From the IMG/VR virus record IMGVR_UViG_3300035158_000183, positions 62,001-126,000 of that record: DNA of 64,000 nucleotides. One strand, given 5' to 3'. Positions 1-64,000 of this stretch are shown here, piece after piece. How positions within the stretch are numbered: the first letter of the stretch is position 1; each line of letters starts with the position of its first letter. A program made the position numbers and the translations under genes. Source of the DNA: a virus. The notes under the pieces are model-generated. The model saw only the letters and a program-made list of their open reading frames with translations. It ran no database searches and was not told the origin of the DNA.

Positions 1-163
1 CCAGTGAGTTCTTACCTGCATTACACTTAGCCTGATCCGGATATACTGCTATAGTAAAGATACATTTCTTGTCTGCCCACGATATCCTCACAAGGTCAAT
101 CTTATGATAGGCCTCGGCGTGGGTCACTCCATGCGCATCTTCTACTGATCTCTTGAATCCCAT
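1..163 (-). CDS. Small conserved phage protein, 3' part outside the window (paralogue of the next gene upstream)
   Basis: Only the first 54 codons are visible; the frame stays open to the window edge. The start is supported by an AAGGAG ribosome site 5 bases before the ATG, which overlaps the stop of the preceding gene (stop at 173-175). I do not recognise a family. The N-terminus aligns with the preceding 108-residue protein: both begin M-[GA]-F-K, share an AYHKI motif near residues 19-23 followed by V-R, and then a hydrophobic strand followed by a D-Q-A motif. The two are therefore tandem duplicates, probably small beta-rich proteins. The role is unknown; the position at the end of the fibre block suggests a minor virion or assembly protein, which is inference. 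Confidence 0.75.
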   Translation of the reverse strand, partial: MGFKRSVEDAHGVTHAEAYHKIDLVRISWADKKCIFTIAVYPDQAKCNAGKNSL

Positions 164-172
164 AATATCTCC

Positions 173-499
173 TTATACATTTACTATGTCTTCGTCATCC
201 AGCTCAGCCTTGACGAAATCGTACAGAAGCTTAATATGATTGGTGTCTACAGGATCTACCTGGGATGTCCCTATTGTCGCTGTATAGTCAGCAGGCTTGA
301 CCATGTGGACATATATGCCCACCGGTGCCTCGTCTGCTTCCCTGGCTGCCTGGTCGTGGAATACGAATACCTTGACCCTACATCTCTGCTTGCCAGCCTT
401 CTCGCTGATGTGCCGTACATCTCGCACTACACCAATCTTATGATAAGCGTTGGGATGTACAGTCTCATCGGCGTCAGTGTACGAAAGTTTGAATGCCAT
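173..499 (-). CDS. Small conserved phage protein (108 aa), unknown function
   Basis: The ATG at 499 is chosen over an in-frame upstream ATG at 556 because a strong AAGGAGGA site lies 5-6 bases before it and because the resulting N-terminus (MAFKLSYTDA) matches that of the downstream paralogue. It overlaps the end of the sulfotransferase-like gene by 26 bases. The protein is 108 residues, with an AYHKI-like segment near residues 18-22, two predicted beta strands in the middle and an acidic C-terminus. No signal peptide or membrane segment is seen. No family recognised. It is a tandem paralogue of the partial gene at 1-163. Confidence 0.8.
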   Translation of the reverse strand: MAFKLSYTDADETVHPNAYHKIGVVRDVRHISEKAGKQRCRVKVFVFHDQAAREADEAPVGIYVHMVKPADYTATIGTSQVDPVDTNHIKLLYDFVKAELDDEDIVNV

Positions 500-1592
500 T
501 AGACTCCTCCTTGTCTCGCGGAGTATTTCTCCAGAAATTATTCTCGATACTCTCATCCAAGGTTATGGGTGAAGAATCGAGGTCATTACCGCACTCGAAC
601 CCGCAGGGTTCTTCTTGCCAATTAATTCTATTCTTTTCCGCATCTTCGATCAACTTAGCTCTGAAGCTAGATGAGTGCCTGCACGCTCTACAGTGAGCTT
701 CTACTACTGGCGCCTGTAACCTAGCGCAAGGCCAGCTTCTACCCTCACGACTAATGGGACGAGTAATATCACGGCTGAACTTAGCTAATGCACTGAAATC
801 CTTAGCTAAAAACTTATCCCATACATACTCGGCGTCACCCCAGAGATTAGACTTCTTCTGCTCTGGGTAACTACGCTTCAGGTCTGATCTGATAGCCGAG
901 GCAGCGGCCAAGAAGTTGCCTTCTCCCAAAAACTGCTGAATTCCCAATAGGGTACCCTCGGGATATGAGATGAGGTCATCAAACAGTACGTAGTGGACTG
1001 GAATCTCCGGATGCTTCTTAAGCCAAGCTGCAGCCATGACAGTAGTCTGGATAAACATCTTGGGACTGTGTACTACTTTATCCTGATACAAGTCTATAGA
1101 CTCTCCATTGAGCTTCTTGTACTTCTCATTACGGCGGAGGCGCTCCTGCGACTTAGCAACAGATCTGGGATGCCGCAACATGAAGACGATCTTATCGATA
1201 TAGCGTGGATCTGACTGGGCCAGGCCGCCTGATACTATCTTACAAACTGTAAGATTCCTCTTCGACTCAGCTTCCAATTGCTTAAGCTGGTCTTCCCGGT
1301 TCGGGCGGAACTGCACACCCCTTACTGTGAATGGGCACTCCCAGAAACCTGTAGGATTCAGATCTTTGGCAATCTCGACCTCTTCTAAAGCTTTAGGATT
1401 TGTCTTCCTATAGATATACATCCGATAAGCGTAGTGCTCATCCGACTCGTCGAGACCTTGCTCTAGCTCAAATCGTGACCGGCGCTCTTGGGGAAACTTC
1501 CCACCCAAGATACGTTCTTCCCCTAATGCTATGCTATGGCAGAGCATAGCTAAAGACGTACCTGATCTAGGACACCCAGAAATTACTATCAT
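474..1592 (-). CDS. P-loop sulfotransferase-like enzyme
   Basis: The 372-residue product begins with a strand and a Walker-A-like loop, GCPRSGTS at residues 6-13, which is the 5'-phosphosulfate-binding loop of PAPS-dependent sulfotransferases. Near residue 140 a strand ends in R-H-P-R-S-V-A-K-S-Q, matching the 3'-phosphate-binding Arg/Ser motif of the same fold. The C-terminal part carries four Cys (HCRAC, then CGFEC) that could bind a metal. The start at 1592 forms an ATGA overlap with the previous stop, preferred over an in-frame ATG at 1616 that would overlap more. Sulfotransferases move sulfate from PAPS to hydroxyl or amino groups. Its place among fibre genes suggests sulfation of a virion glycan or of host surface sugar; the substrate is inference. 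Fold assignment fairly sure, activity not shown. Confidence 0.72.
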   Translation of the reverse strand: MIVISGCPRSGTSLAMLCHSIALGEERILGGKFPQERRSRFELEQGLDESDEHYAYRMYIYRKTNPKALEEVEIAKDLNPTGFWECPFTVRGVQFRPNREDQLKQLEAESKRNLTVCKIVSGGLAQSDPRYIDKIVFMLRHPRSVAKSQERLRRNEKYKKLNGESIDLYQDKVVHSPKMFIQTTVMAAAWLKKHPEIPVHYVLFDDLISYPEGTLLGIQQFLGEGNFLAAASAIRSDLKRSYPEQKKSNLWGDAEYVWDKFLAKDFSALAKFSRDITRPISREGRSWPCARLQAPVVEAHCRACRHSSSFRAKLIEDAEKNRINWQEEPCGFECGNDLDSSPITLDESIENNFWRNTPRDKEESNGIQTFVH

Positions 1593-3064
1593 GATATACC
1601 CCACAGCTGACCCCACTTGGATATAGTGAAAGTCGCAGTATCTACATTAATATATCTGAACAAGCGATCTTGCAAGTAGCCATCGTAGCTTCCCACCGTA
1701 GTTCCGTAGTTTGCTATGCTGTCAGAGTAGTTAGATGAAGGGCCAAAGGCTGTAGAGATGTACGAGGTAGAATAGTGCCCATACGTTGTTGTGTAGCCAC
1801 CACGGTACAATTCATGGTAGGTATTATAGGTCCACGCAAAATACGCTCTGGACGTAACAGACTGAAAATACCACGTGGTAGGGTTCGAGGGGGAGACATA
1901 GGTCGTGTAATAGTACCCGTATGCATATAGCCCCAGCATGCCACCGACGCCTCCACCAGAATACTGCCATATCTCCTTGCGAGTAGAATTACTACCAGGC
2001 ACGAAGTTCTGCTTATCGTAGCTATCTGGAGATATATAGTGTACGCCGTTTCCCAGCCCACACCATAGGGGGTCGTAAGATTTCATACCACTAATGATCA
2101 TACGAAGCGTGGGTTCAGGGGAGGCATATTCGTACTCATACTCGTGGGCGCCCACTATAAAGGTTAAAGACACAGATAAGTCTTGAGCATCGCCGGTATA
2201 AGGAGACTTATTGTCGACCATAATCTCAATCTCATCATCAAAGTCTACCGCATACTGGGCATCATCCACATCCACCCCTGTAGATGCAGGATCTGCTGCC
2301 GCGTTTACATCCACTCCCTCGCCAGAGTTTGTGGTGAATACAGCATTCCCCCCAACGCTGATATTGACCCTTGGATCGGTGCTTGAGTCGGCTGCGTCAC
2401 ATTTGGCTGCCATCCTAACTAGATGGGCCTCGCCCATATGCCACCTGATATACTGTTCCTCCTGGTTCTGAAGAGCCTGGGTATCGTCTGCATTATTAAA
2501 GTTACCAGCTATCTTAAAGTCCATTTGGAAGCATCTAGCTGGGTCTCCATACTGGACCTCGTCTACCTTGACAATCTCGTATACATCACCATCATCCCAG
2601 TCATCCTCACTGCCACCTGAAAGAGTAGCCGCTACCCATTCGTGGTCATTGCTAGTTATTGTTCCGCTGCTACTATCGGTAATATTATAGATCGTACCAC
2701 CCACTAACTCGCCAAAGTTCCAGGGCCCAGATGAGTCTGTGAGATCACTACTATCGTTTCCGCCATCATGAGTGCCCGTCGAAATGATTCCGAATCTGCA
2801 ACCCTCTACTGTCACTCGTAATGCTGTAGCCGACTGCTTGGCGACCGCAGTAACTATCGAATATCGCCAGAAACCATTGGTATTTCTAAATCGTATCGGT
2901 GTGCCAGGCTGGAGAGCACTCATCATGCTAGGCGTCCAGTTGTTTACATCAAACTGGGTGTCGCTGACCCGCGCAATAGATGAGAGGTCGCCCCACGGCT
3001 TGAAGCTTTCCGACGACAATGGAGGAGAAAAACTATTCTGATTATCTGTTATGATATTTGTCAC
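1589..3064 (-). CDS. Putative tail fibre/tip protein, Tyr- and Ser-rich C-terminus (491 aa)
   Basis: The start is a GTG at 3064 with a good GGAGG site about 7 bases upstream; no better ATG is nearby. The 491-residue protein is beta-rich and acidic in the middle (many D, S and G). A C-terminal segment of roughly 120 residues is very rich in Tyr, Ser, Thr and Gly, typical of phage receptor-binding tips that present aromatic side chains to sugars. I do not recognise a named family. It follows the 1617-residue YadA-type fibre after 12 bases and shares an ATGA junction with the sulfotransferase-like gene, so it may cap or accompany that fibre. The function is inferred from composition and position. 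Confidence 0.6.
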   Translation of the reverse strand: MTNIITDNQNSFSPPLSSESFKPWGDLSSIARVSDTQFDVNNWTPSMMSALQPGTPIRFRNTNGFWRYSIVTAVAKQSATALRVTVEGCRFGIISTGTHDGGNDSSDLTDSSGPWNFGELVGGTIYNITDSSSGTITSNDHEWVAATLSGGSEDDWDDGDVYEIVKVDEVQYGDPARCFQMDFKIAGNFNNADDTQALQNQEEQYIRWHMGEAHLVRMAAKCDAADSSTDPRVNISVGGNAVFTTNSGEGVDVNAAADPASTGVDVDDAQYAVDFDDEIEIMVDNKSPYTGDAQDLSVSLTFIVGAHEYEYEYASPEPTLRMIISGMKSYDPLWCGLGNGVHYISPDSYDKQNFVPGSNSTRKEIWQYSGGGVGGMLGLYAYGYYYTTYVSPSNPTTWYFQSVTSRAYFAWTYNTYHELYRGGYTTTYGHYSTSYISTAFGPSSNYSDSIANYGTTVGSYDGYLQDRLFRYINVDTATFTISKWGQLWGIS

Positions 3065-3076
3065 TTGATACCTCCA

Positions 3077-6000
3077 TTAGCCACCCTGGAGTCCGTGGTG
3101 CTCCACCACATCCAACGATCCATACCACCTAACGTCATCAGTCTCGTTGGAACCTTGATCAATAATAAATCTGATGCCAACACCATCCACTGCAACATCC
3201 AAGGTCCACTCTTCTTCGTAACCACTGATATTTGACCAGGCATAAGTATTTATATTTTTACCAATTAATACCTTAGTGCCATCATTCCTACAAGCCACCA
3301 GCACTTGGCCAGTCCAGCCCTTACCTGCCTGGTCCCTTGTCTGATCTGCACCAGTGGGCCTGGCGATCAGATTAATTACACAACCATAGACCTTATTCGG
3401 ATCCATGTATAGCCATCCGGTGCCTAGAGCTTGTTCGGGGTAGAGTTGCTGCGAGCCGCTACCATTAAAGGTATGACCAAAGAGATGAGTGGTTGAGCGC
3501 TGTGTCTCGCTTCCTGCACTCACAGTACCAGTGGCAATCGCGTGTACTTCTTGGCCCCACCACCTAGCCCGAGCATACCTACCCTTGGCTATGGAATAAT
3601 CTGTATTAGCACGACAGTCTTCACCCAGTGCCAGAGAGTTCTGTCCTGTCCCAAAAGCTTCCCATCCTATTGCAATACTTCCTTGGCCGTTAGTGCTGGC
3701 CCCATAACCTACTGCCACACAGTATTGACTATTAATCCCTATTGCTCCCTTGCCGATTACGACATTTCGGGATGAGTAAGACTTGCTCTCTGCTCCTATA
3801 ACAATATTCTCTACTCCATCATTCTCAAGCTGACGGCCGATAGAGATAGCATCTTGGTAGCTGACATATGTTTCATACCCGATAGCAATACCATATGTAG
3901 CACCAGAATCTGTTGAGGTCTGTGGCCCGATTGCTATAGCATAATTAGAAGCGACAGCAGCTGCTGCGCCGACAGCAACTCCCTGAGTACTATTTTCGAT
4001 ATTTGCACTGTACCCTACAGCTACAGCCTGATTCGAAGAGGCATCTATGATTGCCTCCGCTCCCAACGCCACAGCCTGACCGGATTCCACAGCTGCTTCT
4101 CGCCCTATCCCAATACTGTCTGTCGCCTGAGGGGATGCTGTGTATCCTATTCCTATACCGTCAGCTCCACTAACTGTCGCTGCTTGCCCTATCCCTATAC
4201 CTCTATCAGCCGATATATCTACTTGTCGACCAATCCCAATTGCATCCTGGCCAGCTGCGTTACCCTGCCTGCCTATTGTGATGGCATCTGTGGATGTATC
4301 AGAAACGACGTTGTAGCCAATTGCAATTGAGTAATCTGACGCGGCCTCTGCTAATGGCCCTAGAGCTACTGCGCCCATGCCAGTTGTACTGGTCGTGTTA
4401 CCAATGGCTATACCAGACTCGCCAGAATCTTCTACGTTTGCGTTGTAACCTATCGCAATGCCATATTGGCTTACCGCGCCCACTGCAGCTTGGTCGCCCA
4501 GGGCTAATGATGATGTGGATTCTGCGGAAGCAGATTGGCCAATGGCCATACTAGTTGTGCCGGTGGCTTCCGCACCATAACCTATAGCTATTGCATAGAT
4601 AGCCTGGACAGAAGCACTAGCACCCATAGCAATACTATAGTCTGCAGGATTGGGGGGAGCTGGAGCGGCCTCCGCGCCGTAGCCTATTACGACGGCCTGC
4701 TGGGCGACCTGTACACTGGTACCAGAACCAAGAGCTATCGAGTGATCCGAAGCATCATCTAATTCCGCACCCTGTCCTATGGCAAGACCGCTTACTGAAG
4801 CTGCCGTAGTGGTCAGACCTATTGCTATAGCATTGTCGGCTGATATAGCAGCACTGACACCCACGGCAATACCGAAGTCGGAGCCTGCTGATGCCCATCG
4901 TCCTATAGCCACCGCACTATCAGCACTTACCTCGCTATCAGCACCCAGAGCTATAGCACACGTCGAGCTAGTAGTGGCACCAGTACCTATTGATACTGAA
5001 GCCGACGTGCCTGCTATGGCTCCCCCGCCCACAGCAACGCAAGCTCCATCTGCACTAGAACTCGTGCCTATTGCCACAGGCGAAGAACCACCACTAGCAC
5101 TGGCAGAAAAACCCATTGCAATAGCATACTGGCCAGCTGTGGTGCTTCGTCCTATGGCGATACCGTCCAGGTTGTCTACTTCCGAACTACGACCAATAGC
5201 TATACCATCATTACCATATGATGCAGCTTGGTATCCTACTGCGATTGCATAGGCAGAGCTAGCATCAGCCTGATACCCAATAGCCGTAGTAAAAGGGGCT
5301 GCCGTGTCAGCAGAAGCGCCGATAGCGATTGAGCCTGTACCTGTAGCAGAACAATTATAACCTACTACTACACAGTTGGTCTGCAGCGCATCTGCTTGCC
5401 GTCCGATTGCAACACTATTACTGTTGTCGGCTACTGCACCCTCGCCAATGCTGACCGTCCTCAGGCCCGACGCTTCTGCATCCTTGCCTATAGCCACAGT
5501 ACCTGTTGCAGACGCTGCGGCTTGATATCCGACAGCAATAGTATATTCATCACTACCTTGAGCTATATAGCCTATTCCTATCGTATAATCATCGCCGGCA
5601 TCTCCAGCTTGATATCCTATTGCTATCCCGTAATGACCAGAGCTAGAGAATTGCGAGCCGATGCCGACACTATAGTCTCCATCAGTACTGGCCTGAGATC
5701 CTAGACCTATTGCCTCTTCGCCACTAGCACCTGCTTGGTTCCCGATAGCAGCCGCGCCCTCGCCACTAGCACTAGCCTGGTAGCCTAGAGCTAATGAGTT
5801 ATCTGCTGATGTGGTGGCTGATACGCCTGCCGCCAGGGAGGCTTCTCCAGAAGCATCTGCGTTCATACCAACAGCAGCAGCAAAGTCAGTATTAACCGTA
5901 GCGCCATGACCCAGAGCCAAACCGCTCTCGGCTGCTGCACCGGCACCATATCCGAATGCATGTCCGTAATCGACACTAGCTGAAGCATTCACACCTACTG

Positions 6001-7930
6001 CTGCTGCATTCTCCGCCGAGCTACTTACCTGAGCGCTAACACCTACAGCCACAGAGCCTTGGCCTTCTACTCCACAAGCATACCCCACAGCTACAGAGTT
6101 TTCCGAATTATCCTGGACACTTGTTTGGGTTCCGAACACCGCAGCATTATCAGCCGAGGTACCTACACTACAACTTCTTCCTACTGCAATTGCAGATTCA
6201 GAGTTACTAGCAGCGCTATAGCCCATTGCTACAGCATAATCTGCCGTGCCAGAACACACGTAACCTATAGCCACTACCTGCTCTGCAGTTGAGCTGGAAC
6301 TGTAGCCCACTACTGTGGAGGCACCATTGCTGGCACCGACTGTTGCTTGGTATCCTATAGCTATCGAATGGTCTGAGTCGGCTGCCACTTCCGCCGCGTT
6401 ACCAATTGCGTAACTGTAATTTGAGTACACTATCGCACTGGCGCCCAGAGCATACGAGTAGGATGCGGTCTCGGCCCCGGGTGCTTCTACCGAGGCCTGA
6501 TAGCCCAGAGCGTACGAATATGATGCATTTCCGCTAGCATTAGCTACTATAGAGGCGCTGTATCCCAACGCGTAACTATAACTAGTATTACCGCCAGTAT
6601 CACACTGGATCTTGGCCTGGTAACCGATAGCGAAGCTGCTGTTAAGAGTAGCCGATGTCGCCGCATCGACGTTGGCATCATCGCCGATAGCGAAGCAACC
6701 TGCAACAGCTGAATCCTGACCCGCACTTATCCAAGCAGCCCACCCAATAGCGAACGACGAACCTAATACAGCATCAGTGCCAGTAGTAGTGATATAGGAT
6801 GAAGTGCCAATGGCAAAACTGTTTCCAATAGCAGAATCTGTTGCTCCTGTGTCTGCTAAGACATAAGCGCCCGATCCTATGGCAAAGTTCCCATCTAGGT
6901 TAGTGCCATTCTCCTTAGCGTCTACGTAGGCAGTCGGGCCGAACGCTACTGAGTTTACTACTGCCCCAGTGCCTGACTGTTTAACTTCTGCTGTATGACC
7001 GATTGCAATAGACGATGCACCGTTCGTGAAAGCATCTGTACCAATAGAGATAGAATTATCGGAATCGCCACTACCATGGCTCGCGCCATACCCGATAGCT
7101 ACAGCAGCGTCACCCCATGACCTGGAGTCTGCACCGATTGCCACTCCTCTACTATTATAGACCGTGGCATTATACCCTATAGCTGTCCCCCAACTGGCAC
7201 TTATACTCGCCTCTGGGCCTATGGCAGTACCCAGTGTAGAGGTGCTGGCGTCGTAGCCTATAGCTATGCCTCTGTACCCGGCTGAAGTGCTATATCCGAA
7301 TGCGATGGCATGCTCGCCACTAGTGGTTGCCTGGTCCCCCAGGGCATATGAGTTCTCACCAGCTGCTGTGGAATTAGGTCCTATGGCGAATGAGTTATTT
7401 CCCGAAGCATCCGCACTGACACCCTTCCTCTGAGTAGAGTTGGAGCCGGAACCTGCTTCAAAGAGCCCCATCTCGGAGCGTAGCTCCCACTGTGCTGGTG
7501 GTGAAAGCGGGTCGTCTACAAAGACAGCATCATTATTCTCGTCGTCGACGTAACAGACCCAGCCCTCTTCTGGGGTCGTGGCCTTCCATACACCGCTCGT
7601 CCACTCCACAATATCATTAGCAGCTGCTCCGCCCCAGCCTGCGTGTGTGGTGCCTGTACTATCCAGAATATATCTATCGCCAGTACTTGGGCCGCCCGGG
7701 GGCGCTGCGGTATTATCACGAATTTCTATGACGCTAGCACGTCTATTCCCGCCCCCACTAGCAGCTTCCCAGCTGCCCACGGCGACACCATATACGTTAA
7801 TCTGGCGGACATACAGAACCTTATCAATATTATCAAGATAAAGATTACCTTTGACCGAAGAGGTGGGCGCACCGTTACCGAATTGAATCTTGGCCCAGTT
7901 GGCTCTATCTAATTTTGATCCGAGTGCCAT
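3077..7930 (-). CDS. Giant tail fibre with YadA-head type beta-roll repeats (1617 aa)
   Basis: The start ATG has a strong AGGAGG site upstream. Residues 1-165 form a non-repetitive N-terminus with a W-E/Y-V-D segment like those at the base of phage fibres. Residues about 175-1450 are an array of some 14-17-residue repeats of the form [SA]-[IV]-A-[IVL]-G-x2-[AS]-x-[AS]; the span implies roughly 80-85 copies. This is the YadA/Hia head motif, which folds as a trimeric left-handed beta-roll. The C-terminal ~165 residues are a separate globular beta domain, a candidate tip. There is no YadA membrane anchor, so this is a phage fibre rather than an autotransporter. YadA heads usually have about 8-15 repeats, so this array is exceptionally long. 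A long rigid receptor-binding fibre is likely. Confidence 0.85.
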   Translation of the reverse strand: MALGSKLDRANWAKIQFGNGAPTSSVKGNLYLDNIDKVLYVRQINVYGVAVGSWEAASGGGNRRASVIEIRDNTAAPPGGPSTGDRYILDSTGTTHAGWGGAAANDIVEWTSGVWKATTPEEGWVCYVDDENNDAVFVDDPLSPPAQWELRSEMGLFEAGSGSNSTQRKGVSADASGNNSFAIGPNSTAAGENSYALGDQATTSGEHAIAFGYSTSAGYRGIAIGYDASTSTLGTAIGPEASISASWGTAIGYNATVYNSRGVAIGADSRSWGDAAVAIGYGASHGSGDSDNSISIGTDAFTNGASSIAIGHTAEVKQSGTGAVVNSVAFGPTAYVDAKENGTNLDGNFAIGSGAYVLADTGATDSAIGNSFAIGTSSYITTTGTDAVLGSSFAIGWAAWISAGQDSAVAGCFAIGDDANVDAATSATLNSSFAIGYQAKIQCDTGGNTSYSYALGYSASIVANASGNASYSYALGYQASVEAPGAETASYSYALGASAIVYSNYSYAIGNAAEVAADSDHSIAIGYQATVGASNGASTVVGYSSSSTAEQVVAIGYVCSGTADYAVAMGYSAASNSESAIAVGRSCSVGTSADNAAVFGTQTSVQDNSENSVAVGYACGVEGQGSVAVGVSAQVSSSAENAAAVGVNASASVDYGHAFGYGAGAAAESGLALGHGATVNTDFAAAVGMNADASGEASLAAGVSATTSADNSLALGYQASASGEGAAAIGNQAGASGEEAIGLGSQASTDGDYSVGIGSQFSSSGHYGIAIGYQAGDAGDDYTIGIGYIAQGSDEYTIAVGYQAAASATGTVAIGKDAEASGLRTVSIGEGAVADNSNSVAIGRQADALQTNCVVVGYNCSATGTGSIAIGASADTAAPFTTAIGYQADASSAYAIAVGYQAASYGNDGIAIGRSSEVDNLDGIAIGRSTTAGQYAIAMGFSASASGGSSPVAIGTSSSADGACVAVGGGAIAGTSASVSIGTGATTSSTCAIALGADSEVSADSAVAIGRWASAGSDFGIAVGVSAAISADNAIAIGLTTTAASVSGLAIGQGAELDDASDHSIALGSGTSVQVAQQAVVIGYGAEAAPAPPNPADYSIAMGASASVQAIYAIAIGYGAEATGTTSMAIGQSASAESTSSLALGDQAAVGAVSQYGIAIGYNANVEDSGESGIAIGNTTSTTGMGAVALGPLAEAASDYSIAIGYNVVSDTSTDAITIGRQGNAAGQDAIGIGRQVDISADRGIGIGQAATVSGADGIGIGYTASPQATDSIGIGREAAVESGQAVALGAEAIIDASSNQAVAVGYSANIENSTQGVAVGAAAAVASNYAIAIGPQTSTDSGATYGIAIGYETYVSYQDAISIGRQLENDGVENIVIGAESKSYSSRNVVIGKGAIGINSQYCVAVGYGASTNGQGSIAIGWEAFGTGQNSLALGEDCRANTDYSIAKGRYARARWWGQEVHAIATGTVSAGSETQRSTTHLFGHTFNGSGSQQLYPEQALGTGWLYMDPNKVYGCVINLIARPTGADQTRDQAGKGWTGQVLVACRNDGTKVLIGKNINTYAWSNISGYEEEWTLDVAVDGVGIRFIIDQGSNETDDVRWYGSLDVVEHHGLQGG
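3560..7400 (-). repeat. Tandem YadA-head coding repeats
   Basis: Degenerate tandem repeats of about 42-51 bases, each encoding one A-I-A-I-G-type beta-roll coil. They are conserved at the protein level and diverged at the DNA level, which shows an old, selected array rather than recent slippage. Confidence 0.85.
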
Positions 7931-7942
7931 GTAACGCCCCTC

Positions 7943-9388
7943 CTAGAATAGTGCGATAACTTCAATAACCGCTGCCCCTGTCCAGATTTGCACTGTATTA
8001 TTGTCTAAGTGTACCACATTCAAGTCCACAGCAGGCGAGCCATACATACCCCAGTAGTCCTGTTCTTCAGGTGTCACATCCAGGACATGGATAATTGGCT
8101 TCCGGCCGGTTCCGTGATTGATTACGACTGGCGTCTGCTCCCTCTCAGTCTCCGACAGATGTGAACGGTCGTAGCTATAATCCTGTCGCACTACTGTGGT
8201 CCCAATCCAGTTATAGAGTGCATTGTCTAGCTCACCGATAGCCGTCTCCAGAGGTGCATTCTGAGTCACATAGTTTGTATGAGCATAATCTGGTGTGGCA
8301 TCGGTATTGCTATCCATACCAGTGAAAGCTCGCACTACATCGAAGACAGCATCCGCACCAGTGTTAGTGTAGTGGACACCGTGTGGGTTGGTTGCTGAAA
8401 CTGTACCAGACCCCGTATAATTCACATGCTGCTGCAAGTTGACAGTCGGGTTTGGTGCCCAAGGCGAAACCGCATCACTATACCAGCTACTCGAGCCCTT
8501 GACAGCTTGGATCTCGTACCGTAGCCTCTTGACCTCATTCTCCAGGGAAGTGTACGGTCCCACACGAGCTTGAACTGCTGCCGCTGGGGGTGGAGGTTTG
8601 ATGTCAGTAAACGGGTGGGTGTGCGCCGCTACCGGAAGACCAGCATGGCTCACACCTGCAGGATTGGCCCCCCAGCCACCTGATACATTGTGCAGCTTAA
8701 GTATCGCATCAAGCTGATCAGCTATACTATACTTGAGTGGCGTACCCAGCTGATATGTCGGATACACATCTGGGTCATAGATATCCTTATTCAGCTGTGC
8801 GACGTAGGTTTCTAGGGTACCGGTACGTGTGTCAAGGCTGCCCACTGCACCCACATAGGACCCGTCCCTATACCCTTCACCTATAGCTGCCCACAGAGGA
8901 TCCAGGTCCACCGTACCACCGGCAGCAGTTTCACCACTGACGTTGGCAATAGCCTCGTAAACGTCCTCAAACTTCTCAGCTATAGTCTTGGGTCTGTGGG
9001 TGGCAGAGTCCCAGTATCTCCCGTCAGCCTTAGTGGCGTCAGCGTCATTGAAGACGAATAGGGTAGACCCCTGTATGCCGTAGACAAAGCAGTCGATCTT
9101 CTCTGGGAGGCCCTTGCCAGCGGCCGTACTCCATCGTGCATCTGTGTTCCCTGCGGGCAGAGAATTGAGTATCGGATGAGTGTAATTTCTCCAATCACTA
9201 CGAATACTTTGGAGATTCTGCGCCACCGACCGGACAAAAGCATTGAGGTCTGAGGAGCTGATGGCTCCTGTGGACGGCGTATTAAATGAGAAAATAGTCC
9301 CACCGCCCTGACTCACCACGCTGGACGCACGGTTGGTTTCGGCGGCAGTTGCCATCCATGACCAGTTAAATCCGTATGAAGTCGCCAT
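7943..9388 (-). CDS. Putative tail fibre/adaptor protein (481 aa)
   Basis: The ATG at 9388 follows a GGAGG site. The N-terminal third is helical and polar with the feel of an attachment domain; the middle has a Pro-rich stretch (DIKPPPPAAA) and a predicted coiled coil (V-K-R-L-R-Y-E-I-Q). The C-terminal ~70 residues (V-V-I-N-H-G-T-G-R, then I-H-V, ending in V-I-E-V-I-A-L-F) resemble the short beta domain found at the C-terminus of many phage tail fibre and spike proteins. It lies between the discoidin-like group and the YadA-type fibre, and may connect them. Family-level recognition is weak and the role is inferred. Confidence 0.55.
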   Translation of the reverse strand: MATSYGFNWSWMATAAETNRASSVVSQGGGTIFSFNTPSTGAISSSDLNAFVRSVAQNLQSIRSDWRNYTHPILNSLPAGNTDARWSTAAGKGLPEKIDCFVYGIQGSTLFVFNDADATKADGRYWDSATHRPKTIAEKFEDVYEAIANVSGETAAGGTVDLDPLWAAIGEGYRDGSYVGAVGSLDTRTGTLETYVAQLNKDIYDPDVYPTYQLGTPLKYSIADQLDAILKLHNVSGGWGANPAGVSHAGLPVAAHTHPFTDIKPPPPAAAVQARVGPYTSLENEVKRLRYEIQAVKGSSSWYSDAVSPWAPNPTVNLQQHVNYTGSGTVSATNPHGVHYTNTGADAVFDVVRAFTGMDSNTDATPDYAHTNYVTQNAPLETAIGELDNALYNWIGTTVVRQDYSYDRSHLSETEREQTPVVINHGTGRKPIIHVLDVTPEEQDYWGMYGSPAVDLNVVHLDNNTVQIWTGAAVIEVIALF

Positions 9389-9413
9389 ATTAGCCTCCGA
9401 GTTTAATTATACC

Positions 9414-11594
9414 CTAAACCCCTAGCTTGATTCTATACGACGAAAGTACTGGGCTGACTCCAGAGTCCTCTGTCCAGAGTCCGGCCTTAAGCCTAATATA
9501 TTGGTACATTTCGGCGTTAGAGGCGCCAGAGCGCCATTCCGCCACGAACAGTTCGTTAGACCAGTCCGTGTTGCTAGGGTCAAATTTGGCCACCACCGCC
9601 AGAACCGGGTTGGTTTCGTCTCCCACACCCCGCACGGCAAAGTATCCGTATTCCTGTATGTTATTCTCTAATTCGAACATGCTGGTTCGGGTAGCGTAGA
9701 ATTCCGCAGATCTGTCGGTACCGAGGTACTTCCTCTCACCCTTGAAATTAGTGCTATATGGGAAGCCTTCGATAACTAGTTTGTGGTTATGTGGGTATAG
9801 CGGATCTATAGCTCGCAGCTGCTCCTCATTCTGTAGAGTGGTACTGGGAAGCGCTGCTACCACAGCAATCAGATCCTCTGAAATATCCTTCCAATTATCA
9901 GCATCGGTGGCAAACTTATGTACGCCCTGTGATATTTTGACCACTCCGCTAGCCCTTGCCCCATCTATCACGCATTCCCTATCTCCGAAGTCTAGTAGTA
10001 TACCATCAGACGACACGACTTCGAAGTAGCATGTGTGCATGCTGCCGTCTATCCCCCAGCCCCGTGGATTGCCGCGCACCGTGAGGATGTCGGGATAGTC
10101 CGTGATGTCCTTGTGTCTCACATTTCTCCACACCACCACACTCCCACCTACAGGATCTGGGTCCTCATCTGGACTGATAATAATAGCTGTATTCACCACG
10201 CCATAGCTAATGCTCTTGAACCTATAGCCGAGAAGACTATCCCCTAAAGTAGCATTACTGAACGACCTGGTCAGCTTCATTTGTGCCCTGTCTGCTGTGG
10301 CTGTCTCGTCCAGAAGGTCCGTGTCGGTATCAGAGAGGTTGTCTTTCCAGTCTGCGCCGCTCAGGTTTATAATCTTAGGGTACAGTATCTCGTCGCTGTC
10401 TGCTGCCAGTATATTGAACCAGTCAGTCCAGGTAGAGTTGTCCTTCGAGGCTGAGATATAGTAATTAATACCTGTATTATCCGGTAGTTCCGAGCATACC
10501 TCCAGGGCTACCAGGGAGAAACGTACGGGATTCCCCTCCGCATTGAAGGCCTGGAGCCCCTGGGTGATCAGTGTATCACCGACTGAATCTGTGTAGTTGT
10601 TGCCGTAGAAGTGGATATGCGAGGCTGCGAACATATACTCATTAGCGGGGTTGTCCGGAGCAGGCTTGCGAAAGATGAACTTCACCCATCGCATTGTAGT
10701 CATCGGAAATAACCAGGACATATTTCTGCTGAGCGACTTGGTAGCCTCAGCAGTCCGCACCAAGCTCCAGGTATAGCCATCCTCTGACACCATACAGGTT
10801 ACAGTCGACTTGGTGGTGCCCAGCGGACCCACGAATCTCATAGTAATCTTGGATACTTCCAGGTCCTCATTGGCCAGCTTAGCCTTCAGCTCACAGACTA
10901 CCTCGCCTCCAGTATCCGAGTACACCTTACCCACCCAAGCAGAGTTATCGGCCTTGAAGATGTTGGAGAGGGCGTTGCCTTCATTGGTTGTGGTATACGC
11001 TATCCCTGGTCGAGTTGTAAGTGGTGAAAATGACACATCATTCTCGGTTATATCGGTGAGCTTGATGAGCGAGCCTGCATTCTCCAGCTCACTAAATGAA
11101 GGATCTATATAAACCGACGCTTCATGGAGATTAATCCTGGCTGTAGTCTCCTCGGTATCCACCTGGTTCATGTCAGCGAACACATCTCCTACAGCTGCAA
11201 AGAAGCCGGCTGTGTCCTGGTTCAGGAGCAGTAGCGCATCTACTCGATCCTCGAGCTTCCTGGCTGTCAAGCTGAGACGCTTTAGTTCTGTGGACCACCT
11301 GTCATAGAATCTGCTACTGGCCTCAGCTACTCTGTATATCTCGCGTGTCACAATACCCACATCCTGCGAGAACGTGTCAGCTATGCTCTGTATAAGGGCA
11401 GCGCTGGAATTGTTTCCGGAACCCACAGAGAAATCCATAGCCTTAGAAGTAGGCTCCTCTAGGTTAGGGTGCTCCTCCTGGTAGGCTGCCAAATCCGCTT
11501 CCAGCTGTTCTGCTGTGGGCACCTCACCGCTATACAGGTACTCCAGCATCAGCTGTTCGGTAATATACTCAGCATGCGTCTGGGCTAGGGACAT
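9414..11594 (-). CDS. Large tail-associated protein with helical N-terminus and discoidin-like beta-sandwich (726 aa)
   Basis: It starts in a TAATG junction with the preceding gene. Residues 1-155 are helical with coiled-coil character. A beta-rich region follows (about residues 205-340) with a W at its start, alternating hydrophobic strands and a S-E-D-G-Y-T-W segment, consistent with a galactose-binding/discoidin jelly roll. Later segments include another S-K-D-N-S-T-W-T motif of the same kind, so two such domains are likely. The protein shares this layout with the two genes upstream (15112-11594 and 17096-15105). Jelly-roll domains of this sort often bind carbohydrate. No enzymatic motif is seen. 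Likely a baseplate-proximal or fibre protein. Confidence 0.55.
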   Translation of the reverse strand: MSLAQTHAEYITEQLMLEYLYSGEVPTAEQLEADLAAYQEEHPNLEEPTSKAMDFSVGSGNNSSAALIQSIADTFSQDVGIVTREIYRVAEASSRFYDRWSTELKRLSLTARKLEDRVDALLLLNQDTAGFFAAVGDVFADMNQVDTEETTARINLHEASVYIDPSFSELENAGSLIKLTDITENDVSFSPLTTRPGIAYTTTNEGNALSNIFKADNSAWVGKVYSDTGGEVVCELKAKLANEDLEVSKITMRFVGPLGTTKSTVTCMVSEDGYTWSLVRTAEATKSLSRNMSWLFPMTTMRWVKFIFRKPAPDNPANEYMFAASHIHFYGNNYTDSVGDTLITQGLQAFNAEGNPVRFSLVALEVCSELPDNTGINYYISASKDNSTWTDWFNILAADSDEILYPKIINLSGADWKDNLSDTDTDLLDETATADRAQMKLTRSFSNATLGDSLLGYRFKSISYGVVNTAIIISPDEDPDPVGGSVVVWRNVRHKDITDYPDILTVRGNPRGWGIDGSMHTCYFEVVSSDGILLDFGDRECVIDGARASGVVKISQGVHKFATDADNWKDISEDLIAVVAALPSTTLQNEEQLRAIDPLYPHNHKLVIEGFPYSTNFKGERKYLGTDRSAEFYATRTSMFELENNIQEYGYFAVRGVGDETNPVLAVVAKFDPSNTDWSNELFVAEWRSGASNAEMYQYIRLKAGLWTEDSGVSPVLSSYRIKLGV

Positions 11595-14500
11595 TACAAC
11601 TCCTCCAGGGTGTCAGCTGTCACAGCCTTCAGTGCGATATCCTTACAGATTGGTGAGAAATACGGCTCCAGGTCTTTTAGTGACTCTGTAGATTGTTTAT
11701 AGTACTCGTAAGCCAGCTTAATGAAGCCCGGCTGGGCCTGGAGAATTGAGGACATCTTCAAGAACCTCATCCCCAATGACGTACTGAACACAATAGTCTG
11801 GCCGGCCTCATCCACTTCTTTGATGTCACCATCAGGCACTACATCGGCCACATTGTAGAACGCGCTGTAGTTGGATACCTCGAACCTAATTTCTCCAGTA
11901 GTTTCAACAGCTTCAGCGAAATGCACTATAGCATTCTCGTAGTCAATGGAGTACAAGCCCGCGATATCCACACCAGGATCATCGTCCTGGGTTCTGTACG
12001 TGACCACATGGTCCTCCATGCCCGTGGTAGAGTAGACCGTGATGGTATTGGTTGTGTCATTAAATGCCCACTCGCCATCGTTAGACGGTGCACCTGTCAC
12101 AGGTGCGGTGAACTGGCTTTCTGGTGCAGACGGGCTAGTCTCAGAGCGAACTGGCGCAAAGCCAATGGTGCTGGCGATGACATTCTCACCCTTCAGGACA
12201 TAGGTGTACTTATCCCCACCTATATCAGTAAACGTCATAGCTTCATTGGATACCTGCACAATGCCATGTAGCTCCGTATCCCCATCTACATATAGCACTT
12301 CTGTGGGTCTTGCATCGTCAGGGAATAGCGCAGAGTCAATCTCCACCGTACCCTTAACTAGCCTCTGTTTGTACCAGTCGTGACCTCTAGCCTGGGTAGG
12401 GATAAGCTCCACGCTGTTTAATGGAGTAGCGGTCCCATCTACATTCTCTGTTCTCTTATGAGTCTTGACATACATGGGATCCAGGACAATTTTGCTAGTA
12501 TTTATCCTGCCATGGACGGAAGATCGGTAGTATTCCCACTTATCCATAGGGACAGTTGTGGTCTCTATCATCTTGCATCTTAGGATAATAGTACGGTCAT
12601 CAGGTGGTGTGCTGCCTAGATATACCATTCCGGAATATGCATCAAATGTATAGGTGCTTGGATCTTCTAGCCATTCGCCAGTGGAGCCGTCATAGGTTAG
12701 CAACTCCTGTTCACCGTCTATATGCTCCCTCTTGGTTGTGTAGATAGTATCCGGAGAGTATATCCGTGTACCGTCAAAGTTGTATTCCTCAATCTCAAAA
12801 TTATCCAGACCTGGTAATAATACTGGCGGTAGCTGTCCAGTCTGCTTCTCTGCTTCCCTAGCTTGCCCTATTTTGTCCTCTGTCAGTATGTCTGACGCCA
12901 CATAGGCAGTCACGTCTACAGCCGTATTAACATTTCCTATTGGTTCGCTTATGGGTGTCTCGTCTCCGATGCCGACAGAATCACTATAACTTGAATCTAT
13001 AGCAGCTGCTACCTTATATTTCGCTTTCTTTACTACCTTAATGTGATCCACAGCTTCAGCCTCGGATAGGGCATCCATAGCCACCAGGCTAACATTCTCC
13101 TTGAAGCCATCACTCCCAGCAGATAGATTCAGTACATAGCCCTGACCAGTCAGTTCCATCCGTGGGTTGTCGCCATCCAGACAGATCTGTATTTTGGCCC
13201 CACCTGGCGGGAGGAACCCTTTGCGCTCTAAAGTGCCAGCATTATCATATACGTAACCGAATTGTAACTGCCAGCGGCCTGCCTTAGTGAGGAAGAACAC
13301 CTTACTGTCTTCGCCTATCTCTTCATAACTGGTGATGCTGTGGTTGCCAGTCAGACCCATGCCCTCTGGGTCCTGTGGGCAATATTCTATGTGCTCGCCA
13401 TTCACAAAGACTCTCAAATGTTCCCGTAGGTTAGGTACATCCCTGTAGGGTAGATCGAAGCGCATAACGTCAACTGGAGATACATCTACAGAAAACTCCA
13501 AGAAATCCAGGGCCATAGGAGGCGGTAGCCCCCGAACCGTCGAACCATATCGTCCATAGGGACAACTGTAGCTGCCGTAGAACGGCAGAATAACCCGTAG
13601 GGTTTCTTTGATAGGCCGCTGAGTGGTATTAACCTCAAACTCTCCCCCTGTAGGCATGTTGACTACATCTATCTGGGTTATCTTCTCTTCCTTCACCACC
13701 AGATTGCCCTCAAAAGATTCTGGAGTTCGGCTCATGCCGATCTTATGACGAAGAGTGGTAACCTCAGACTCAGTTGTGATTGCCCCCTCGGCAATAGTAT
13801 TGAAGTCCACGACCTCTGGGATTTCCGCTCCAGAGCGTTTCTGCGGCTGTATGGGCCGCCATACCGCCCCGTCATTCTCTGATATGGAGTGAGTGATGTC
13901 AGCTAGCTCAGAGGCCTCTACAGGGTTCTCGGAAGCCCACAGAGCCACCTTCCTGACATCTCCTCCTGTGGTGAACGGTGCGGATATGATACTACCCTCA
14001 GTCTTGAACCGCCGGCCTAGGATATTGATGTCCCGGATGCCTATAGCATACCGCAGGCGCTCTCCACTCAGGGTCTGTATGGGATGAGGAGTGTGCTGTT
14101 CCAGAACAATATGTACGAACTGTACCTTTCGAGGCAGGAAGGAGTAGAATCCCTCCCCTGCGCCCTTGGCTGTCACCGGTGAAAGGTCGAATGTATTGTC
14201 TTCAGGCTCAGAGACAAAGTCCTTAATGGGCACCTCGTCCTTAATAGACCGGTATTCCAGCCCATCCTTGGAGGTCTCTAGCTTAGCGATATGAACTGGT
14301 GTAGGCGTCCCAAAGTTAATTGGATTCACATGTATATGATTAATTACAGATATACTGTCCAAGACTATGGTAAGGTCAAGTACCAGGGGCGTATCAGATT
14401 CGTAGGCCACCACACGCTCATACTCGTACCAGGTATTTGGCTCGGCATCTCCAATGGCCTCGATCTCATTCTTGCCCAGCACATCTAGCTCAAAGTTGTT

Positions 14501-15112
14501 GCCGGCATTGCCATTGCTGGGCTGGTTGATGATGTAGGACTTGATCTTGGGCCTGTCCGGCTCACCGTCCAACGGCAGCAGAACAATTCCCTCATCCTGA
14601 CCCAAGAAACATTCCTCCGAGTCTACTAAAGACGACCCTACTTCTATTAGCTCTGCGCTATTGAAGCTATCACCGAAGAAGAAACCTGCTCCTACTCCTA
14701 GACTTGGATCTGCGTATAGCAGATAGTCACCGAGCTTATTCGAGACACGCTTGGATATCTGGAGTACCTGGTCCTTCTCTGCCAGCATGGAGTTAAAGCT
14801 TGACACTACCAGCGCATCCAGGGCCCCTATCTCTGTGAACAGGGCCTCCAGGTCACGGGATAGGGAGTTTGTCACCACATTATAGTGGGAAGGGTCGGCC
14901 GGCATCCCCTTAAATATCTTGGAGGCACTCCTAAGTATAGAGCCATCCAGCGACTTCAGGAATATATCCATGGCTGCGTGGTAAGATGATACCAGATTCT
15001 CCTCTAGCACCATATCACCTGACTGATATAGCTTGTTAACGTCCTCTAGCAGCACTTTTAGTCTGGCCCTAAGCAGCTCCGTTGGGGGCTGTGTAGTGAG
15101 TTTGTTAGGCAT
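11594..15112 (-). CDS. Very large tail-associated protein with discoidin-like module (1172 aa)
   Basis: The start overlaps the preceding stop by 8 bases and the end is shared with the next start (TAATG). Residues 1-150 are helical. Residues about 225-370 form a beta-rich module containing W-Y-E-Y, strands around H-I-H-V and a K-D-G-L-E-Y-R-S segment, matching the layout of its two neighbours. The remaining ~800 residues are beta-rich with several Y-D/V-Y strand patterns and no repeats obvious by eye. No protease, lyase or hydrolase motif was found. It is probably a structural adhesin on the baseplate or fibre. The assignment rests on composition, paralogy and position rather than a named family. 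Confidence 0.55.
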   Translation of the reverse strand: MPNKLTTQPPTELLRARLKVLLEDVNKLYQSGDMVLEENLVSSYHAAMDIFLKSLDGSILRSASKIFKGMPADPSHYNVVTNSLSRDLEALFTEIGALDALVVSSFNSMLAEKDQVLQISKRVSNKLGDYLLYADPSLGVGAGFFFGDSFNSAELIEVGSSLVDSEECFLGQDEGIVLLPLDGEPDRPKIKSYIINQPSNGNAGNNFELDVLGKNEIEAIGDAEPNTWYEYERVVAYESDTPLVLDLTIVLDSISVINHIHVNPINFGTPTPVHIAKLETSKDGLEYRSIKDEVPIKDFVSEPEDNTFDLSPVTAKGAGEGFYSFLPRKVQFVHIVLEQHTPHPIQTLSGERLRYAIGIRDINILGRRFKTEGSIISAPFTTGGDVRKVALWASENPVEASELADITHSISENDGAVWRPIQPQKRSGAEIPEVVDFNTIAEGAITTESEVTTLRHKIGMSRTPESFEGNLVVKEEKITQIDVVNMPTGGEFEVNTTQRPIKETLRVILPFYGSYSCPYGRYGSTVRGLPPPMALDFLEFSVDVSPVDVMRFDLPYRDVPNLREHLRVFVNGEHIEYCPQDPEGMGLTGNHSITSYEEIGEDSKVFFLTKAGRWQLQFGYVYDNAGTLERKGFLPPGGAKIQICLDGDNPRMELTGQGYVLNLSAGSDGFKENVSLVAMDALSEAEAVDHIKVVKKAKYKVAAAIDSSYSDSVGIGDETPISEPIGNVNTAVDVTAYVASDILTEDKIGQAREAEKQTGQLPPVLLPGLDNFEIEEYNFDGTRIYSPDTIYTTKREHIDGEQELLTYDGSTGEWLEDPSTYTFDAYSGMVYLGSTPPDDRTIILRCKMIETTTVPMDKWEYYRSSVHGRINTSKIVLDPMYVKTHKRTENVDGTATPLNSVELIPTQARGHDWYKQRLVKGTVEIDSALFPDDARPTEVLYVDGDTELHGIVQVSNEAMTFTDIGGDKYTYVLKGENVIASTIGFAPVRSETSPSAPESQFTAPVTGAPSNDGEWAFNDTTNTITVYSTTGMEDHVVTYRTQDDDPGVDIAGLYSIDYENAIVHFAEAVETTGEIRFEVSNYSAFYNVADVVPDGDIKEVDEAGQTIVFSTSLGMRFLKMSSILQAQPGFIKLAYEYYKQSTESLKDLEPYFSPICKDIALKAVTADTLEEL

Positions 15113-17096
15113 AAAGGGCTCCTAGGATAGCATACTCACGAAGCTCTGGCGTGATCTTCTGGGATGCAGCATTCCGGCGTAAAGTAGCCTGCAAGTAAAG
15201 CTTACTTTCTATTGTAACATCTGGATTCTCTCTTCTAAAGTATACCCGACCACCCTCACCCAGAAAGGTCGTCTTGTCCTTATCCAGCCACACTGTATTA
15301 TCATCAATATATGTGTCGCTGGTACGTATGGTGTAGCTCACCGTATAGATAGATGTGGGGTCCAGTGTATCGGGGCCAATTTTGATCCACATCTTAGGCG
15401 GAGTTAGCTGGTACTCCGACCAGGTATTTGCACCGGTGAAGACGGTCTCCCAGTCTAGCTCATTATTGCTGTCCAGGTGGATTGCAAAGTACCATCCGTC
15501 GTCTCCACCCAGTGTCAGCGGCACACCATTCTGGTAGACCGTAATAGGTGCAGGGTCTCCGAAGTCCCAACTGGGATCCACATATGGACAGAACCTGAGC
15601 TGACCTGCGTCAGGCAGAATGGCTTGCTCATATTCATTCCTAGGTTCCTTCTTGGTCAACACCAGTCTCTCATGGACCACTGAGGTCTGGCCCAGTCGGG
15701 GTATAGGGAACTTGGTCTCCTTGTACTTCGGGCTGGTATCTACCTTGATAATCTCGTACTCAATGGAGTTCGGTACCACCTCGGGAGAATCAGTATACTC
15801 ATCCGACCTCACCGCCACTACACCGAAGTCTGATCCCTTCAGCGGCTTAGAGACGAATATGCCGCTGTCCTCATACAGACTATTGCCAAACCACACGTTG
15901 TCCAGGGAGAAAGCATACACGAATGAGTTGACACGGGTAGATACATCCTCAGGCACGTTAAGAATATCGCCGAGATGCTCTGAAGCCAGAACCTCACGCG
16001 CCAGTGGGCCCGCTGCCTCAGTTCTGGTGACATCGTCCTTAGAGGTCATCATTACCTCATGCAGTTCGGTCTCCTTGGACTGTGTATAGTGTTCCTCCCG
16101 CTGGTAGGAGTTCATTGAGAATGTGACCTGGACTGTTCTGGCCAGAGTGCGCGGAAAGTCTAGGCGTGTCCATCCGCTAACTTCTGTGGGCTCATCTAGG
16201 AGGTCTACCTTGTGGCCATCAGGAGCTACAGCCTTGACGGTCTCTATATAGAACGGCACCTGGGTAGCACCCTCCACGACCATATAATTAATATCTTGGG
16301 CTATCCCCAAACTGAACTCGAGGACAGTAGTCACCTTAGCCACCGGTTCTCCGAGATACACTTCACGAGTCCAGAATGTTCCCCTGGTTCCGTCTATCAC
16401 ATTAGCCAGATCATTATTAACACTGGTCTGGACCTGGGTGCCATGAGAATACTGGTCAGTCAGCATGGTAACCGAAACCGGCAGTACCCTAGGCTCGTTG
16501 GTAGAGCCAAGAATTAGCCGCTGCCCATGCTCAGACACCACAGCTCCTGGCAGCTCAACCTCGGTTGCAGTCTGGTAGGTGCGATTATCAAAGTAAAGAT
16601 TCTCTGCACCCACCTCACTCCGCGCTATCCTAAATAGCGAAGCAGAGGTGAAGGAATTAACTAGTGCTAGGGAGAACTCGTTAGAGCGGTCTGCCAACCA
16701 CTCAAGCCTACGTATCGTATTCTCCTGATCTGCCAGTGCTCGCTCTAGGTCGGCTGCCAAGTTCTTCATCACTAGCAAGTGGTGGTCGTCCACCTTTCCA
16801 CCTATCTCATCTACCTGCTGGAACAGTGCCTCCACATCATTCTTAGCGGCCTTCATCATCGTGTTATGAGCGTCAGAGGAAGTTAGTTGCCATATGAGAG
16901 CGCGGATCTGCTGGAAGGACGGCTTAGGGGCCTTGTCATTAATAAGGGTAGCCAGCTCCTGGAGTCGGAACTGGTATTCCTCAGCATCCCGTACTTCGCC
17001 GGAAGCTTTAAGGTCGTTTAGTAAATCGGTAATCTGCCGAGCCTGGACAGCCGGCATGACACGCAGGACGCTATCTAGATATATACTTGTGGTCAT
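15105..17096 (-). CDS. Tail-associated protein with helical N-terminus and discoidin-like module (663 aa)
   Basis: The ATG at 17096 lies within the end of the preceding gene (26-base overlap). Residues 1-165 are strongly helical and charged, consistent with a trimeric coiled coil. Residues about 220-330 contain V-I-D-G-T-R-G-T-F-W-T followed by alternating strands and a final V-Q-V-T-F strand, the usual start and finish of an F5/8-type C (discoidin-like) jelly roll. The C-terminal 300 residues are beta-rich. It is the first of three consecutive genes with this plan. Carbohydrate binding is plausible for the fold but unproven here. Confidence 0.57.
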   Translation of the reverse strand: MTTSIYLDSVLRVMPAVQARQITDLLNDLKASGEVRDAEEYQFRLQELATLINDKAPKPSFQQIRALIWQLTSSDAHNTMMKAAKNDVEALFQQVDEIGGKVDDHHLLVMKNLAADLERALADQENTIRRLEWLADRSNEFSLALVNSFTSASLFRIARSEVGAENLYFDNRTYQTATEVELPGAVVSEHGQRLILGSTNEPRVLPVSVTMLTDQYSHGTQVQTSVNNDLANVIDGTRGTFWTREVYLGEPVAKVTTVLEFSLGIAQDINYMVVEGATQVPFYIETVKAVAPDGHKVDLLDEPTEVSGWTRLDFPRTLARTVQVTFSMNSYQREEHYTQSKETELHEVMMTSKDDVTRTEAAGPLAREVLASEHLGDILNVPEDVSTRVNSFVYAFSLDNVWFGNSLYEDSGIFVSKPLKGSDFGVVAVRSDEYTDSPEVVPNSIEYEIIKVDTSPKYKETKFPIPRLGQTSVVHERLVLTKKEPRNEYEQAILPDAGQLRFCPYVDPSWDFGDPAPITVYQNGVPLTLGGDDGWYFAIHLDSNNELDWETVFTGANTWSEYQLTPPKMWIKIGPDTLDPTSIYTVSYTIRTSDTYIDDNTVWLDKDKTTFLGEGGRVYFRRENPDVTIESKLYLQATLRRNAASQKITPELREYAILGALYA

Positions 17097-17568
17097 TGAT
17101 TCTGCCCTTAGCTAAAAAGCCTACATGCGGATGCTTCCTCTTGGACAGAACGATGGTGACCCACTTCCCTACATGTGAACTCTGGATGGGTTCGCTCATA
17201 AACTGATTCACTCCTGCTTCTTGTATTTCCTGGATAGCTGCCCAAACAAAACATCCTCCAATATCAAAACATACCAGCTGTTGGCCCACATGGTGCTGCT
17301 GGACTTCTGCCTGTATTGCCCTGTGAGTCCTCTTGGGAGTCTGTTCTCCTAATTGACTTAGATCTACCTGGAACCTATCGAACTGGTGCCAGTTAGTCTC
17401 CGGAACCACCAGGGTTACGGTCCAAAGATCGTGAAGGAGCTTGACGGACTGGATGCCGCCCAGCCTGCCCTTGGACCAAGACGCCTTACCGGCAGCAATA
17501 TCTACGTCGCTTCCACGCTCCGTAGTGCCATCGGTGAACTCCTTTATCCACATGGCGTCAGTTGCCAC
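17071..17568 (-). CDS. Uncharacterised small phage protein (165 aa)
   Basis: No family recognised. The likely start is GTG at 17568, overlapping the previous stop as TAGTG; the GAGGAG site is only 2 bases from the GTG, so an ATG at 17553 is an alternative that would shorten the protein by five residues. The product contains several Trp, a H-H-V-G-Q-Q segment and a hydrophobic C-F-D-I-G-G-C-F-V-W strand, with no signal peptide. It sits between the DUF1617-like gene and the first discoidin-like protein. The function cannot be inferred beyond membership in the late operon. Confidence 0.6.
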   Translation of the reverse strand: MATDAMWIKEFTDGTTERGSDVDIAAGKASWSKGRLGGIQSVKLLHDLWTVTLVVPETNWHQFDRFQVDLSQLGEQTPKRTHRAIQAEVQQHHVGQQLVCFDIGGCFVWAAIQEIQEAGVNQFMSEPIQSSHVGKWVTIVLSKRKHPHVGFLAKGRINDHKYISR

Positions 17569-18044
17569 TACTCCTCAATTAGTTCATAGAGCAGATCCAT
17601 ATCTCCGCCCAGGACCTTCTCTGGCATATCCTCTAGCTTGATCTTATGGAATTCCACATTGATTTCTTCCTTCAGCAGCTCATTAAACTCTTCCTGCTGC
17701 TTCTCCATAACATCTAGCACTTCCTGATGCTCTTCCTTTAAGCCCTCCATCTTCTCGTCGAAGCCTGGACGCGCTTCCTCGGGAATCGCGAACTGTCCTG
17801 CGATGATCTTGGGGTTGCCCGCGTCATCCTTCTCGCACATCTCTTGACACATCTTCATGCGAGCATCCTCAAATGCTTGATACCCATCAGGTGGTGCTTG
17901 TGCCTTCTGCATCGAGTCGACTTCAGGTTCCAGGACACGCTTATTGCGGATGATCCCGAAGTGGAACTTCACATTGGTCTTCTCGCTGGCAAGACGCTGG
18001 AACAGACCCCACATCTGCAGTACTTTTTCCCTTGTGATTTTCAT
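17568..18044 (-). CDS. DUF1617-like small phage protein (158 aa)
   Basis: The ATG at 18044 has a GAGGAG site upstream. The protein is small, charged and mostly helical: an N-terminal M-K-I-T-R-E-K-V segment, a strand with F-H-F-G-I-I-R-N, a long acidic coiled coil (about residues 95-130), and a C-terminal V-E-F-H-K-I motif followed by an acidic tail. This pattern is like the DUF1617 family of short phage proteins found in tail or morphogenesis operons; the match is by recollection of the family's look and needs a profile search. A 75-base gap precedes it, holding only its ribosome site and a weak 5-bp palindrome. Confidence 0.6.
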   Translation of the reverse strand: MKITREKVLQMWGLFQRLASEKTNVKFHFGIIRNKRVLEPEVDSMQKAQAPPDGYQAFEDARMKMCQEMCEKDDAGNPKIIAGQFAIPEEARPGFDEKMEGLKEEHQEVLDVMEKQQEEFNELLKEEINVEFHKIKLEDMPEKVLGGDMDLLYELIEE

Positions 18045-18119
18045 GGATTACTCCTCGTTGGCGGCCAGTATGGCCCTCTTCTGTTATATCATCATCCCAC
18101 AAAGATATGGGCATTGCAA

Positions 18120-19253
18120 CTATCTCGAAATCCACTTACTCCAGATCTCTATGTTGTTCTTAATACGTGGGATTTCGGCAGTCTCGTAGGCCTTCTCGGC
18201 CATCTGGATAGCCTTCTCATACTGCTTCAGATGGTTGTATACCATCGACAGCAGGTCATAGCGATCTACCATGTATATTCGCGGGGTTACGAACAGCCTG
18301 CACTTGGGCATCTCCATCTTGACACAATGCTCCAGCCACACCTGAGCCTCGTGATAGTGCTGCTGTTTGTAAGCCAAGTCAGCCATGTAGTAGTAGGCCT
18401 CTGCCATGGGTGGGAACTCTTCTATGGCCTTCACGAACTGCTCCCGGGCATTGTCTCGCTCGCCCCGATAACTGTAGCAAGTACCCATATTAACCCTTGC
18501 ATGCCAGCGCTCCTCATCCCACTTACTGATGAGCAGATACTCCTTGTAGGCTTCTATAGCAAGGGTCCACTTGGCGTTCTCCTTATAAGCATTCCCTAGA
18601 TAAAACCAGGAGCGTGAGTCCTGAGGATTTTGCTTTACGGCATCCTCGAACCCCTCTATCGTTGCCTTGGAGCGCTGCACATCACGAGCTTTCTTCGCAG
18701 ATTTGTTCTGATGCTGCTTATTATGCTCTACCACAAACTGCTCTGATACGTACTTCTTATGCTTCTGTAGCATCGGCGCATTGTGCTGAGAGTTCTGATA
18801 GCGTATGTTGGGCCCTAGAAGCCGAGCTTGTGTATACATAAGCTGTGGTATACCATACTGGTCTGGCTCGAAGTGTATCCATACTTCCACACCATCCTGA
18901 TTCTTACTCTCAGCCTCCTCAATAACTTTGTGTATATTCTCAGGATTCTTCACAGTCTCATGGCCATCAAGTATGAGCCTCCAGGTTCCTGGCTTGCAGA
19001 CAGCAAGCACCCTGTTCCTGGCTTTCGAGAAACCCCAGTCACCCTTATTCTTCCGAGGCCCCTGCTTGGCTAGCTCCTCATCCAGGTAGTGAGGAATTAC
19101 CCGGTCGGCTAACCTCTCAGCTATCTCACGAGTTCCGTCATTGGAGGCCTCGTCCACACCAATGATTACTTCGTCCACATGGTCCCTGACAGACTGTATT
19201 GTCTGCTCGAGGGTGTCCGCCTCATCCTTTACGATCATCGCTAGTGATAACAT
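18120..19253 (-). CDS. Family 2 glycosyltransferase with C-terminal TPR repeats
   Basis: Residues 1-10 (M-L-S-L-A-M-I-V-K-D-E) are the N-terminal nucleotide-binding strand of GT-A family 2 enzymes. D-E-V-I-I-G-V-D-E-A-S-N-D-G-T near residues 27-41 is the conserved acidic loop, and L-I-L-D-G-H-E near residue 97 occupies the DxD metal-binding position. Residues about 205-375 form TPR-like helical pairs (W-F-Y-L-G-N-A-Y, Y-Y-Y-M-A-D-L-A). GT2-plus-TPR is the layout of protein glycosyltransferases such as SunS. The gene starts two bases after the hydrolase gene stop. It may glycosylate a virion protein using a host nucleotide sugar; the TPR would recruit the acceptor. Fold confident, acceptor unknown. 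Confidence 0.82.
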   Translation of the reverse strand: MLSLAMIVKDEADTLEQTIQSVRDHVDEVIIGVDEASNDGTREIAERLADRVIPHYLDEELAKQGPRKNKGDWGFSKARNRVLAVCKPGTWRLILDGHETVKNPENIHKVIEEAESKNQDGVEVWIHFEPDQYGIPQLMYTQARLLGPNIRYQNSQHNAPMLQKHKKYVSEQFVVEHNKQHQNKSAKKARDVQRSKATIEGFEDAVKQNPQDSRSWFYLGNAYKENAKWTLAIEAYKEYLLISKWDEERWHARVNMGTCYSYRGERDNAREQFVKAIEEFPPMAEAYYYMADLAYKQQHYHEAQVWLEHCVKMEMPKCRLFVTPRIYMVDRYDLLSMVYNHLKQYEKAIQMAEKAYETAEIPRIKNNIEIWSKWISR

Positions 19254-19254
19254 A

Positions 19255-19770
19255 TTACACCGGATATTCTGTTTGTTTAAATACCTTGCTGGTTTTCAGG
19301 AAGAGCCTGATGTCGTTAGGTGTGACACTAGAGCACTCCCAGTTTTCTGTTTCGGGCACACCTGCTGCCTTCAGAAATTCTGCTATCAGCTCGAAGCAGG
19401 TCACCCTGGAGATGTTGTGAAACGGCTTGGTGATTTTGATCTTTAGCCATCTCCATATCATAATCCGGAATAGGCCCCAAAGCAAGTACTTTATGTCATA
19501 TTTGGTACCCACATAATTACGTATCTCTGGTAGGCCAAAACTGAGATCGGCAAGCGGCTCGTAGGTCTCGATGTAAGAGTACCTCTTCTTCGCCTCCTCG
19601 GCTGGTATCTTCACTACACGACCTAGTACATCGGCAGCCCACCAGCCTCCCCATAGAGGATCTTGGTACAGAAGAAATGCATGATTTACAGGCAGTTCCA
19701 AGACTCGGCGGATAGCTCTGCCATACCATTTTTCATGTGCCGCTAGACATATGCGAATATTAGAAGCCAT
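19255..19770 (-). CDS. Permuted papain-like (YiiX/NlpC-P60 type) cysteine hydrolase
   Basis: The 171-residue protein has N-H-A-F-L-L-Y with His30 at the start of a strand and R-V-T-C-F-E-L-I with Cys125 at the start of a helix. This His-before-Cys order is that of circularly permuted NlpC/P60 enzymes (YiiX/YaeF, LRAT-like). A Y-D-I-K-Y-L segment precedes the Cys, as is common in the family. Members cut peptide, amide or ester bonds in cell wall or lipids. There is no signal peptide. It starts in a TAATG junction and is followed by the glycosyltransferase, within a block of tail-tip genes, so it may be a virion-borne or host-modifying hydrolase. The third catalytic residue could not be assigned by eye. 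Confidence 0.68.
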   Translation of the reverse strand: MASNIRICLAAHEKWYGRAIRRVLELPVNHAFLLYQDPLWGGWWAADVLGRVVKIPAEEAKKRYSYIETYEPLADLSFGLPEIRNYVGTKYDIKYLLWGLFRIMIWRWLKIKITKPFHNISRVTCFELIAEFLKAAGVPETENWECSSVTPNDIRLFLKTSKVFKQTEYPV

Positions 19771-20342
19771 TACACGTCAGGATCCTCGTATATCTCTACG
19801 AAATATCGTGACCTTGCCATCTGAGCAGGGTCAGAGTTGTCGTCCTTGTAGGGTAGATCGTCTGCAATCTCAGCCGTCATATATTCCCATTTGGGGTTTC
19901 CCAGAATATCCACATGAGGATTGCCGCCAGTCACACCGGCAGAAGACCATATGATTACAGGTTTAGAGAAGTCAAACTTTAACTGGATTATAGGCTTATT
20001 AACGTCTCCGTTAATCGGTCCACTGTAGGCAATCCTATTCATTTCGTCTGCTCTAGCCATAAAGTCTGCCATCGAAGAATACTGAGCTAAAGTTATAGGG
20101 CTAGATGCCCACCCGTCTATATGGCCTTTGATTATCATGCCGCCACCGGAGTGGATAATCATATCCTCAGTGAACTTGATCAGGACACCGGTGACCTTGT
20201 AGACTTCATCGGCACCAGGTTGTAGGGTCCATACACTATTATCAGTAGCAGGCCATGCACTTGTGTCTGACCAGTCGTGAGACGTAATTGTATCAAAACC
20301 CTTTACGTTGCTGGGTAACCCATTGGGCTGAAAACCACTCAT
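19770..20342 (-). CDS. Putative small fibre-tip protein (190 aa)
   Basis: The start at 20342 is chosen because it makes an ATGA overlap with the preceding stop and has GGAGG before it; an in-frame ATG at 20357 would lie inside the neighbour. The protein is beta-rich with Trp and Gly patches, an I-I-H-S-G-G-G-M segment and a P-V-I-I-W-S-S-A-G strand, and looks like a compact jelly-roll or fibre-tip domain. No named family. It is one of three small genes (with 20962 and 21744) directly downstream of the collagen-like fibre, consistent with tip or accessory subunits of that fibre. Confidence 0.55.
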   Translation of the reverse strand: MSGFQPNGLPSNVKGFDTITSHDWSDTSAWPATDNSVWTLQPGADEVYKVTGVLIKFTEDMIIHSGGGMIIKGHIDGWASSPITLAQYSSMADFMARADEMNRIAYSGPINGDVNKPIIQLKFDFSKPVIIWSSAGVTGGNPHVDILGNPKWEYMTAEIADDLPYKDDNSDPAQMARSRYFVEIYEDPDV

Positions 20343-20962
20343 TCTGCTGCCTCCCAATCAAATTCTACTGAGGTAAGCCCCCAATTATCTCCCTTGCCGG
20401 TTCCTGTTACGGAGAACAAGAATCCATATCCTGTAATCTCCTCACAGTTTAGGTTAGCTGTGCCATCAAATATAACATTCGTAAAATTTATAGAAGAAGG
20501 TACCACAGCCTGTTTGGCAGGGAACTGAACAAAATCTCGATGAATCCTCCACCTACGCATTCCCCGTCTGCCGGAAAGAGTAAACACGTGATGCCCTGCG
20601 GGCATGCCTGTTGATATGTTCTTGCCGCGTATGGCAAATTGTTCGCTGGTAATATCACTTACAGAACCTCCGCTACAAGCAGGACATGTGGTAGGCGCTG
20701 ATACGGCAGATACCTTAAACCACTTGGCGCAATCGTCGCACCAGACACGATAAGATACAACCGCACTACCCTTGTCAAAGGTCTCGGTTGTTGAGTTCCA
20801 GGTCCACACCGTCTCGCGTGTCGGCTCATCGAAGTCGAACTCCTTCTCGACAATCTCTTCAGTCTGCGAATCAAACTGGCCGTCATTCTGGAAATCGCAG
20901 TATCCATGCCTCTTGACTATCTTGGAGGTCTTATCAATTACGTTCTTCTGTGAAATTCCCAT
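20339..20962 (-). CDS. Putative fibre-associated protein with zinc-ribbon-like Cys motif (207 aa)
   Basis: The ATG at 20962 forms TAATG with the previous stop; the upstream ATG at 20977 is less likely. Residues about 75-100 carry W-C-D-D-C and T-C-P-A-C, a CxxC-x16-CxxC arrangement typical of a zinc ribbon. The rest is beta-rich, with H-H-V-F-T-L-S-G-R-R and a C-terminal F-L-F-S-V-T-G-T-G strand region. It sits between two other small tip-like genes. Zinc ribbons are used for folding stability in some phage tail proteins; a DNA-binding role is less likely in this context. Confidence 0.58.
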   Translation of the reverse strand: MGISQKNVIDKTSKIVKRHGYCDFQNDGQFDSQTEEIVEKEFDFDEPTRETVWTWNSTTETFDKGSAVVSYRVWCDDCAKWFKVSAVSAPTTCPACSGGSVSDITSEQFAIRGKNISTGMPAGHHVFTLSGRRGMRRWRIHRDFVQFPAKQAVVPSSINFTNVIFDGTANLNCEEITGYGFLFSVTGTGKGDNWGLTSVEFDWEAAE

Positions 20963-21744
20963 TACAGCGACTCCCAATACCCCTGGATGCGGACATCCAC
21001 CGAGTTTCCTGAGTCGACATAATATTCAAAAATCTGGCTGTCATCGAGCGGCACCCTGAAAATTCCCTCACACTGCTCATATCCACGGTGTGAGTACGGA
21101 ATGCCGATGGTGCTGCCATTCATCCTCCAGTTCAATCTGCACACAGCACCAGCGTCAAAAACAGTGAACCGGATATACCCAAGTCGACTGGTCGGCGGAA
21201 TCGCGACACTACAATCAACGTCTGTATAACTTGTAGCAGTGCCGCCTTCCAGAACCAGGACATCGTTATCAAACATAACCAGCCGACGCCGGCCACATGT
21301 GCACCTGCGTATCTGTCTGAAGTTGGAACTAGCGTCGTTGTAAATCGACCCAACTCTACGTTTCTTTGTGTATCCGGACGGCAACGTGGGACTTGTTGAA
21401 CTCAACGAAAACAGTCCTGCAACAGTATCAGTCGTTGGATTATAAATTATCCACACATAGTACCATGTTGACGCAGCCTCGGAGCCCGTATCAAGCCCGT
21501 TCGCACCGCTTGCCGTAATATCTATAGTCAGCTCGGAATCGGAAATTATGTTGCCGTCGTCGTCGTCATTTCTACACGCCCCATCTGGAATCTTCAGCTC
21601 TTGCTCTGGGGTTCCGGTGAAAGCACTGTAACAGTTGAGCCTGTAGATGTACCTGGTCGGGAATGCCGCGCCCTGGAGGTCGGCAACAGGTATATACTTT
21701 TCGACCTCAGTGTCGGTATCATGTGTCATTACCTGCTCAACCAT
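20962..21744 (-). CDS. Putative fibre-tip/receptor-binding protein (260 aa)
   Basis: The ATG at 21744 has GGAG seven bases upstream. The central part (S-T-W-Y-Y-V-W-I-I-Y-N-P, then G-L-F-S-L-S-S-T-S-P-T-L-P, then K-K-R-R-V-G-S) is a pattern I associate with C-terminal domains of phage tail fibre and prophage tail proteins. It also contains C-T-C-G-R-R-R near residue 150. The gene follows the collagen-like fibre directly, so this could be a receptor-binding cap or accessory of that fibre. Family placement is from memory of the motif. Confidence 0.6.
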   Translation of the reverse strand: MVEQVMTHDTDTEVEKYIPVADLQGAAFPTRYIYRLNCYSAFTGTPEQELKIPDGACRNDDDDGNIISDSELTIDITASGANGLDTGSEAASTWYYVWIIYNPTTDTVAGLFSLSSTSPTLPSGYTKKRRVGSIYNDASSNFRQIRRCTCGRRRLVMFDNDVLVLEGGTATSYTDVDCSVAIPPTSRLGYIRFTVFDAGAVCRLNWRMNGSTIGIPYSHRGYEQCEGIFRVPLDDSQIFEYYVDSGNSVDVRIQGYWESL

Positions 21745-21745
21745 T

Positions 21746-25282
<3,537 letters not shown>

Positions 25283-25296
25283 TCACAACCTCACAA

Positions 25297-25641
25297 TTAT
25301 ACGTCGTCGCCAATACCTGGAAGCTCCGACATGTTAAAACGCACAACTTGGTCATTACCTAATGTCTTGGTTGCCCAGGTCATATTATATGGAGCACCTG
25401 TCTGGTCATAATCATCATAATCTCCGACAAGCTCTATATTGCTGACCTGTCGGCTGCCTGCCAGCGAGGCGTGCGAGCCAAGGATGGTAGTTACTAGCCT
25501 TTGTGGCCCAATCCTCATCTGCAGACCAGAGTCGTCATTAACATTTGGCTCCTGGTAAATTGGCGGCAATATATCGACGGTAATCTTGTCAACACGGAGC
25601 GTTTCATTCGATCCGTTGTAGTATATTCTGGTAAGTTCCAT
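25297..25641 (-). CDS. Small putative virion protein (114 aa)
   Basis: A strong TAGGAGG site lies upstream of the ATG at 25641. The protein is small and beta-rich (R-I-Y-Y-N-G-S at the N-terminus, D-Y-D-D-Y-D acidic patch near residue 80) with no signal peptide or membrane segment. No family recognised. It lies between the candidate microgene and the collagen-like fibre gene and may be a fibre-attachment or capping subunit, which is inference from position. Confidence 0.6.
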   Translation of the reverse strand: MELTRIYYNGSNETLRVDKITVDILPPIYQEPNVNDDSGLQMRIGPQRLVTTILGSHASLAGSRQVSNIELVGDYDDYDQTGAPYNMTWATKTLGNDQVVRFNMSELPGIGDDV

Positions 25642-25654
25642 CTCTATAGGCCTC

Positions 25655-25711
25655 CTAACCGTTAGTGTTTACTGTCCAAACCTCTGAGGGTAATGTTCCT
25701 GGTGACACCAT
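25655..25711 (-). CDS. Candidate 18-residue microgene
   Basis: Between two tail genes, an AGGAGG site five bases before an ATG opens an 18-codon frame (MVSPGTLPSEVWTVNTNG) that ends in TAG, and that stop overlaps the ribosome site of the next gene. The layout is that of a genuine cistron in this tightly coupled operon. It could be a microprotein, a remnant of a larger gene, or a coupling leader whose translation opens the next start. The coding assignment is uncertain. Confidence 0.4.
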   Translation of the reverse strand: MVSPGTLPSEVWTVNTNG

Positions 25712-25720
25712 CAATACCTC

Positions 25721-26278
25721 CTAGGATGTGGCCGAATAAGCCATCACAAGTGTTACGGCCCTATAGCCAGCACCAGCAGGTACCGAAGCTGGCACATTCC
25801 ACTTGACCTGAACGTGCGCTTCACCAGCCAGGGGCACTACACCATCACCTGCTGGCGTACCCACGCTGATACTGTCCTCGTCCAGTATGAGTTGGTTGTT
25901 AATGTCTCCGTAGCCATTCTTGAAGACTTGCCATGTGTCAGGCGGCGCATCACTGTATGGCGGGTTGGAATCCCAGAATGGTCTCCCCTCGGTCCACCCT
26001 CCAGGAATTACCTGATTAATCATAAATCCGCCAGTGGCAGCATCTCCCCAACTCATCACTTCTGTAAAGTCATCATCTGCGTTATCGCCAAGATAGCTGG
26101 AACCCACGTAGCGCTGCAGATAGAAAGCGCAATCTGTGATCGGGTTCACCTGAGCATCGTGACGAATGAACAGATCCTGGATATCCGAGTCATTTCCTGG
26201 AGTTACAATACCCTGATCAACCGTATCAGCTAGGGAATCTCCACCCGAAGTATCCGAAATTGTAATGTTAACAGTCAT
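25721..26278 (-). CDS. Putative virion protein (185 aa)
   Basis: An AAGGAGAG site precedes the ATG at 26278. The product is beta-rich with an N-terminal V-N-I-T-I-S strand, a G-G-F-M-I-N-Q segment and a C-terminal V-T-L-V-M-A-Y-S-A strand, suggesting a single compact beta-sandwich. No family recognised. Its position between the FN3-like protein and the collagen-like fibre suggests a structural role in the tail tip. Confidence 0.58.
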   Translation of the reverse strand: MTVNITISDTSGGDSLADTVDQGIVTPGNDSDIQDLFIRHDAQVNPITDCAFYLQRYVGSSYLGDNADDDFTEVMSWGDAATGGFMINQVIPGGWTEGRPFWDSNPPYSDAPPDTWQVFKNGYGDINNQLILDEDSISVGTPAGDGVVPLAGEAHVQVKWNVPASVPAGAGYRAVTLVMAYSATS

Positions 26279-26289
26279 TTATGCTCTCC

Positions 26290-26661
26290 TTAAATCTTGA
26301 TCTGGAACCCAATGACGTTGCCACCTGTAGGGCTAGGACGTCTATGTGGCTCAGCCAGCCCGCCCTCTAAACTGTCGACACTACTGTAACTATACCACCA
26401 TGAGTCGTATTTGTCATCGCATGTGACCTTGACGGAATAGTTGGTGTCTTGCTCGAGGCCATCAATGATGTACTCGTTATAGGCACGCTGGGCATAAGGC
26501 GCCGAAGGATTGACTTGTAACCCTCGGAGCAGGTCCAAAATGTCGTCTGTGAGACGCATGGCATTATGGCGTATCCACGGCCCTTCAGGCTTCAGTGCAT
26601 ACCATACCGCATAGGTGAACTCAGCACCCATCTTATCCCATTTGACTAATAAATCACTCAT
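26290..26661 (-). CDS. Small FN3-like virion protein (123 aa)
   Basis: Residues about 5-90 fit a fibronectin type III-like fold: F-T-Y-A-V-W-Y at the start, then I-D-G-L-E-Q-D-T-N-Y-S-V-K-V, which is the conserved tyrosine-corner region of FN3 domains. The C-terminus ends in N-V-I-G-F-Q-I-K-I, closely matching the C-terminus of the 758-residue protein at 34157-31881. FN3 domains are common in phage tail proteins, where they mediate weak surface contacts. The gene starts two bases after the upstream stop. Confidence 0.65.
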   Translation of the reverse strand: MSDLLVKWDKMGAEFTYAVWYALKPEGPWIRHNAMRLTDDILDLLRGLQVNPSAPYAQRAYNEYIIDGLEQDTNYSVKVTCDDKYDSWWYSYSSVDSLEGGLAEPHRRPSPTGGNVIGFQIKI

Positions 26662-26663
26662 AG

Positions 26664-28904
26664 CTACTCAGTATCCGGACCGACATACCTAAGGTTCGGC
26701 TGATATCCGTAATATCGTATCAATGGTTGAACTCCTAGAGGCACGCTCTGCGCTACTATCTCCTGCACCTGCTGTTCTGTGAACCTCTGTAGTATATTTA
26801 CAGGCAACTTGACGACTACCACCGAGTCACCTGGATACGGTTGCCCGTCGAAGCGCCCAAACCCCGAGAACCATTGAACTTGTGGATTCAGAAGTTTGGC
26901 ATCCTCATACTTCTCTGGGTCCACTCCGCCACCGGCCTCCCTCACATCTATCATCACAGCATCCTTGTAGCTATGCGGTGGGTTGAGAGACATCTCGGCC
27001 AGTACAAAGTATCTGGAGTAAACCGAGGGGAAGAAGTCTGTTATCGCTGGAGCGTTAGCGTCCTCCTCTTCCCTATCACGACCAGTTAGGGTGGTACGCT
27101 CGTCCAGGAAATTAACCAGCTCTATGGTGGTGCCGCTGGCCAGAAAAATACCGCCAGCATCGTAAGCTACCTCTGAAGCGTCTGAAGACAGCGCTAGAGT
27201 AGTATCAGTGCGGCTGGTGAACTTCGCATACCGCATAGCAGTACCGTCATAAAATCTAATCCAACCACTCCTCGGAAATGCCGCCGCTGTCACCACATGC
27301 AAGCTTTTGCTATCTATAATCTCCTGTGTGCCACCAGTAGTGGTCGTCTGCGCGCTCCAGCTATAGTGCATACCAAGTGCACCGGTTAGGGCATAGCCAT
27401 CTGCTGTATCCAGCTCCACATCCACAGCTATATTCTCGTTACCCTCAGACCCGTCCTGGCTAGCGCCAGTGATAACTCCAGATGGTGTTACCCTCACCCA
27501 CTGGATGGCTGCAGTCTGTAAGCCTAAGTTGCCATTAGGAGTAGACTCCGGCACTAGATATATAGCCCTGACCTCATTCTGGGCAGTGGCATCGAAAGTA
27601 GGATTCATATTAAGGCCGGTCACCTGGTAATATATCTCCCGGTATGTATAGGTGGCAAAGATTTCGTGGTCGTCTGACAGGTCGAAGCTTACATGTGCCA
27701 TTCCGCTTCTGCGGTCAAGACCTAATAGTAGTGAGGAGTTCCATATAATGGGATCGTTGTTGCTGTCCAGTACAAGCTGATTCTCATAATCTCTATAGTC
27801 AGCACCATCAAGATTAGGGTCGTCAGTGATGGCATATTCCACTATCCCGTCTCTCTTAATCAGCATATAGAAGTATGAGTACAATGCTCCGCTCTGCAGC
27901 TCCTCATGGGCCAGCTTGATAAGGTGCTTGTCAATCTTGATAGCCGGTGCCTCTGGAGACAGCTTATATGGACTCATAGGGTTGAAGGCCTGGTTCTCAA
28001 ACTCCGGAATGTCATAAGATATAGCCTGGGCCCCGTAGCCTGTCTGGAACGAGCCATTCACCACTCGTGGGAACCATGGATCGATGTCGCTCTTGGCCGT
28101 AGGATTCTTAACACTAATTCGCTTCGTCTCCTCGTACCTTACCGCAAATATACTGCTCTGCGGCAGGGTGATGGTCAGACTGCTAGGCTCCCACAGATAG
28201 ACCCTGGCCCATGGTTTCAGACTCAGAGTCACGGACCAGATATCATCCCATGTGGCCTCCGTATACGCCAACTCATTACTCAATAACTCTGTATACACGT
28301 GCTCGACCCCGCTGACCACCTCGGTGTACTGGACAAAATATACTATATATTCACCCATATCATGATCGTAGGAGCTTTCAAGACTGTTGTAGAGCGAGTA
28401 TTGTGTATACTCTGGTGGGTCTACTGGATTACCTGTCGTCTCATCATACACTTGCTCCAGCACCAATTTGTACTTATCTGAGCTTACCAGGTTAAGATCT
28501 TGGTCATAAAGCCGTATAGACTCTGGTACTATATCTAGTGATAAGTTGTGGCGAAAGTAGAGAGGTATCGGTCCCGACTCAGCCTCATTGAACTCCTGGG
28601 TGACTAGAAAGTTCTGGTTCCGGACCGACATCGGCTGGTGCGAGCTGATTAACTCCTGCACCCGACCAATCCTGGAGTTGGCGTACAGCGTGTCGCTCCG
28701 GTCGCCAATAAAGAGGTTGTTATCAGCAGACAGCTCCTTGGTTCCCACATAGGCCAGCTTCACTGCGTCTGCAGGTGGGCTCTCCAAGTAGAGTATATTC
28801 TCGATACGCTTCTTGACATTTTGGCGGGTCCTGGACTGGAATGACAGCCCGTCTATGCCTGTCACACGTATCTGAAAACTCTGCTCGCTGCTTCCTATCG
28901 TCAT
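26664..28904 (-). CDS. Large baseplate/tail-associated protein, unknown family (746 aa)
   Basis: The start at 28904 has a modest AGGG site. The protein is beta-rich with many aromatic residues and acidic loops, and contains no obvious repeat, coiled coil or enzymatic motif. Residues 25-45 are helical and basic (Q-N-V-K-K-R-I), perhaps an attachment segment. The C-terminus (V-V-V-V-K-L-P-V-N-I-L, then helical Q-Q-V-Q-E-I-V) looks like a compact end domain. It follows the S74 fibre and precedes small tip genes, so it may be a fibre network or baseplate component. Confidence 0.5.
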   Translation of the reverse strand: MTIGSSEQSFQIRVTGIDGLSFQSRTRQNVKKRIENILYLESPPADAVKLAYVGTKELSADNNLFIGDRSDTLYANSRIGRVQELISSHQPMSVRNQNFLVTQEFNEAESGPIPLYFRHNLSLDIVPESIRLYDQDLNLVSSDKYKLVLEQVYDETTGNPVDPPEYTQYSLYNSLESSYDHDMGEYIVYFVQYTEVVSGVEHVYTELLSNELAYTEATWDDIWSVTLSLKPWARVYLWEPSSLTITLPQSSIFAVRYEETKRISVKNPTAKSDIDPWFPRVVNGSFQTGYGAQAISYDIPEFENQAFNPMSPYKLSPEAPAIKIDKHLIKLAHEELQSGALYSYFYMLIKRDGIVEYAITDDPNLDGADYRDYENQLVLDSNNDPIIWNSSLLLGLDRRSGMAHVSFDLSDDHEIFATYTYREIYYQVTGLNMNPTFDATAQNEVRAIYLVPESTPNGNLGLQTAAIQWVRVTPSGVITGASQDGSEGNENIAVDVELDTADGYALTGALGMHYSWSAQTTTTGGTQEIIDSKSLHVVTAAAFPRSGWIRFYDGTAMRYAKFTSRTDTTLALSSDASEVAYDAGGIFLASGTTIELVNFLDERTTLTGRDREEEDANAPAITDFFPSVYSRYFVLAEMSLNPPHSYKDAVMIDVREAGGGVDPEKYEDAKLLNPQVQWFSGFGRFDGQPYPGDSVVVVKLPVNILQRFTEQQVQEIVAQSVPLGVQPLIRYYGYQPNLRYVGPDTE

Positions 28905-28916
28905 GTGGTTACCCTA

Positions 28917-31868
28917 TTAGTACTGCTTCTTCAGTTCTCTGATTTCATTACGCAGCTGCTTGATTTCATTTACAGCTGCTGCCAATATGCTATCTGGGTT
29001 GATTGACTCTGGCTCGCCGTCTGAGTTGTTCACAACAAGTTCGGGGCAAATCTCGGCTAAATCTTCTGCAATGAACCCAAACTGTGCTGCATCTGGCTGG
29101 CTCTTGAAGCTAAATGATACCGGCTTCAGATCATATAGCCATGAGCTATCTTGCATAGCTTGTATGTTATTTTTATATCTGCGTGACGACGACCATGGTT
29201 TTAACTGGCCGAAACCATCTATTGCAATTCGAGTACCCGAGCCGGGCGTCGTAGCAAGTATGGCACCAGAATATACCGCATTGCCATTTAGTCGTATCGA
29301 TGCGCTAGTGCCTTCGATAGTGACCGTATTCTGCGCTATGATGCCAAGGATGCCAGTAGCAGGATCCATAGAGATTGCTGCCTGCTGGACATTAGATGCA
29401 TCATACGTTCGTATCAAGAGTCCGGTAGTATCACTCTTGTGATACATCTCAGTAAAACTAGTAGCAACATTCTTTCTTATACGTATAGTGTCATCGTCTG
29501 CAGCTGGCGCGGCCTCGTTCCCGTATGCTGTTAGGGTGATTTCTTTGCCTGCTGCAACATTAGTCGAGCTGGCCAGCGACCAGACAATTACGCTTCCAGC
29601 GGAAGTAATTGATGCTGAAGTAGTACCACTTAACCCAGCAGTACCACCACAGGCTAAAGTGATGTCATCCCCAAAGATAGCAGGTGTTTGTGGGCTGCCC
29701 CCTGAATACGTTACGAACTTATACCTAGAGTTGTCTGGTTCGTAATAGAGACCTGCTGGCTGGTCGTTACTCGGATTATCGAACCAGCCGGCTCCTCGAT
29801 CATGCAGAGAAGTGAATTTTCCATCTCCCTGCTCAGAGAAGAAGATGGCGTTACTGTAGACGTTGAAGAAGTCCGCACCTACTATACCAGGAGAAGTAAA
29901 GTACTTCTCAAACTCTGTGGAAACCGCCCCTAAGCCATTATTCGTTGCTGTCCAACAACGAGCACCGCCCCGGAACCTCCACTCTCTGAGCTGCTCTACA
30001 CTAAGTGAATTAGATAGGCTTGGAGTAATGCTGTGCGGAGTACCCCAGGTAGACTGTCCAGTATTAGCAGGCTGGTTAGCCTTGTCGGATCCGTCGCTGT
30101 CAGTAGATCTTATCCCAGCCAATAGCTTAATATAATTCAGCTCCATCTGGCGACCTAAGTCGAAACCTATATATGCACCAGTAAAGTCTAGGTATCCTTC
30201 ACCCTTACGAGTGCGTAGATACAGAGAAGGGGCTGTGTCATACGATGTGATTGCCAGAGCACCATATTCGTAATCACGTGGTTTGGGATTTGCGCCCAAG
30301 GCTCGGATGCCAAATCCAACTCTATGAGCTATGCCATCATCTTTAGAGTAAGTACCCGGATGAGACCAACTACTGATATCCTTCCCGCCTATCCACTGGA
30401 TAGAGGGATGATTGAAGTATACATGCGTGCCGGCTCCACCGAATCGTATGGCTGGTGTGGTAGTAGCCAGTCCTGTTACCGAGGAAGCATAAGAGGAGCC
30501 GCTGCCAAGCTCAAATGTAGTAGAGCGTGTGAACACAAGGTCGCCACGCATGGCATTCCCACTATTACCATTTACATCATCAGCCATATAACCAGCACGA
30601 TGTAGATACTGTGGATGCGGATTGGTGGGATAGTCAGAAGCTCTGAAATAATATCTCTCTGGGTCAGCGATAGCCGATGGGATATCCCCAGTAAACAGAT
30701 TGGTCAGGTGGTCGTGTGACAGAGGCATACTGTAGTGCATTGTGTCAACGTGCTGACCCTGGTGCAGGCCAGTGCGCCGACTTTCCCTAACTACTGTAGC
30801 CAGGTAGTTCACAGTCTCTGCCATACTTGACCCAGTTAGAATCAGCCTTGCGGTATCGCCTTCTGTCAACCAGCCCGCTGACGTTACTGCCTTCACGCTA
30901 TACTCATCGATGTAATAGAAGGTTACTGAAGGGAGCATCCGACCAGCGTTGTTGTCCCACAAATGCATGAAACCTTCTGGGATCTCGTCGTCTGCTGCTA
31001 GAACAGAAGTAAGAGCATAAGGTAGCCGGTATTTTGCTCCCTCGCCGAAGGTTGTCGCGTAGATCTGCACTCGCGTTGTTTCATACTCTTCGGGCGCACC
31101 ATACATTGATGACCCCGAAGATCTACGTGGGGCTGCAGACACCTCTGGCAAGGTAATTGTATATGTAGAAAGCCCTCCGGATGGCGAGCCTACTTCTTTA
31201 ATATTACAAAGTGCTACTGTCTCCTGCCATGTGGGGATCACATTATGGGTTGACCAGGGTGCTCCTGGCCCCATCACATGAGCATTGGCAATCTCTAGCT
31301 CAATTACAGCAGTGGGCCGACTGTAGGACGTGATAACACCCTTGTAATAATCTACATGGAAATCGCCATGCACCTCCAGGTCTTCTATATCACCCTTTGG
31401 AGTCCCCGCCAATACACCGCTAGCGTCGCTTACTACAGTAATATCAGTGCCCCAGGTCAGAGTAACCACTTTGCCGGTACCGCTGTCAGATGGCGCCAGA
31501 TCAGATGAGAGTTTGACCAGTGGCATGCCCAGGCACCAACTATTCTGGTAGTTATTCAGCCGTACCTCGAAACCAGTAGTCTGCGGTTCCTGAAACGAAG
31601 CTCCTCTGGGGGATACATAATCAGACGGCCCCATAAACCTAGCCAAGCTAGCTTGTGCTAGCCGCTCAGGGCTCAGATTATAGGCTGTATCTGACGGGCC
31701 ACCCGTATGTACTTGGTACTCCCACGGGTCGCCAATAGCTTTTGTGACCCTGGAGAAGGCCGTATCAGCCTGCTTGACGCCACCCGTCATCTTGGTGCCG
31801 GTTGGCTGCTCACCCTTCACATAGTCAAAATTGACAGGGAAGACATCTTGCATCTGGTCTCTCGACAT
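28917..31868 (-). CDS. Tail fibre with C-terminal peptidase S74 intramolecular chaperone (983 aa)
   Basis: The start has a GAGGAG site. The last ~90 residues are a typical S74 chaperone: S-S-S-R-R-Y-K-N-N with Ser895 and Lys899 as the expected Ser-Lys dyad, L-K-P-V-S-F-S-F, F-G-F-I-A-E-D-L and a final heptad helix. In endosialidases and related fibres this domain drives trimer folding and then cuts itself off before the serine. Upstream lie a beta-rich shaft and a region with H-P-Q-Y-L-H-R-A-G-Y near residues 420-430, a motif frequent in phage fibre shafts. The expected mature product is about 894 residues. No glycosidase motif was seen. Confidence 0.82.
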   Translation of the reverse strand: MSRDQMQDVFPVNFDYVKGEQPTGTKMTGGVKQADTAFSRVTKAIGDPWEYQVHTGGPSDTAYNLSPERLAQASLARFMGPSDYVSPRGASFQEPQTTGFEVRLNNYQNSWCLGMPLVKLSSDLAPSDSGTGKVVTLTWGTDITVVSDASGVLAGTPKGDIEDLEVHGDFHVDYYKGVITSYSRPTAVIELEIANAHVMGPGAPWSTHNVIPTWQETVALCNIKEVGSPSGGLSTYTITLPEVSAAPRRSSGSSMYGAPEEYETTRVQIYATTFGEGAKYRLPYALTSVLAADDEIPEGFMHLWDNNAGRMLPSVTFYYIDEYSVKAVTSAGWLTEGDTARLILTGSSMAETVNYLATVVRESRRTGLHQGQHVDTMHYSMPLSHDHLTNLFTGDIPSAIADPERYYFRASDYPTNPHPQYLHRAGYMADDVNGNSGNAMRGDLVFTRSTTFELGSGSSYASSVTGLATTTPAIRFGGAGTHVYFNHPSIQWIGGKDISSWSHPGTYSKDDGIAHRVGFGIRALGANPKPRDYEYGALAITSYDTAPSLYLRTRKGEGYLDFTGAYIGFDLGRQMELNYIKLLAGIRSTDSDGSDKANQPANTGQSTWGTPHSITPSLSNSLSVEQLREWRFRGGARCWTATNNGLGAVSTEFEKYFTSPGIVGADFFNVYSNAIFFSEQGDGKFTSLHDRGAGWFDNPSNDQPAGLYYEPDNSRYKFVTYSGGSPQTPAIFGDDITLACGGTAGLSGTTSASITSAGSVIVWSLASSTNVAAGKEITLTAYGNEAAPAADDDTIRIRKNVATSFTEMYHKSDTTGLLIRTYDASNVQQAAISMDPATGILGIIAQNTVTIEGTSASIRLNGNAVYSGAILATTPGSGTRIAIDGFGQLKPWSSSRRYKNNIQAMQDSSWLYDLKPVSFSFKSQPDAAQFGFIAEDLAEICPELVVNNSDGEPESINPDSILAAAVNEIKQLRNEIRELKKQY

Positions 31869-31880
31869 AATGACTCCTCA

Positions 31881-34157
31881 CTAAATATTTATCTGGAACC
31901 CTATACTCTTGAATGGAGCAGAGGCCCAGTCTGGGCTTGTGGTACCTTGCACCAGGTCAATGATTCTGTATGGACCGGAGTGCGGGTTAATTGTGATAAA
32001 GGTCATGCCATCAAGCCCTGCGGCAACATTGTCAGTATCGGTTGGCAGCTTCCACCCGAATGGTATTTCCTGCATAAGTGAATTTATATACACTCCAAGC
32101 AGGTAATCCGGCAATGTTATCCGAGCAACAATCTCATTACTATAGATTATACGATTATAGTGGGCACTCCAGCAATGTGCGCGGAAGGTTATTAGCCTCG
32201 TCGAGGCCAGCCAGTACCCACCCAGGTTGTTATTCGCGTCATCTGGATCACAATCTGGGACTGCATCCTCTGGGTATAGTGCTCTCCAGAGTCCATTATA
32301 GGGGTCGCCTGCACTGTCAATCTTCTCAACCAGTGTTGGTCGCACCGGCATCACAGCTCCCGGAAGACCCGTAACAGGGTTGATGGCGTAGGGATCTAGA
32401 TTATCCGTAGTCGGGTCTATCTTGTAAACTACTACCTTCCGACCTGCAATAGTGCCATCAGCCTGTACTCCAGCCCACTCCTTAAGGTCGTATTCAGCAA
32501 TTAACTCTTCCTTCCATCGGGCATAGGATGTAGCGTCTACTACCCATGCCGGATAGTCGAGGTTCTGGTATATCCAGTTATCCAGAGTGCTGTAGCCTAG
32601 CAGTACATCATTCTTCAGTACCTGGTAGAGGTATATCTCATCCTCTCGGCCCTCTAAGCCTGTCTCGCCCATAGTGATAATCAAATCCTTATGATTTGGG
32701 TAGTATGGGTTAGTGCTGCTCCTAATGGTAGTAGTGTAGAATCCCAGCTCATTGGCTGATACAGGTGGCTGGTATGGTGCATAGGCCTCGCCGCGAGTGT
32801 TGGTAGCACCTGTAGTTGTTGCCGCTCCGGCTAGGTATCCAATACTAGAAGGGCTCATTGTAAATCCGACCTCTGTATGTGGTACTGGCAAGCCAGAAGG
32901 ACTAGTGACAGTAGCCTTAAGAATGCCATGATCAGAGCCGGTCAGAATAGGACCATACTCACGAGGACTATGGGTAAACGGTATAGCTGCCTTGTTGATT
33001 TCCAGGCGGATATACGCTGGTTCAATTATATCGTGGGTCAGGCAAACAAAGCCCTGGTTAAGCTGCTGGGCCACCGGACTGACGTCAGCTGACCACGCCT
33101 CTACCTCTGTCGACCGGTCAACCTCCTCGTACTCGATTCGCAGTGTGGTTGTATAGGCCGCTACTAGGGTGCTGCCAAGCGGCGGGATGCCTCCCTGCAC
33201 CCCGGAACCGGTATAAATGATACCCAGGTCCTTGTCCAGGAAATAGCGATTCTGGTTGGGGTAAGCTGCTGTCAGTAGCTCAAACCATGTGTCGACCCGC
33301 TCCCACTCTTCCCAAGTGTACCCACTAACCACATATAGATGGAATGAATCGTCAGCCAGTACCGGAAAATGAGGTAGACGGAACACCTGGTAATTGGTTC
33401 CATTAGAGAGCCCAAGTATCTTACAGGCCGCAAGATCCTGGAAGGTCTGCGGGACCACACCGTAAGTTCGAGTATAGTCCTTATTGAACCGCAGAATTGT
33501 CTGGCCCTCCTTGGTGTGGTCGACAATAAACTCCTTCTTGTTGGTGTCCACATTGCTCCAATTCACCCTGCCTAATGCCGTGACTGTCTCCTGCTCTTCC
33601 TCATCCACGTAAATCCCTGAAAATGTATATGATTGCTGCGCCTTAACCATGTACGATGGCGTGCCAGTGGTAGGATGACGCTTGAACGTTGCTGCCAAGA
33701 TTGGGTCTGCCATCTCTGGCTCAGCTGCTAACTCTATGTAGTTACGGCCATCCTTGTTCTGAGCCGGATCTACATACTCCACACGGCTGTTATCTCCATA
33801 CAGGAAGAACGGTATCCGGTAACGCGCATAGTGGCCGTGGCGGATTATGGGTACCCAGTGCCGCTCGTGATTCTGGATTAGCTCATCTATCTCGTCCACC
33901 ATAAGACCGCCGCCGTCCACGTCTACTACACCAGACTTGAAATACTCTGAGTCTGATACGCCTTGCGAGGATGCGTCGGCCAGCCTCGGCATCGTCGGTA
34001 GCCTCAGGTCAAAGAAACTGCACCAGCGCTTGATATCATATCTCCAGCCGTCAGGCTCCAGGCTAGGGTGCTCGAAGCCCACATAAGGGTCCATGCTCTC
34101 GCGGTGGTATACGACCTGGCGAGTTCGGAAGTTGATATTTGGTCTGTTTACGGCCAT
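31881..34157 (-). CDS. Baseplate-associated protein with Big_1-like Ig domain (758 aa)
   Basis: The ATG directly abuts the previous stop (TAA then ATG). Residues about 415-490 contain L-K-A-T-V-T-S-P-S-G-L-P-V-P-H, V-G-F-T and T-T-G-A-T-N-T-R-G-E-A-Y-A, which is the pattern of a bacterial Ig-like group 1 (invasin-type) domain. The C-terminus ends K-S-I-G-F-Q-I-N-I, shared with the 123-residue protein. The rest is mixed alpha/beta and unrecognised. Position between the baseplate wedge genes and the S74 fibre suggests a baseplate-to-fibre connector. Confidence 0.6.
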   Translation of the reverse strand: MAVNRPNINFRTRQVVYHRESMDPYVGFEHPSLEPDGWRYDIKRWCSFFDLRLPTMPRLADASSQGVSDSEYFKSGVVDVDGGGLMVDEIDELIQNHERHWVPIIRHGHYARYRIPFFLYGDNSRVEYVDPAQNKDGRNYIELAAEPEMADPILAATFKRHPTTGTPSYMVKAQQSYTFSGIYVDEEEQETVTALGRVNWSNVDTNKKEFIVDHTKEGQTILRFNKDYTRTYGVVPQTFQDLAACKILGLSNGTNYQVFRLPHFPVLADDSFHLYVVSGYTWEEWERVDTWFELLTAAYPNQNRYFLDKDLGIIYTGSGVQGGIPPLGSTLVAAYTTTLRIEYEEVDRSTEVEAWSADVSPVAQQLNQGFVCLTHDIIEPAYIRLEINKAAIPFTHSPREYGPILTGSDHGILKATVTSPSGLPVPHTEVGFTMSPSSIGYLAGAATTTGATNTRGEAYAPYQPPVSANELGFYTTTIRSSTNPYYPNHKDLIITMGETGLEGREDEIYLYQVLKNDVLLGYSTLDNWIYQNLDYPAWVVDATSYARWKEELIAEYDLKEWAGVQADGTIAGRKVVVYKIDPTTDNLDPYAINPVTGLPGAVMPVRPTLVEKIDSAGDPYNGLWRALYPEDAVPDCDPDDANNNLGGYWLASTRLITFRAHCWSAHYNRIIYSNEIVARITLPDYLLGVYINSLMQEIPFGWKLPTDTDNVAAGLDGMTFITINPHSGPYRIIDLVQGTTSPDWASAPFKSIGFQINI

Positions 34158-35105
34158 TTACACACCCCAGAATACTTCTGTCTCTGTAAATAGTTGGTGA
34201 TATATTTCGGCGCCCTCGACATTTGGGAGAGCATTAACCTCTGCCCCAGAATCTAGTGTGGCCTTATGGAACAGCTCAGACTGAAAATCCTCGTCCTGGA
34301 AAGTGAATATCTGTACCGGCACAGCCTCTACCTCCAATGGGAAGATATTGGCATGGTATGAGCAGCTGCCCTCACCGTCAGGTAGGTCGTAGGCGTGCAC
34401 GCGTCCATTCACATAGTCCACTGAGAACTCTCCTGAGGCTGCTGGGTTGCCTGTAATTTCAGTATTGAATACAGTCTTCTCTGTGAAGGCTAGGCTACTA
34501 CGTGCAATGTATTCGTGGTCCAACTTCGATTGCCTATCTGCACGAATTGGGTCATCTCTGATGATAATTCCGGAAGTTATCCGCACCAGAGTGGAAGCAA
34601 TGAGGTTGGGCCGCGTGTCCTGTAGGATGGTAGCAGAGAAGCATTGAGACTGGTTTATGGCTGCCACTAAATCATCCAGGTAGTATCCCTCGTCACCCAA
34701 CTGGTAGGTGCGAATCTCCTTGTCGATCACTTCCGTACCGTCCGGCCGCCAGTCGCTATAGAGAATAACCCTGTTAGCTCGCATCTCGAATCTAGGGCTC
34801 ACTGCGATAGGGCCGCCGGCACTATCGAGTTTAAGATCTATCTCCATTGCTGGCTGTCTGAGATATCCTAAATCCCTGGCTATACTACTTGCCACACCTT
34901 GGTACAGTGGACTACCTGGATGCACTGAAACATCCCACAAGCGTTTCCGATACTCGGCATTGCTTTCTCCCTCGAGCCTCTTCAGGGTAAGGGTCACACC
35001 CGAAAGGTCAAACTTGTTGACTACATTTCTAAGCTCTGGAGTGCCCACTATTTGTGTCGGCAAGCTAATATTAATAGAGAATCCTATGGTTTTACGGCCA
35101 GACAT
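34158..35105 (-). CDS. Baseplate-proximal structural protein (315 aa)
   Basis: It starts immediately after the previous stop. The N-terminus (R-K-T-I-G-F-S-I-N-I) resembles the C-terminal I-G-F-Q-I-N-I tag of the next gene's product. A L-E-G-E-S-N-A-E-Y-R-K-R-L-W-D-V segment near residues 45-60 is similar to the Y-R-x-R-L motif seen in J-like and neighbouring baseplate proteins. The rest is beta-rich. The place after J-like and the 547-residue protein fits an outer wedge component. The family is not recognised with confidence. Confidence 0.55.
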   Translation of the reverse strand: MSGRKTIGFSINISLPTQIVGTPELRNVVNKFDLSGVTLTLKRLEGESNAEYRKRLWDVSVHPGSPLYQGVASSIARDLGYLRQPAMEIDLKLDSAGGPIAVSPRFEMRANRVILYSDWRPDGTEVIDKEIRTYQLGDEGYYLDDLVAAINQSQCFSATILQDTRPNLIASTLVRITSGIIIRDDPIRADRQSKLDHEYIARSSLAFTEKTVFNTEITGNPAASGEFSVDYVNGRVHAYDLPDGEGSCSYHANIFPLEVEAVPVQIFTFQDEDFQSELFHKATLDSGAEVNALPNVEGAEIYHQLFTETEVFWGV

Positions 35106-36749
35106 TTATGGTACCACCCTAACAGAAGAATAGTTCTCCCGCAACCATACCGCCTTACGCTCGTAATCGGCGATAAAGTAATCATAATAGATATTTGCTA
35201 GTATCAGGTCGTCATTCACCAGCAACCACAGCTGTCCGTCCGAATCCATCATCATACCATCAGCATTCTGCAGCGCAGCTGGCAATGATATAGCTGTCTC
35301 AGCCTGTATGGCTGGTACGTATAATACGTATCTTGTGGTTAACGTGAAGGACTCGGATGACTTTTCCGGGTCTGTGTAGAGACATTCCAGTGTGAGGATA
35401 TACACCCCAACTTTGTCTAGCAGTATATCAATCCGCTGTTCCCGCCAGCTGTTACCTTCCCATAGGTCATTTTCTATCCATGCGTCAGTAGTAGTCGGCC
35501 ATTTCGAGCCATCCAGGCCCAGGTAGTATTCTTGACCATCAGGCTCCAGCAATGTCCAGCGTACCTTCCAAGGCGTCACAGATATATCTAGGATATCCGT
35601 CTTGACAGTAGCTGTGGCATCGCGCGGATATACCCACCTATCTGAGTAGATATCCATCTTGGTATCCGGGCTCTCTGCCTGTAGGGTAGTCAGATCAGGA
35701 TAAGGCAGTCTGGTGTTGTAAACATAGAATGTATCGGCGTCCACCGCAAACATATAGTCTGTGTGAGGCTTGAGCACAGCAGCACGCAGATCTACATTAT
35801 TACCCGAAGTGTCCAGTAACTCAACCTCGTGCTCTATGTCCTTGGTATCAAAGCCCAGCTGCACAACACCTATCTCGCTGACAGTGAAGCTCTTAGAGAC
35901 CATTGAGGAGCCCCAGGTCTGAGTGCCCAGGGTGACAAAACGCCATGCTTCTGTGCCGCTTGGCGGCACTACCAGGTTTCTGGTATCCAGCATGTCATCA
36001 CGGTCGAACGGCAAGACCTCTAGAGTAATCTCAGCGTCATCATCCATATAGCTGATGTACACCGACTCCACGGACTTCCACTGGTTGACGGTTCTGAATG
36101 TGCCGTTATATCTAATTGGCACTGCTTCTCTTACTAGTGTTCCCTTGCGTGTGATACCGTTAATAAATACCTTGGTATAATAGATTCTATTCCGGGCCCG
36201 CTGTTCCCAGGTTGTGTTCCCCCTCACAGTCACATAGAGGTGGCCCTCGATAACCATATCTTCCGGCGTAGCGCTACTGATATCTGCTGCAGCTGTCCTG
36301 GGAATTACTTCTTGATACTGATAGCTTGTCTCTCCATCTTCTATTCGAGATGGCACAGCCTGATACCATAAGAATTCCAGACTGTTATGCGGCGCCATGG
36401 TAATCTCGTACTCGACCTCGCTGATAGTTCCATAAACTGTTGGTGGGGTGTATACAGGAATCCCATCTTGTTGCTCCGTATTGGTAAATTCCATCCCCGT
36501 GCCTAGCTCTATCCTATATAGCTGGCTCATCAGGTCTATATTAGCAGCGCTCATATAGATATTATCTCGCTCTTCCACCAGCTGCTGGTTGACCCTCTCC
36601 ATGTCAATGGCTATCGGGTTGATCACCTGCTGCATTACTGAGAATGGACACTTACGCGCATGGGTGTACTCCGGAGCCCTATTCGCTAGCCTCTGAGTCA
36701 TCCATGAAAGATGGTGTCTGTCCTGTGGCCACACTCCAAGTTTTGTCAT
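35106..36749 (-). CDS. Baseplate wedge-like protein downstream of J (547 aa)
   Basis: It follows the J-like gene by nine bases, the position usually held by tail protein I or other wedge proteins. The N-terminal 100 residues are helical (V-M-Q-Q-V-I-N-P-I-A-I-D-M-E-R-V-N) and the rest is beta-rich with an Ig-like strand pattern near residues 420-490 (V-G-V-Y-I-L-T-L-E-C). No enzymatic motif. The C-terminus ends in an aromatic and charged segment. The structural role is inferred from gene order. Confidence 0.55.
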   Translation of the reverse strand: MTKLGVWPQDRHHLSWMTQRLANRAPEYTHARKCPFSVMQQVINPIAIDMERVNQQLVEERDNIYMSAANIDLMSQLYRIELGTGMEFTNTEQQDGIPVYTPPTVYGTISEVEYEITMAPHNSLEFLWYQAVPSRIEDGETSYQYQEVIPRTAAADISSATPEDMVIEGHLYVTVRGNTTWEQRARNRIYYTKVFINGITRKGTLVREAVPIRYNGTFRTVNQWKSVESVYISYMDDDAEITLEVLPFDRDDMLDTRNLVVPPSGTEAWRFVTLGTQTWGSSMVSKSFTVSEIGVVQLGFDTKDIEHEVELLDTSGNNVDLRAAVLKPHTDYMFAVDADTFYVYNTRLPYPDLTTLQAESPDTKMDIYSDRWVYPRDATATVKTDILDISVTPWKVRWTLLEPDGQEYYLGLDGSKWPTTTDAWIENDLWEGNSWREQRIDILLDKVGVYILTLECLYTDPEKSSESFTLTTRYVLYVPAIQAETAISLPAALQNADGMMMDSDGQLWLLVNDDLILANIYYDYFIADYERKAVWLRENYSSVRVVP

Positions 36750-36758
36750 AACTTATCC

Positions 36759-38009
36759 CTAAAAAGTAATGAACTGTATTCCGCGATACCGCCCTGAGGT
36801 TTCGAGGATTATCCTCTCGTTGTAAAGCGGCGAAAGCCATTCCCCAAATGTCAGTGTACGCACGCTGCCCTCACCGGTAGGAGAGGCCTTGTGCAGATAA
36901 ATCTCCTCGAACTTGTTGGGCCTATTGCGCCCAATCCTATATGCCAGAGGAGCTGCCTCCAGCATAGAATCTATTATGTTAACCATCTCGATATCTTCAC
37001 CGATGTCCAGGGCATTAATGACTTCTTCTACTGCCTCCCGCATCGCAACATAACCGAAGGCAATCTCCTCAGCCTTAGCACGAGGTGACCAGTTTACGGC
37101 TGCCACTAGCTCTAACCCTAGAGGTCTGGGAGCAGATATGAATGGCCGTATGCCATAGCCTGTTACTAGATTGACAGATTGTGTGACTTCACGTATCAGG
37201 TCAGGACTTACTGTCGGCGTGATACCCTTGATATATAACGCGAATGTACCTGGCCCTTGCTCGGCGTTTACCAGATAGACATCAGCCACACCTGGTATGG
37301 CTAGTGCTGCGAGCCTAATCGAAGCCATAACTGCCATTGTCCGAGAGCGGAACACATTAGATAGGCGGTATCGATATGATTCATCCTCTTCACGATCTAC
37401 ACCATTATCAATTGCGTATCTGTTTGTACACTTCAGCCGCTGAGTGTCCGAGAGCGTATAGGAATTAAAGCCATGTACATTCAATACGTTACGAGGCACA
37501 GAAGAATCTATACCCTCAAGGGCGGACCTGACAGGTGCATAAACAAAGCTGGTGTCGGCTTCGCCTGTAACCGGCACGAGGGTCGAATAGCTGACAACAG
37601 GCTGCTCGGCAATTCCTGGAGTAACAATCTCGCCAGAAAATGATTCCGTGGAGACGCTTGTGCCAGCTGGTATAGAGATGGCTGCGCCATTATTGATATC
37701 GCCAAATGTTCCCGAATCTACGTAGAACATCAAGTTGTCATCTTCAGCTATGGCGTGGGCAGCTTCCAGCCTAGGGACGTTCAACATATCGCCAAAGAAG
37801 TCTAGGAAGCGTCCCTCTGCGTAGTGGATGTAGGGCTGTAGTAGATTCTCGTCAAACAGTCTCTGCTGTTTCGCCTGCTCCCGAGCTGTGGTAGACAAGA
37901 AGAAGCGTGCCTTGCCGCCAGGTGCCATTTGATTAATGTTGGTGTCGCGGTCTAGGCGTTCCAGCGATTCGTTGATAATTTCTCTCTCTTCTCTAGGGAA
38001 AAATGGCAT
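36759..38009 (-). CDS. Baseplate J-like protein
   Basis: At 416 residues it is near the usual J/gp47 length range. It has G-R-F-L-D-F-F-G near residue 70, where J-like proteins have a G-x-x-L-D-x-x-G motif, an I-P-A-G-T-x-V strand near residue 115, E-S-Y-R-Y-R-L near residue 215, and I-P-G-V-A-D-V-Y-L near residue 250. This is the standard order of baseplate J proteins from Mu, P2 and XkdT-type tails. J forms the wedge ring of contractile baseplates. It follows the gp25-like gene, the classical gp25-J pair. Confidence 0.85.
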   Translation of the reverse strand: MPFFPREEREIINESLERLDRDTNINQMAPGGKARFFLSTTAREQAKQQRLFDENLLQPYIHYAEGRFLDFFGDMLNVPRLEAAHAIAEDDNLMFYVDSGTFGDINNGAAISIPAGTSVSTESFSGEIVTPGIAEQPVVSYSTLVPVTGEADTSFVYAPVRSALEGIDSSVPRNVLNVHGFNSYTLSDTQRLKCTNRYAIDNGVDREEDESYRYRLSNVFRSRTMAVMASIRLAALAIPGVADVYLVNAEQGPGTFALYIKGITPTVSPDLIREVTQSVNLVTGYGIRPFISAPRPLGLELVAAVNWSPRAKAEEIAFGYVAMREAVEEVINALDIGEDIEMVNIIDSMLEAAPLAYRIGRNRPNKFEEIYLHKASPTGEGSVRTLTFGEWLSPLYNERIILETSGRYRGIQFITF

Positions 38010-38013
38010 TATC

Positions 38014-38454
38014 CTACGCTCCTATGAAATATACGTTATTGTCCGAATAGTTATACAGGAAATGTCTAATAAGTACTTCGGAACTAGCATTTCTGGCTGT
38101 TGGGGCAACGCTTATTGAGGCCCGTACTAGTAATTTATCACGAGCCACAGGCATATACTGTAACTTTATGTCCTGTGTATGCACAAAGCCGTTCCGAGCA
38201 AAAGCAGCCGTAATACGAGTCTTGATTAGCTCTGCTGTCTGTTCATCATTAGGTTCTCCCACAAAATCTCTGAGATTGGCTCCGACATCCTCAAACACCC
38301 TCCAGTCACCCTGGTCGGCCTCTACCCGAGTCTTCATCTCCTGTAACAATGACCTGAGAGGATCGTGCTGGGTGTCCATGAGATCACCCTCGCTGATAAA
38401 ATAGTCTCCCCGGGATGTCCAGAGCATGTCTATCTTATCGTATATACGAGGCAT
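38014..38454 (-). CDS. gp25-like baseplate wedge protein (146 aa)
   Basis: The size and position directly before the J-like gene match T4 gp25/P2 W-like lysozyme-fold wedge proteins. Residues 40-60 contain D-W-R-V-F-E-D-V-G-A-N-L-R-D-F-V-G, and the following E-L-I-K-T-R-I-T-A-A-F helix fits that family. The protein ends in beta strands (L-L-V-R-A-S-I-S-V, then N-V-Y-F-I-G-A). In contractile tails gp25 starts sheath assembly and nucleates the sheath ring. The match is by motif and position. Confidence 0.72.
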   Translation of the reverse strand: MPRIYDKIDMLWTSRGDYFISEGDLMDTQHDPLRSLLQEMKTRVEADQGDWRVFEDVGANLRDFVGEPNDEQTAELIKTRITAAFARNGFVHTQDIKLQYMPVARDKLLVRASISVAPTARNASSEVLIRHFLYNYSDNNVYFIGA

Positions 38455-38462
38455 CTAATCAC

Positions 38463-38798
38463 CTAGCCTAAGGCTTGAAAGCTTGTGAGGAGACCTATGA
38501 AGACAGCCGCATCCTTCATGAGACTGGCGAACTGTCTCACAGGCGGGTTGATCATCATGACTGGAGTTGGCGTAGCCATAGTAGACGGTAATGACAGCAT
38601 AATCTCATTATTCATGGTCCACAGGCTGCTGAATCTCATCTGTCCCGAGCCTGCCACAAGGCTCATTGGGCCGCCTATCGTAGTGCCCTTGGTATCAGTC
38701 TGGACGTAATTCTCCTTATTGCCATGCATACGCACTGACCTAGAGTCAATCACCTGACCGGCTTCTGCTTCTGGCGAGGCTTTTATGTGTCTTGTCAT
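38463..38798 (-). CDS. Small baseplate/spike-region protein (111 aa)
   Basis: The start has a TAGGAGA site. The N-terminal half is polar with V-R-M-H-G-N-K, the middle a T-K-G-T-T-I-G-G-P-M-S-L beta segment, and the C-terminus a hydrophobic helix (A-A-V-F-I-G-L-L-T-S-F). Its place between the OB-like protein and gp25 is where spike-tip or PAAR-like proteins occur, but the PAAR motifs are not evident, so I leave it as unknown. It may be a membrane-touching tip component, which is speculation. Confidence 0.5.
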   Translation of the reverse strand: MTRHIKASPEAEAGQVIDSRSVRMHGNKENYVQTDTKGTTIGGPMSLVAGSGQMRFSSLWTMNNEIMLSLPSTMATPTPVMMINPPVRQFASLMKDAAVFIGLLTSFQALG

Positions 38799-38815
38799 GG
38801 ACTTCTCCTACGTAA

Positions 38816-39247
38816 TTATACTATACCACTACCTGGAGGGGCGAATGCTGCCCCCTGGATGGCCACTTGATTAGTCTGTTCAGTGATTTCTTTATCATCC
38901 GTCAGCGGTCTAACTATTGAAGCGGTGCCACGATTGACCGAGTCACCCTTATAATCTATCCGACAAACGAATTTGCCCACCAGCTCATCCGGAGGGCCAT
39001 AGTTGGCTGCCAAGAACATAGGATGCTCCTTGAGCGGGATCGGTTTGGTAGTCAGCTGGGGCTTGCCGTCTGAGCCAATAATTTCCAGTATTACTGTATA
39101 AACCCCTTGGCCCTTCTTGCGGCCCACAACTTCCTTGATAATACCATACTTTATACGAGACTTGGATATTCGTGTCTCGTCCTGCTTGTTGCCAATCTTG
39201 TTAAGGATGGCCCCCATCGGGGTATTCCCGCCAACTTCTCTAGGCAT
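38816..39247 (-). CDS. Spike/OB-fold-like baseplate protein (143 aa)
   Basis: An AAGGAGT site precedes the ATG. Residues about 30-115 show a five-strand pattern (I-K-Y-G-I-I-K-E-V-V, V-Y-T-V-I-L-E-I-I, then G-K-F-V-C-R-I-D-Y, then A-S-I-V-R-P-L) like the OB fold in gp5/gpV and PhiP-type spike proteins. It is directly downstream of the giant hub, as central spike genes are in myoviruses. The C-terminus is Gly/Pro-rich. No lysozyme domain here; the wall-cutting activity may instead lie in the hub. Confidence 0.6.
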   Translation of the reverse strand: MPREVGGNTPMGAILNKIGNKQDETRISKSRIKYGIIKEVVGRKKGQGVYTVILEIIGSDGKPQLTTKPIPLKEHPMFLAANYGPPDELVGKFVCRIDYKGDSVNRGTASIVRPLTDDKEITEQTNQVAIQGAAFAPPGSGIV

Positions 39248-39257
39248 AACCTACTCC

Positions 39258-42200
39258 TTATAATTCGGCCTCTTCGAGCCCTCCTGTATCTCCCAAGAAG
39301 CCCCAGAAACTCTCTGATATATCCAGAGCAGCACCGAATAGCTCCTCGCCAATATCCAACTTATCCCAAGCTGTCTCGAGATCATCCCAGTACTGGTACC
39401 ACCTACCGTGTAGGCCCACAAATAATGAGGACCTGCCTGCTCCACAGGCCACACTAACAAATGGCTTACCACCAAGGGTCAGTGGGTTGGTTATTACCGG
39501 CACGGCGTCCTGAGTCCAGTTAATGATCTTCACTGCTGCAGTCATAGCCATAAGTGGCAGGGGGCTTGTGAGTGCTGTAAGGCTAACACCTGACTGTGGC
39601 TGGTCGAATCCGTAAGCATATGATAGTGCCTCGCAAGCTGTATCTATGGCCGCCTGGGCATAGAAGTCATTCACCACCACACACATGTCCGGTGTGATAA
39701 TGGATATAAAACCAAAGTCTCGGTTAAAAACTTGCTCTACGGCTTCCACCTCTATAGGGCCAATCATGTTAATGCTAGAATCATTAATGAGACATACATC
39801 ATATGGCTTAAGCTTCTCGTTGCCTGTTACAATCAACTCGCCCTGATATGCATCACGCAGATGACGCGCGAACAGGCCTTGTACATATCTCTTGGCCATG
39901 TCTACTGTTATACAGCTTGGGAACTCTTCCCTATACGACCGCAAATACTCGTCTGGAATATTCTCGTCCAGTTTGCAAGCAAGCACTCCGCTATCACTTC
40001 TCTGCAGTGCCTGCAGATTGTCAACGAGATCCTCAGCATCCTCTTCTTCCAGAAGATTATCATTGTCGAAATACAGAACCTCTACTTCATTCGGTACCCC
40101 ATTCCGGTTAGTGCGGATAGTGTTCTTCAGAATATGGTGAACCGAGTCAAAGTAATGGTAATTACGGAATGGCTTATATCGGCCGAACAGAGCACTGACT
40201 TGGGTTTCAACACTGTGTGCCGGTGCTGAGCTGGTAAGGGCGATGGCTATTGCATTAGCCATCTTAGGATTGGCGGCTGCTAGCTTACGCATACTGCTGC
40301 GAAACTCTTCATTTGGTATCAGCTTGGAGACCTCCAATCCTTTGAGGTGTCGTATGCCCCTAGTGGCGCTATCTGCCAAAAGCATTTCCATATCACTTGG
40401 CGGTCTTGACCAGTAGTGCTGGCCCTTGGCTCCGAAGAACATGGTCATACGCGGAGAGTGGCCATATGGTATAGCCAGCGCTGCATATCCAGGATGTCGC
40501 AGCTCATGCTCGCGGAATATTTCCCATGGTGTTTGCTTGATGGGCCTATATGCGCAAGCATTATCCCAATATTTCATCCAAGTAGTGGCATACACCTTAG
40601 GAGGGGGCGCGAAGATGTTATCATCCTGGGGCTCATTACGATGTGGATTCTTAAATAACTGGGATAGCGTTTCTCTGCGTCCCCATTCAGTGATAAGGCT
40701 TGCGGGGTTAAGTTGATATAGTATACTCTGGCCATGGCCACCCCTAAGCTTGTGGCGTATCTCGCTTGTTAGGAATCGGTTATAGTCGCTGCGGCGCCCA
40801 AAGTGTACGATACTGGGATGTAGAATAGCTCCCGACAACACTTCCTGAGACGAGTAAAACACTTTGCCATCGCTCAGTGGGCCCAGCTCCACACCCTCAA
40901 GCTCGGCACCATATCCCTGACACACGATCTCCAGGATCTTTCCATCTTCCGACGGAGCTATTTCTACAATACTACCCAAGAACACTGACTCTAGCAGATC
41001 TGGATTGGCTGCATATCCCAACCGAATCTGCACTTTAACTCCATCCTGAAGAATCATATTTTCAAATGGATTCTCCAGTTCAGTATCGGCGAATATTCCA
41101 GTGGCTCTTTCAGCATTAATACCATACTTCGCCTCGTGATCCTTGATGTATTGTGCCTTCTCACCCCAGCGTCGCCTCAGCAAAGTGTCCCCGATATTAG
41201 TGATGCGAATGATGGCAAGATCAGCCGCCACCTTACGAGAACGTATTATACGTATCTCCTGTACACAGGAGTATGAATAGAAGTCATCGAAGGCCCGAAC
41301 GACTCGACCGTTAACCTTAATATCCTCGTCAGCATCATCTTCGATGAAGTATATCTTGAAGGTAGGGAAAGCCCGCCTCATACTGAGATCATTCTTCTTA
41401 TTGCCTAGAGCTATACTAGTACCCAGTGCTGCTGTATTCTTAACCTTGCTGCCTTCACCGAACTTGCCCTTGGCCACATCATGGTCCAGCCCCTTCAGGA
41501 TTTCAGTTATGCCTCCAGCTCGTATCAGGTTAGCACGATTCTCCGCCTTCTGGTCAACTAATTTCTGTACGTCACCGATAGCTTCTACCGCCATTGCCAG
41601 TGGATTGATCCCTAGTTTACCAGCAAGACGTGTAACCCCACCAAGAAGTGCGAAATATTGGTCTTTCACCACACCCCAGGCACTTGGCTGTGCATCTGCA
41701 GCAGCCTGTACCTCTTCTTTATTGTTCCCAACAGTGTACGACCCATCAGATAATCGGGTAGCTCTAGGGCCCAGGTCTCCCCACTCCACGAAACCACCAG
41801 CCCTCTTAATCTCTTCCTTAGACTTCTGGGTCTGTTGACTATCTGGTGTACCTGACAACTTCTTGTCAGCTGTCTTATAATCTGGATTTGGCCCAAAGGA
41901 CAGAGCCCTCCAGTTCACGTCGTACATAGCCTCAATTAATTTCTCAGGCTCTGGCATTACGTCACTACTGTGCCATTCAAGTGGGCGGCCTGACTGAACA
42001 TATTCACTCATATGTGTCAGATTTTGCATAAAGTTGAACTGCGCTGTGGTGTAGTCAGTAGCTTTAAGCCCCGTACTGACAGTTTTGAACCATGCTGCAG
42101 GCCCTTTGGCCTGGTAGTCCGGGTCATCTGGACGGTAATATACGGGCTCCCATGCATTAGTACCTTCCTGCATCATCTGTTCGTAGTCTAAAAAGGTTAT

Positions 42201-45200
42201 CTCACCGGCTGCACGATCTACTCCAGCAAATTTCTCCAGATATATCTTCCTGCTCTCGAGTATGCGAGGTAAGTTGTATGACAGATACGAGCCACCCAGC
42301 ATGGTGTCATGAAGATATCGCTGGATAGATGCAACCTCATTGCGGACGTGACGGCGTAAGAAGGTTTCCATGTTATTCACATCGGTTAGAGCGGATACCA
42401 CTGAATCTTCTTTGGAGTCATCATATATATAGAACTCAGGCGGAAGCGGTATGGCAGGCAAGCGTTGCTGTGAGTCTGTGCCTTCAGAAACAAGGGGCAC
42501 CTCCGGCAGGTTCATATCTGCGTAACATTCACCCACCGCTAACGCTGTGGCTTCTAGCCTCTGCTGTCTGATACCTGGAAAGTAATTATCGAACCTCTCA
42601 TCTAAAACATGTGACTGTACCTGTCTGATTACGCGCTCCATACTGTTCAGCCACTTGTTAAACACTCTTGCATGCTCACGGTTGGTGGCCCAGGCACCAT
42701 TGGTACTAAACTTCCCATTATACATATCGTTCCATGTACCTACACGGTCATGTTTGACCCTAGTATAGTGAGAGCGTGGTGAGTCTAGTTCAGCCATCAT
42801 TTCCGCTTGAGCAGCAGGGCCCTTCTTGACTATTGCAGTACTAGGCTTGTCCTCATTAGGAATATTCTTAACTTGTCCAAATAATACCCCTTCTGCTCCC
42901 CAGGTGCGATATGCTGTCTCCCAAGTCTCGTTGCTATCAGGAGCAGTTTTCCAGACAACTGGCGGCATCTCATTCTGTGTTTTCTGACATATATCTGCGG
43001 CCTGAATCACTGCTTCTGCCAGCCAACCAGGGAAATATGGATCCTTTACTTTCCATGGCCTGCCATGACCTGCCACCCAGTACCCTTGTTCCTGCTTGAC
43101 CTGATTCTCATGCGCTACCTCGTAGAGCCGTGGCTCGATGATGCTAGGTTTAGGTATTATATTGCGGCGATCATCATCCTGTGGATCGTTAGATAGCTTC
43201 TTGGGCTTCTCAGACTTCAAGAACTTCATAATGCCAGAAACAATTTGTCGCTTAGCACTTATATCTGTAGGTATGTATCTATCAAGACGTTCTTCAGCGA
43301 AATCCTGGGTGATGAAGCTAACATTCATTTGGTGTTGGTCCACCGAACCTTCCACGCTTGATTCCTGTACATCTGTGACAACGATATCTCGTATGCTCAG
43401 AAGGGCCAAAATATTATTGGTCTCATCTGTGACAGGATGGCTTGACTCTACTCGCATAGAGCCAGCGTAGGGTATCATAGCATTGAACCTGCGAGCATTT
43501 TCCCTCGCGCGAAATATCATCTTCTTAAGGGCGTCAGCTCCCTCCCTGCCTTCTACACCTGTAAATGTGAACGACAAAGTACCGGTCTTATTGCCGGCTC
43601 CCAGGAACTGCCAGGTATATGTATCCTGACTCAATAACTTTATCGGTACTATCCTATGACCGAAAGTCACGGAGAGTCCGGAGAGTACCATGTTCTTGGC
43701 AAACACAGAATCTCGGTAATCATCTGGATTGCTAGATACGTATAGCTGTACATCCTTGGCAAATATATTCCGTAACTTAGGATCCTCGGAATAGTAATAC
43801 CAACCCTTGGCATTATAAGAAGCAATCCATTTGTTTCGTGCCTGCTGACTGCGCACATCCTTAGGTAATTCAGTGGGCTTGCCCGGGATAGCCTCAGACT
43901 TGGCCGCAGTACCCTCAGTGGGTTGGGGCCTAGGCTTCTTCTGCTCTTGTTGCTTGGTCTGCTCGGGCTTCTTCTCATTAGGGCCCTTGGAGACATCCAT
44001 ATGCTGTGTACGCTTGGCAAGCTTAGGTCTCACACCTATAGGCAGAGCCTGGAATATTTCGATTCCACTTTTCGTATTAGATGCTAAACGTGTTTTAGGC
44101 GGTCCGGCACGTTTGGACTTCTGGTCAACTGCCTGACAGTATATGGATATAATAGTCTTGTCAGCAGCATAGCCTATATGATGTACTCTAGTCAGCAACA
44201 TAACGTGCTTAGACCACACAATGCCAACAGGAATTCCGGCATCAATTACTTTCTGTATATTCTTAGCTGACTGGCCTGTCAGACGCAGCAGCCACCTCGC
44301 ATTATGCTGTGCAGCTCTAACAGTCTGCCTGCACCCGAAGTAGCCGAAACCCTTACCCTTCGCTCGTGCCTGAATTGGAACCTGATACCCAGCACGATGC
44401 AGGGTCTCGTAGAACATGATATTGCATTTCTCTTTATGCTCATAATGAACGGTCTCGCCAGTCTCTTTATCTGCCAAGTGTGGGCTTAGCTGTTTCCCTA
44501 ACTCAAGCTTACCTCTCTTCCTCCAGGGTTCCCTGTCCCACTTCCATAGTTCTTCTCTGGCCGATTGCCACGAGCGCTTACTGCGCTTTAAGAATACTGG
44601 CACCTCTTGTCCTGGTACAGATGCCTGCTTGGCAGCCTGCTGGGTGGCAGTCGTTATTTGCCCCTGGGAGTCAGTCTCGACCAATGGTGCATTGGTGGCG
44701 TTGTATATTGCTGCCGCTGAAGGGAATCCGTCCTGTTCCTTCAACACATCGGCTACCACACCTCGGCCAAGTTTTTGGGTCTTGTCTGGAGGATTGTGAT
44801 GCTCCAGCATCTGTAGAGTGAAACCTACAATATCGCTATTAGTTGTACCGACACCTGGAGTATTCTTCTGCATATGGTCTGCATAATACATCCATGCATC
44901 AGAAGCTCCAGGGAAATTTACTGGTACATTAGGTTCCTCGCCACGTAATGGCAGAAGACCTTCGCGAATATCATTGACCATCTTCTCAGCTTCATAATCC
45001 AAAGAGTGGGCCGATGCTTCATAGGAGGTCAGGTCCCCCAGTAGCAACTCACGTTCTGGAGTAGGTCGGCGTTTCGAGACATTTGGAAACGTAGTATTGT
45101 ACCAGAAATGATTACTAAATGGTTTGAAGTTAAAGTGATGTAGTGTCAGCGTCAGTATCAGCTGGCCAGGAGTAGCTGAATTAGATAAGGTGCCGGTCTC

Positions 45201-45728
45201 AAGAACAAATATCGTATTTATAGCTGGGCTAGAAACACCAAGTGATTTACGCACCTTACCGTTAAACACATATACTAGTGGATTGTGAGTAAGCTCAGCT
45301 ATCAAACGATGAAGCTTTACTGATTGCGCAGGACCCTCTGGGAAAACTAGTGTTATAGTAAGCACCATGTCTTGTAGGCCTTTGGTGGCCACTACCGGGG
45401 ACTCTGATCTAAGCGTTTCGGCTACGAATACATCATTGTGGGACTCGATCTGGATGGCATTCATTGGCACATCAGACAGCGTGATATCATTGAGCATCAG
45501 GAAGTCGTCAGCAAATTCACGGTATCCTAGCTCGGAGAGAAACTCCTGTTCCTGGAGAGCAGCCGTAGGTCTGATAGTCCTTGCCCGTGCTTCCTGGAAC
45601 TCTAACTCCAGCAGCTCTTTAGGCACAGGGATTGACTGACCTAGAGGGTCCGGTAGCTCCATCTCATCAGAGATTGGGTCTCCATGTTCATCTAGTACAG
45701 GTAACTCATCTGAGGTTTTTCTAGGCAT
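39258..45728 (-). CDS. Giant baseplate hub protein with embedded peptidase-like domain (2156 aa)
   Basis: The layout by eye is: residues ~70-240, a hub-type beta domain; ~430-560, a domain with K-C-N-I-M-F-Y-E-T-L-H (Cys435) and S-K-H-V-M-L-L (His508), the Cys-helix and His-strand of NlpC/P60- or CHAP-like amidases; 577-620, a Lys/Pro/Gln-rich linker; ~676-806, a second hub-type beta domain; ~900-1450, mixed and partly helical; ~1453-1610, a gp27/late-control-D-like domain (F-K-I-Y-F-I-E-D-D, V-K-V-Q-I-R-L-G-Y, then E-I-V-C-Q-G-Y-G-A-E-L); and a long C-terminal part. Hubs seal the tail tube and carry wall-degrading activity. A single 2156-residue chain combining all this is unusually large. 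Confidence 0.75.
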   Translation of the reverse strand: MPRKTSDELPVLDEHGDPISDEMELPDPLGQSIPVPKELLELEFQEARARTIRPTAALQEQEFLSELGYREFADDFLMLNDITLSDVPMNAIQIESHNDVFVAETLRSESPVVATKGLQDMVLTITLVFPEGPAQSVKLHRLIAELTHNPLVYVFNGKVRKSLGVSSPAINTIFVLETGTLSNSATPGQLILTLTLHHFNFKPFSNHFWYNTTFPNVSKRRPTPERELLLGDLTSYEASAHSLDYEAEKMVNDIREGLLPLRGEEPNVPVNFPGASDAWMYYADHMQKNTPGVGTTNSDIVGFTLQMLEHHNPPDKTQKLGRGVVADVLKEQDGFPSAAAIYNATNAPLVETDSQGQITTATQQAAKQASVPGQEVPVFLKRSKRSWQSAREELWKWDREPWRKRGKLELGKQLSPHLADKETGETVHYEHKEKCNIMFYETLHRAGYQVPIQARAKGKGFGYFGCRQTVRAAQHNARWLLRLTGQSAKNIQKVIDAGIPVGIVWSKHVMLLTRVHHIGYAADKTIISIYCQAVDQKSKRAGPPKTRLASNTKSGIEIFQALPIGVRPKLAKRTQHMDVSKGPNEKKPEQTKQQEQKKPRPQPTEGTAAKSEAIPGKPTELPKDVRSQQARNKWIASYNAKGWYYYSEDPKLRNIFAKDVQLYVSSNPDDYRDSVFAKNMVLSGLSVTFGHRIVPIKLLSQDTYTWQFLGAGNKTGTLSFTFTGVEGREGADALKKMIFRARENARRFNAMIPYAGSMRVESSHPVTDETNNILALLSIRDIVVTDVQESSVEGSVDQHQMNVSFITQDFAEERLDRYIPTDISAKRQIVSGIMKFLKSEKPKKLSNDPQDDDRRNIIPKPSIIEPRLYEVAHENQVKQEQGYWVAGHGRPWKVKDPYFPGWLAEAVIQAADICQKTQNEMPPVVWKTAPDSNETWETAYRTWGAEGVLFGQVKNIPNEDKPSTAIVKKGPAAQAEMMAELDSPRSHYTRVKHDRVGTWNDMYNGKFSTNGAWATNREHARVFNKWLNSMERVIRQVQSHVLDERFDNYFPGIRQQRLEATALAVGECYADMNLPEVPLVSEGTDSQQRLPAIPLPPEFYIYDDSKEDSVVSALTDVNNMETFLRRHVRNEVASIQRYLHDTMLGGSYLSYNLPRILESRKIYLEKFAGVDRAAGEITFLDYEQMMQEGTNAWEPVYYRPDDPDYQAKGPAAWFKTVSTGLKATDYTTAQFNFMQNLTHMSEYVQSGRPLEWHSSDVMPEPEKLIEAMYDVNWRALSFGPNPDYKTADKKLSGTPDSQQTQKSKEEIKRAGGFVEWGDLGPRATRLSDGSYTVGNNKEEVQAAADAQPSAWGVVKDQYFALLGGVTRLAGKLGINPLAMAVEAIGDVQKLVDQKAENRANLIRAGGITEILKGLDHDVAKGKFGEGSKVKNTAALGTSIALGNKKNDLSMRRAFPTFKIYFIEDDADEDIKVNGRVVRAFDDFYSYSCVQEIRIIRSRKVAADLAIIRITNIGDTLLRRRWGEKAQYIKDHEAKYGINAERATGIFADTELENPFENMILQDGVKVQIRLGYAANPDLLESVFLGSIVEIAPSEDGKILEIVCQGYGAELEGVELGPLSDGKVFYSSQEVLSGAILHPSIVHFGRRSDYNRFLTSEIRHKLRGGHGQSILYQLNPASLITEWGRRETLSQLFKNPHRNEPQDDNIFAPPPKVYATTWMKYWDNACAYRPIKQTPWEIFREHELRHPGYAALAIPYGHSPRMTMFFGAKGQHYWSRPPSDMEMLLADSATRGIRHLKGLEVSKLIPNEEFRSSMRKLAAANPKMANAIAIALTSSAPAHSVETQVSALFGRYKPFRNYHYFDSVHHILKNTIRTNRNGVPNEVEVLYFDNDNLLEEEDAEDLVDNLQALQRSDSGVLACKLDENIPDEYLRSYREEFPSCITVDMAKRYVQGLFARHLRDAYQGELIVTGNEKLKPYDVCLINDSSINMIGPIEVEAVEQVFNRDFGFISIITPDMCVVVNDFYAQAAIDTACEALSYAYGFDQPQSGVSLTALTSPLPLMAMTAAVKIINWTQDAVPVITNPLTLGGKPFVSVACGAGRSSLFVGLHGRWYQYWDDLETAWDKLDIGEELFGAALDISESFWGFLGDTGGLEEAEL

Positions 45729-45734
45729 TTCTTG

Positions 45735-48700
45735 CTACAACCTCTCATGGATTCTATTAGCCAGACGTTGCGGACTCAAGGCCTCTCGGTTGTCTACTGT
45801 TCTAATCCGGGTCCGACCGCCTAAGTCTCCAGCTTGTCTCATGAAATTCTGGCCCATCTGGTTCGCATCAGGTGTAGGTATTCTAATACTAGCACGAGAT
45901 GCGGATCTCATTCCACTCATGTCGTACACCTTAGGCGACTGCATTATCCTTGCTGTTGGAGGACTCATACCCTGTCCGGCTGCAGGACCAATATAGTCGT
46001 CCCCCAGGTTCCTGCCACCAGCTGCTCCCTCTTTCGGTGCCGACAGCGAACCAGATACTGATGGGGCTGCTAGCATTACGCCGGCCGCCAGACTAGCCCC
46101 TATCATCAGTGGGGCTCTGGCATGGCGCAAAGCCCCGAAGACAGCTGAAGTTCTAGTCTTAGCCATACGCAAGGCCCTGGTGGCATTTTCGGTGAGGCTC
46201 GGCTGCCCGTAAGCTTGTCGCTGCATGACTGCTTGTGCCACATCGAGGGAACCCGTACGACGCTTGTAATACATGTGTATTAAGGTATTTAAGTCATCTG
46301 GCACGCGGCCTTTGGCCAACTGTGCTTCCTTGACAGCAACGTCTACATCTGCACCAACTGCACGTACACCACTTATGATGTCTTCCGCAGCCTGTCTGGG
46401 GCTGAATTTCAGTGTTCTAGCACCCTCCCGACCGGTCACAGGATTAGTGATGCTACCAGATACTACACGATCTTCTTCGCCCATTATTCTCTTCAGCACA
46501 CTCTCCATCCCACTTGCATCTTGTTGCTGTATAGCATGGGCAATATCTTGATACATCTGACTCTGGTAGGCTCCGTGCTTACCACCAATAGCGGCTTCTT
46601 CTAGGTGCCAGAACAATTCAGCCATTGGACGATACTTCTCTGGAGCTGCGTACTGTAGGCCCAGTTTGGCTTTCTGTAAAGCTATATTAACCTGCGGGGT
46701 GGCTATTTTGGCTGTTGTGAGGTTCGCAGCTCCCTGCATCATAGCCTCACGTCTTGTCATTTCAGCGATACCCTTAACCCCTCCAAGCTTTGCTGCCTGG
46801 CTCTTGATCAGATCTTTCATAGCATAATGATTGAATAAATAGCTGGTATATCCTTCAGCAATTTCACTATCCATCTTGCGGGTTAGTCTGTTAAAGGTGT
46901 CTCTGTCTGATATAGCAGCTATAGAAAACGCATCTTTATCAAAATCACCTTTCATACCTACCATGGGAGATATATCTACTTGGCGTTGTACGCCACCAAT
47001 AGTCAATGACCCCTCTTGGTATGGTGAGGCTATTAGCTCGTCTGCTAGATTCCGGTCTACCTGAAACCGCGCGAATTGGAAACTCTCTGGTCCGGTGAGA
47101 GGGTGGCGCCAGACACCCGCAACCACAGCCTGATTCTTCTTTAGCAACATTTCTTTCTGGAACTTCAATAGCTCTCGCTGGTCATCCGTCTTGGCATTCT
47201 CCAGCAACTCATCCATCATTCTCTGGGCGGTGCGTGGGGAGACACGGAAAGCTCCAGCAGCTTGGGCTGTCTGTTCCGCAGTTTGTCGGACACCTGTCAG
47301 ATACCTGGTTCCCAACAGCTTGCCTTTAGCAATGGTTGCCTGGCGCTCTGTGGCAGCTACAACCTTGCTCCGTAATGAGGCAGCTGCGGCCTCAATTTCT
47401 TCTGTAGCCGCCCCTCTAGCTAGCTGATAGCGTAAATTTTGTAGTTCCTGCATAACATCCGTATCAATCATACGGCCGCCCTGAGCACGGAACTGCTGCA
47501 TAAGCTCTGGGGCTTCCTCAAAACCTGGCACATATAGCCGCTTGGCGCCCCCTAAAGCTTCTATATCCTGGCCTAACGGGACATACCTTCCTTGTGCTCT
47601 CCGCAAGTCTTCTTGGGTCATCTGTGCCAGTGTTTTCTCAGCAGTAGGTATATCCCCAGTCCATCGTTCGACAAGGCCTTCTTCACCCAGCACAGTGCCC
47701 ATCATACGATTAGCTGCTACTAAGTCAGTTTTGCCATAGGCTCGAGTACCCAGCTCTGCTGCCAATGCTTGGCCCTCCGCACCCTTCATGGCTAACAAGC
47801 GCATGCCAGCTTGCTCAATTGTAGCCATGCCACCTGCACCACCTTCAGCTGCTAGATCACCCAGACGACCCTTCATAAGCCCCATCACACCAGTGGAGTC
47901 TGCCACTGCCTGACCAATGCCGAGGCTATCTGCTACACCCTGATCCATCAGACCGAAAGTGAGGCCCATCTCTTCAGCAGTAAACCCAAAACGCTTGGCT
48001 GTTCTTGTCATACGCCGCTGCAGATCGAATACAGCACGGTCAGCAGTTGCTGCGTTCAGGCTACTGACTCCCATGATACGAGCTGGATCCTCTAAAAAGC
48101 TTCGGGCCACAGCCTCGCTTCCAGCCAGTGTGCCGGCATCTATCTTGCCAGCGGTTATGAGAGACATAGCCTCCATCTGCTGAGTCAGCTGGGCCATTAG
48201 GTTACGTTGGACCAGCTTGCCAGACCACATAGCCTGCACGGCCTGTCCGCCTATCTCTGTAGGTGCGCCGGCTACCCCGAGCATGCCAGCTAATTCTTTC
48301 TGCGTTTGAGCCCTACCCATGAACTTAATATCTTCACTGAAAAATTTCCACCACTTATCTCGACCTATGCGGTGCCGTTCGCGTACGTACACCGTAGCGG
48401 CATGATCGTCCGTAAGTTCGGCTGCAATAACTTCAGCAGCTTCCCCGCCTGCTTGAGCCTCTGCCCATAGCGGTGCGCCAGTGTGGCGCTCAACTCCTAT
48501 AAACCCTTCTTGTCCTATAGGAGTAGCGAATTCTCGCACTTCTCCGATGCGAGCACCCTTAAGCTTAGCCAGTATCTCTTCATTCACCCTGAGGCCTTCT
48601 CGTAGGTTTATCTTCTTTGCTACAACACGCTCATACTCCATCATATCGGCTGCTTGCTCTGCGATAAGTCCCTCTTCCAGGAACATTCTCTTGTTCAGTT

Positions 48701-50228
48701 CCTCAGCGAGAAAGTTTCCTTCGACCATTCCTCTCTGTAGGGCCTGCTTCTCGTTAGCAGTCTTGGCATAGAACGTTACTAGCTGAGGAGCAGTATAAGC
48801 CTCGGCTGCCGTAGCCGCATGTCCACCGTGTACCATTCTCTGATAGGCTGGGCCCTGAATCTTGCGTTCTAACCGGCTATAGTATTCGCCAAAAGTACCA
48901 GCGAATGGTGTGGCCTTAGCCTTAGCTTCCGCCGTGACACCCCACTCTCCCCTAATAAACTGGAAAGGTTGTTGTTCAGTACCCACTAAACGGCCTAGTG
49001 GGCCATATAGCTCTTCGGCAGGTGTCATACGCTCGTGCACGCCTGCCATAAATACACCTCTGGCTACGGGATCCGGACCGCCAACAGGCCACAACTGCCG
49101 TCCGCCTGCTGCAGCTTCCTCCACCATCTTTCCGCGTAATTCTTCAGTCATTTTGCCTGCATACACTGCTTGCTGGCCCAACATCCGTGCTCTAGCCCTG
49201 CCTCCAGAAGGCAGCACTGCTTCAGGCAAGGACCAAACTGCCATTGCTCTGTGTGATGCGTCCCGGTCATGAAGAGCTTCTATGATTCGATGATTTATCT
49301 CAATTACTGTGTTCTTAACACCTGTAGTGGTCTTCTGTCTGGATATGGCGTTGGCCAGAAGATCTACGTACTCATCAGCATAGTTGCGTATAGCTCCTGT
49401 CTCACCATAGGCACGCCGGGTTCTATATCTGGCTGTGAGTCGCTGTCCGCCATAGGCCATCCCTGCACCCTCTAGCGGAATATTTATAGCTTCTCTTCCG
49501 ATAGCCGCTCTTAGTACAGGAACTTCAGCAAACTTACCGCCACCTAGTGCTTCCCGGACCATCTCCACACCACGCCAGTCTATCTCCCCGCCAGCTTTGC
49601 GCATAGCTTCATCCAGCCTCTCCTGTATGGCCACGGCTTTGGGAAAGTCTTGAATAGGTTTTACTGGTCTGTCAATGGTCGTGCCCACAAACTCGCCCGG
49701 TGATATGGCTGCCTCCGCTCTGGCCGCCCATGGAGTGCGTCCGCCTAGAGTGGGATCTGCTGTTAGAGACCGCAGGCGCCCAGCAAAGACATCAGCATCA
49801 CCCAGCAAATCCTGAATCTCAGCAGCAGCTTGCCCATAAGCCTTCTTGTATGTAGACTGGCCCATGATATTTTGGAAAGCTGTGTAAGCTTCCTCTTCAC
49901 TATAACGGCCACCTGCCATAATAGCTTCATAGGCGGCAGCGGCTATATCATGCTGCAGCACCTTGCCGCCTGGGCCAATCTTGGATAGCTCGTGAATAGC
50001 CAGATCTGATGTGTCCACCGTGCTCTTGATGGTGCGTTGCAGGTTGAACCCACCCATACCAGGTACTCTTGCCGCTACTTCGCCAGCAATATCTCTGGGC
50101 ATTGTAGTGAAAAGACCCCTGAGAGCGGGATGGGCCCGGTACAAACCTACGCCAGCACCTCCCAGCAGAGCTGCACCTGCAGTAAACCCCCAGAGTGGTG
50201 AACGTTCTTGATAATTGTTATCTGGCAT
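45735..50228 (-). CDS. Large virion-region protein with candidate two-barrel RNA polymerase active-site motif (1497 aa)
   Basis: It starts as TAATG on the tape-measure stop. Most of the chain is helical and Ala/Gly/Arg-rich, as in proteins carried inside tails. Residues 1083-1101 read V-D-I-S-P-M-V-G-M-K-G-D-F-D-K-D-A-F-S. The three Asp (1095, 1097, 1099) and preceding strand match the metal-binding loop of RNA polymerase beta'/Rpb1 (N-A-D-F-D-G-D), with the same strand-to-loop spacing. An R-H-P at 1041-1043 resembles the R-x-P before that barrel. R-I-G-R-D-K (Lys625) and D-I-K (Lys635) might be the beta-side lysines. YonO and crAss-phage gp66 are single-chain polymerases with a DxDxD motif, and gp66 is packaged in virions. 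An ordinary structural protein is the alternative. The C-terminus has one hydrophobic stretch (~1380-1400). Confidence 0.5.
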   Translation of the reverse strand: MPDNNYQERSPLWGFTAGAALLGGAGVGLYRAHPALRGLFTTMPRDIAGEVAARVPGMGGFNLQRTIKSTVDTSDLAIHELSKIGPGGKVLQHDIAAAAYEAIMAGGRYSEEEAYTAFQNIMGQSTYKKAYGQAAAEIQDLLGDADVFAGRLRSLTADPTLGGRTPWAARAEAAISPGEFVGTTIDRPVKPIQDFPKAVAIQERLDEAMRKAGGEIDWRGVEMVREALGGGKFAEVPVLRAAIGREAINIPLEGAGMAYGGQRLTARYRTRRAYGETGAIRNYADEYVDLLANAISRQKTTTGVKNTVIEINHRIIEALHDRDASHRAMAVWSLPEAVLPSGGRARARMLGQQAVYAGKMTEELRGKMVEEAAAGGRQLWPVGGPDPVARGVFMAGVHERMTPAEELYGPLGRLVGTEQQPFQFIRGEWGVTAEAKAKATPFAGTFGEYYSRLERKIQGPAYQRMVHGGHAATAAEAYTAPQLVTFYAKTANEKQALQRGMVEGNFLAEELNKRMFLEEGLIAEQAADMMEYERVVAKKINLREGLRVNEEILAKLKGARIGEVREFATPIGQEGFIGVERHTGAPLWAEAQAGGEAAEVIAAELTDDHAATVYVRERHRIGRDKWWKFFSEDIKFMGRAQTQKELAGMLGVAGAPTEIGGQAVQAMWSGKLVQRNLMAQLTQQMEAMSLITAGKIDAGTLAGSEAVARSFLEDPARIMGVSSLNAATADRAVFDLQRRMTRTAKRFGFTAEEMGLTFGLMDQGVADSLGIGQAVADSTGVMGLMKGRLGDLAAEGGAGGMATIEQAGMRLLAMKGAEGQALAAELGTRAYGKTDLVAANRMMGTVLGEEGLVERWTGDIPTAEKTLAQMTQEDLRRAQGRYVPLGQDIEALGGAKRLYVPGFEEAPELMQQFRAQGGRMIDTDVMQELQNLRYQLARGAATEEIEAAAASLRSKVVAATERQATIAKGKLLGTRYLTGVRQTAEQTAQAAGAFRVSPRTAQRMMDELLENAKTDDQRELLKFQKEMLLKKNQAVVAGVWRHPLTGPESFQFARFQVDRNLADELIASPYQEGSLTIGGVQRQVDISPMVGMKGDFDKDAFSIAAISDRDTFNRLTRKMDSEIAEGYTSYLFNHYAMKDLIKSQAAKLGGVKGIAEMTRREAMMQGAANLTTAKIATPQVNIALQKAKLGLQYAAPEKYRPMAELFWHLEEAAIGGKHGAYQSQMYQDIAHAIQQQDASGMESVLKRIMGEEDRVVSGSITNPVTGREGARTLKFSPRQAAEDIISGVRAVGADVDVAVKEAQLAKGRVPDDLNTLIHMYYKRRTGSLDVAQAVMQRQAYGQPSLTENATRALRMAKTRTSAVFGALRHARAPLMIGASLAAGVMLAAPSVSGSLSAPKEGAAGGRNLGDDYIGPAAGQGMSPPTARIMQSPKVYDMSGMRSASRASIRIPTPDANQMGQNFMRQAGDLGGRTRIRTVDNREALSPQRLANRIHERL

Positions 50229-53200
50229 TACCTAACTCCCATCCTCTTGTGGGTTTCTCGCACTAATTCATCTCTAGAGTCAACGATTTCAATATCATAC
50301 TCATCCGGTCCTTTAGTAGCCAGACCACACCGCATCACCCTGCTGCCACTACCTCCATGGACCTTGGCTAGTGTTTCAGCATTCAGCTTGTGTATCATAA
50401 CATCTTCTAGCTCAGCACGGGCTTGCATATCTCGTATAAGGTCTTCATTAATATACGGTTTTCTAGCTAGGGCTCGCTTCCGAGCACCCCAAAGATCGAA
50501 CTCATGATGGTCGAGTCCGGCCATCTGCACATACTGAAGCTTAACATCCTCCATATCAACTGATGGACTATTATGATAGATTCCAATTGGAGAACAATAC
50601 ATGTGCTGGTCTTCAACTTCAAAATCGAGCACCGTGCCTTCGTATTGGGATCTTTCAATGGTCTCTACTCGATAAGCTATAAAGTTTTCACCTACTATAG
50701 CTGAAAGAGAAGAGCTAAGTGACTCTACTGCATATTGGGCTTTACCATTTCTCTTCTTTGGCCCATGCAAACTAGCAGGAATACCTTGTGCCTCATATAG
50801 CCGTTTGGCCATATAGCATAATTGTCTATTAGCAAGAATAAGTCTCCCCCGCTCATCTTTAGAAGCATCCCCTGTATTAAGGCCATCTAATAAAGCTGCT
50901 TGGCTCTTCTGAGTAATATTCTCTAACCAAGAAGGAGAATATTTTTGATCACAATATCTACCTACCCAATGATTAATAAGCCAACCGAAAATACTATTTG
51001 CTACTACTAAATATGCGCTTTCACTCTTAGGCTTCTTCTTAAATCTGATGATGCTATCTAATCCAAATTTATCTTTAATGATTTTTTGAGCTAATTCTAG
51101 AATTGGGACTTCATCTATATGCGCTGTAAACTGTACTCCTCTCATTCTGTCTCCAACAGCCCATGTGTTCCCTCCTGCTAAGTAATAGCCAATTAACCAA
51201 CAAGTAGCTTCATCTAATTTGATAAATCTATTGATTGGTTTAATTCTTCCTGTCTTCGGACGTAAAGTATCATCAAGTATCAGAGTATTGTTTGGAAAAC
51301 AATTAAGCTTACCAATATCTATTACTGGATCTTCATCAGTATGTTTTAGTAAAGGAATAGGCAAGTACGTATTTGTTGTAAGTTTACCTATAGGCATCCA
51401 TTTAGCAGAATAAGATTCATAATGCTTTGTAGTACAGAAATTACATTTCCACATTGTTGTTGCATGCGTGCATACAGATTCAGGCTTTAAATTGTATTTG
51501 CATCGTTCAGTCTGAATCCCAAGCACAATATGATTCTCTGTTGCTGCCATACAATAAACACTGTTGTGATGAGTTTTAACAATTATAATATCTTCATTTG
51601 TCTGTCTCTCAAAAACTTGTTTCACTTGGTTTTCTCCTTGCAAGGTAGTTAAAGACTGATCTAATTTTACGTCACTTGCATGGAGAATTCTACCATCTGA
51701 TGTTAAGATATCTTGTTTCGGAGGAACACACCACCCTAGCCAGTCTGCGCCTGGCAAGGAGTGGGTTTTGAAGTATTCCTTAGCCTTAAGTTCGCGTATC
51801 CATTCATCAAATGGGATCTTTCCATCTGTCTCGGCTCGCCACTGCTCTTCCATCTCCGGTGTGGCCCCGAAGCCTTCGGTCTTGCGCATAAGAGCAGTCG
51901 TAATTAGTGTCTGCTCATCTTCCTTGGTGGCTATACCCGCCTGCTCCTTAGCTCTAGCAGCTCCTGCTTCCTGTTGTAACCACTTGGACATATACAGCCG
52001 TTGTTCATTCTCAGGTATCAGGGACAGTATCTCCTCGCGCTCTTCTGGTGATCTGGCACCTGTGAAAGCAGCAAAGAAGTCACGCTCTCTGCGCGGCAAG
52101 GCCCTCATAGCAGCCACTGGTGACCCGAAGACGTCCAGCCCGAACATGGTCCGCTGCTGGAGTTCCTGTTCCTCCCTCACATCTGACCACCTATTATTGT
52201 GGCGCGCAATACGTTCTGCACGCTCTGCCTTCACCCAATCCAGCATATCGAAATATTCATTAATGTCACGACGTTGGCGAATTTGTTCAGGAATTCTGTT
52301 GAAACCTATAGCGTGTAGTGCCATGTCGGCTGCTGGCTGTAGAAAGTTCTCCACAGGACGATTCCAAAATGCTGCCTGGGTGCCAATAGCCTCTGAAGCT
52401 ATGTACTCCTCAATGGCTGATCGTTGTCTGATAAGCTTGGATGCCGGAGACATAGGCGTTAGATACTCCATAGGGGTCTCAATACCATGCAAGATAGTCT
52501 CGCTCATGCGTCCAGCCAAACGCTCAGCAGGAGTAAATCTTAGCTGCTCGAATTCATCGCGTAGCTCCTTGGCCTCGGCATACTTCTGCTCCGCCAGGAC
52601 TTGCCCGTAGTCCTGGTCGCCCATCATGGCTACAGCCTTCATGCGGCTGCCGCGCTTGGTCACATCATAGCGGCGGGACTCCATCTGAGGAGCCTTGATA
52701 GTAATCTTCTGCCCCTCAAAGTGCTCAGTGGCGAAGTCCATTGCCTTCTGCATGTTGGTGATGGCGCCCACGCCCTGCAGCTCGATAACCATGTCGCCGA
52801 ATTCTGCTGCCTTGATACGACGTGGATCTAAGACCTCTGTGACGGTGATATCCCTGGTGCCTAGTAGCTCTGGTCTGAAGCGATACTCAGTTATCTTGCG
52901 GCGCTGCTTCCTGGACTTGACCTGTTCCTCAACAGTTCTGACTAGCTGCTTATCTTGATCCGATAGCCTACCAAAGTTTCGCTTAGCCTTCTGTAGCGTC
53001 CACTTATATTCGTCTGACCACATAGCCACATCGCCCAGGATTTTAAGGCGGTGGACGAGTGGATACTCCTCTGGGTGGACCCCAGCTACCTCAGGATGCA
53101 GAGCCTCGTACCCAGGACCCGGCAGTCTGATTTCAGCTTCCTTGATCTTCTGGAATGGATTGCCATACTTCAGATCTAAGAAGTAGTCTTCGGGCATCCA

Positions 53201-56200
53201 GGACGGCATGGTATTCTTTAGAGGGTTATAGGTCTCAAGATAGCTTCTGGTGCGCGGAATAAAACGTCTCACTGGCTCCGAGTTGTGCAGAAGTAAATAA
53301 TCCCCAACAAAACAATGAGACTCTTCAACTTCTATATCAAAAACTTTAACTCCCGTGGCAGGCTCGGCTTTTACATTTCTAACTGAGTAATATAAAAACC
53401 CATCCTGAGTAAACTGCCTACCATTAGAGTGTTCGAAACTTTCTTCCCAATCATTGTCGAGAATAATGCGGCAATATCTATCATGTTGGTCTTTGCTAAA
53501 CTTAAGATAGGATCTAAGAGTTGGCTTGCGTTGTTCGCCCTGCGGATATTGATTGTTAGGTTTGGGAATTTCCAAGTAGTCATCTGTCACTGTGGCAAAT
53601 ACACCAAGTCTTGCCAGGACAATCCAAAGATCTCGCACTAGCCGATTAGACTTACTAGTAAACCCTCCTGAGTATTTCTCTTTATTACTCCACCCATCGC
53701 CACCAATTAAACCAGCAATTAGCTTAGGCAATAAAGAGATGGGCAGATCAATAAGCCACGCCAATTTCTTAGTGCCGGCATCGGTGCCGAATTGCTTAAG
53801 CCATCGTGCTAAAGGAATATTGTGTAGCCTTAAAGCACAACTTCCTTGTTCGGGTTTCGTAGATATGTTATAGCTAAATCCAAATCTGGCTGTGTATATT
53901 TCGCCCAAAATATGAGCTATATCCAGCTCTTCTAAAGCAAGAGTAAAAGTAATATCTCCAGCCTGTGGGTCAGCACTACCCTCAGCAATCCACCACCCCA
54001 CAAACCAAGCAAGATCACGACCGAATACAACCTTACGTGGAGTTCTTTTGGGAGAGTGCTTTTTCCGGTATGAATTTAATGCTTCCTTCGCATATTGATC
54101 GGGAACGATTTCTCTTAAATCTTTCCGAGACATAAGGGGATTATTCTCTAGTGCTTCTATAGCTTTGGCAAAATGTTTAGTGGCCCTAGAATAGATATAG
54201 TCGTCTGTCACCGTTGCTGTAGAAGCAGCGTAGGGACCAAAATCTATAGATATATCTTCGGAAGTAATACCACCGGGCAGCGGCATTACCACAAAATCAT
54301 TTGGCTCAATAGCATCAGCTCGAACCCATTGCCACGCAATCTCTGTGTCACACAATCCACAAACACTGCAATGTTTCTTAGGGCTATGTGGGGTGCATGG
54401 TCTGGCATGACTATCTCTACAGGGAATACGTTTATAAACAGCAACAGGGTGATTCCCCGTAACTCTTACCGTCTTATTACCAACCCTGGTATTGATAGTA
54501 ATCATCTGTTCGTCGGAGCCGCAGATCCTTTCAAAAACATTAAGTACTTGCTTTGTCTTCATACGGTGATCATAAACAGCATCACCTACTTGAATATCCT
54601 CGATGTTCTTCAGGCCATCCGGAGTAAAAACCTTCTCTCCGGCAGGTAAGCATGCACCTAGCGCACCACCCACATTGAGATGGCTCCATAGCCAGTACTC
54701 AGATCCGGTCTCCTTGCCCATGACGCCTAATGTTTGTAGGTTCTGGAAGAACTCCTCCCTACCCGTCATGGCATGCTCAATAGCTCCCTCAGCAAAACCG
54801 ACAAGACCTACAGCCTCACGTCTGCGGTACATAAGCTCGTTGAACAACTGGCTACCTTCTTCGGGTACTACCGGCGCTCCAGGACGCAAGCCCCCAAGCT
54901 CATACGCTGGCTCGGTTTCCTTGCGGACATCCGGTCGATGTACATACTCTCCCTCATCTAGCATCCATTCCTCAGGACGTATTAGCTTGCGAGGCTTGAG
55001 AGCTTTGCCCACTGTTGCCGCAACAAGAGGACCGAAAAATGGTACATCTTTACCGTAAGTGCCTGCAAGCGGGGCCGGCCGCTCATACTGATATTTTCTT
55101 TCGTAGTGGTACTTCCACTCGTCTGACCCGAACAGGGCCTTTAATGGATGGAGCCATGGGTCGTGTTCCCACTTCTCTTCTTCAGTACCATACATGCCCT
55201 TCTGGAATGCTCTGGTCCGCAACCTCTCCATGAAGTGAGGGCGGTAGTATTCTATGCGGCCACCCTCGTAAGGAGTAGAATTGTGCACCAAGAATGTACC
55301 CGCCTGGAATAGATGATCCGGGTGATCTACTTCGAAGTCATAGACAATATCATCATAATCTTCTGTTTCTATCGCGCAAATAACAGAGTAAAGTTTAGAA
55401 TTACAAACTTTATAGAAATATGGAATCCTACCTGGAGTCCACTTGATCCTATGCCTCCCCCTATAATCATTCTTCTCAAACTTACAAAGATAAGGATATT
55501 CTCCTAAGTTTAACAATATAGAGAATATTGCATCAAGAAGCCCTCGTCTACAAGAAGAGATAACACAGGTTCTTTGATCTAGATGTCCATCTCCACGCCG
55601 ATAACCCTCAACCAATTGTTCTTTAAAAGCTTTTGGTGCAGACATAAATACTTGTGGAAATATTTTGTCTTGTTGGCGCTCGCTATTATAAAACAGCTCA
55701 AAGAACATTCTGGCAAGCAAAGAACTGCAGATCCTTACGACCCAACAGCCTTCGTTTGTTTTCTTCTTGCCTTTCTTAAACCTTACTGTTGGTGTAATGC
55801 CAAATTCTTTCTCAGATATAGAGACAACATCATCAACTATCCATCGTTCTGATTTAGCGTGAACAGTTTCTATCATGTGGGGAATATCATTCTTATAAGA
55901 AATATTGCCTTCTGCTAAGAAGTAACCGAATAGACGGCCTAGTTCTGGTGTTAATGTTACAACTCTAGGGATTGAAGCCCCCCTAGATCTTTGAACCTTG
56001 CCACTATACCAATTCTTCTGTGCGGGGAGAAGAATATCTTCACAGATTAAGAAAAGACCAGTCTTTATCAAATCTTCAGAAATAAGCTCAGTTGATGTTT
56101 CCTTTAGCTGTGGGATAGGTATCTCTACTCTGTCGTTTACTCGAAGCCCTTTCGCTTCTACTTCAACAATTTCTTCTCCTCTAAGAACCGGAACCTTATG

Positions 56201-58060
56201 ATTCCCTGTTAGCTTGGTCTCTGTAATCCAACTAGCTCTTGTTTTGAATTTGATAATATTACCAGAAAACTTTCTTGTAAATATATTGACGACCTTAGCC
56301 TCTTCGCCATCTCTGCCTATTAAGACATCACCAATACGAACTTCATGGGCTTCCTTAAATGTTCCGGCATAACACATTGGAATCATTGAGGAATTCGCCA
56401 AGCACCTCCCGAACTCCCACCACCTACCCTTCCTGATGGGCACTTCCTTCTCACCAGAGTAAATTGCCTCCAGCTCCTCGGAAGTCTCAGTAGTACCCAG
56501 CAAGTTGAGTCCAGGTATAGCCGCCATTAGATTGCCAGAAAGCAGTCCCATGCCAGTGCTAAGGGCGCCCCAGGCTGCCACTCCACCTAGAAACCCTAGA
56601 GCCATTGGGTGCCTAGCCTTAGCAAGCAATCTACCCCCGGGTAGTTTCTTGACAGCTTTACCCAGCTTAGACTCCCATACGGCGTCAGCTATCTTATCAA
56701 CATGTTCTTTACGCAGATCTTCAGTAATATCTGCGAAGGCACGCTCGGGGCCTGCTGCGTGGCGTTGCCGAACTGCTGCACCCAATAAACCACCATAGCC
56801 GGCCAGGCCCCCCGCCAGCATACCTACGCCACCGAACCCTACGGCAGTCTTAAGGGATACCAGCCCAGGTGTCACAGCTTCCTGTTCTCGCAATGATTCT
56901 GATAGACCCAAAGCTTCTGATGCTCTTGCCCGTGCAAGGTTCAAATCAGTAAACATAGAAGCGACGCCGTAGAATAGACCTTCATCAAATCTAGGGGCTA
57001 GGGCCGTATAGAGACCGGTTGCCGCCCCAATAGCCAGACCAGCAGGTCTAAACATTTGTCCTGGTCGCTTGAACAGAAAGGCGCCAGCTGCGGCACCACC
57101 GGCAGTACCAAGGGCTGGTGCCCAAGCACTACCTTCCGCCCTCAAATAATCGTAATATTCTAGACCCTTATACGCAGCGGCCAGTCCTAAACCTTTCATC
57201 ATATACCGGCCGGCCATCTGCATAGCAGAGCCAGGCTGGACCTTCATGCTGCTGACCACAGGTATACGATTTAGGATAGGAAACACCTCGAACGGCTTCG
57301 AGAGTAGCATGTTAAGACGGCCCGCCGTAGTAGCCGCCTTGGCACGCATCAGCTTCCCAAGTATTTCACCCTTAGCCACTCGGCGCTGCATCTTCTCACT
57401 GAGCTGTATATCTTTACCAAAAATCCTAATCTTCTCGCGGAACTTGGCTCCCAATATCAGCTTGCGACGTCTCTCCGAAGGAGCCATCTCATCCAGCCAC
57501 TCCTTGTAGTCTATCGGGAGATCTAGCATCTCATATTCGCTTCTTAATAGAGCCTCATTGAGTGACTGATATTCTCCTAGTTTGGTCTTGCTAAGCCGTG
57601 CGTAGTAGTCGGCAATGGCAGAACCCTTCTGAGTGCCTGCAGTGATCTGCAGCCCCATCCCGATAGCTTTACTCTCGCGCGTTACATCACCAAATATCGC
57701 ACCGGTACGCTCCATCGTCAGACCGCCACCTGTACCAAAGATATTTCGGAGATATCCTCCGTACTGGCCTGCAGCCTTCAGCTGGGCCTCTGGCAGATCT
57801 ATTCTAGACCAGGTTTCTAGGGGCGATAGGAACTCAGAGATACGGAAGGTTCTGAGTATAGCTGCAGGGAAGGCTGTCTCGGCTGTTCTAATTCCCTGTA
57901 GGTAAACATCCCACAGTCTCCCGCCACCGTAAGGTATAAATCCAGACGCCATTATACCTGCACTAGCGAATCCCAGTTTAGCTAGCGGGGATAGTGTCTC
58001 GCTTGGTTGTGGGGGCTGTGGCCCGAAGGCTGTTATCGGATCAGCTGGCAATAATTTCAC
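50228..58060 (-). CDS. Tape-measure-like virion protein interrupted by three inteins (2610 aa precursor, 1391 aa spliced)
   Basis: The start is GTG at 58060 in a GTGA overlap with the preceding gene. Position directly after two chaperone-like genes, great length, helical character and several hydrophobic segments (residues ~290-550) support a tape measure. Three inteins occupy residues 553-927, 1137-1593 and 2111-2497, each starting with Cys, ending in His-Asn and followed by Ser. Removing them joins W-W-E-F-G-R to S-T-P-Y-E-G-G, G-A-L-G-A to S-E-P-V-R-R and D-W-L-G-W to S-P-S-V-D, giving 1391 residues. Inteins usually sit in conserved motifs, so these junctions should be functionally important. 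The tape measure sets tail length and helps DNA or proteins enter the cell. The family is inferred from position. Confidence 0.75.
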   Translation of the reverse strand: MKLLPADPITAFGPQPPQPSETLSPLAKLGFASAGIMASGFIPYGGGRLWDVYLQGIRTAETAFPAAILRTFRISEFLSPLETWSRIDLPEAQLKAAGQYGGYLRNIFGTGGGLTMERTGAIFGDVTRESKAIGMGLQITAGTQKGSAIADYYARLSKTKLGEYQSLNEALLRSEYEMLDLPIDYKEWLDEMAPSERRRKLILGAKFREKIRIFGKDIQLSEKMQRRVAKGEILGKLMRAKAATTAGRLNMLLSKPFEVFPILNRIPVVSSMKVQPGSAMQMAGRYMMKGLGLAAAYKGLEYYDYLRAEGSAWAPALGTAGGAAAGAFLFKRPGQMFRPAGLAIGAATGLYTALAPRFDEGLFYGVASMFTDLNLARARASEALGLSESLREQEAVTPGLVSLKTAVGFGGVGMLAGGLAGYGGLLGAAVRQRHAAGPERAFADITEDLRKEHVDKIADAVWESKLGKAVKKLPGGRLLAKARHPMALGFLGGVAAWGALSTGMGLLSGNLMAAIPGLNLLGTTETSEELEAIYSGEKEVPIRKGRWWEFGRCLANSSMIPMCYAGTFKEAHEVRIGDVLIGRDGEEAKVVNIFTRKFSGNIIKFKTRASWITETKLTGNHKVPVLRGEEIVEVEAKGLRVNDRVEIPIPQLKETSTELISEDLIKTGLFLICEDILLPAQKNWYSGKVQRSRGASIPRVVTLTPELGRLFGYFLAEGNISYKNDIPHMIETVHAKSERWIVDDVVSISEKEFGITPTVRFKKGKKKTNEGCWVVRICSSLLARMFFELFYNSERQQDKIFPQVFMSAPKAFKEQLVEGYRRGDGHLDQRTCVISSCRRGLLDAIFSILLNLGEYPYLCKFEKNDYRGRHRIKWTPGRIPYFYKVCNSKLYSVICAIETEDYDDIVYDFEVDHPDHLFQAGTFLVHNSTPYEGGRIEYYRPHFMERLRTRAFQKGMYGTEEEKWEHDPWLHPLKALFGSDEWKYHYERKYQYERPAPLAGTYGKDVPFFGPLVAATVGKALKPRKLIRPEEWMLDEGEYVHRPDVRKETEPAYELGGLRPGAPVVPEEGSQLFNELMYRRREAVGLVGFAEGAIEHAMTGREEFFQNLQTLGVMGKETGSEYWLWSHLNVGGALGACLPAGEKVFTPDGLKNIEDIQVGDAVYDHRMKTKQVLNVFERICGSDEQMITINTRVGNKTVRVTGNHPVAVYKRIPCRDSHARPCTPHSPKKHCSVCGLCDTEIAWQWVRADAIEPNDFVVMPLPGGITSEDISIDFGPYAASTATVTDDYIYSRATKHFAKAIEALENNPLMSRKDLREIVPDQYAKEALNSYRKKHSPKRTPRKVVFGRDLAWFVGWWIAEGSADPQAGDITFTLALEELDIAHILGEIYTARFGFSYNISTKPEQGSCALRLHNIPLARWLKQFGTDAGTKKLAWLIDLPISLLPKLIAGLIGGDGWSNKEKYSGGFTSKSNRLVRDLWIVLARLGVFATVTDDYLEIPKPNNQYPQGEQRKPTLRSYLKFSKDQHDRYCRIILDNDWEESFEHSNGRQFTQDGFLYYSVRNVKAEPATGVKVFDIEVEESHCFVGDYLLLHNSEPVRRFIPRTRSYLETYNPLKNTMPSWMPEDYFLDLKYGNPFQKIKEAEIRLPGPGYEALHPEVAGVHPEEYPLVHRLKILGDVAMWSDEYKWTLQKAKRNFGRLSDQDKQLVRTVEEQVKSRKQRRKITEYRFRPELLGTRDITVTEVLDPRRIKAAEFGDMVIELQGVGAITNMQKAMDFATEHFEGQKITIKAPQMESRRYDVTKRGSRMKAVAMMGDQDYGQVLAEQKYAEAKELRDEFEQLRFTPAERLAGRMSETILHGIETPMEYLTPMSPASKLIRQRSAIEEYIASEAIGTQAAFWNRPVENFLQPAADMALHAIGFNRIPEQIRQRRDINEYFDMLDWVKAERAERIARHNNRWSDVREEQELQQRTMFGLDVFGSPVAAMRALPRRERDFFAAFTGARSPEEREEILSLIPENEQRLYMSKWLQQEAGAARAKEQAGIATKEDEQTLITTALMRKTEGFGATPEMEEQWRAETDGKIPFDEWIRELKAKEYFKTHSLPGADWLGWCVPPKQDILTSDGRILHASDVKLDQSLTTLQGENQVKQVFERQTNEDIIIVKTHHNSVYCMAATENHIVLGIQTERCKYNLKPESVCTHATTMWKCNFCTTKHYESYSAKWMPIGKLTTNTYLPIPLLKHTDEDPVIDIGKLNCFPNNTLILDDTLRPKTGRIKPINRFIKLDEATCWLIGYYLAGGNTWAVGDRMRGVQFTAHIDEVPILELAQKIIKDKFGLDSIIRFKKKPKSESAYLVVANSIFGWLINHWVGRYCDQKYSPSWLENITQKSQAALLDGLNTGDASKDERGRLILANRQLCYMAKRLYEAQGIPASLHGPKKRNGKAQYAVESLSSSLSAIVGENFIAYRVETIERSQYEGTVLDFEVEDQHMYCSPIGIYHNSPSVDMEDVKLQYVQMAGLDHHEFDLWGARKRALARKPYINEDLIRDMQARAELEDVMIHKLNAETLAKVHGGSGSRVMRCGLATKGPDEYDIEIVDSRDELVRETHKRMGVR
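50570..51730 (-). mobile_element. Intein 3 in the tape-measure protein (387 aa, degenerate homing endonuclease)
   Basis: Starts at Cys2111 (C-V-P-P-K-Q-D-I-L), has a block B T-E-N-H, ends in G-I-Y-H-N before Ser2498. The endonuclease blocks are C-W-L-I-G-Y-Y-L-A-G-G and L-L-D-G-L-N-T-G-D-A; the first lacks the acidic residue expected before the last Gly, so cutting is probably lost while splicing residues remain. A four-Cys cluster (E-R-C, S-V-C, K-C-N-F-C) follows block B. The DNA is visibly more A/T-rich than the flanking exteins. Confidence 0.85.
53282..54652 (-). mobile_element. Intein 2 in the tape-measure protein (457 aa, LAGLIDADG endonuclease)
   Basis: Starts at Cys1137 (C-L-P-A-G-E-K-V-F-T), has block B V-T-G-N-H, endonuclease blocks F-V-G-W-W-I-A-E-G and L-I-A-G-L-I-G-G-D-G with both acidic residues present, and ends F-V-G-D-Y-L-L-L-H-N before Ser1594. 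A Cys/His-rich insertion (C-R-D-S-H, C-T-P-H, H-C-S-V-C-G-L-C) after block B may bind zinc. Splicing and homing both look intact. Confidence 0.9.
55280..56404 (-). mobile_element. Intein 1 in the tape-measure protein (375 aa, LAGLIDADG endonuclease)
   Basis: Starts at Cys553 (C-L-A-N-S-S-M-I-P), block A ends R-I-G-D-V-L-I, block B is L-T-G-N-H, endonuclease blocks are L-F-G-Y-F-L-A-E-G and L-V-E-G-Y-R-R-G-D-G, and the C-terminus is V-Y-D-F-E-V-D-H-P-D-H then F-L-V-H-N before Ser928. All standard splicing residues are present and both endonuclease acids are kept. It sits inside a W-W-E-F-G-R/S-T-P-Y-E-G-G motif of the extein. Confidence 0.9.
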
Positions 58061-58773
58061 CTGCCTCGGCGATACATTTTGCGCTTAAATTCCAGCTCTT
58101 GCTGTCTGGCACGCTGGATAGCTTCTTCTCTAATCTTCTGCATACGTGCTCTACCCTCAGGATCTTCGTCGGCCGGCCTATCAAACTCTTGATATGCTTC
58201 GGTATCTTGCCTAAGCACATCTTCTACCAGATATGGCTTCTCCACCTCATCCTCAGGCTTCTGAAATGCATGTTCTTCTTCTATTATACCGCGATCTAAC
58301 AGGACTTTCTCGGCTTGGATGAAGTTATAGACTAGCTGTTGATAGTTGAGGCTGTCCAGAGATTCGAATGTATATCCAGCAAATACAATGCAGATTACAC
58401 GCTTCATGTAATCGGCAGTAACATTCAGCTGTTTCCGGTAGGTCTTGTATAGCTCTTCGGTATAATCTTGAGAATCAACATCTACACCTGACAAAAACAG
58501 TGCAAGCCTGGCAGTGGTCTCTGAGATGCCTGCCGGTAACTGATTGAAATTCTTCTCAGTTTGCCACTCATTCTCGACTATCTGCTCGAAGATACTATCA
58601 TATATAGCACTTTTCAGGCTAACCTTGGGGGCCATATCCAGAAGCAAGGCATATTGGCTGGCCTGCTTTATAGATGGCAGACGGAAGATAACCTCTACAC
58701 CCTCTACTTCGAAGGCATACAGGTCTTCGGATTTCTTCTGGATTGCCTCCAGGGCCCGCGTGAGACCATCCAT
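58057..58773 (-). CDS. Probable tail assembly chaperone 2 (238 aa)
   Basis: The gene lies between a 246-residue partner and the tape measure, the usual place of tail assembly chaperones. The product has an N-terminal helix with V-E-V-I-F-R-L-P-S-I, a helical core (A-R-L-A-L-F-L-S-G-V) and a long, highly charged C-terminal tail rich in Arg/Glu/Gln. This matches the small two-gene chaperone sets that bind the tape measure in myoviruses. The ribosome site is weak, so the gene is probably translated by coupling from the stop three bases upstream. No slippery site was found at the junction, so a frameshift fusion is not supported. Confidence 0.6.
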   Translation of the reverse strand: MDGLTRALEAIQKKSEDLYAFEVEGVEVIFRLPSIKQASQYALLLDMAPKVSLKSAIYDSIFEQIVENEWQTEKNFNQLPAGISETTARLALFLSGVDVDSQDYTEELYKTYRKQLNVTADYMKRVICIVFAGYTFESLDSLNYQQLVYNFIQAEKVLLDRGIIEEEHAFQKPEDEVEKPYLVEDVLRQDTEAYQEFDRPADEDPEGRARMQKIREEAIQRARQQELEFKRKMYRRGR

Positions 58774-58776
58774 CGG

Positions 58777-59517
58777 CTACATCTTGATAGTCATCTGGGC
58801 GACGAACCCTGGCTCCAGGAATAGACTCTGGAGACGGACCTGCTGGACAACCATCCCCATAGCACCAGCGGGTAGTGCCGCTCGCTGTACAGGATCCATC
58901 CCAGGCCACAGGACACACTTATCAAAGATCATTTCTTCGACCTGATGCTCCTGCATCTCGTTGAATCGCGGGTTTGCGTTGATCTGAATCCACTCCTGGC
59001 GCTTCAGATAACGGTAAATAAACACATGATTCTCGATGTTTAGCAGGAATACGTCCCCATGCATACGCTTCCACTCCATTATTGCCTGTGGACCTGGAGC
59101 ATTGGGATTGATTTGCTTCAGCCTCTCACAGATAGCCTTGACTCTCTCCACAGGGTCCTCTGGGAAGTCCTCAGGCGGCTCCTGGGGAGATGTAGTCGCT
59201 GGTGCGACCTCTGAAGCCTCCGGCATCTGTGGGACGGCTGTAGCGGTCTCTGGGGCCGCTGGGGGAACCTCAGGGACTGCTGCAGGCGGAGCGTTATTAG
59301 CTTCCGCATCAGCTACCTGCTCGGCCGTGAGCATACCGGCACCGCCGCCGAATCCAGCTGCACTCATAGCAGCCTTGTCCGCACCCATGTCAAAGGGCTT
59401 GTCGTCGCCATAGACCTCACTGAAAGACTTCTTGCCAGCCTTCATCATCTTCTCGGCCTTACGGGCGAGTTCCTGCTCTCGTGGCCCTACCGCCACTTTG
59501 CGTTTCTGTTTAGTCAT
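58777..59517 (-). CDS. Probable tail assembly chaperone 1 (246 aa)
   Basis: A CAAGGAG site precedes the ATG. Residues 1-60 are basic and polar, residues 70-125 are low-complexity Ala/Pro/Glu/Thr-rich, and residues 125-246 form a helical domain (V-E-R-V-K-A-I-C-E-R-L, H-V-F-I-Y-R-Y-L-K-R-Q-E-W). It follows the last tube-like gene and precedes the second chaperone-like gene. The Pro/Ala linker is unusual for this role. The assignment rests on gene order and overall shape. Confidence 0.55.
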   Translation of the reverse strand: MTKQKRKVAVGPREQELARKAEKMMKAGKKSFSEVYGDDKPFDMGADKAAMSAAGFGGGAGMLTAEQVADAEANNAPPAAVPEVPPAAPETATAVPQMPEASEVAPATTSPQEPPEDFPEDPVERVKAICERLKQINPNAPGPQAIMEWKRMHGDVFLLNIENHVFIYRYLKRQEWIQINANPRFNEMQEHQVEEMIFDKCVLWPGMDPVQRAALPAGAMGMVVQQVRLQSLFLEPGFVAQMTIKM

Positions 59518-59532
59518 GTTGTAACTCCTTGG

Positions 59533-60399
59533 TTAAACGATATTTCTTGCTATGAATTGGAACTCTTCTAGGATGGGCTCCCCTGAGACTTCTATTGACT
59601 GAGATTGCCCCGTGAAGGAGACATCCATGAGTTTCTTGACTGTATGATTGGCAGACGGCTTGCTGGTGTCGCCGTACACGATCCAAATGTCTATAGGTGG
59701 GTACTGGTCTGCTCTGCGGTGCGAAAGAGCATCCTCAGTGGCCAACAGCTGGTCCTCAGGGAGGTTTTTACTAAAGAGCCGCTCCCTGAGCAGGGGGTTG
59801 GCAGTATCACTGCCATACCATATGGCATCCTCAAATACTTCCGCCCACTGCTCGAACCTATCGTCTGGTAAGTTACCGAGATCTCTAAAGAATTGATTGT
59901 ATGCCTGCTGGGCATTCTTCTTATCCTTAGCAGCAGCCCATTCCATGGACTGCTCCACATTGGCCTTCATAGTCTTATGTTTCTCAGCTTCACGAGCAGC
60001 TGAAAGGAATGTGCCAGGTGTGTCTCCTACCCTATATCCTTTAGTCAGACGGCCTTCCTTATTCAGGGTGTAGCGGGGAGTAGTCCACTCTCCACCAAGT
60101 TTGAGGTTCTGGTAGCGTATCATCGGATAGCTGAGATATCCGGATTCCTTGAAGGCCAACATGATAGCTCCTTGTACCACAACCTTGCCTTCTCCTACAA
60201 ATGAATAGTACTGGCTGGCGTATCCCCATACAGGTGTCTTCTGCTGAACCGCATTAAAGCTTACAGCGACAGCTGAGTCTATGACTACATCTCCGAACAT
60301 CACATTGATCTGTGACCCAGAGAAGTAATCGTACTCATACGTTGTCTCCCCTACGAATGGAGGAGTAATAAGCTCGCCTTTATGGTTCCTGAGTGCCAT
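59533..60399 (-). CDS. Tail tube-fold paralogue C (288 aa)
   Basis: It starts as TAATG on the previous stop. The N-terminal region has V-A-V-S-F-N-A-V-Q-Q-K-T-P-V-W-G-Y, equivalent to the K-x-P-x-x-x-[MLY]-G segment in the tube protein, followed by G-K-V-V-V-Q-G-A-I-M-L-A-F. Residues ~215-250 have R-A-D-Q-Y-P-P-I-D-I-W-I-V-Y-G-D, matching D-Q-[IM]-P-P-[FI]-D-I in the two upstream genes. It is more diverged than they are, with a ~100-residue charged helical insertion. A tail terminator, tube-completion or distal-tube role is plausible. Confidence 0.65.
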   Translation of the reverse strand: MALRNHKGELITPPFVGETTYEYDYFSGSQINVMFGDVVIDSAVAVSFNAVQQKTPVWGYASQYYSFVGEGKVVVQGAIMLAFKESGYLSYPMIRYQNLKLGGEWTTPRYTLNKEGRLTKGYRVGDTPGTFLSAAREAEKHKTMKANVEQSMEWAAAKDKKNAQQAYNQFFRDLGNLPDDRFEQWAEVFEDAIWYGSDTANPLLRERLFSKNLPEDQLLATEDALSHRRADQYPPIDIWIVYGDTSKPSANHTVKKLMDVSFTGQSQSIEVSGEPILEEFQFIARNIV

Positions 60400-61355
60400 T
60401 AAATAAATGGATTCCTACGTCTGATATGAGCTGAAAACATCTGCTCCTTCATAAGATCAGATGCTGTCTTATTCCAGCTCTTGCTTACCCCATGACCGTC
60501 GATGGCTCGGGTTTCCACAAGCCTCATGGGGTCTAGGTCTCTTGCCACATACTGTACCACGTTCTCTGAGTAGATGTCTTCTATAGAGAAGGTCTGGCCT
60601 TCCTGGAAGAACTCTACCCCCCACAGGCCCATATGAGAAATAGCACCATACTCATTAGCGAAAACCAGGCTGATATCAATGGGAGGCATCTGGTCGGCCA
60701 GCATGGTGGTGTAAAGCTGATTGTCGAAGTCACTAGAGCCAGTACTAAACTGTCTAAGTTTAAGCCGCATAATGTCTGCGAATACGTGTTCATGGAAGAT
60801 AGTAAATACCATACTACCTGAGATAGTACGAGGCCCTCTGGTATATGCACGCGGATACACAGCCCCCAAGGGTCGGACTGGAGCTTTATCCCTAAAACTG
60901 CCTATAGAGATAGTCTGAATGTCTCCCAGTGTCTTGGATGTAGGTAAATTCCGGATGTTTTGCAGGATTGCATCCAGTTCACTCAATTCACTATTTCTTA
61001 CCTGCTGAGCTTGTATATAGTCGGCAAGCTGTTTGGTGGTCAAGATCTCCCGATTGTTTTCATACCAAATTTCTGCCTTTATGGCCTCTTTCTCTATCGC
61101 CCACATCTCGTCCAGCAACAGCTTGTCGTCTATAGGGTCATGGGGATAGTGAACTACTACCTTGATGTCAGCGCCACTATATGTCCCATAGAATTTGGCG
61201 TAATCTGATACGACAGCAGGATTCTTGCTATTCTGGGCCTTCTTGGCCATAGGGCTATCCGGATGTGGCGGCGGGGGTGGCTTATACACATAGTGTCGTG
61301 CAAGGGCGTCCTCGCTGGGCATGGGGCGCTTGGCGACTATACTAGAATAAACCAT
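60399..61355 (-). CDS. Tail tube-fold paralogue B (318 aa)
   Basis: Residues ~140-185 read I-Q-T-I-S-I-G-S-F-R-D-K-A-P-V-R-P-L-G and A-Y-T-R-G-P-R-T-I-S-G-S-M-V-F, aligned with the tube protein's I-S-Y-S-I-S-R-E-K-A-P and A-R-G-K-R-G-I-A-G-S-L-V-F. A-D-Q-M-P-P-I-D-I then A-N-E-Y-G-A-I also match it. About 130 extra N-terminal residues, Pro-rich then helical, distinguish it. It lies downstream of a strong hairpin that follows the tube gene, so it may be made at lower level. A baseplate-proximal tube subunit (like T4 gp54/gp48 roles) is a reasonable guess. Confidence 0.7.
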   Translation of the reverse strand: MVYSSIVAKRPMPSEDALARHYVYKPPPPPHPDSPMAKKAQNSKNPAVVSDYAKFYGTYSGADIKVVVHYPHDPIDDKLLLDEMWAIEKEAIKAEIWYENNREILTTKQLADYIQAQQVRNSELSELDAILQNIRNLPTSKTLGDIQTISIGSFRDKAPVRPLGAVYPRAYTRGPRTISGSMVFTIFHEHVFADIMRLKLRQFSTGSSDFDNQLYTTMLADQMPPIDISLVFANEYGAISHMGLWGVEFFQEGQTFSIEDIYSENVVQYVARDLDPMRLVETRAIDGHGVSKSWNKTASDLMKEQMFSAHIRRRNPFI

Positions 61356-61380
61356 ATTTTAGACCTTCAGGAGATGGGAG

Positions 61381-61410
61381 AACCGGGTCAGGCTTAGTCC
61401 TGACCCGGTT
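61381..61410 (-). terminator. Perfect 12-bp hairpin between tail tube and tube paralogue B
   Basis: AACCGGGTCAGG at 61381-61392 and CCTGACCCGGTT at 61399-61410 form a perfect 12-bp stem with a 6-base loop in a 76-base gap. No U-run follows on the minus strand (the next bases are CTCCC), so it is not a canonical strong terminator. It may be a partial attenuator or an mRNA-stabilising or processing structure that keeps tube mRNA abundant. Confidence 0.65.
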
Positions 61411-61431
61411 TATGGGCAGATTGAACACAGA

Positions 61432-62112
61432 TTACGATGGGTTAATACCCTGCATTGCTACGTGCTGACCCTGGGACTGCCAAGGAAGCATACCGTGAGC
61501 AATATATGTGAAACTGTGCTCGGAGACAATATCGTCAACTGATACCCCGTAGCCGGAGTTCATCAGCTCGACGCCTAGAATCTTCATGATGGCTAGTGCG
61601 CCGTACTCATTTGCAGCTGCTAGTACGATATCGAATGGTGGAATCTGGTCAGCGTACCATGGAATCGCTGGCTTCTGATCAGAACCTGCCGATGTTATCT
61701 CACTCTCCTGCTGTTGTGCTGTAGCACCCGGGACGTTGATACCTTCAGGATCTGCCGCTACACTTGTCTCTCCGACAACGATTTCCTGACTGTACTCTGG
61801 ACGCAGGTCGTCTACATCGGACAGGAAGTAGAGGCGTCTTGCTTCTTCTCCTGGTGCTCGGTTCGCAAGCTCCCACATCAATGGGTCTTCGTCGAACTGG
61901 ATGAATACCAGTGACCCTGCGATGCCACGCTTGCCTCTTGCGAAGGCACGTGGGTCCGCAGATCCCATTGTATAGATGGGCGCTTTCTCTCGAGAGATAG
62001 AATAGCTGATTCCCTGTAGGGTACCGATCACCTTGGTCCCGAATGTGGCCTTGATGTCGATCCCAGAGAAGCTATTATACCCTCTGGTGAATTCGCTCTG
62101 TTGTACTGCCAT
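61432..62112 (-). CDS. Tail tube protein (226 aa)
   Basis: It follows the sheath gene by 21 bases, the usual sheath-tube order, with a GGGAGG site upstream. Residues ~25-75 contain A-T-F-G-T-K-V-I-G-T-L-Q-G-I-S-Y-S-I and K-A-P-I-Y-T-M-G, then R-A-F-A-R-G-K-R-G-I-A-G-S-L-V-F, the pattern of gp19/XkdM-like contractile tube proteins. The C-terminal half has D-Q-I-P-P-F-D-I and N-E-Y-G-A-L strands that are shared with two downstream genes. It forms the inner tube around which the sheath contracts. A hairpin lies just downstream. Confidence 0.8.
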   Translation of the reverse strand: MAVQQSEFTRGYNSFSGIDIKATFGTKVIGTLQGISYSISREKAPIYTMGSADPRAFARGKRGIAGSLVFIQFDEDPLMWELANRAPGEEARRLYFLSDVDDLRPEYSQEIVVGETSVAADPEGINVPGATAQQQESEITSAGSDQKPAIPWYADQIPPFDIVLAAANEYGALAIMKILGVELMNSGYGVSVDDIVSEHSFTYIAHGMLPWQSQGQHVAMQGINPS

Positions 62113-62133
62113 AGTCTATCTCGACCTCCCTAG

Positions 62134-64000
62134 TTAGCCTGATTTCGAAACCGAAACCGTTACTGTGACCTGACGCAGCTCGAAAGCTGGGATCAGAGTC
62201 AGATTGATATCAGCTTTACCCTGAACCTCCATCTGAGGTGTCTGGATAATCTCGAATGGACGGTAGTCCTGGAGGTAACGAGCTGTCTTGGCTGCCAAGA
62301 GAACCTTCTCTACAGATGTCTGCATAGAGGCCCTTGTGGCATCCGACATACCCTCGCCCAGGAACGGATCGACTGCAGCACGTACTCCGTCAATGACGGC
62401 CTTCACAATACGTACTGTGGACAGGCGGTTCCAGTCACTGGTTGGCAGGGCGGCTGTGGGAGCATCTGCTACTACCAGACCAGTTGTCTTCTGGCGGAGG
62501 CAGGTGTACCCGGCACCGGCCATATCATCCAGAGCCTGGAGACCGAGACGGAAGATCAGTGTCGAGTTAGCTACCCGCTTGTTTGTGGGTGCGCTAGCTG
62601 GCGACATGTTGATATAGAACCCGCCGTATGAGGCTGCGAAGCTTGCCGGATAGGCGGTTGAGCTAAAACTGTTTCTGAGCAGTGGGTAATCCACCACAAC
62701 AGAGAAGTATTTACCGAGGTCTACCGGAATCTCGTTATCGTCTTCGATCTCGGCTCCGGAGTCCATGAATTTACCTTCTGTAGCGATGAAGCCACCGCCG
62801 AAGGCACCTGAGCGATGCTCATACTTGCCAGCCATAAACTTATTACCAACCAGACCACTGCCGTTATCATTGGCAGAGGCGATGTGATAGAGGCCAGACG
62901 CCGTATCGAGCGTCCATGTGGGCTCGCGGCCCACCCAACGTGCCTTGTCTACGAGGGAGTTGGAAGCTGGTGGCAGAACGCCAATAACACCCGTCGCATC
63001 CACGACATTGGTGGAGTACTCATACAGGAAGCGGCCCAGCTGATAAGCGAAGTTGACCTCGTGGAAGTCATCTCCAGTCAGAGTTGTGCCGTCAATCTTG
63101 GTTGTGGCTGTTGCAGAACCTGGAGCATCCGTCGGCCATATATCAGCCGAGGCAAATACGCCAGAACCGTCATTGAACCACCACCAGAAGTAGTACTCGC
63201 CCTCATACTCTTCTACGAAGAGCCTACCCAGAGCATCGACATCCTGACCTGGACGATAGCGGCCCTTGGTCGGGTATGTGTTGGCGGATGGAGACTCAGG
63301 CGTAATAGCACCCAGGTAGTGTCCCTGATTAACTACATTGTAGTCATCTAGGTAGACATCCATTGGTACGATCACGTCGAAGTCTGTTTGCTTGATGTTC
63401 TCGTATGCTACGTAAAGCTCCTCGTACATCTCCATTCTGGACATACCCAGGCCATCATCCCCAGCTGTGAAGGAAGTCCCTGCATATGTGCTCGGGTCCA
63501 CGTCTTCGAGGTTGATAAAGGCACTTGCTGAGCCAATGTCCGGTCCGCCACCAGAGTGACGATAACCGCTAACGATTACCTCGTATCTCTCGATGGGGCT
63601 GGTCTCGTCATTATCGAAAACAATGACGTCGTCCGTGTTGCGCTTCACTACCAGGCGGTCGGTACTGTCGTCGTAATACATAGCGTAGTTACCACCAGCA
63701 TCTGCGTCTTGCTCGACAGTCTCAATCTTGTAACCGCCTGCACCACCTGCAGAGTTACCTACACCCTCCAGAATGGCGGGCTTGGAACCAATACGGTACA
63801 TGGCGATTTCGTCTGCGCCTGCAGCTTTGACTTCCCACATACCGCGAAGTAGTGTACCGTCATTGCCAAACTCAGACTTAGCCTGTGTGGTAGAGGGGAC
63901 CAGGTATGTTAGGTGGCCTTGCCCCTTCCCCGATGTACCTACGATCATAGCCCTTGGGGCAACAGCTGTAGCCTCGGGGGCGAGGTTGCCGTCGTTCTTG
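62134..64000 (-). CDS. Tail sheath protein, 5' end outside the window
   Basis: The reading frame is open to the window edge (622 codons including the stop), and the visible start A-P-R-A-M-I-V-G-T-S-G-K-G is the internal strand that follows the short N-terminal arm of sheath proteins, so the true start is upstream. The C-terminus (L-S-T-V-R-I-V-K-A-V-I, V-D-P-F-L-G-E-G near the start of a helix, then Y-L-Q-D-Y, ending in V-T-V-T-V-S-V-S-K-S-G) matches the conserved sheath C-terminal domain that wraps the tube and links neighbouring subunits. The middle is a protruding beta domain. The sheath contracts to drive the tube into the cell. Identification of the family is confident. Confidence 0.85.
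   Translation of the reverse strand, partial: KNDGNLAPEATAVAPRAMIVGTSGKGQGHLTYLVPSTTQAKSEFGNDGTLLRGMWEVKAAGADEIAMYRIGSKPAILEGVGNSAGGAGGYKIETVEQDADAGGNYAMYYDDSTDRLVVKRNTDDVIVFDNDETSPIERYEVIVSGYRHSGGGPDIGSASAFINLEDVDPSTYAGTSFTAGDDGLGMSRMEMYEELYVAYENIKQTDFDVIVPMDVYLDDYNVVNQGHYLGAITPESPSANTYPTKGRYRPGQDVDALGRLFVEEYEGEYYFWWWFNDGSGVFASADIWPTDAPGSATATTKIDGTTLTGDDFHEVNFAYQLGRFLYEYSTNVVDATGVIGVLPPASNSLVDKARWVGREPTWTLDTASGLYHIASANDNGSGLVGNKFMAGKYEHRSGAFGGGFIATEGKFMDSGAEIEDDNEIPVDLGKYFSVVVDYPLLRNSFSSTAYPASFAASYGGFYINMSPASAPTNKRVANSTLIFRLGLQALDDMAGAGYTCLRQKTTGLVVADAPTAALPTSDWNRLSTVRIVKAVIDGVRAAVDPFLGEGMSDATRASMQTSVEKVLLAAKTARYLQDYRPFEIIQTPQMEVQGKADINLTLIPAFELRQVTVTVSVSKSG

Follow-up and report, generated by a model that had tools for sequence, protein, structure and literature searches.

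A tail protein with a predicted single-chain two-barrel RNA polymerase, encoded in the tail module of an intein-rich phage and in a diverse family of relatives

P0001 (45735..50228, minus strand) encodes a tail protein of 1497 aa with a predicted single-chain two-barrel RNA polymerase. The gene lies in a window of 64,000 nucleotides, the whole stretch of DNA that was analyzed, which covers positions 62001-126000 of a 174,034-base IMG/VR virus record; the open reading frame starts with ATG and is real. The assignment to a single-chain two-barrel RNA polymerase within a tail gene, with both halves apparently on one chain, is strongly supported by conservation within the family and by a structure prediction. 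The protein is most probably (at a probability of about 0.85) a virion-associated, DNA-dependent enzyme of this type that is built into a tail protein and is ejected to transcribe the first genes.

The tail module is organized, from right to left, into a sheath gene, genes for tube-like proteins, two small genes, P0002, P0001, P0003, and baseplate genes. It is the tail sheath gene (62134..63948, minus strand; PHROG 16991, E 3e-60) that places P0001 within the tail module. P0003 (39258..45728, minus strand; PHROG 20474, E 8e-39) is baseplate-hub/endolysin-like and occupies the position of gp147 in 0305phi8-36 and of ME3_37, and a Baseplate J/baseplate wedge protein is encoded at 36759..38009 (minus strand). 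The P0001 gene stands between tail tube/sheath and hub/baseplate genes, in an order identical to that in 0305phi8-36 and Acinetobacter phage ME3. One of the relatives, L051, is taken to be Bacillus phage 0305phi8-36. The likeness to this phage encompasses sheath, tube, chaperones, gp145 (homologous to P0002), gp146 at the position of P0001, and the hub gp147; gp146 has been assigned as the tape measure by its length (PMC2147016). An earlier note on this DNA had placed the presumed polymerase next to the tape measure; P0001 itself sits at the locus that the authors of the 0305phi8-36 study call tape measure. In contrast to P0001, gp146 carries neither DxDxD nor a polymerase region, and 0305phi8-36 harbors a separate YonO/QDE-1-like RNA polymerase, orf99, elsewhere in its genome (PMC2147016). 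Other proteins of the window include one of 1176 aa with seven collagen-repeat stretches (21746-25276), probably a tail fibre, and one in which TPR repeats are fused to a glycosyltransferase family 2 domain (18120-19253).

Searched as a single sequence, P0001 had no informative match in Pfam, PHROGs, PDB, or INPHARED; matches to RNA polymerases came only from family profiles and folds. Three close relatives were found first (38-53% identity in the best segment). The better conserved upstream neighbor, P0002, served as a lead to many more contigs, and iterative profile searches over the ORFs of the contigs with P0002 homologues define the P0001 family, which comprises 87 proteins, each encoded just downstream of a P0002 homologue. 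The relatives include the cultured Bacillus phage KLEB27-3 as well as phage-like contigs of Alicyclobacillus shizuokensis NBRC 103103 and Oceanobacillus profundus DSM 18246. KLEB27-3 gp034, the P0001 homologue of this phage, retains DYDGD and is annotated as ‘structural protein’. An annotation as RNA polymerase was found for no family member in the records examined; the supplementary survey of PMC10770324 may list some. The N-terminal part, residues 1-234 in P0001 (49527..50228, minus strand), varies in length across the family, whose members reach up to 3321 aa; the polymerase region begins after at least ~235 residues, and in L061 after more than 1000. In L054, L053, and other distant members, the same motifs are preceded by N-terminal extensions of great length.

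Of the 87 members, 78 align at the Asp triad; 71 of these sequences are non-redundant. In this triad-aligned set, each of the three Asp residues and P1043 reach 100% conservation, R1041 97%, K628 and K1217 91% each, and K635 87%. The sole invariant columns of a 62-sequence alignment, which has a mean column identity of ~12%, are P1043, D1095, D1097, and D1099. The predicted metal-binding motif D1095-F-D1097-K-D1099 is encoded at 46932..46946, the R-x-P motif R1041-H-P1043 at 47100..47108, the predicted catalytic lysines K628 and K635 at 48345..48347 and 48324..48326, respectively, and K1217, part of an LEE..I..KH motif, at 46578..46580 (all on the minus strand). The sequence elements on which the earlier note had built its proposal are all present in P0001, namely VDISPMVGMKGDFDKD with D1095/D1097/D1099, the strand VDISPMVGMKG, RHP at residues 1041-1043 with R1041 58 residues ahead of D1099, and the beta-side segment IGRDKWWKFFSEDIK. 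Of the two lysines that it had assigned to the beta side, K635 was retained, but K625 was rejected as a catalytic residue because it is not conserved (Glu in L004); the conserved pair is K628/K635. This pair reads K-h-F-...-K-G in many distant members, as in beta subunits.

A profile of the DxDxD region of the family was compared with all PDB sequences and matched mostly RNA polymerase beta'/Rpb1 chains. The top matches were 7s01 and 7s00, the beta' of the phage AR9 nvRNAP, with a best E of 3.9e-5 (7s01) and with R-x-P and DxDGD in register; the phiKZ nvRNAP (7ogp) was matched with an E of 0.004. Aligned by hhalign with six bacterial RpoC sequences, the family gave an E of 9e-7 and a probability of 91% over 184 columns, with a score of 57 compared with 21 for the reversed control. 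Masking of R-x-P and DxDxD lowered the score from 57 to 21, which indicates that most of the sequence signal to cellular beta' resides in the motifs. The Pfam family PF00623 (RNA_pol_Rpb1_2) matches 5 of 62 members with a best E of 1.3e-4; P0001 itself has no Pfam match. On a phage-module contig of the Alicyclobacillus shizuokensis genome, PF00623 has a match in a 2264-aa frame, which reaches the cut-off when neighboring in-frame matches are counted; the frame has the same length as the P0001 homologue of L039. Searched against the record's own DNA, neither PF00623 nor the RdRP family PF05183 found a match.

Residues 235-1347 (46188..49526, minus strand) were modeled by AlphaFold2 with 35 family sequences, yielding a pLDDT of 84.3 and a pTM of 0.83 and a fold that resembles RNA polymerase beta' and beta chains. 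The 50 PDB fold matches listed (best E 9.3e-5) are without exception large subunits of RNA polymerases, beta' (chains D, J) as well as beta/Rpb2 (chains C, B). Over the entire model, TM-scores against polymerases of known structure are low (0.1-0.2), which would be expected of a similarity confined to the core. Among the viral models that resemble the P0001 fold are proteins of ME3, one named ‘minor tail protein’, and numerous viral RNA polymerases; A0A172Q021 is probably ME3_36, judging from the protein length. The beta'-side double-psi barrel (DPBB-A) is predicted at about residues 973-1106 (46911..47312, minus strand), and the elements around D1095 follow the order of the beta' barrel: R-x-P strand, strands, short helix, DxDxD loop, strand, long helix. 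This long helix (residues 1109-1147; 46788..46904, minus strand) is a candidate bridge helix; a trigger loop was not recognized after the beta' barrel, where the long helix is predicted. A putative beta-side double-psi barrel (DPBB-B) encompasses about residues 563-645 (48294..48542, minus strand), a strand-rich region closed by two strands that contain K628 and K635; a profile of this candidate barrel region had no match among PDB sequences. The earlier note had named two tests for its idea, Asp conservation and a double-psi barrel fold. The three Asp residues proved invariant in the 78 aligned members, and the fold of the model resembles two-barrel RNA polymerases of known structure, beta' as well as beta chains; taken together, these results strongly support the polymerase part of the proposal.

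The C-terminal domain of P0001 (residues 1341-1493; 45750..46208, minus strand) is a probable tail anchor with a TM-like helix at residues 1370-1392 (46053-46121). The last ~150 residues are shared with relatives that have no polymerase region at the P0001 locus, among them 0305phi8-36 gp146, and the existence of such relatives indicates that the polymerase is not essential to the tail. In L020 (13764-14357; also in L021), the gene at the P0001 position encodes 198 aa, the C-terminal domain alone, and the polymerase is thus dispensable in some lineages. As the domain occurs without the polymerase in relatives, an arrangement of anchor plus cargo is suggested, in which the C-terminal ~150 aa hold the polymerase in the tail, and the idea of an obligatory ruler is weakened. 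In the Moorella phage MTATph1 (L062, 15300-22656), the matching C-terminal domain is encoded by a gene of its own, and a gene annotated as transposase lies between this gene and the large one before it.

P0002 (50228..58060, minus strand), the always-adjacent upstream partner, overlaps P0001 by 1 base and is conserved better than any other gene of the module. It encodes 2610 aa including three inteins and about 1390 aa without them. The inteins are inserted after RWWEFGR (55280..56404), after GGALGA (53282..54652), and after DWLGW (50570..51730), all on the minus strand, at highly conserved sites; they are of the Hint type, two with clear LAGLIDADG matches. Some close P0002 relatives, e.g. in L013, L015, and L019, are longer by blocks of similar size, and others have none. 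Outside the window, the same record (L235:7700-12673, L235:14194-16320, L236:2-3880) shows an intein in RecA/UvsX; its ribonucleotide reductase has intein-/endonuclease-like matches, and its DNA polymerase III alpha has a match to LAGLIDADG. The phage is intein-rich. A model of the P0002-family core (L002:7260-9977) is confident (pLDDT 81), and its comparison with PDB folds gave no significant match. Below the threshold, its fold matches are mainly to sigma factors of bacteria and to OB/S1 folds, which is regarded as a lead only. A role of P0002 as an RNA polymerase subunit was considered and rejected, the fold search having given no significant match and hhalign scores being at control level. 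Profile searches found no second polymerase in the record, and among the frames of at least 250 aa outside the window, only one further protein has D-x-D-G-D; it is of 298 aa and without R-x-P. Further observations on the same record concern a repetitive DNA segment with ~30 overlapping matches to GAYNNNGAYNNNGAY in 200 bases (G000:C1:7659-7859, minus strand) and a 1390-aa frame with RNase H-like and ABC1/protein-kinase-like matches (L238:3-4172, corresponding to G000 146003-150172, minus strand).

The closest precedent for P0001 is gp96 of the Thermus phage P23-45, described in PMC10770324 as a virion RNA polymerase of 5002 aa fused to the tail tape, with an N-terminal polymerase and a metallopeptidase. 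Both are single-chain two-barrel polymerases, in the case of P0001 a predicted one, within a long tail protein and share DxDxD and R-x-P; hhalign aligns the P0001 family and gp96 with the motifs in register at scores of 36-37 (controls 13-22). They differ in the type of phage, gp96 belonging to one with a long non-contractile tail and P0001 to a contractile-tail lineage, and in architecture, since the polymerase of P0001 is located between a variable N-terminal part and a C-terminal anchor. In tblastn searches, neither P0001 nor gp96 retrieved the phages of the other protein, and hhalign against P23-45 gp64 remained at the level of controls. The earlier note had cited crAss-like gp66 as precedent; it is indeed of a related kind, but P23-45 gp96 is nearer by profile score. 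The crAss-like enzyme, of phage phi14:2 (gp077 in the annotation of KC821624, gp66 in the literature), is likewise a virion polymerase with two barrels in a single chain and occurs alongside other giant proteins of the virion (PMC10770324), but has another gene neighborhood and belongs to another phage order (Crassvirales). A recognizable sequence relation to phi14:2 gp66 was not found by hhalign, with scores of 19.5-27.9 that are near the controls. The enzymes of phiKZ (7ogp) and AR9 (7s01) provide the best PDB sequence-profile matches, in which the motifs of the beta' barrel line up, but consist of several subunits from separate genes, whereas the halves of P0001 apparently reside in one chain. 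YonO of SPbeta is a single-chain polymerase of the two-barrel superfamily as well (PMC5467207); it is a prophage enzyme of ~100 kDa. In a survey of two-barrel polymerases of jumbo phages, ME3 is not among the carriers listed.

Packaging of P0001 into the virion is deduced from its gene position, the common tail domain, the annotation of KLEB27-3 gp034 as structural, and the precedent of gp96; on the same grounds, we infer that P0001 is catalytically active, is ejected, and transcribes early genes. According to this model, residues ~235-1340 would fold into an RNA polymerase core, in which the beta-like barrel would supply K628 and K635, and the beta'-like barrel would contribute R1041-x-P and the Mg2+-binding residues D1095/D1097/D1099, with a bridge-helix-like long helix next to it. 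The C-terminal ~150 aa, a TM-like helix and a small domain, would anchor the protein in the tail beside the hub. The N-terminal part, which is variable, may likewise have a role in the tail or the DNA path. P0001 would be taken up as the tail is assembled, leave the particle together with the DNA or before it, and then transcribe the first phage genes that enter the cell. A more far-reaching version, which is speculative, regards the C-terminal domain as a generic tail anchor and the polymerase as exchangeable cargo, gained, lost, or swapped as a whole within one tail gene; the enzyme would be active in its anchored position, at the tail tip or the membrane, and would thereby link early transcription to the entry of DNA. 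P0002 might be its partner for DNA binding or promoter recognition.

Several other explanations have to be weighed against a virion-associated polymerase. P0001 may be a helical tail protein of another kind in which DxDxD occurs by chance, a caution already voiced by the earlier note and a justified one, as 10.8% of P0001 shuffles contain DxDxD and the single sequence has no match in Pfam or PDB; R-x-P at 30-70 residues ahead of DxDxD occurs in 1.3% of the shuffles. Weak as it is alone, the motif is taken as real because the family conserves the triad, and together with the PDB profile matches and the fold match this conservation refutes the chance explanation, whose probability is practically negligible. 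It is also very unlikely that P0001 is a degenerate, inactive structural protein derived from a polymerase. Such decay would be in line with the residue ahead of the last Asp, which is frequently K, R, N, or A instead of Gly, and with the drift of the beta lysines in a few members (L068, L073), but at ~12% mean column identity only catalytic residues are invariant, the opposite of what decay would leave.

If P0001 is a true RNA polymerase, it might still be a late or non-virion enzyme whose place in the tail operon reflects the transcription unit only, without packaging, just as P23-45 gp64 and the orf99 RNA polymerase of 0305phi8-36 are encoded by non-tail genes. This is unlikely, considering that dozens of distant genomes keep the gene in a fixed place between tail genes, that its C-terminal domain is shared with the assigned tape measure gp146, that KLEB27-3 gp034 is annotated as structural, and that profile searches found no second copy in this record. 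A further explanation is a sub-case of the preferred one, and the confidences of the two overlap: P0001 may itself be the tape measure, fused to a polymerase, and may set the tail length in addition to transcribing. The exact synteny with gp146, assigned as tape measure by length, the precedent of P23-45 gp96, and an N-terminal length that varies in proteins of up to 3321 aa are consistent with such a ruler, which is considered possible, though doubtful. The polymerase follows the variable part in the chain, the reverse of the arrangement in gp96, P0002 is the long protein that is constant and could be the ruler instead, and the 198-aa gene of L020/L021, confined to the C-terminal domain, is too short for one; the latter form weakens the view that P0001 must be the tape measure.

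To our knowledge, the way in which long-tailed phages start transcription ahead of the takeover of the host has been worked out in just a few model phages. The P0001 proteins form a new and broad family of predicted tail-borne RNA polymerases, a kind that is already known, and a diverse contractile-tail phage lineage probably carries its RNA polymerase in a tail protein annotated as hypothetical or structural. Since the predicted core fold and every known catalytic residue of a relative of the cellular RNA polymerases are present, it is probable that long-tailed phages of a large group, most of it unstudied, package a polymerase of their own and deliver it along with the DNA. For studies of the evolution of two-barrel polymerases, the 71 non-redundant sequences are a considerable gain in diversity, and the cultured members of the family make packaging and activity directly testable.

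Follow-up and report, generated by a model that had tools for sequence, protein, structure and literature searches.

Three predicted class-1 inteins in a single virion gene of an uncultured jumbo-type phage

The stretch of DNA analysed here (the window; 64,000 nucleotides) is a part of a 174,034-bp record of an uncultured jumbo-type phage, and one of its genes, which codes for a large tail-region protein, is interrupted by three predicted class-1 inteins. Their presence in one virion gene, with lengths of 375, 457 and 387 residues, had been proposed in the original prediction and is confirmed at the sequence level by Pfam matches, block residues and empty sites in relatives. The gene (Table 1) forms a 7.8-kb frame with no internal stop, its GTG start overlapping the stop of the upstream gene, and the inteins together account for 1219 of the 2610 residues, 1391 remaining after their removal. 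It very probably encodes a virion precursor with three bifunctional inteins that would excise themselves, their sites having been filled by separate site-specific lineages. It should be pointed out that the triple-intein gene is known from a single metagenomic assembly.

Table 1 Positions of the interrupted gene, its parts and further features (window numbering, unless marked as genome)
Feature	Position	Strand	Details
Precursor ORF, virion structural protein with three inteins	50228..58060	-	2610 aa, GTG start
Extein 1	56405..58060	-	552 aa, C-terminal end ...RKGRWWEFGR
Intein 1	55280..56404	-	aa 553-927, 375 aa, C...HN, both LAGLIDADG acids kept
Extein 2	54653..55279	-	209 aa, S+1 TPYEGG ... 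NVGGALGA
Intein 2	53282..54652	-	aa 1137-1593, 457 aa, C...HN, both LAGLIDADG acids kept
Extein 3	51731..53281	-	517 aa, S+1 EPVRRF ... LPGADWLGW
Intein 3	50570..51730	-	aa 2111-2497, 387 aa, C...HN
Gly186 codon GGA of intein 3	51173..51175	-	L104 allele: GAA (Glu)
Extein 4	50228..50569	-	113 aa + stop, S+1 PSVDMEDVKLQ
Next gene, tape measure candidate, outside the inteins	45735..50228	-	1497 aa; by position only
Five further inteins	genome 27715-32676, 34230-36323, 39309-43883 (L009/L010), 134881-138138 (L012)		

Concerning the identity of the inserted segments, the translated frame matches both Intein_splicing (PF14890; E 3.9e-23, three stretches) and LAGLIDADG_3 (E 1.7e-20, two stretches) in Pfam. 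Cys1, the terminal His-Asn and Ser+1 are found in all three inteins, together with block B (TxxH) in the form of TGNH, TGNH and TENH in inteins 1, 2 and 3, respectively; with these residues, the match to the splicing-domain family and the in-frame insertion absent from homologues, each of them has the features of a class 1 intein. Their composition is also distinct (GC 36–43% and GC3 25–35%, the exteins having 52.5% and 52%, respectively), and this low GC and GC3 marks all three as foreign to the gene. The AlphaFold model of intein 3 (mean pLDDT 85) matches the solved inteins TliVMA, PhoVMA and PI-SceI with E-values down to 7e-15. Both the profile and the fold matches indicate that, as in those three, a LAGLIDADG endonuclease is inserted in a Hint splicing domain, the identity to the solved inteins being about 10–12%. 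Unlike them, intein 3 lacks one catalytic acid, and block B of inteins 2 and 3 is followed directly by a Cys4 insert. The Cys4 motif of these two and some of their relatives (those in L079, L088 and L104 having been considered) may bind zinc, and lies in a low-confidence part of the intein 3 model.

Relatives of the gene were collected with a profile built from an alignment of four homologues, three isolate phages included, which yielded 72 viral loci; with the best 80 of the 264 loci from a second scan and six loci from genome contigs, at least 158 loci carrying this gene are available, at least 92 of them non-redundant. Scans of viral contigs with single sequences (extein 3 and each intein) found no relatives, and no family was found for the exteins in PHROGs. 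Among the loci listed, the closest intein-free relatives—L018, L019, L021 and L022—share 51–69% identity with the window protein over the whole protein (76%, 74%, 61% and 58%, respectively, in the core). They encode proteins of 1379–1400 residues that are continuous across all three junctions, those of L018 reading RKGRWWEFGR-SSPYEGGR, VGGALGA-SEPVRRF and LPGADWLGW-HPSVDMDDVKLK, and the sites are empty in many further relatives, too. It is these empty sites that fix the exact boundaries of the inteins, and the predicted spliced product of 1391 residues therefore has the normal size for the family. Relatives without the insertions had been named beforehand as evidence against the inteins; such relatives exist, yet they prove that the segments are insertions and provide the strongest support for them. 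The positions invaded lie in the 87th, 85th and 97th percentile of conservation (sites 1–3, respectively), which is only suggestive, the probabilities (joint p 0.007; within the conserved half 0.03) being modest and post hoc.

As far as the endonuclease is concerned, both acidic residues of the LAGLIDADG motifs are present in intein 1 (AEGN and GDGH) and intein 2 (AEGS and GDGW). In intein 3, the second motif keeps its Asp, but the first one reads LAGGN, the allele from L104 having LAEGN at this place, so that one of the two acids is missing; the codons concerned, GGA and GAA, differ by one base. The LAGLIDADG blocks are therefore present but not all of them are catalytically intact. The earlier claim of such blocks and intact splicing residues in all three inteins thus stands for the presence of the blocks and for the splicing residues, but not for the first motif of intein 3, which departs from AEG. 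Intein 3 has probably lost its endonuclease activity while keeping its splicing residues, and the gene family contains empty alleles, occupied alleles with intact endonuclease residues and occupied alleles with mutated ones. With this acid lost, at least the endonuclease has started to decay, and the loss is the point in favour of a reading in which decay has abolished splicing as well, with the long precursor being either non-functional or active in its unspliced form. Such decay is, however, highly improbable as an account of the whole gene, since the 7.8-kb frame is free of stops, all splicing residues are intact, the exteins align lengthwise to their relatives and the empty sites are precise.

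According to the preferred reading of self-excising, mobile inteins, excision would occur after translation by the class-1 pathway, in which an acyl shift at Cys1 would be followed by transesterification to Ser+1 and then by cyclisation of Asn, aided by the penultimate His, to give the 1391-residue protein. The LAGLIDADG domain would cut the empty allele in a co-infecting phage, and repair would copy the intein in (homing). Each site would have been filled by its own site-specific lineage, that of intein 3 being now represented by a copy able to splice, as judged from its residues, with an endonuclease that is probably dead. Splicing, cleavage and homing of the three inteins are what we infer from the sequences.

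The relationships among the inteins agree with separate arrivals at each site. Inteins allelic to those of the window were found at site 1 in L020 and L024, at site 2 in L079 and at site 3 in L104, and the best match of each window intein is a same-site intein of another phage. The three window inteins are pairwise 21–27% identical (BLAST), one pair being aligned over a partial length. In the intein tree, intein 1 groups with those from L020 and L024 (support 100/100), and a single clade of inteins 1, 2 and 3 is rejected (p-AU 2.8e-6); the test does not reject inteins 2 and 3 as sisters (p-AU 0.155), and a Cys4 insert is common to these two, the intein of L079 and one of those of L088. Duplication of one intein within the gene, followed by divergence into three, would draw on the same sister position and insert of inteins 2 and 3, but it is very unlikely in view of the rejected three-intein clade, the same-site best matches elsewhere and the unrelated extein sequences flanking the sites. 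The independent arrivals proposed originally are thus borne out for intein 1 as against the other two, but less clearly for inteins 2 and 3, which may both descend from one older family even if, as the sequences suggest, each site was reached separately.

Horizontal movement follows from the discordance between inteins and exteins together with the empty site 3 in the nearest relatives. Intein 3 and that of L104 are 69% identical, their host proteins 55%, and site 3 is empty in the nearest relatives listed of both the window phage and L104 (L018 and L101); the inteins of L020 and L024 are 50% identical, their exteins 36%. The vertical pairing of intein 1 with that of L020 is not rejected when the intein tree is considered alone (p-AU 0.109). 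At site 3, the two occupied alleles have Ser as the +1 residue, and close empty ones have His. The DNA identity beside site 3 is not clearly raised between the window and L104, which argues against a fresh co-conversion tract there.

Three more intein sites occur in the family: L055 and L128 share one, located six residues past site 1, and L088 has the other two, so that the loci listed, window included, contain at least 11 inteins at six or more sites. In addition, group I introns are probable at two further sites: the homologue in L073/L074 is split around a LAGLIDADG ORF, L073 matching RF00028 with 39.7 bits (E 3e-8), and that of the phage KLEB27-3 is split around an HNH-like ORF with a weak match to the same family (19.6 bits, E 0.03), both scores lying below the gathering score of 50. 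The homologue in L053 was also considered as intron-interrupted but was set aside, its halves overlapping and a frameshift being more likely. In a comparison over the 92 non-redundant loci, made with a profile built from the inteins of the window phage itself, eight inteins were found in 153,102 residues of this gene versus one in 277,076 residues of the flanking ORFs (per residue, binomial p 0.0016; by locus, Fisher p 0.03; both modest and post hoc). Judged from these sequences, mobile elements have entered this family of virion genes repeatedly and at several spots, a feature new here. Somewhat doubtful, although possible, is the more far-reaching idea that the family is a long-standing hotspot of self-splicing elements, in which occupancy of several sites lets an endonuclease-dead intein such as intein 3 persist by co-homing with an active neighbour.

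Among the other homologues, that of L056 (5837-8749) contains an in-frame nuclease-like domain (REase_MTES_1575; 5e-19) and the main gene of L063/L064 an in-frame HNH-like motif. A 446-residue intein is present in a second virion gene of L128 (89-2455), which matches the major head protein in PHROGs. The homologues L092–L097 lie on contigs 38–206 kb long, from assemblies of Alicyclobacillus, Oceanobacillus, Paenibacillus, a Clostridium MAG and others, and members of their lineage may be large prophages or phage-plasmids.

Inteins typically reside in proteins of replication and nucleotide metabolism; that a virion protein has been invaded at six or more sites in a single phage lineage suggests that conservation of the target can suffice. 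The allele states seen in this one family lay out the homing cycle, and the allele set is a natural setting in which to ask whether a disabled intein is helped to persist by its neighbours. The same question of co-homing of a degenerate neighbour is posed by the haloarchaeal MCM, whose gene has four intein sites and likewise shows several site-specific inteins, patchy occupancy and horizontal transfer, MCM being, however, a replicative helicase and the host described here a phage virion protein (PMC10643990). A regulatory role of inteins has been proposed for other proteins (PMC10643990), and by analogy the three inteins, sitting in a late virion protein, might have been retained as regulators, with conditional splicing during tail assembly and the precursor as a timing or quality-control form. 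This has little probability, as the patchy occupancy fits selfish mobility and the sites are empty in most of the relatives listed, the closest included, which therefore do not need the inteins.

With regard to phages, inteins have been described in mycobacteriophages for the terminase family (seven sites) and also for the portal, with movement between phages; in the part of that survey available, tail proteins and a three-intein protein do not appear, unlike the situation in the window gene (PMC5050341). The MCP gene of a crAss-like zeta phage is reported as similarly a virion gene invaded three times, but by group I introns instead of inteins (PMC10136315). A tail-region virion protein containing three inteins was not found in the literature searched, mostly without subscription journals. 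Multi-intein genes and phage terminase and portal inteins being known, it is the host gene and the unusually clear allele set that are unusual here. ME3, MTATph1 and KLEB27-3, of the 0305phi8-36 lineage, encode a homologous virion protein and a tail sheath in a similar gene order, which places the window phage in that lineage, yet they have this gene without an intein; the relative BtI1 has one in its terminase (PMC2147016).

The interrupted gene had originally been described as tape-measure-like, a description not supported by its homologues. The window protein is homologous to ME3_35, annotated as a virion structural protein, whose record notes similarity to a 0305phi8-36 protein with an accession two before that of the hub. 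The tape measure of 0305phi8-36 has been assigned to orf146, with the hub, orf147, directly after it (PMC2147016), an assignment of orf146 that rests mainly on tail length. Taking accession order as gene order, the homologue of the window protein is a virion protein encoded one gene upstream of the assigned tape measure, and the window gene itself therefore probably does not have this identity. The neighbouring 1497-residue ORF is, by its position, the better candidate, and no sequence match was found for or against such a role. A role of the host protein as tape measure, alone or together with this neighbour, is unlikely in the light of the place of orf146 directly before the hub, even though the protein is large, its gene belongs to the tail block and is one gene away from the chaperonin region, and extein 1 has hydrophobic stretches, as read from the sequence. 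The modelled core of the L018 homologue includes a staphylococcal-nuclease-like fold at residues 416–527 (Z 11.1, rmsd 2.8 over 107 residues), a likeness that by itself would not indicate activity, and the intein sites, at model residues 68, 277 and 794, are outside it. This region of the L018 gene (6170-8752) corresponds to extein 3 of the window, and ME3_35, with a gap at that place, lacks the fold.

In the same genome, a ribonucleotide reductase contains two further inteins, and RecA, DNA polymerase III alpha and a portal-like protein contain one each, which makes at least five more; the polymerase was named from Pfam and the other genes from reading their sequences. The phage thus carries at least eight inteins, and with three in the tail-region gene and one in the portal-like protein, half of the eight are in virion genes. 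The first ribonucleotide reductase intein ends with Q followed by Cys, and that of the portal-like protein with GN followed by Ser. A 1617-residue ORF at window positions 3077-7930 (minus strand) contains 12 YadA head repeats and DUF2793 and is probably a fibre. Domains of glycosyltransferase family 9, polysaccharide pyruvyl transferase and methyltransferase are also found in the phage genome (L010, 15444-17441 and 18335-19966).
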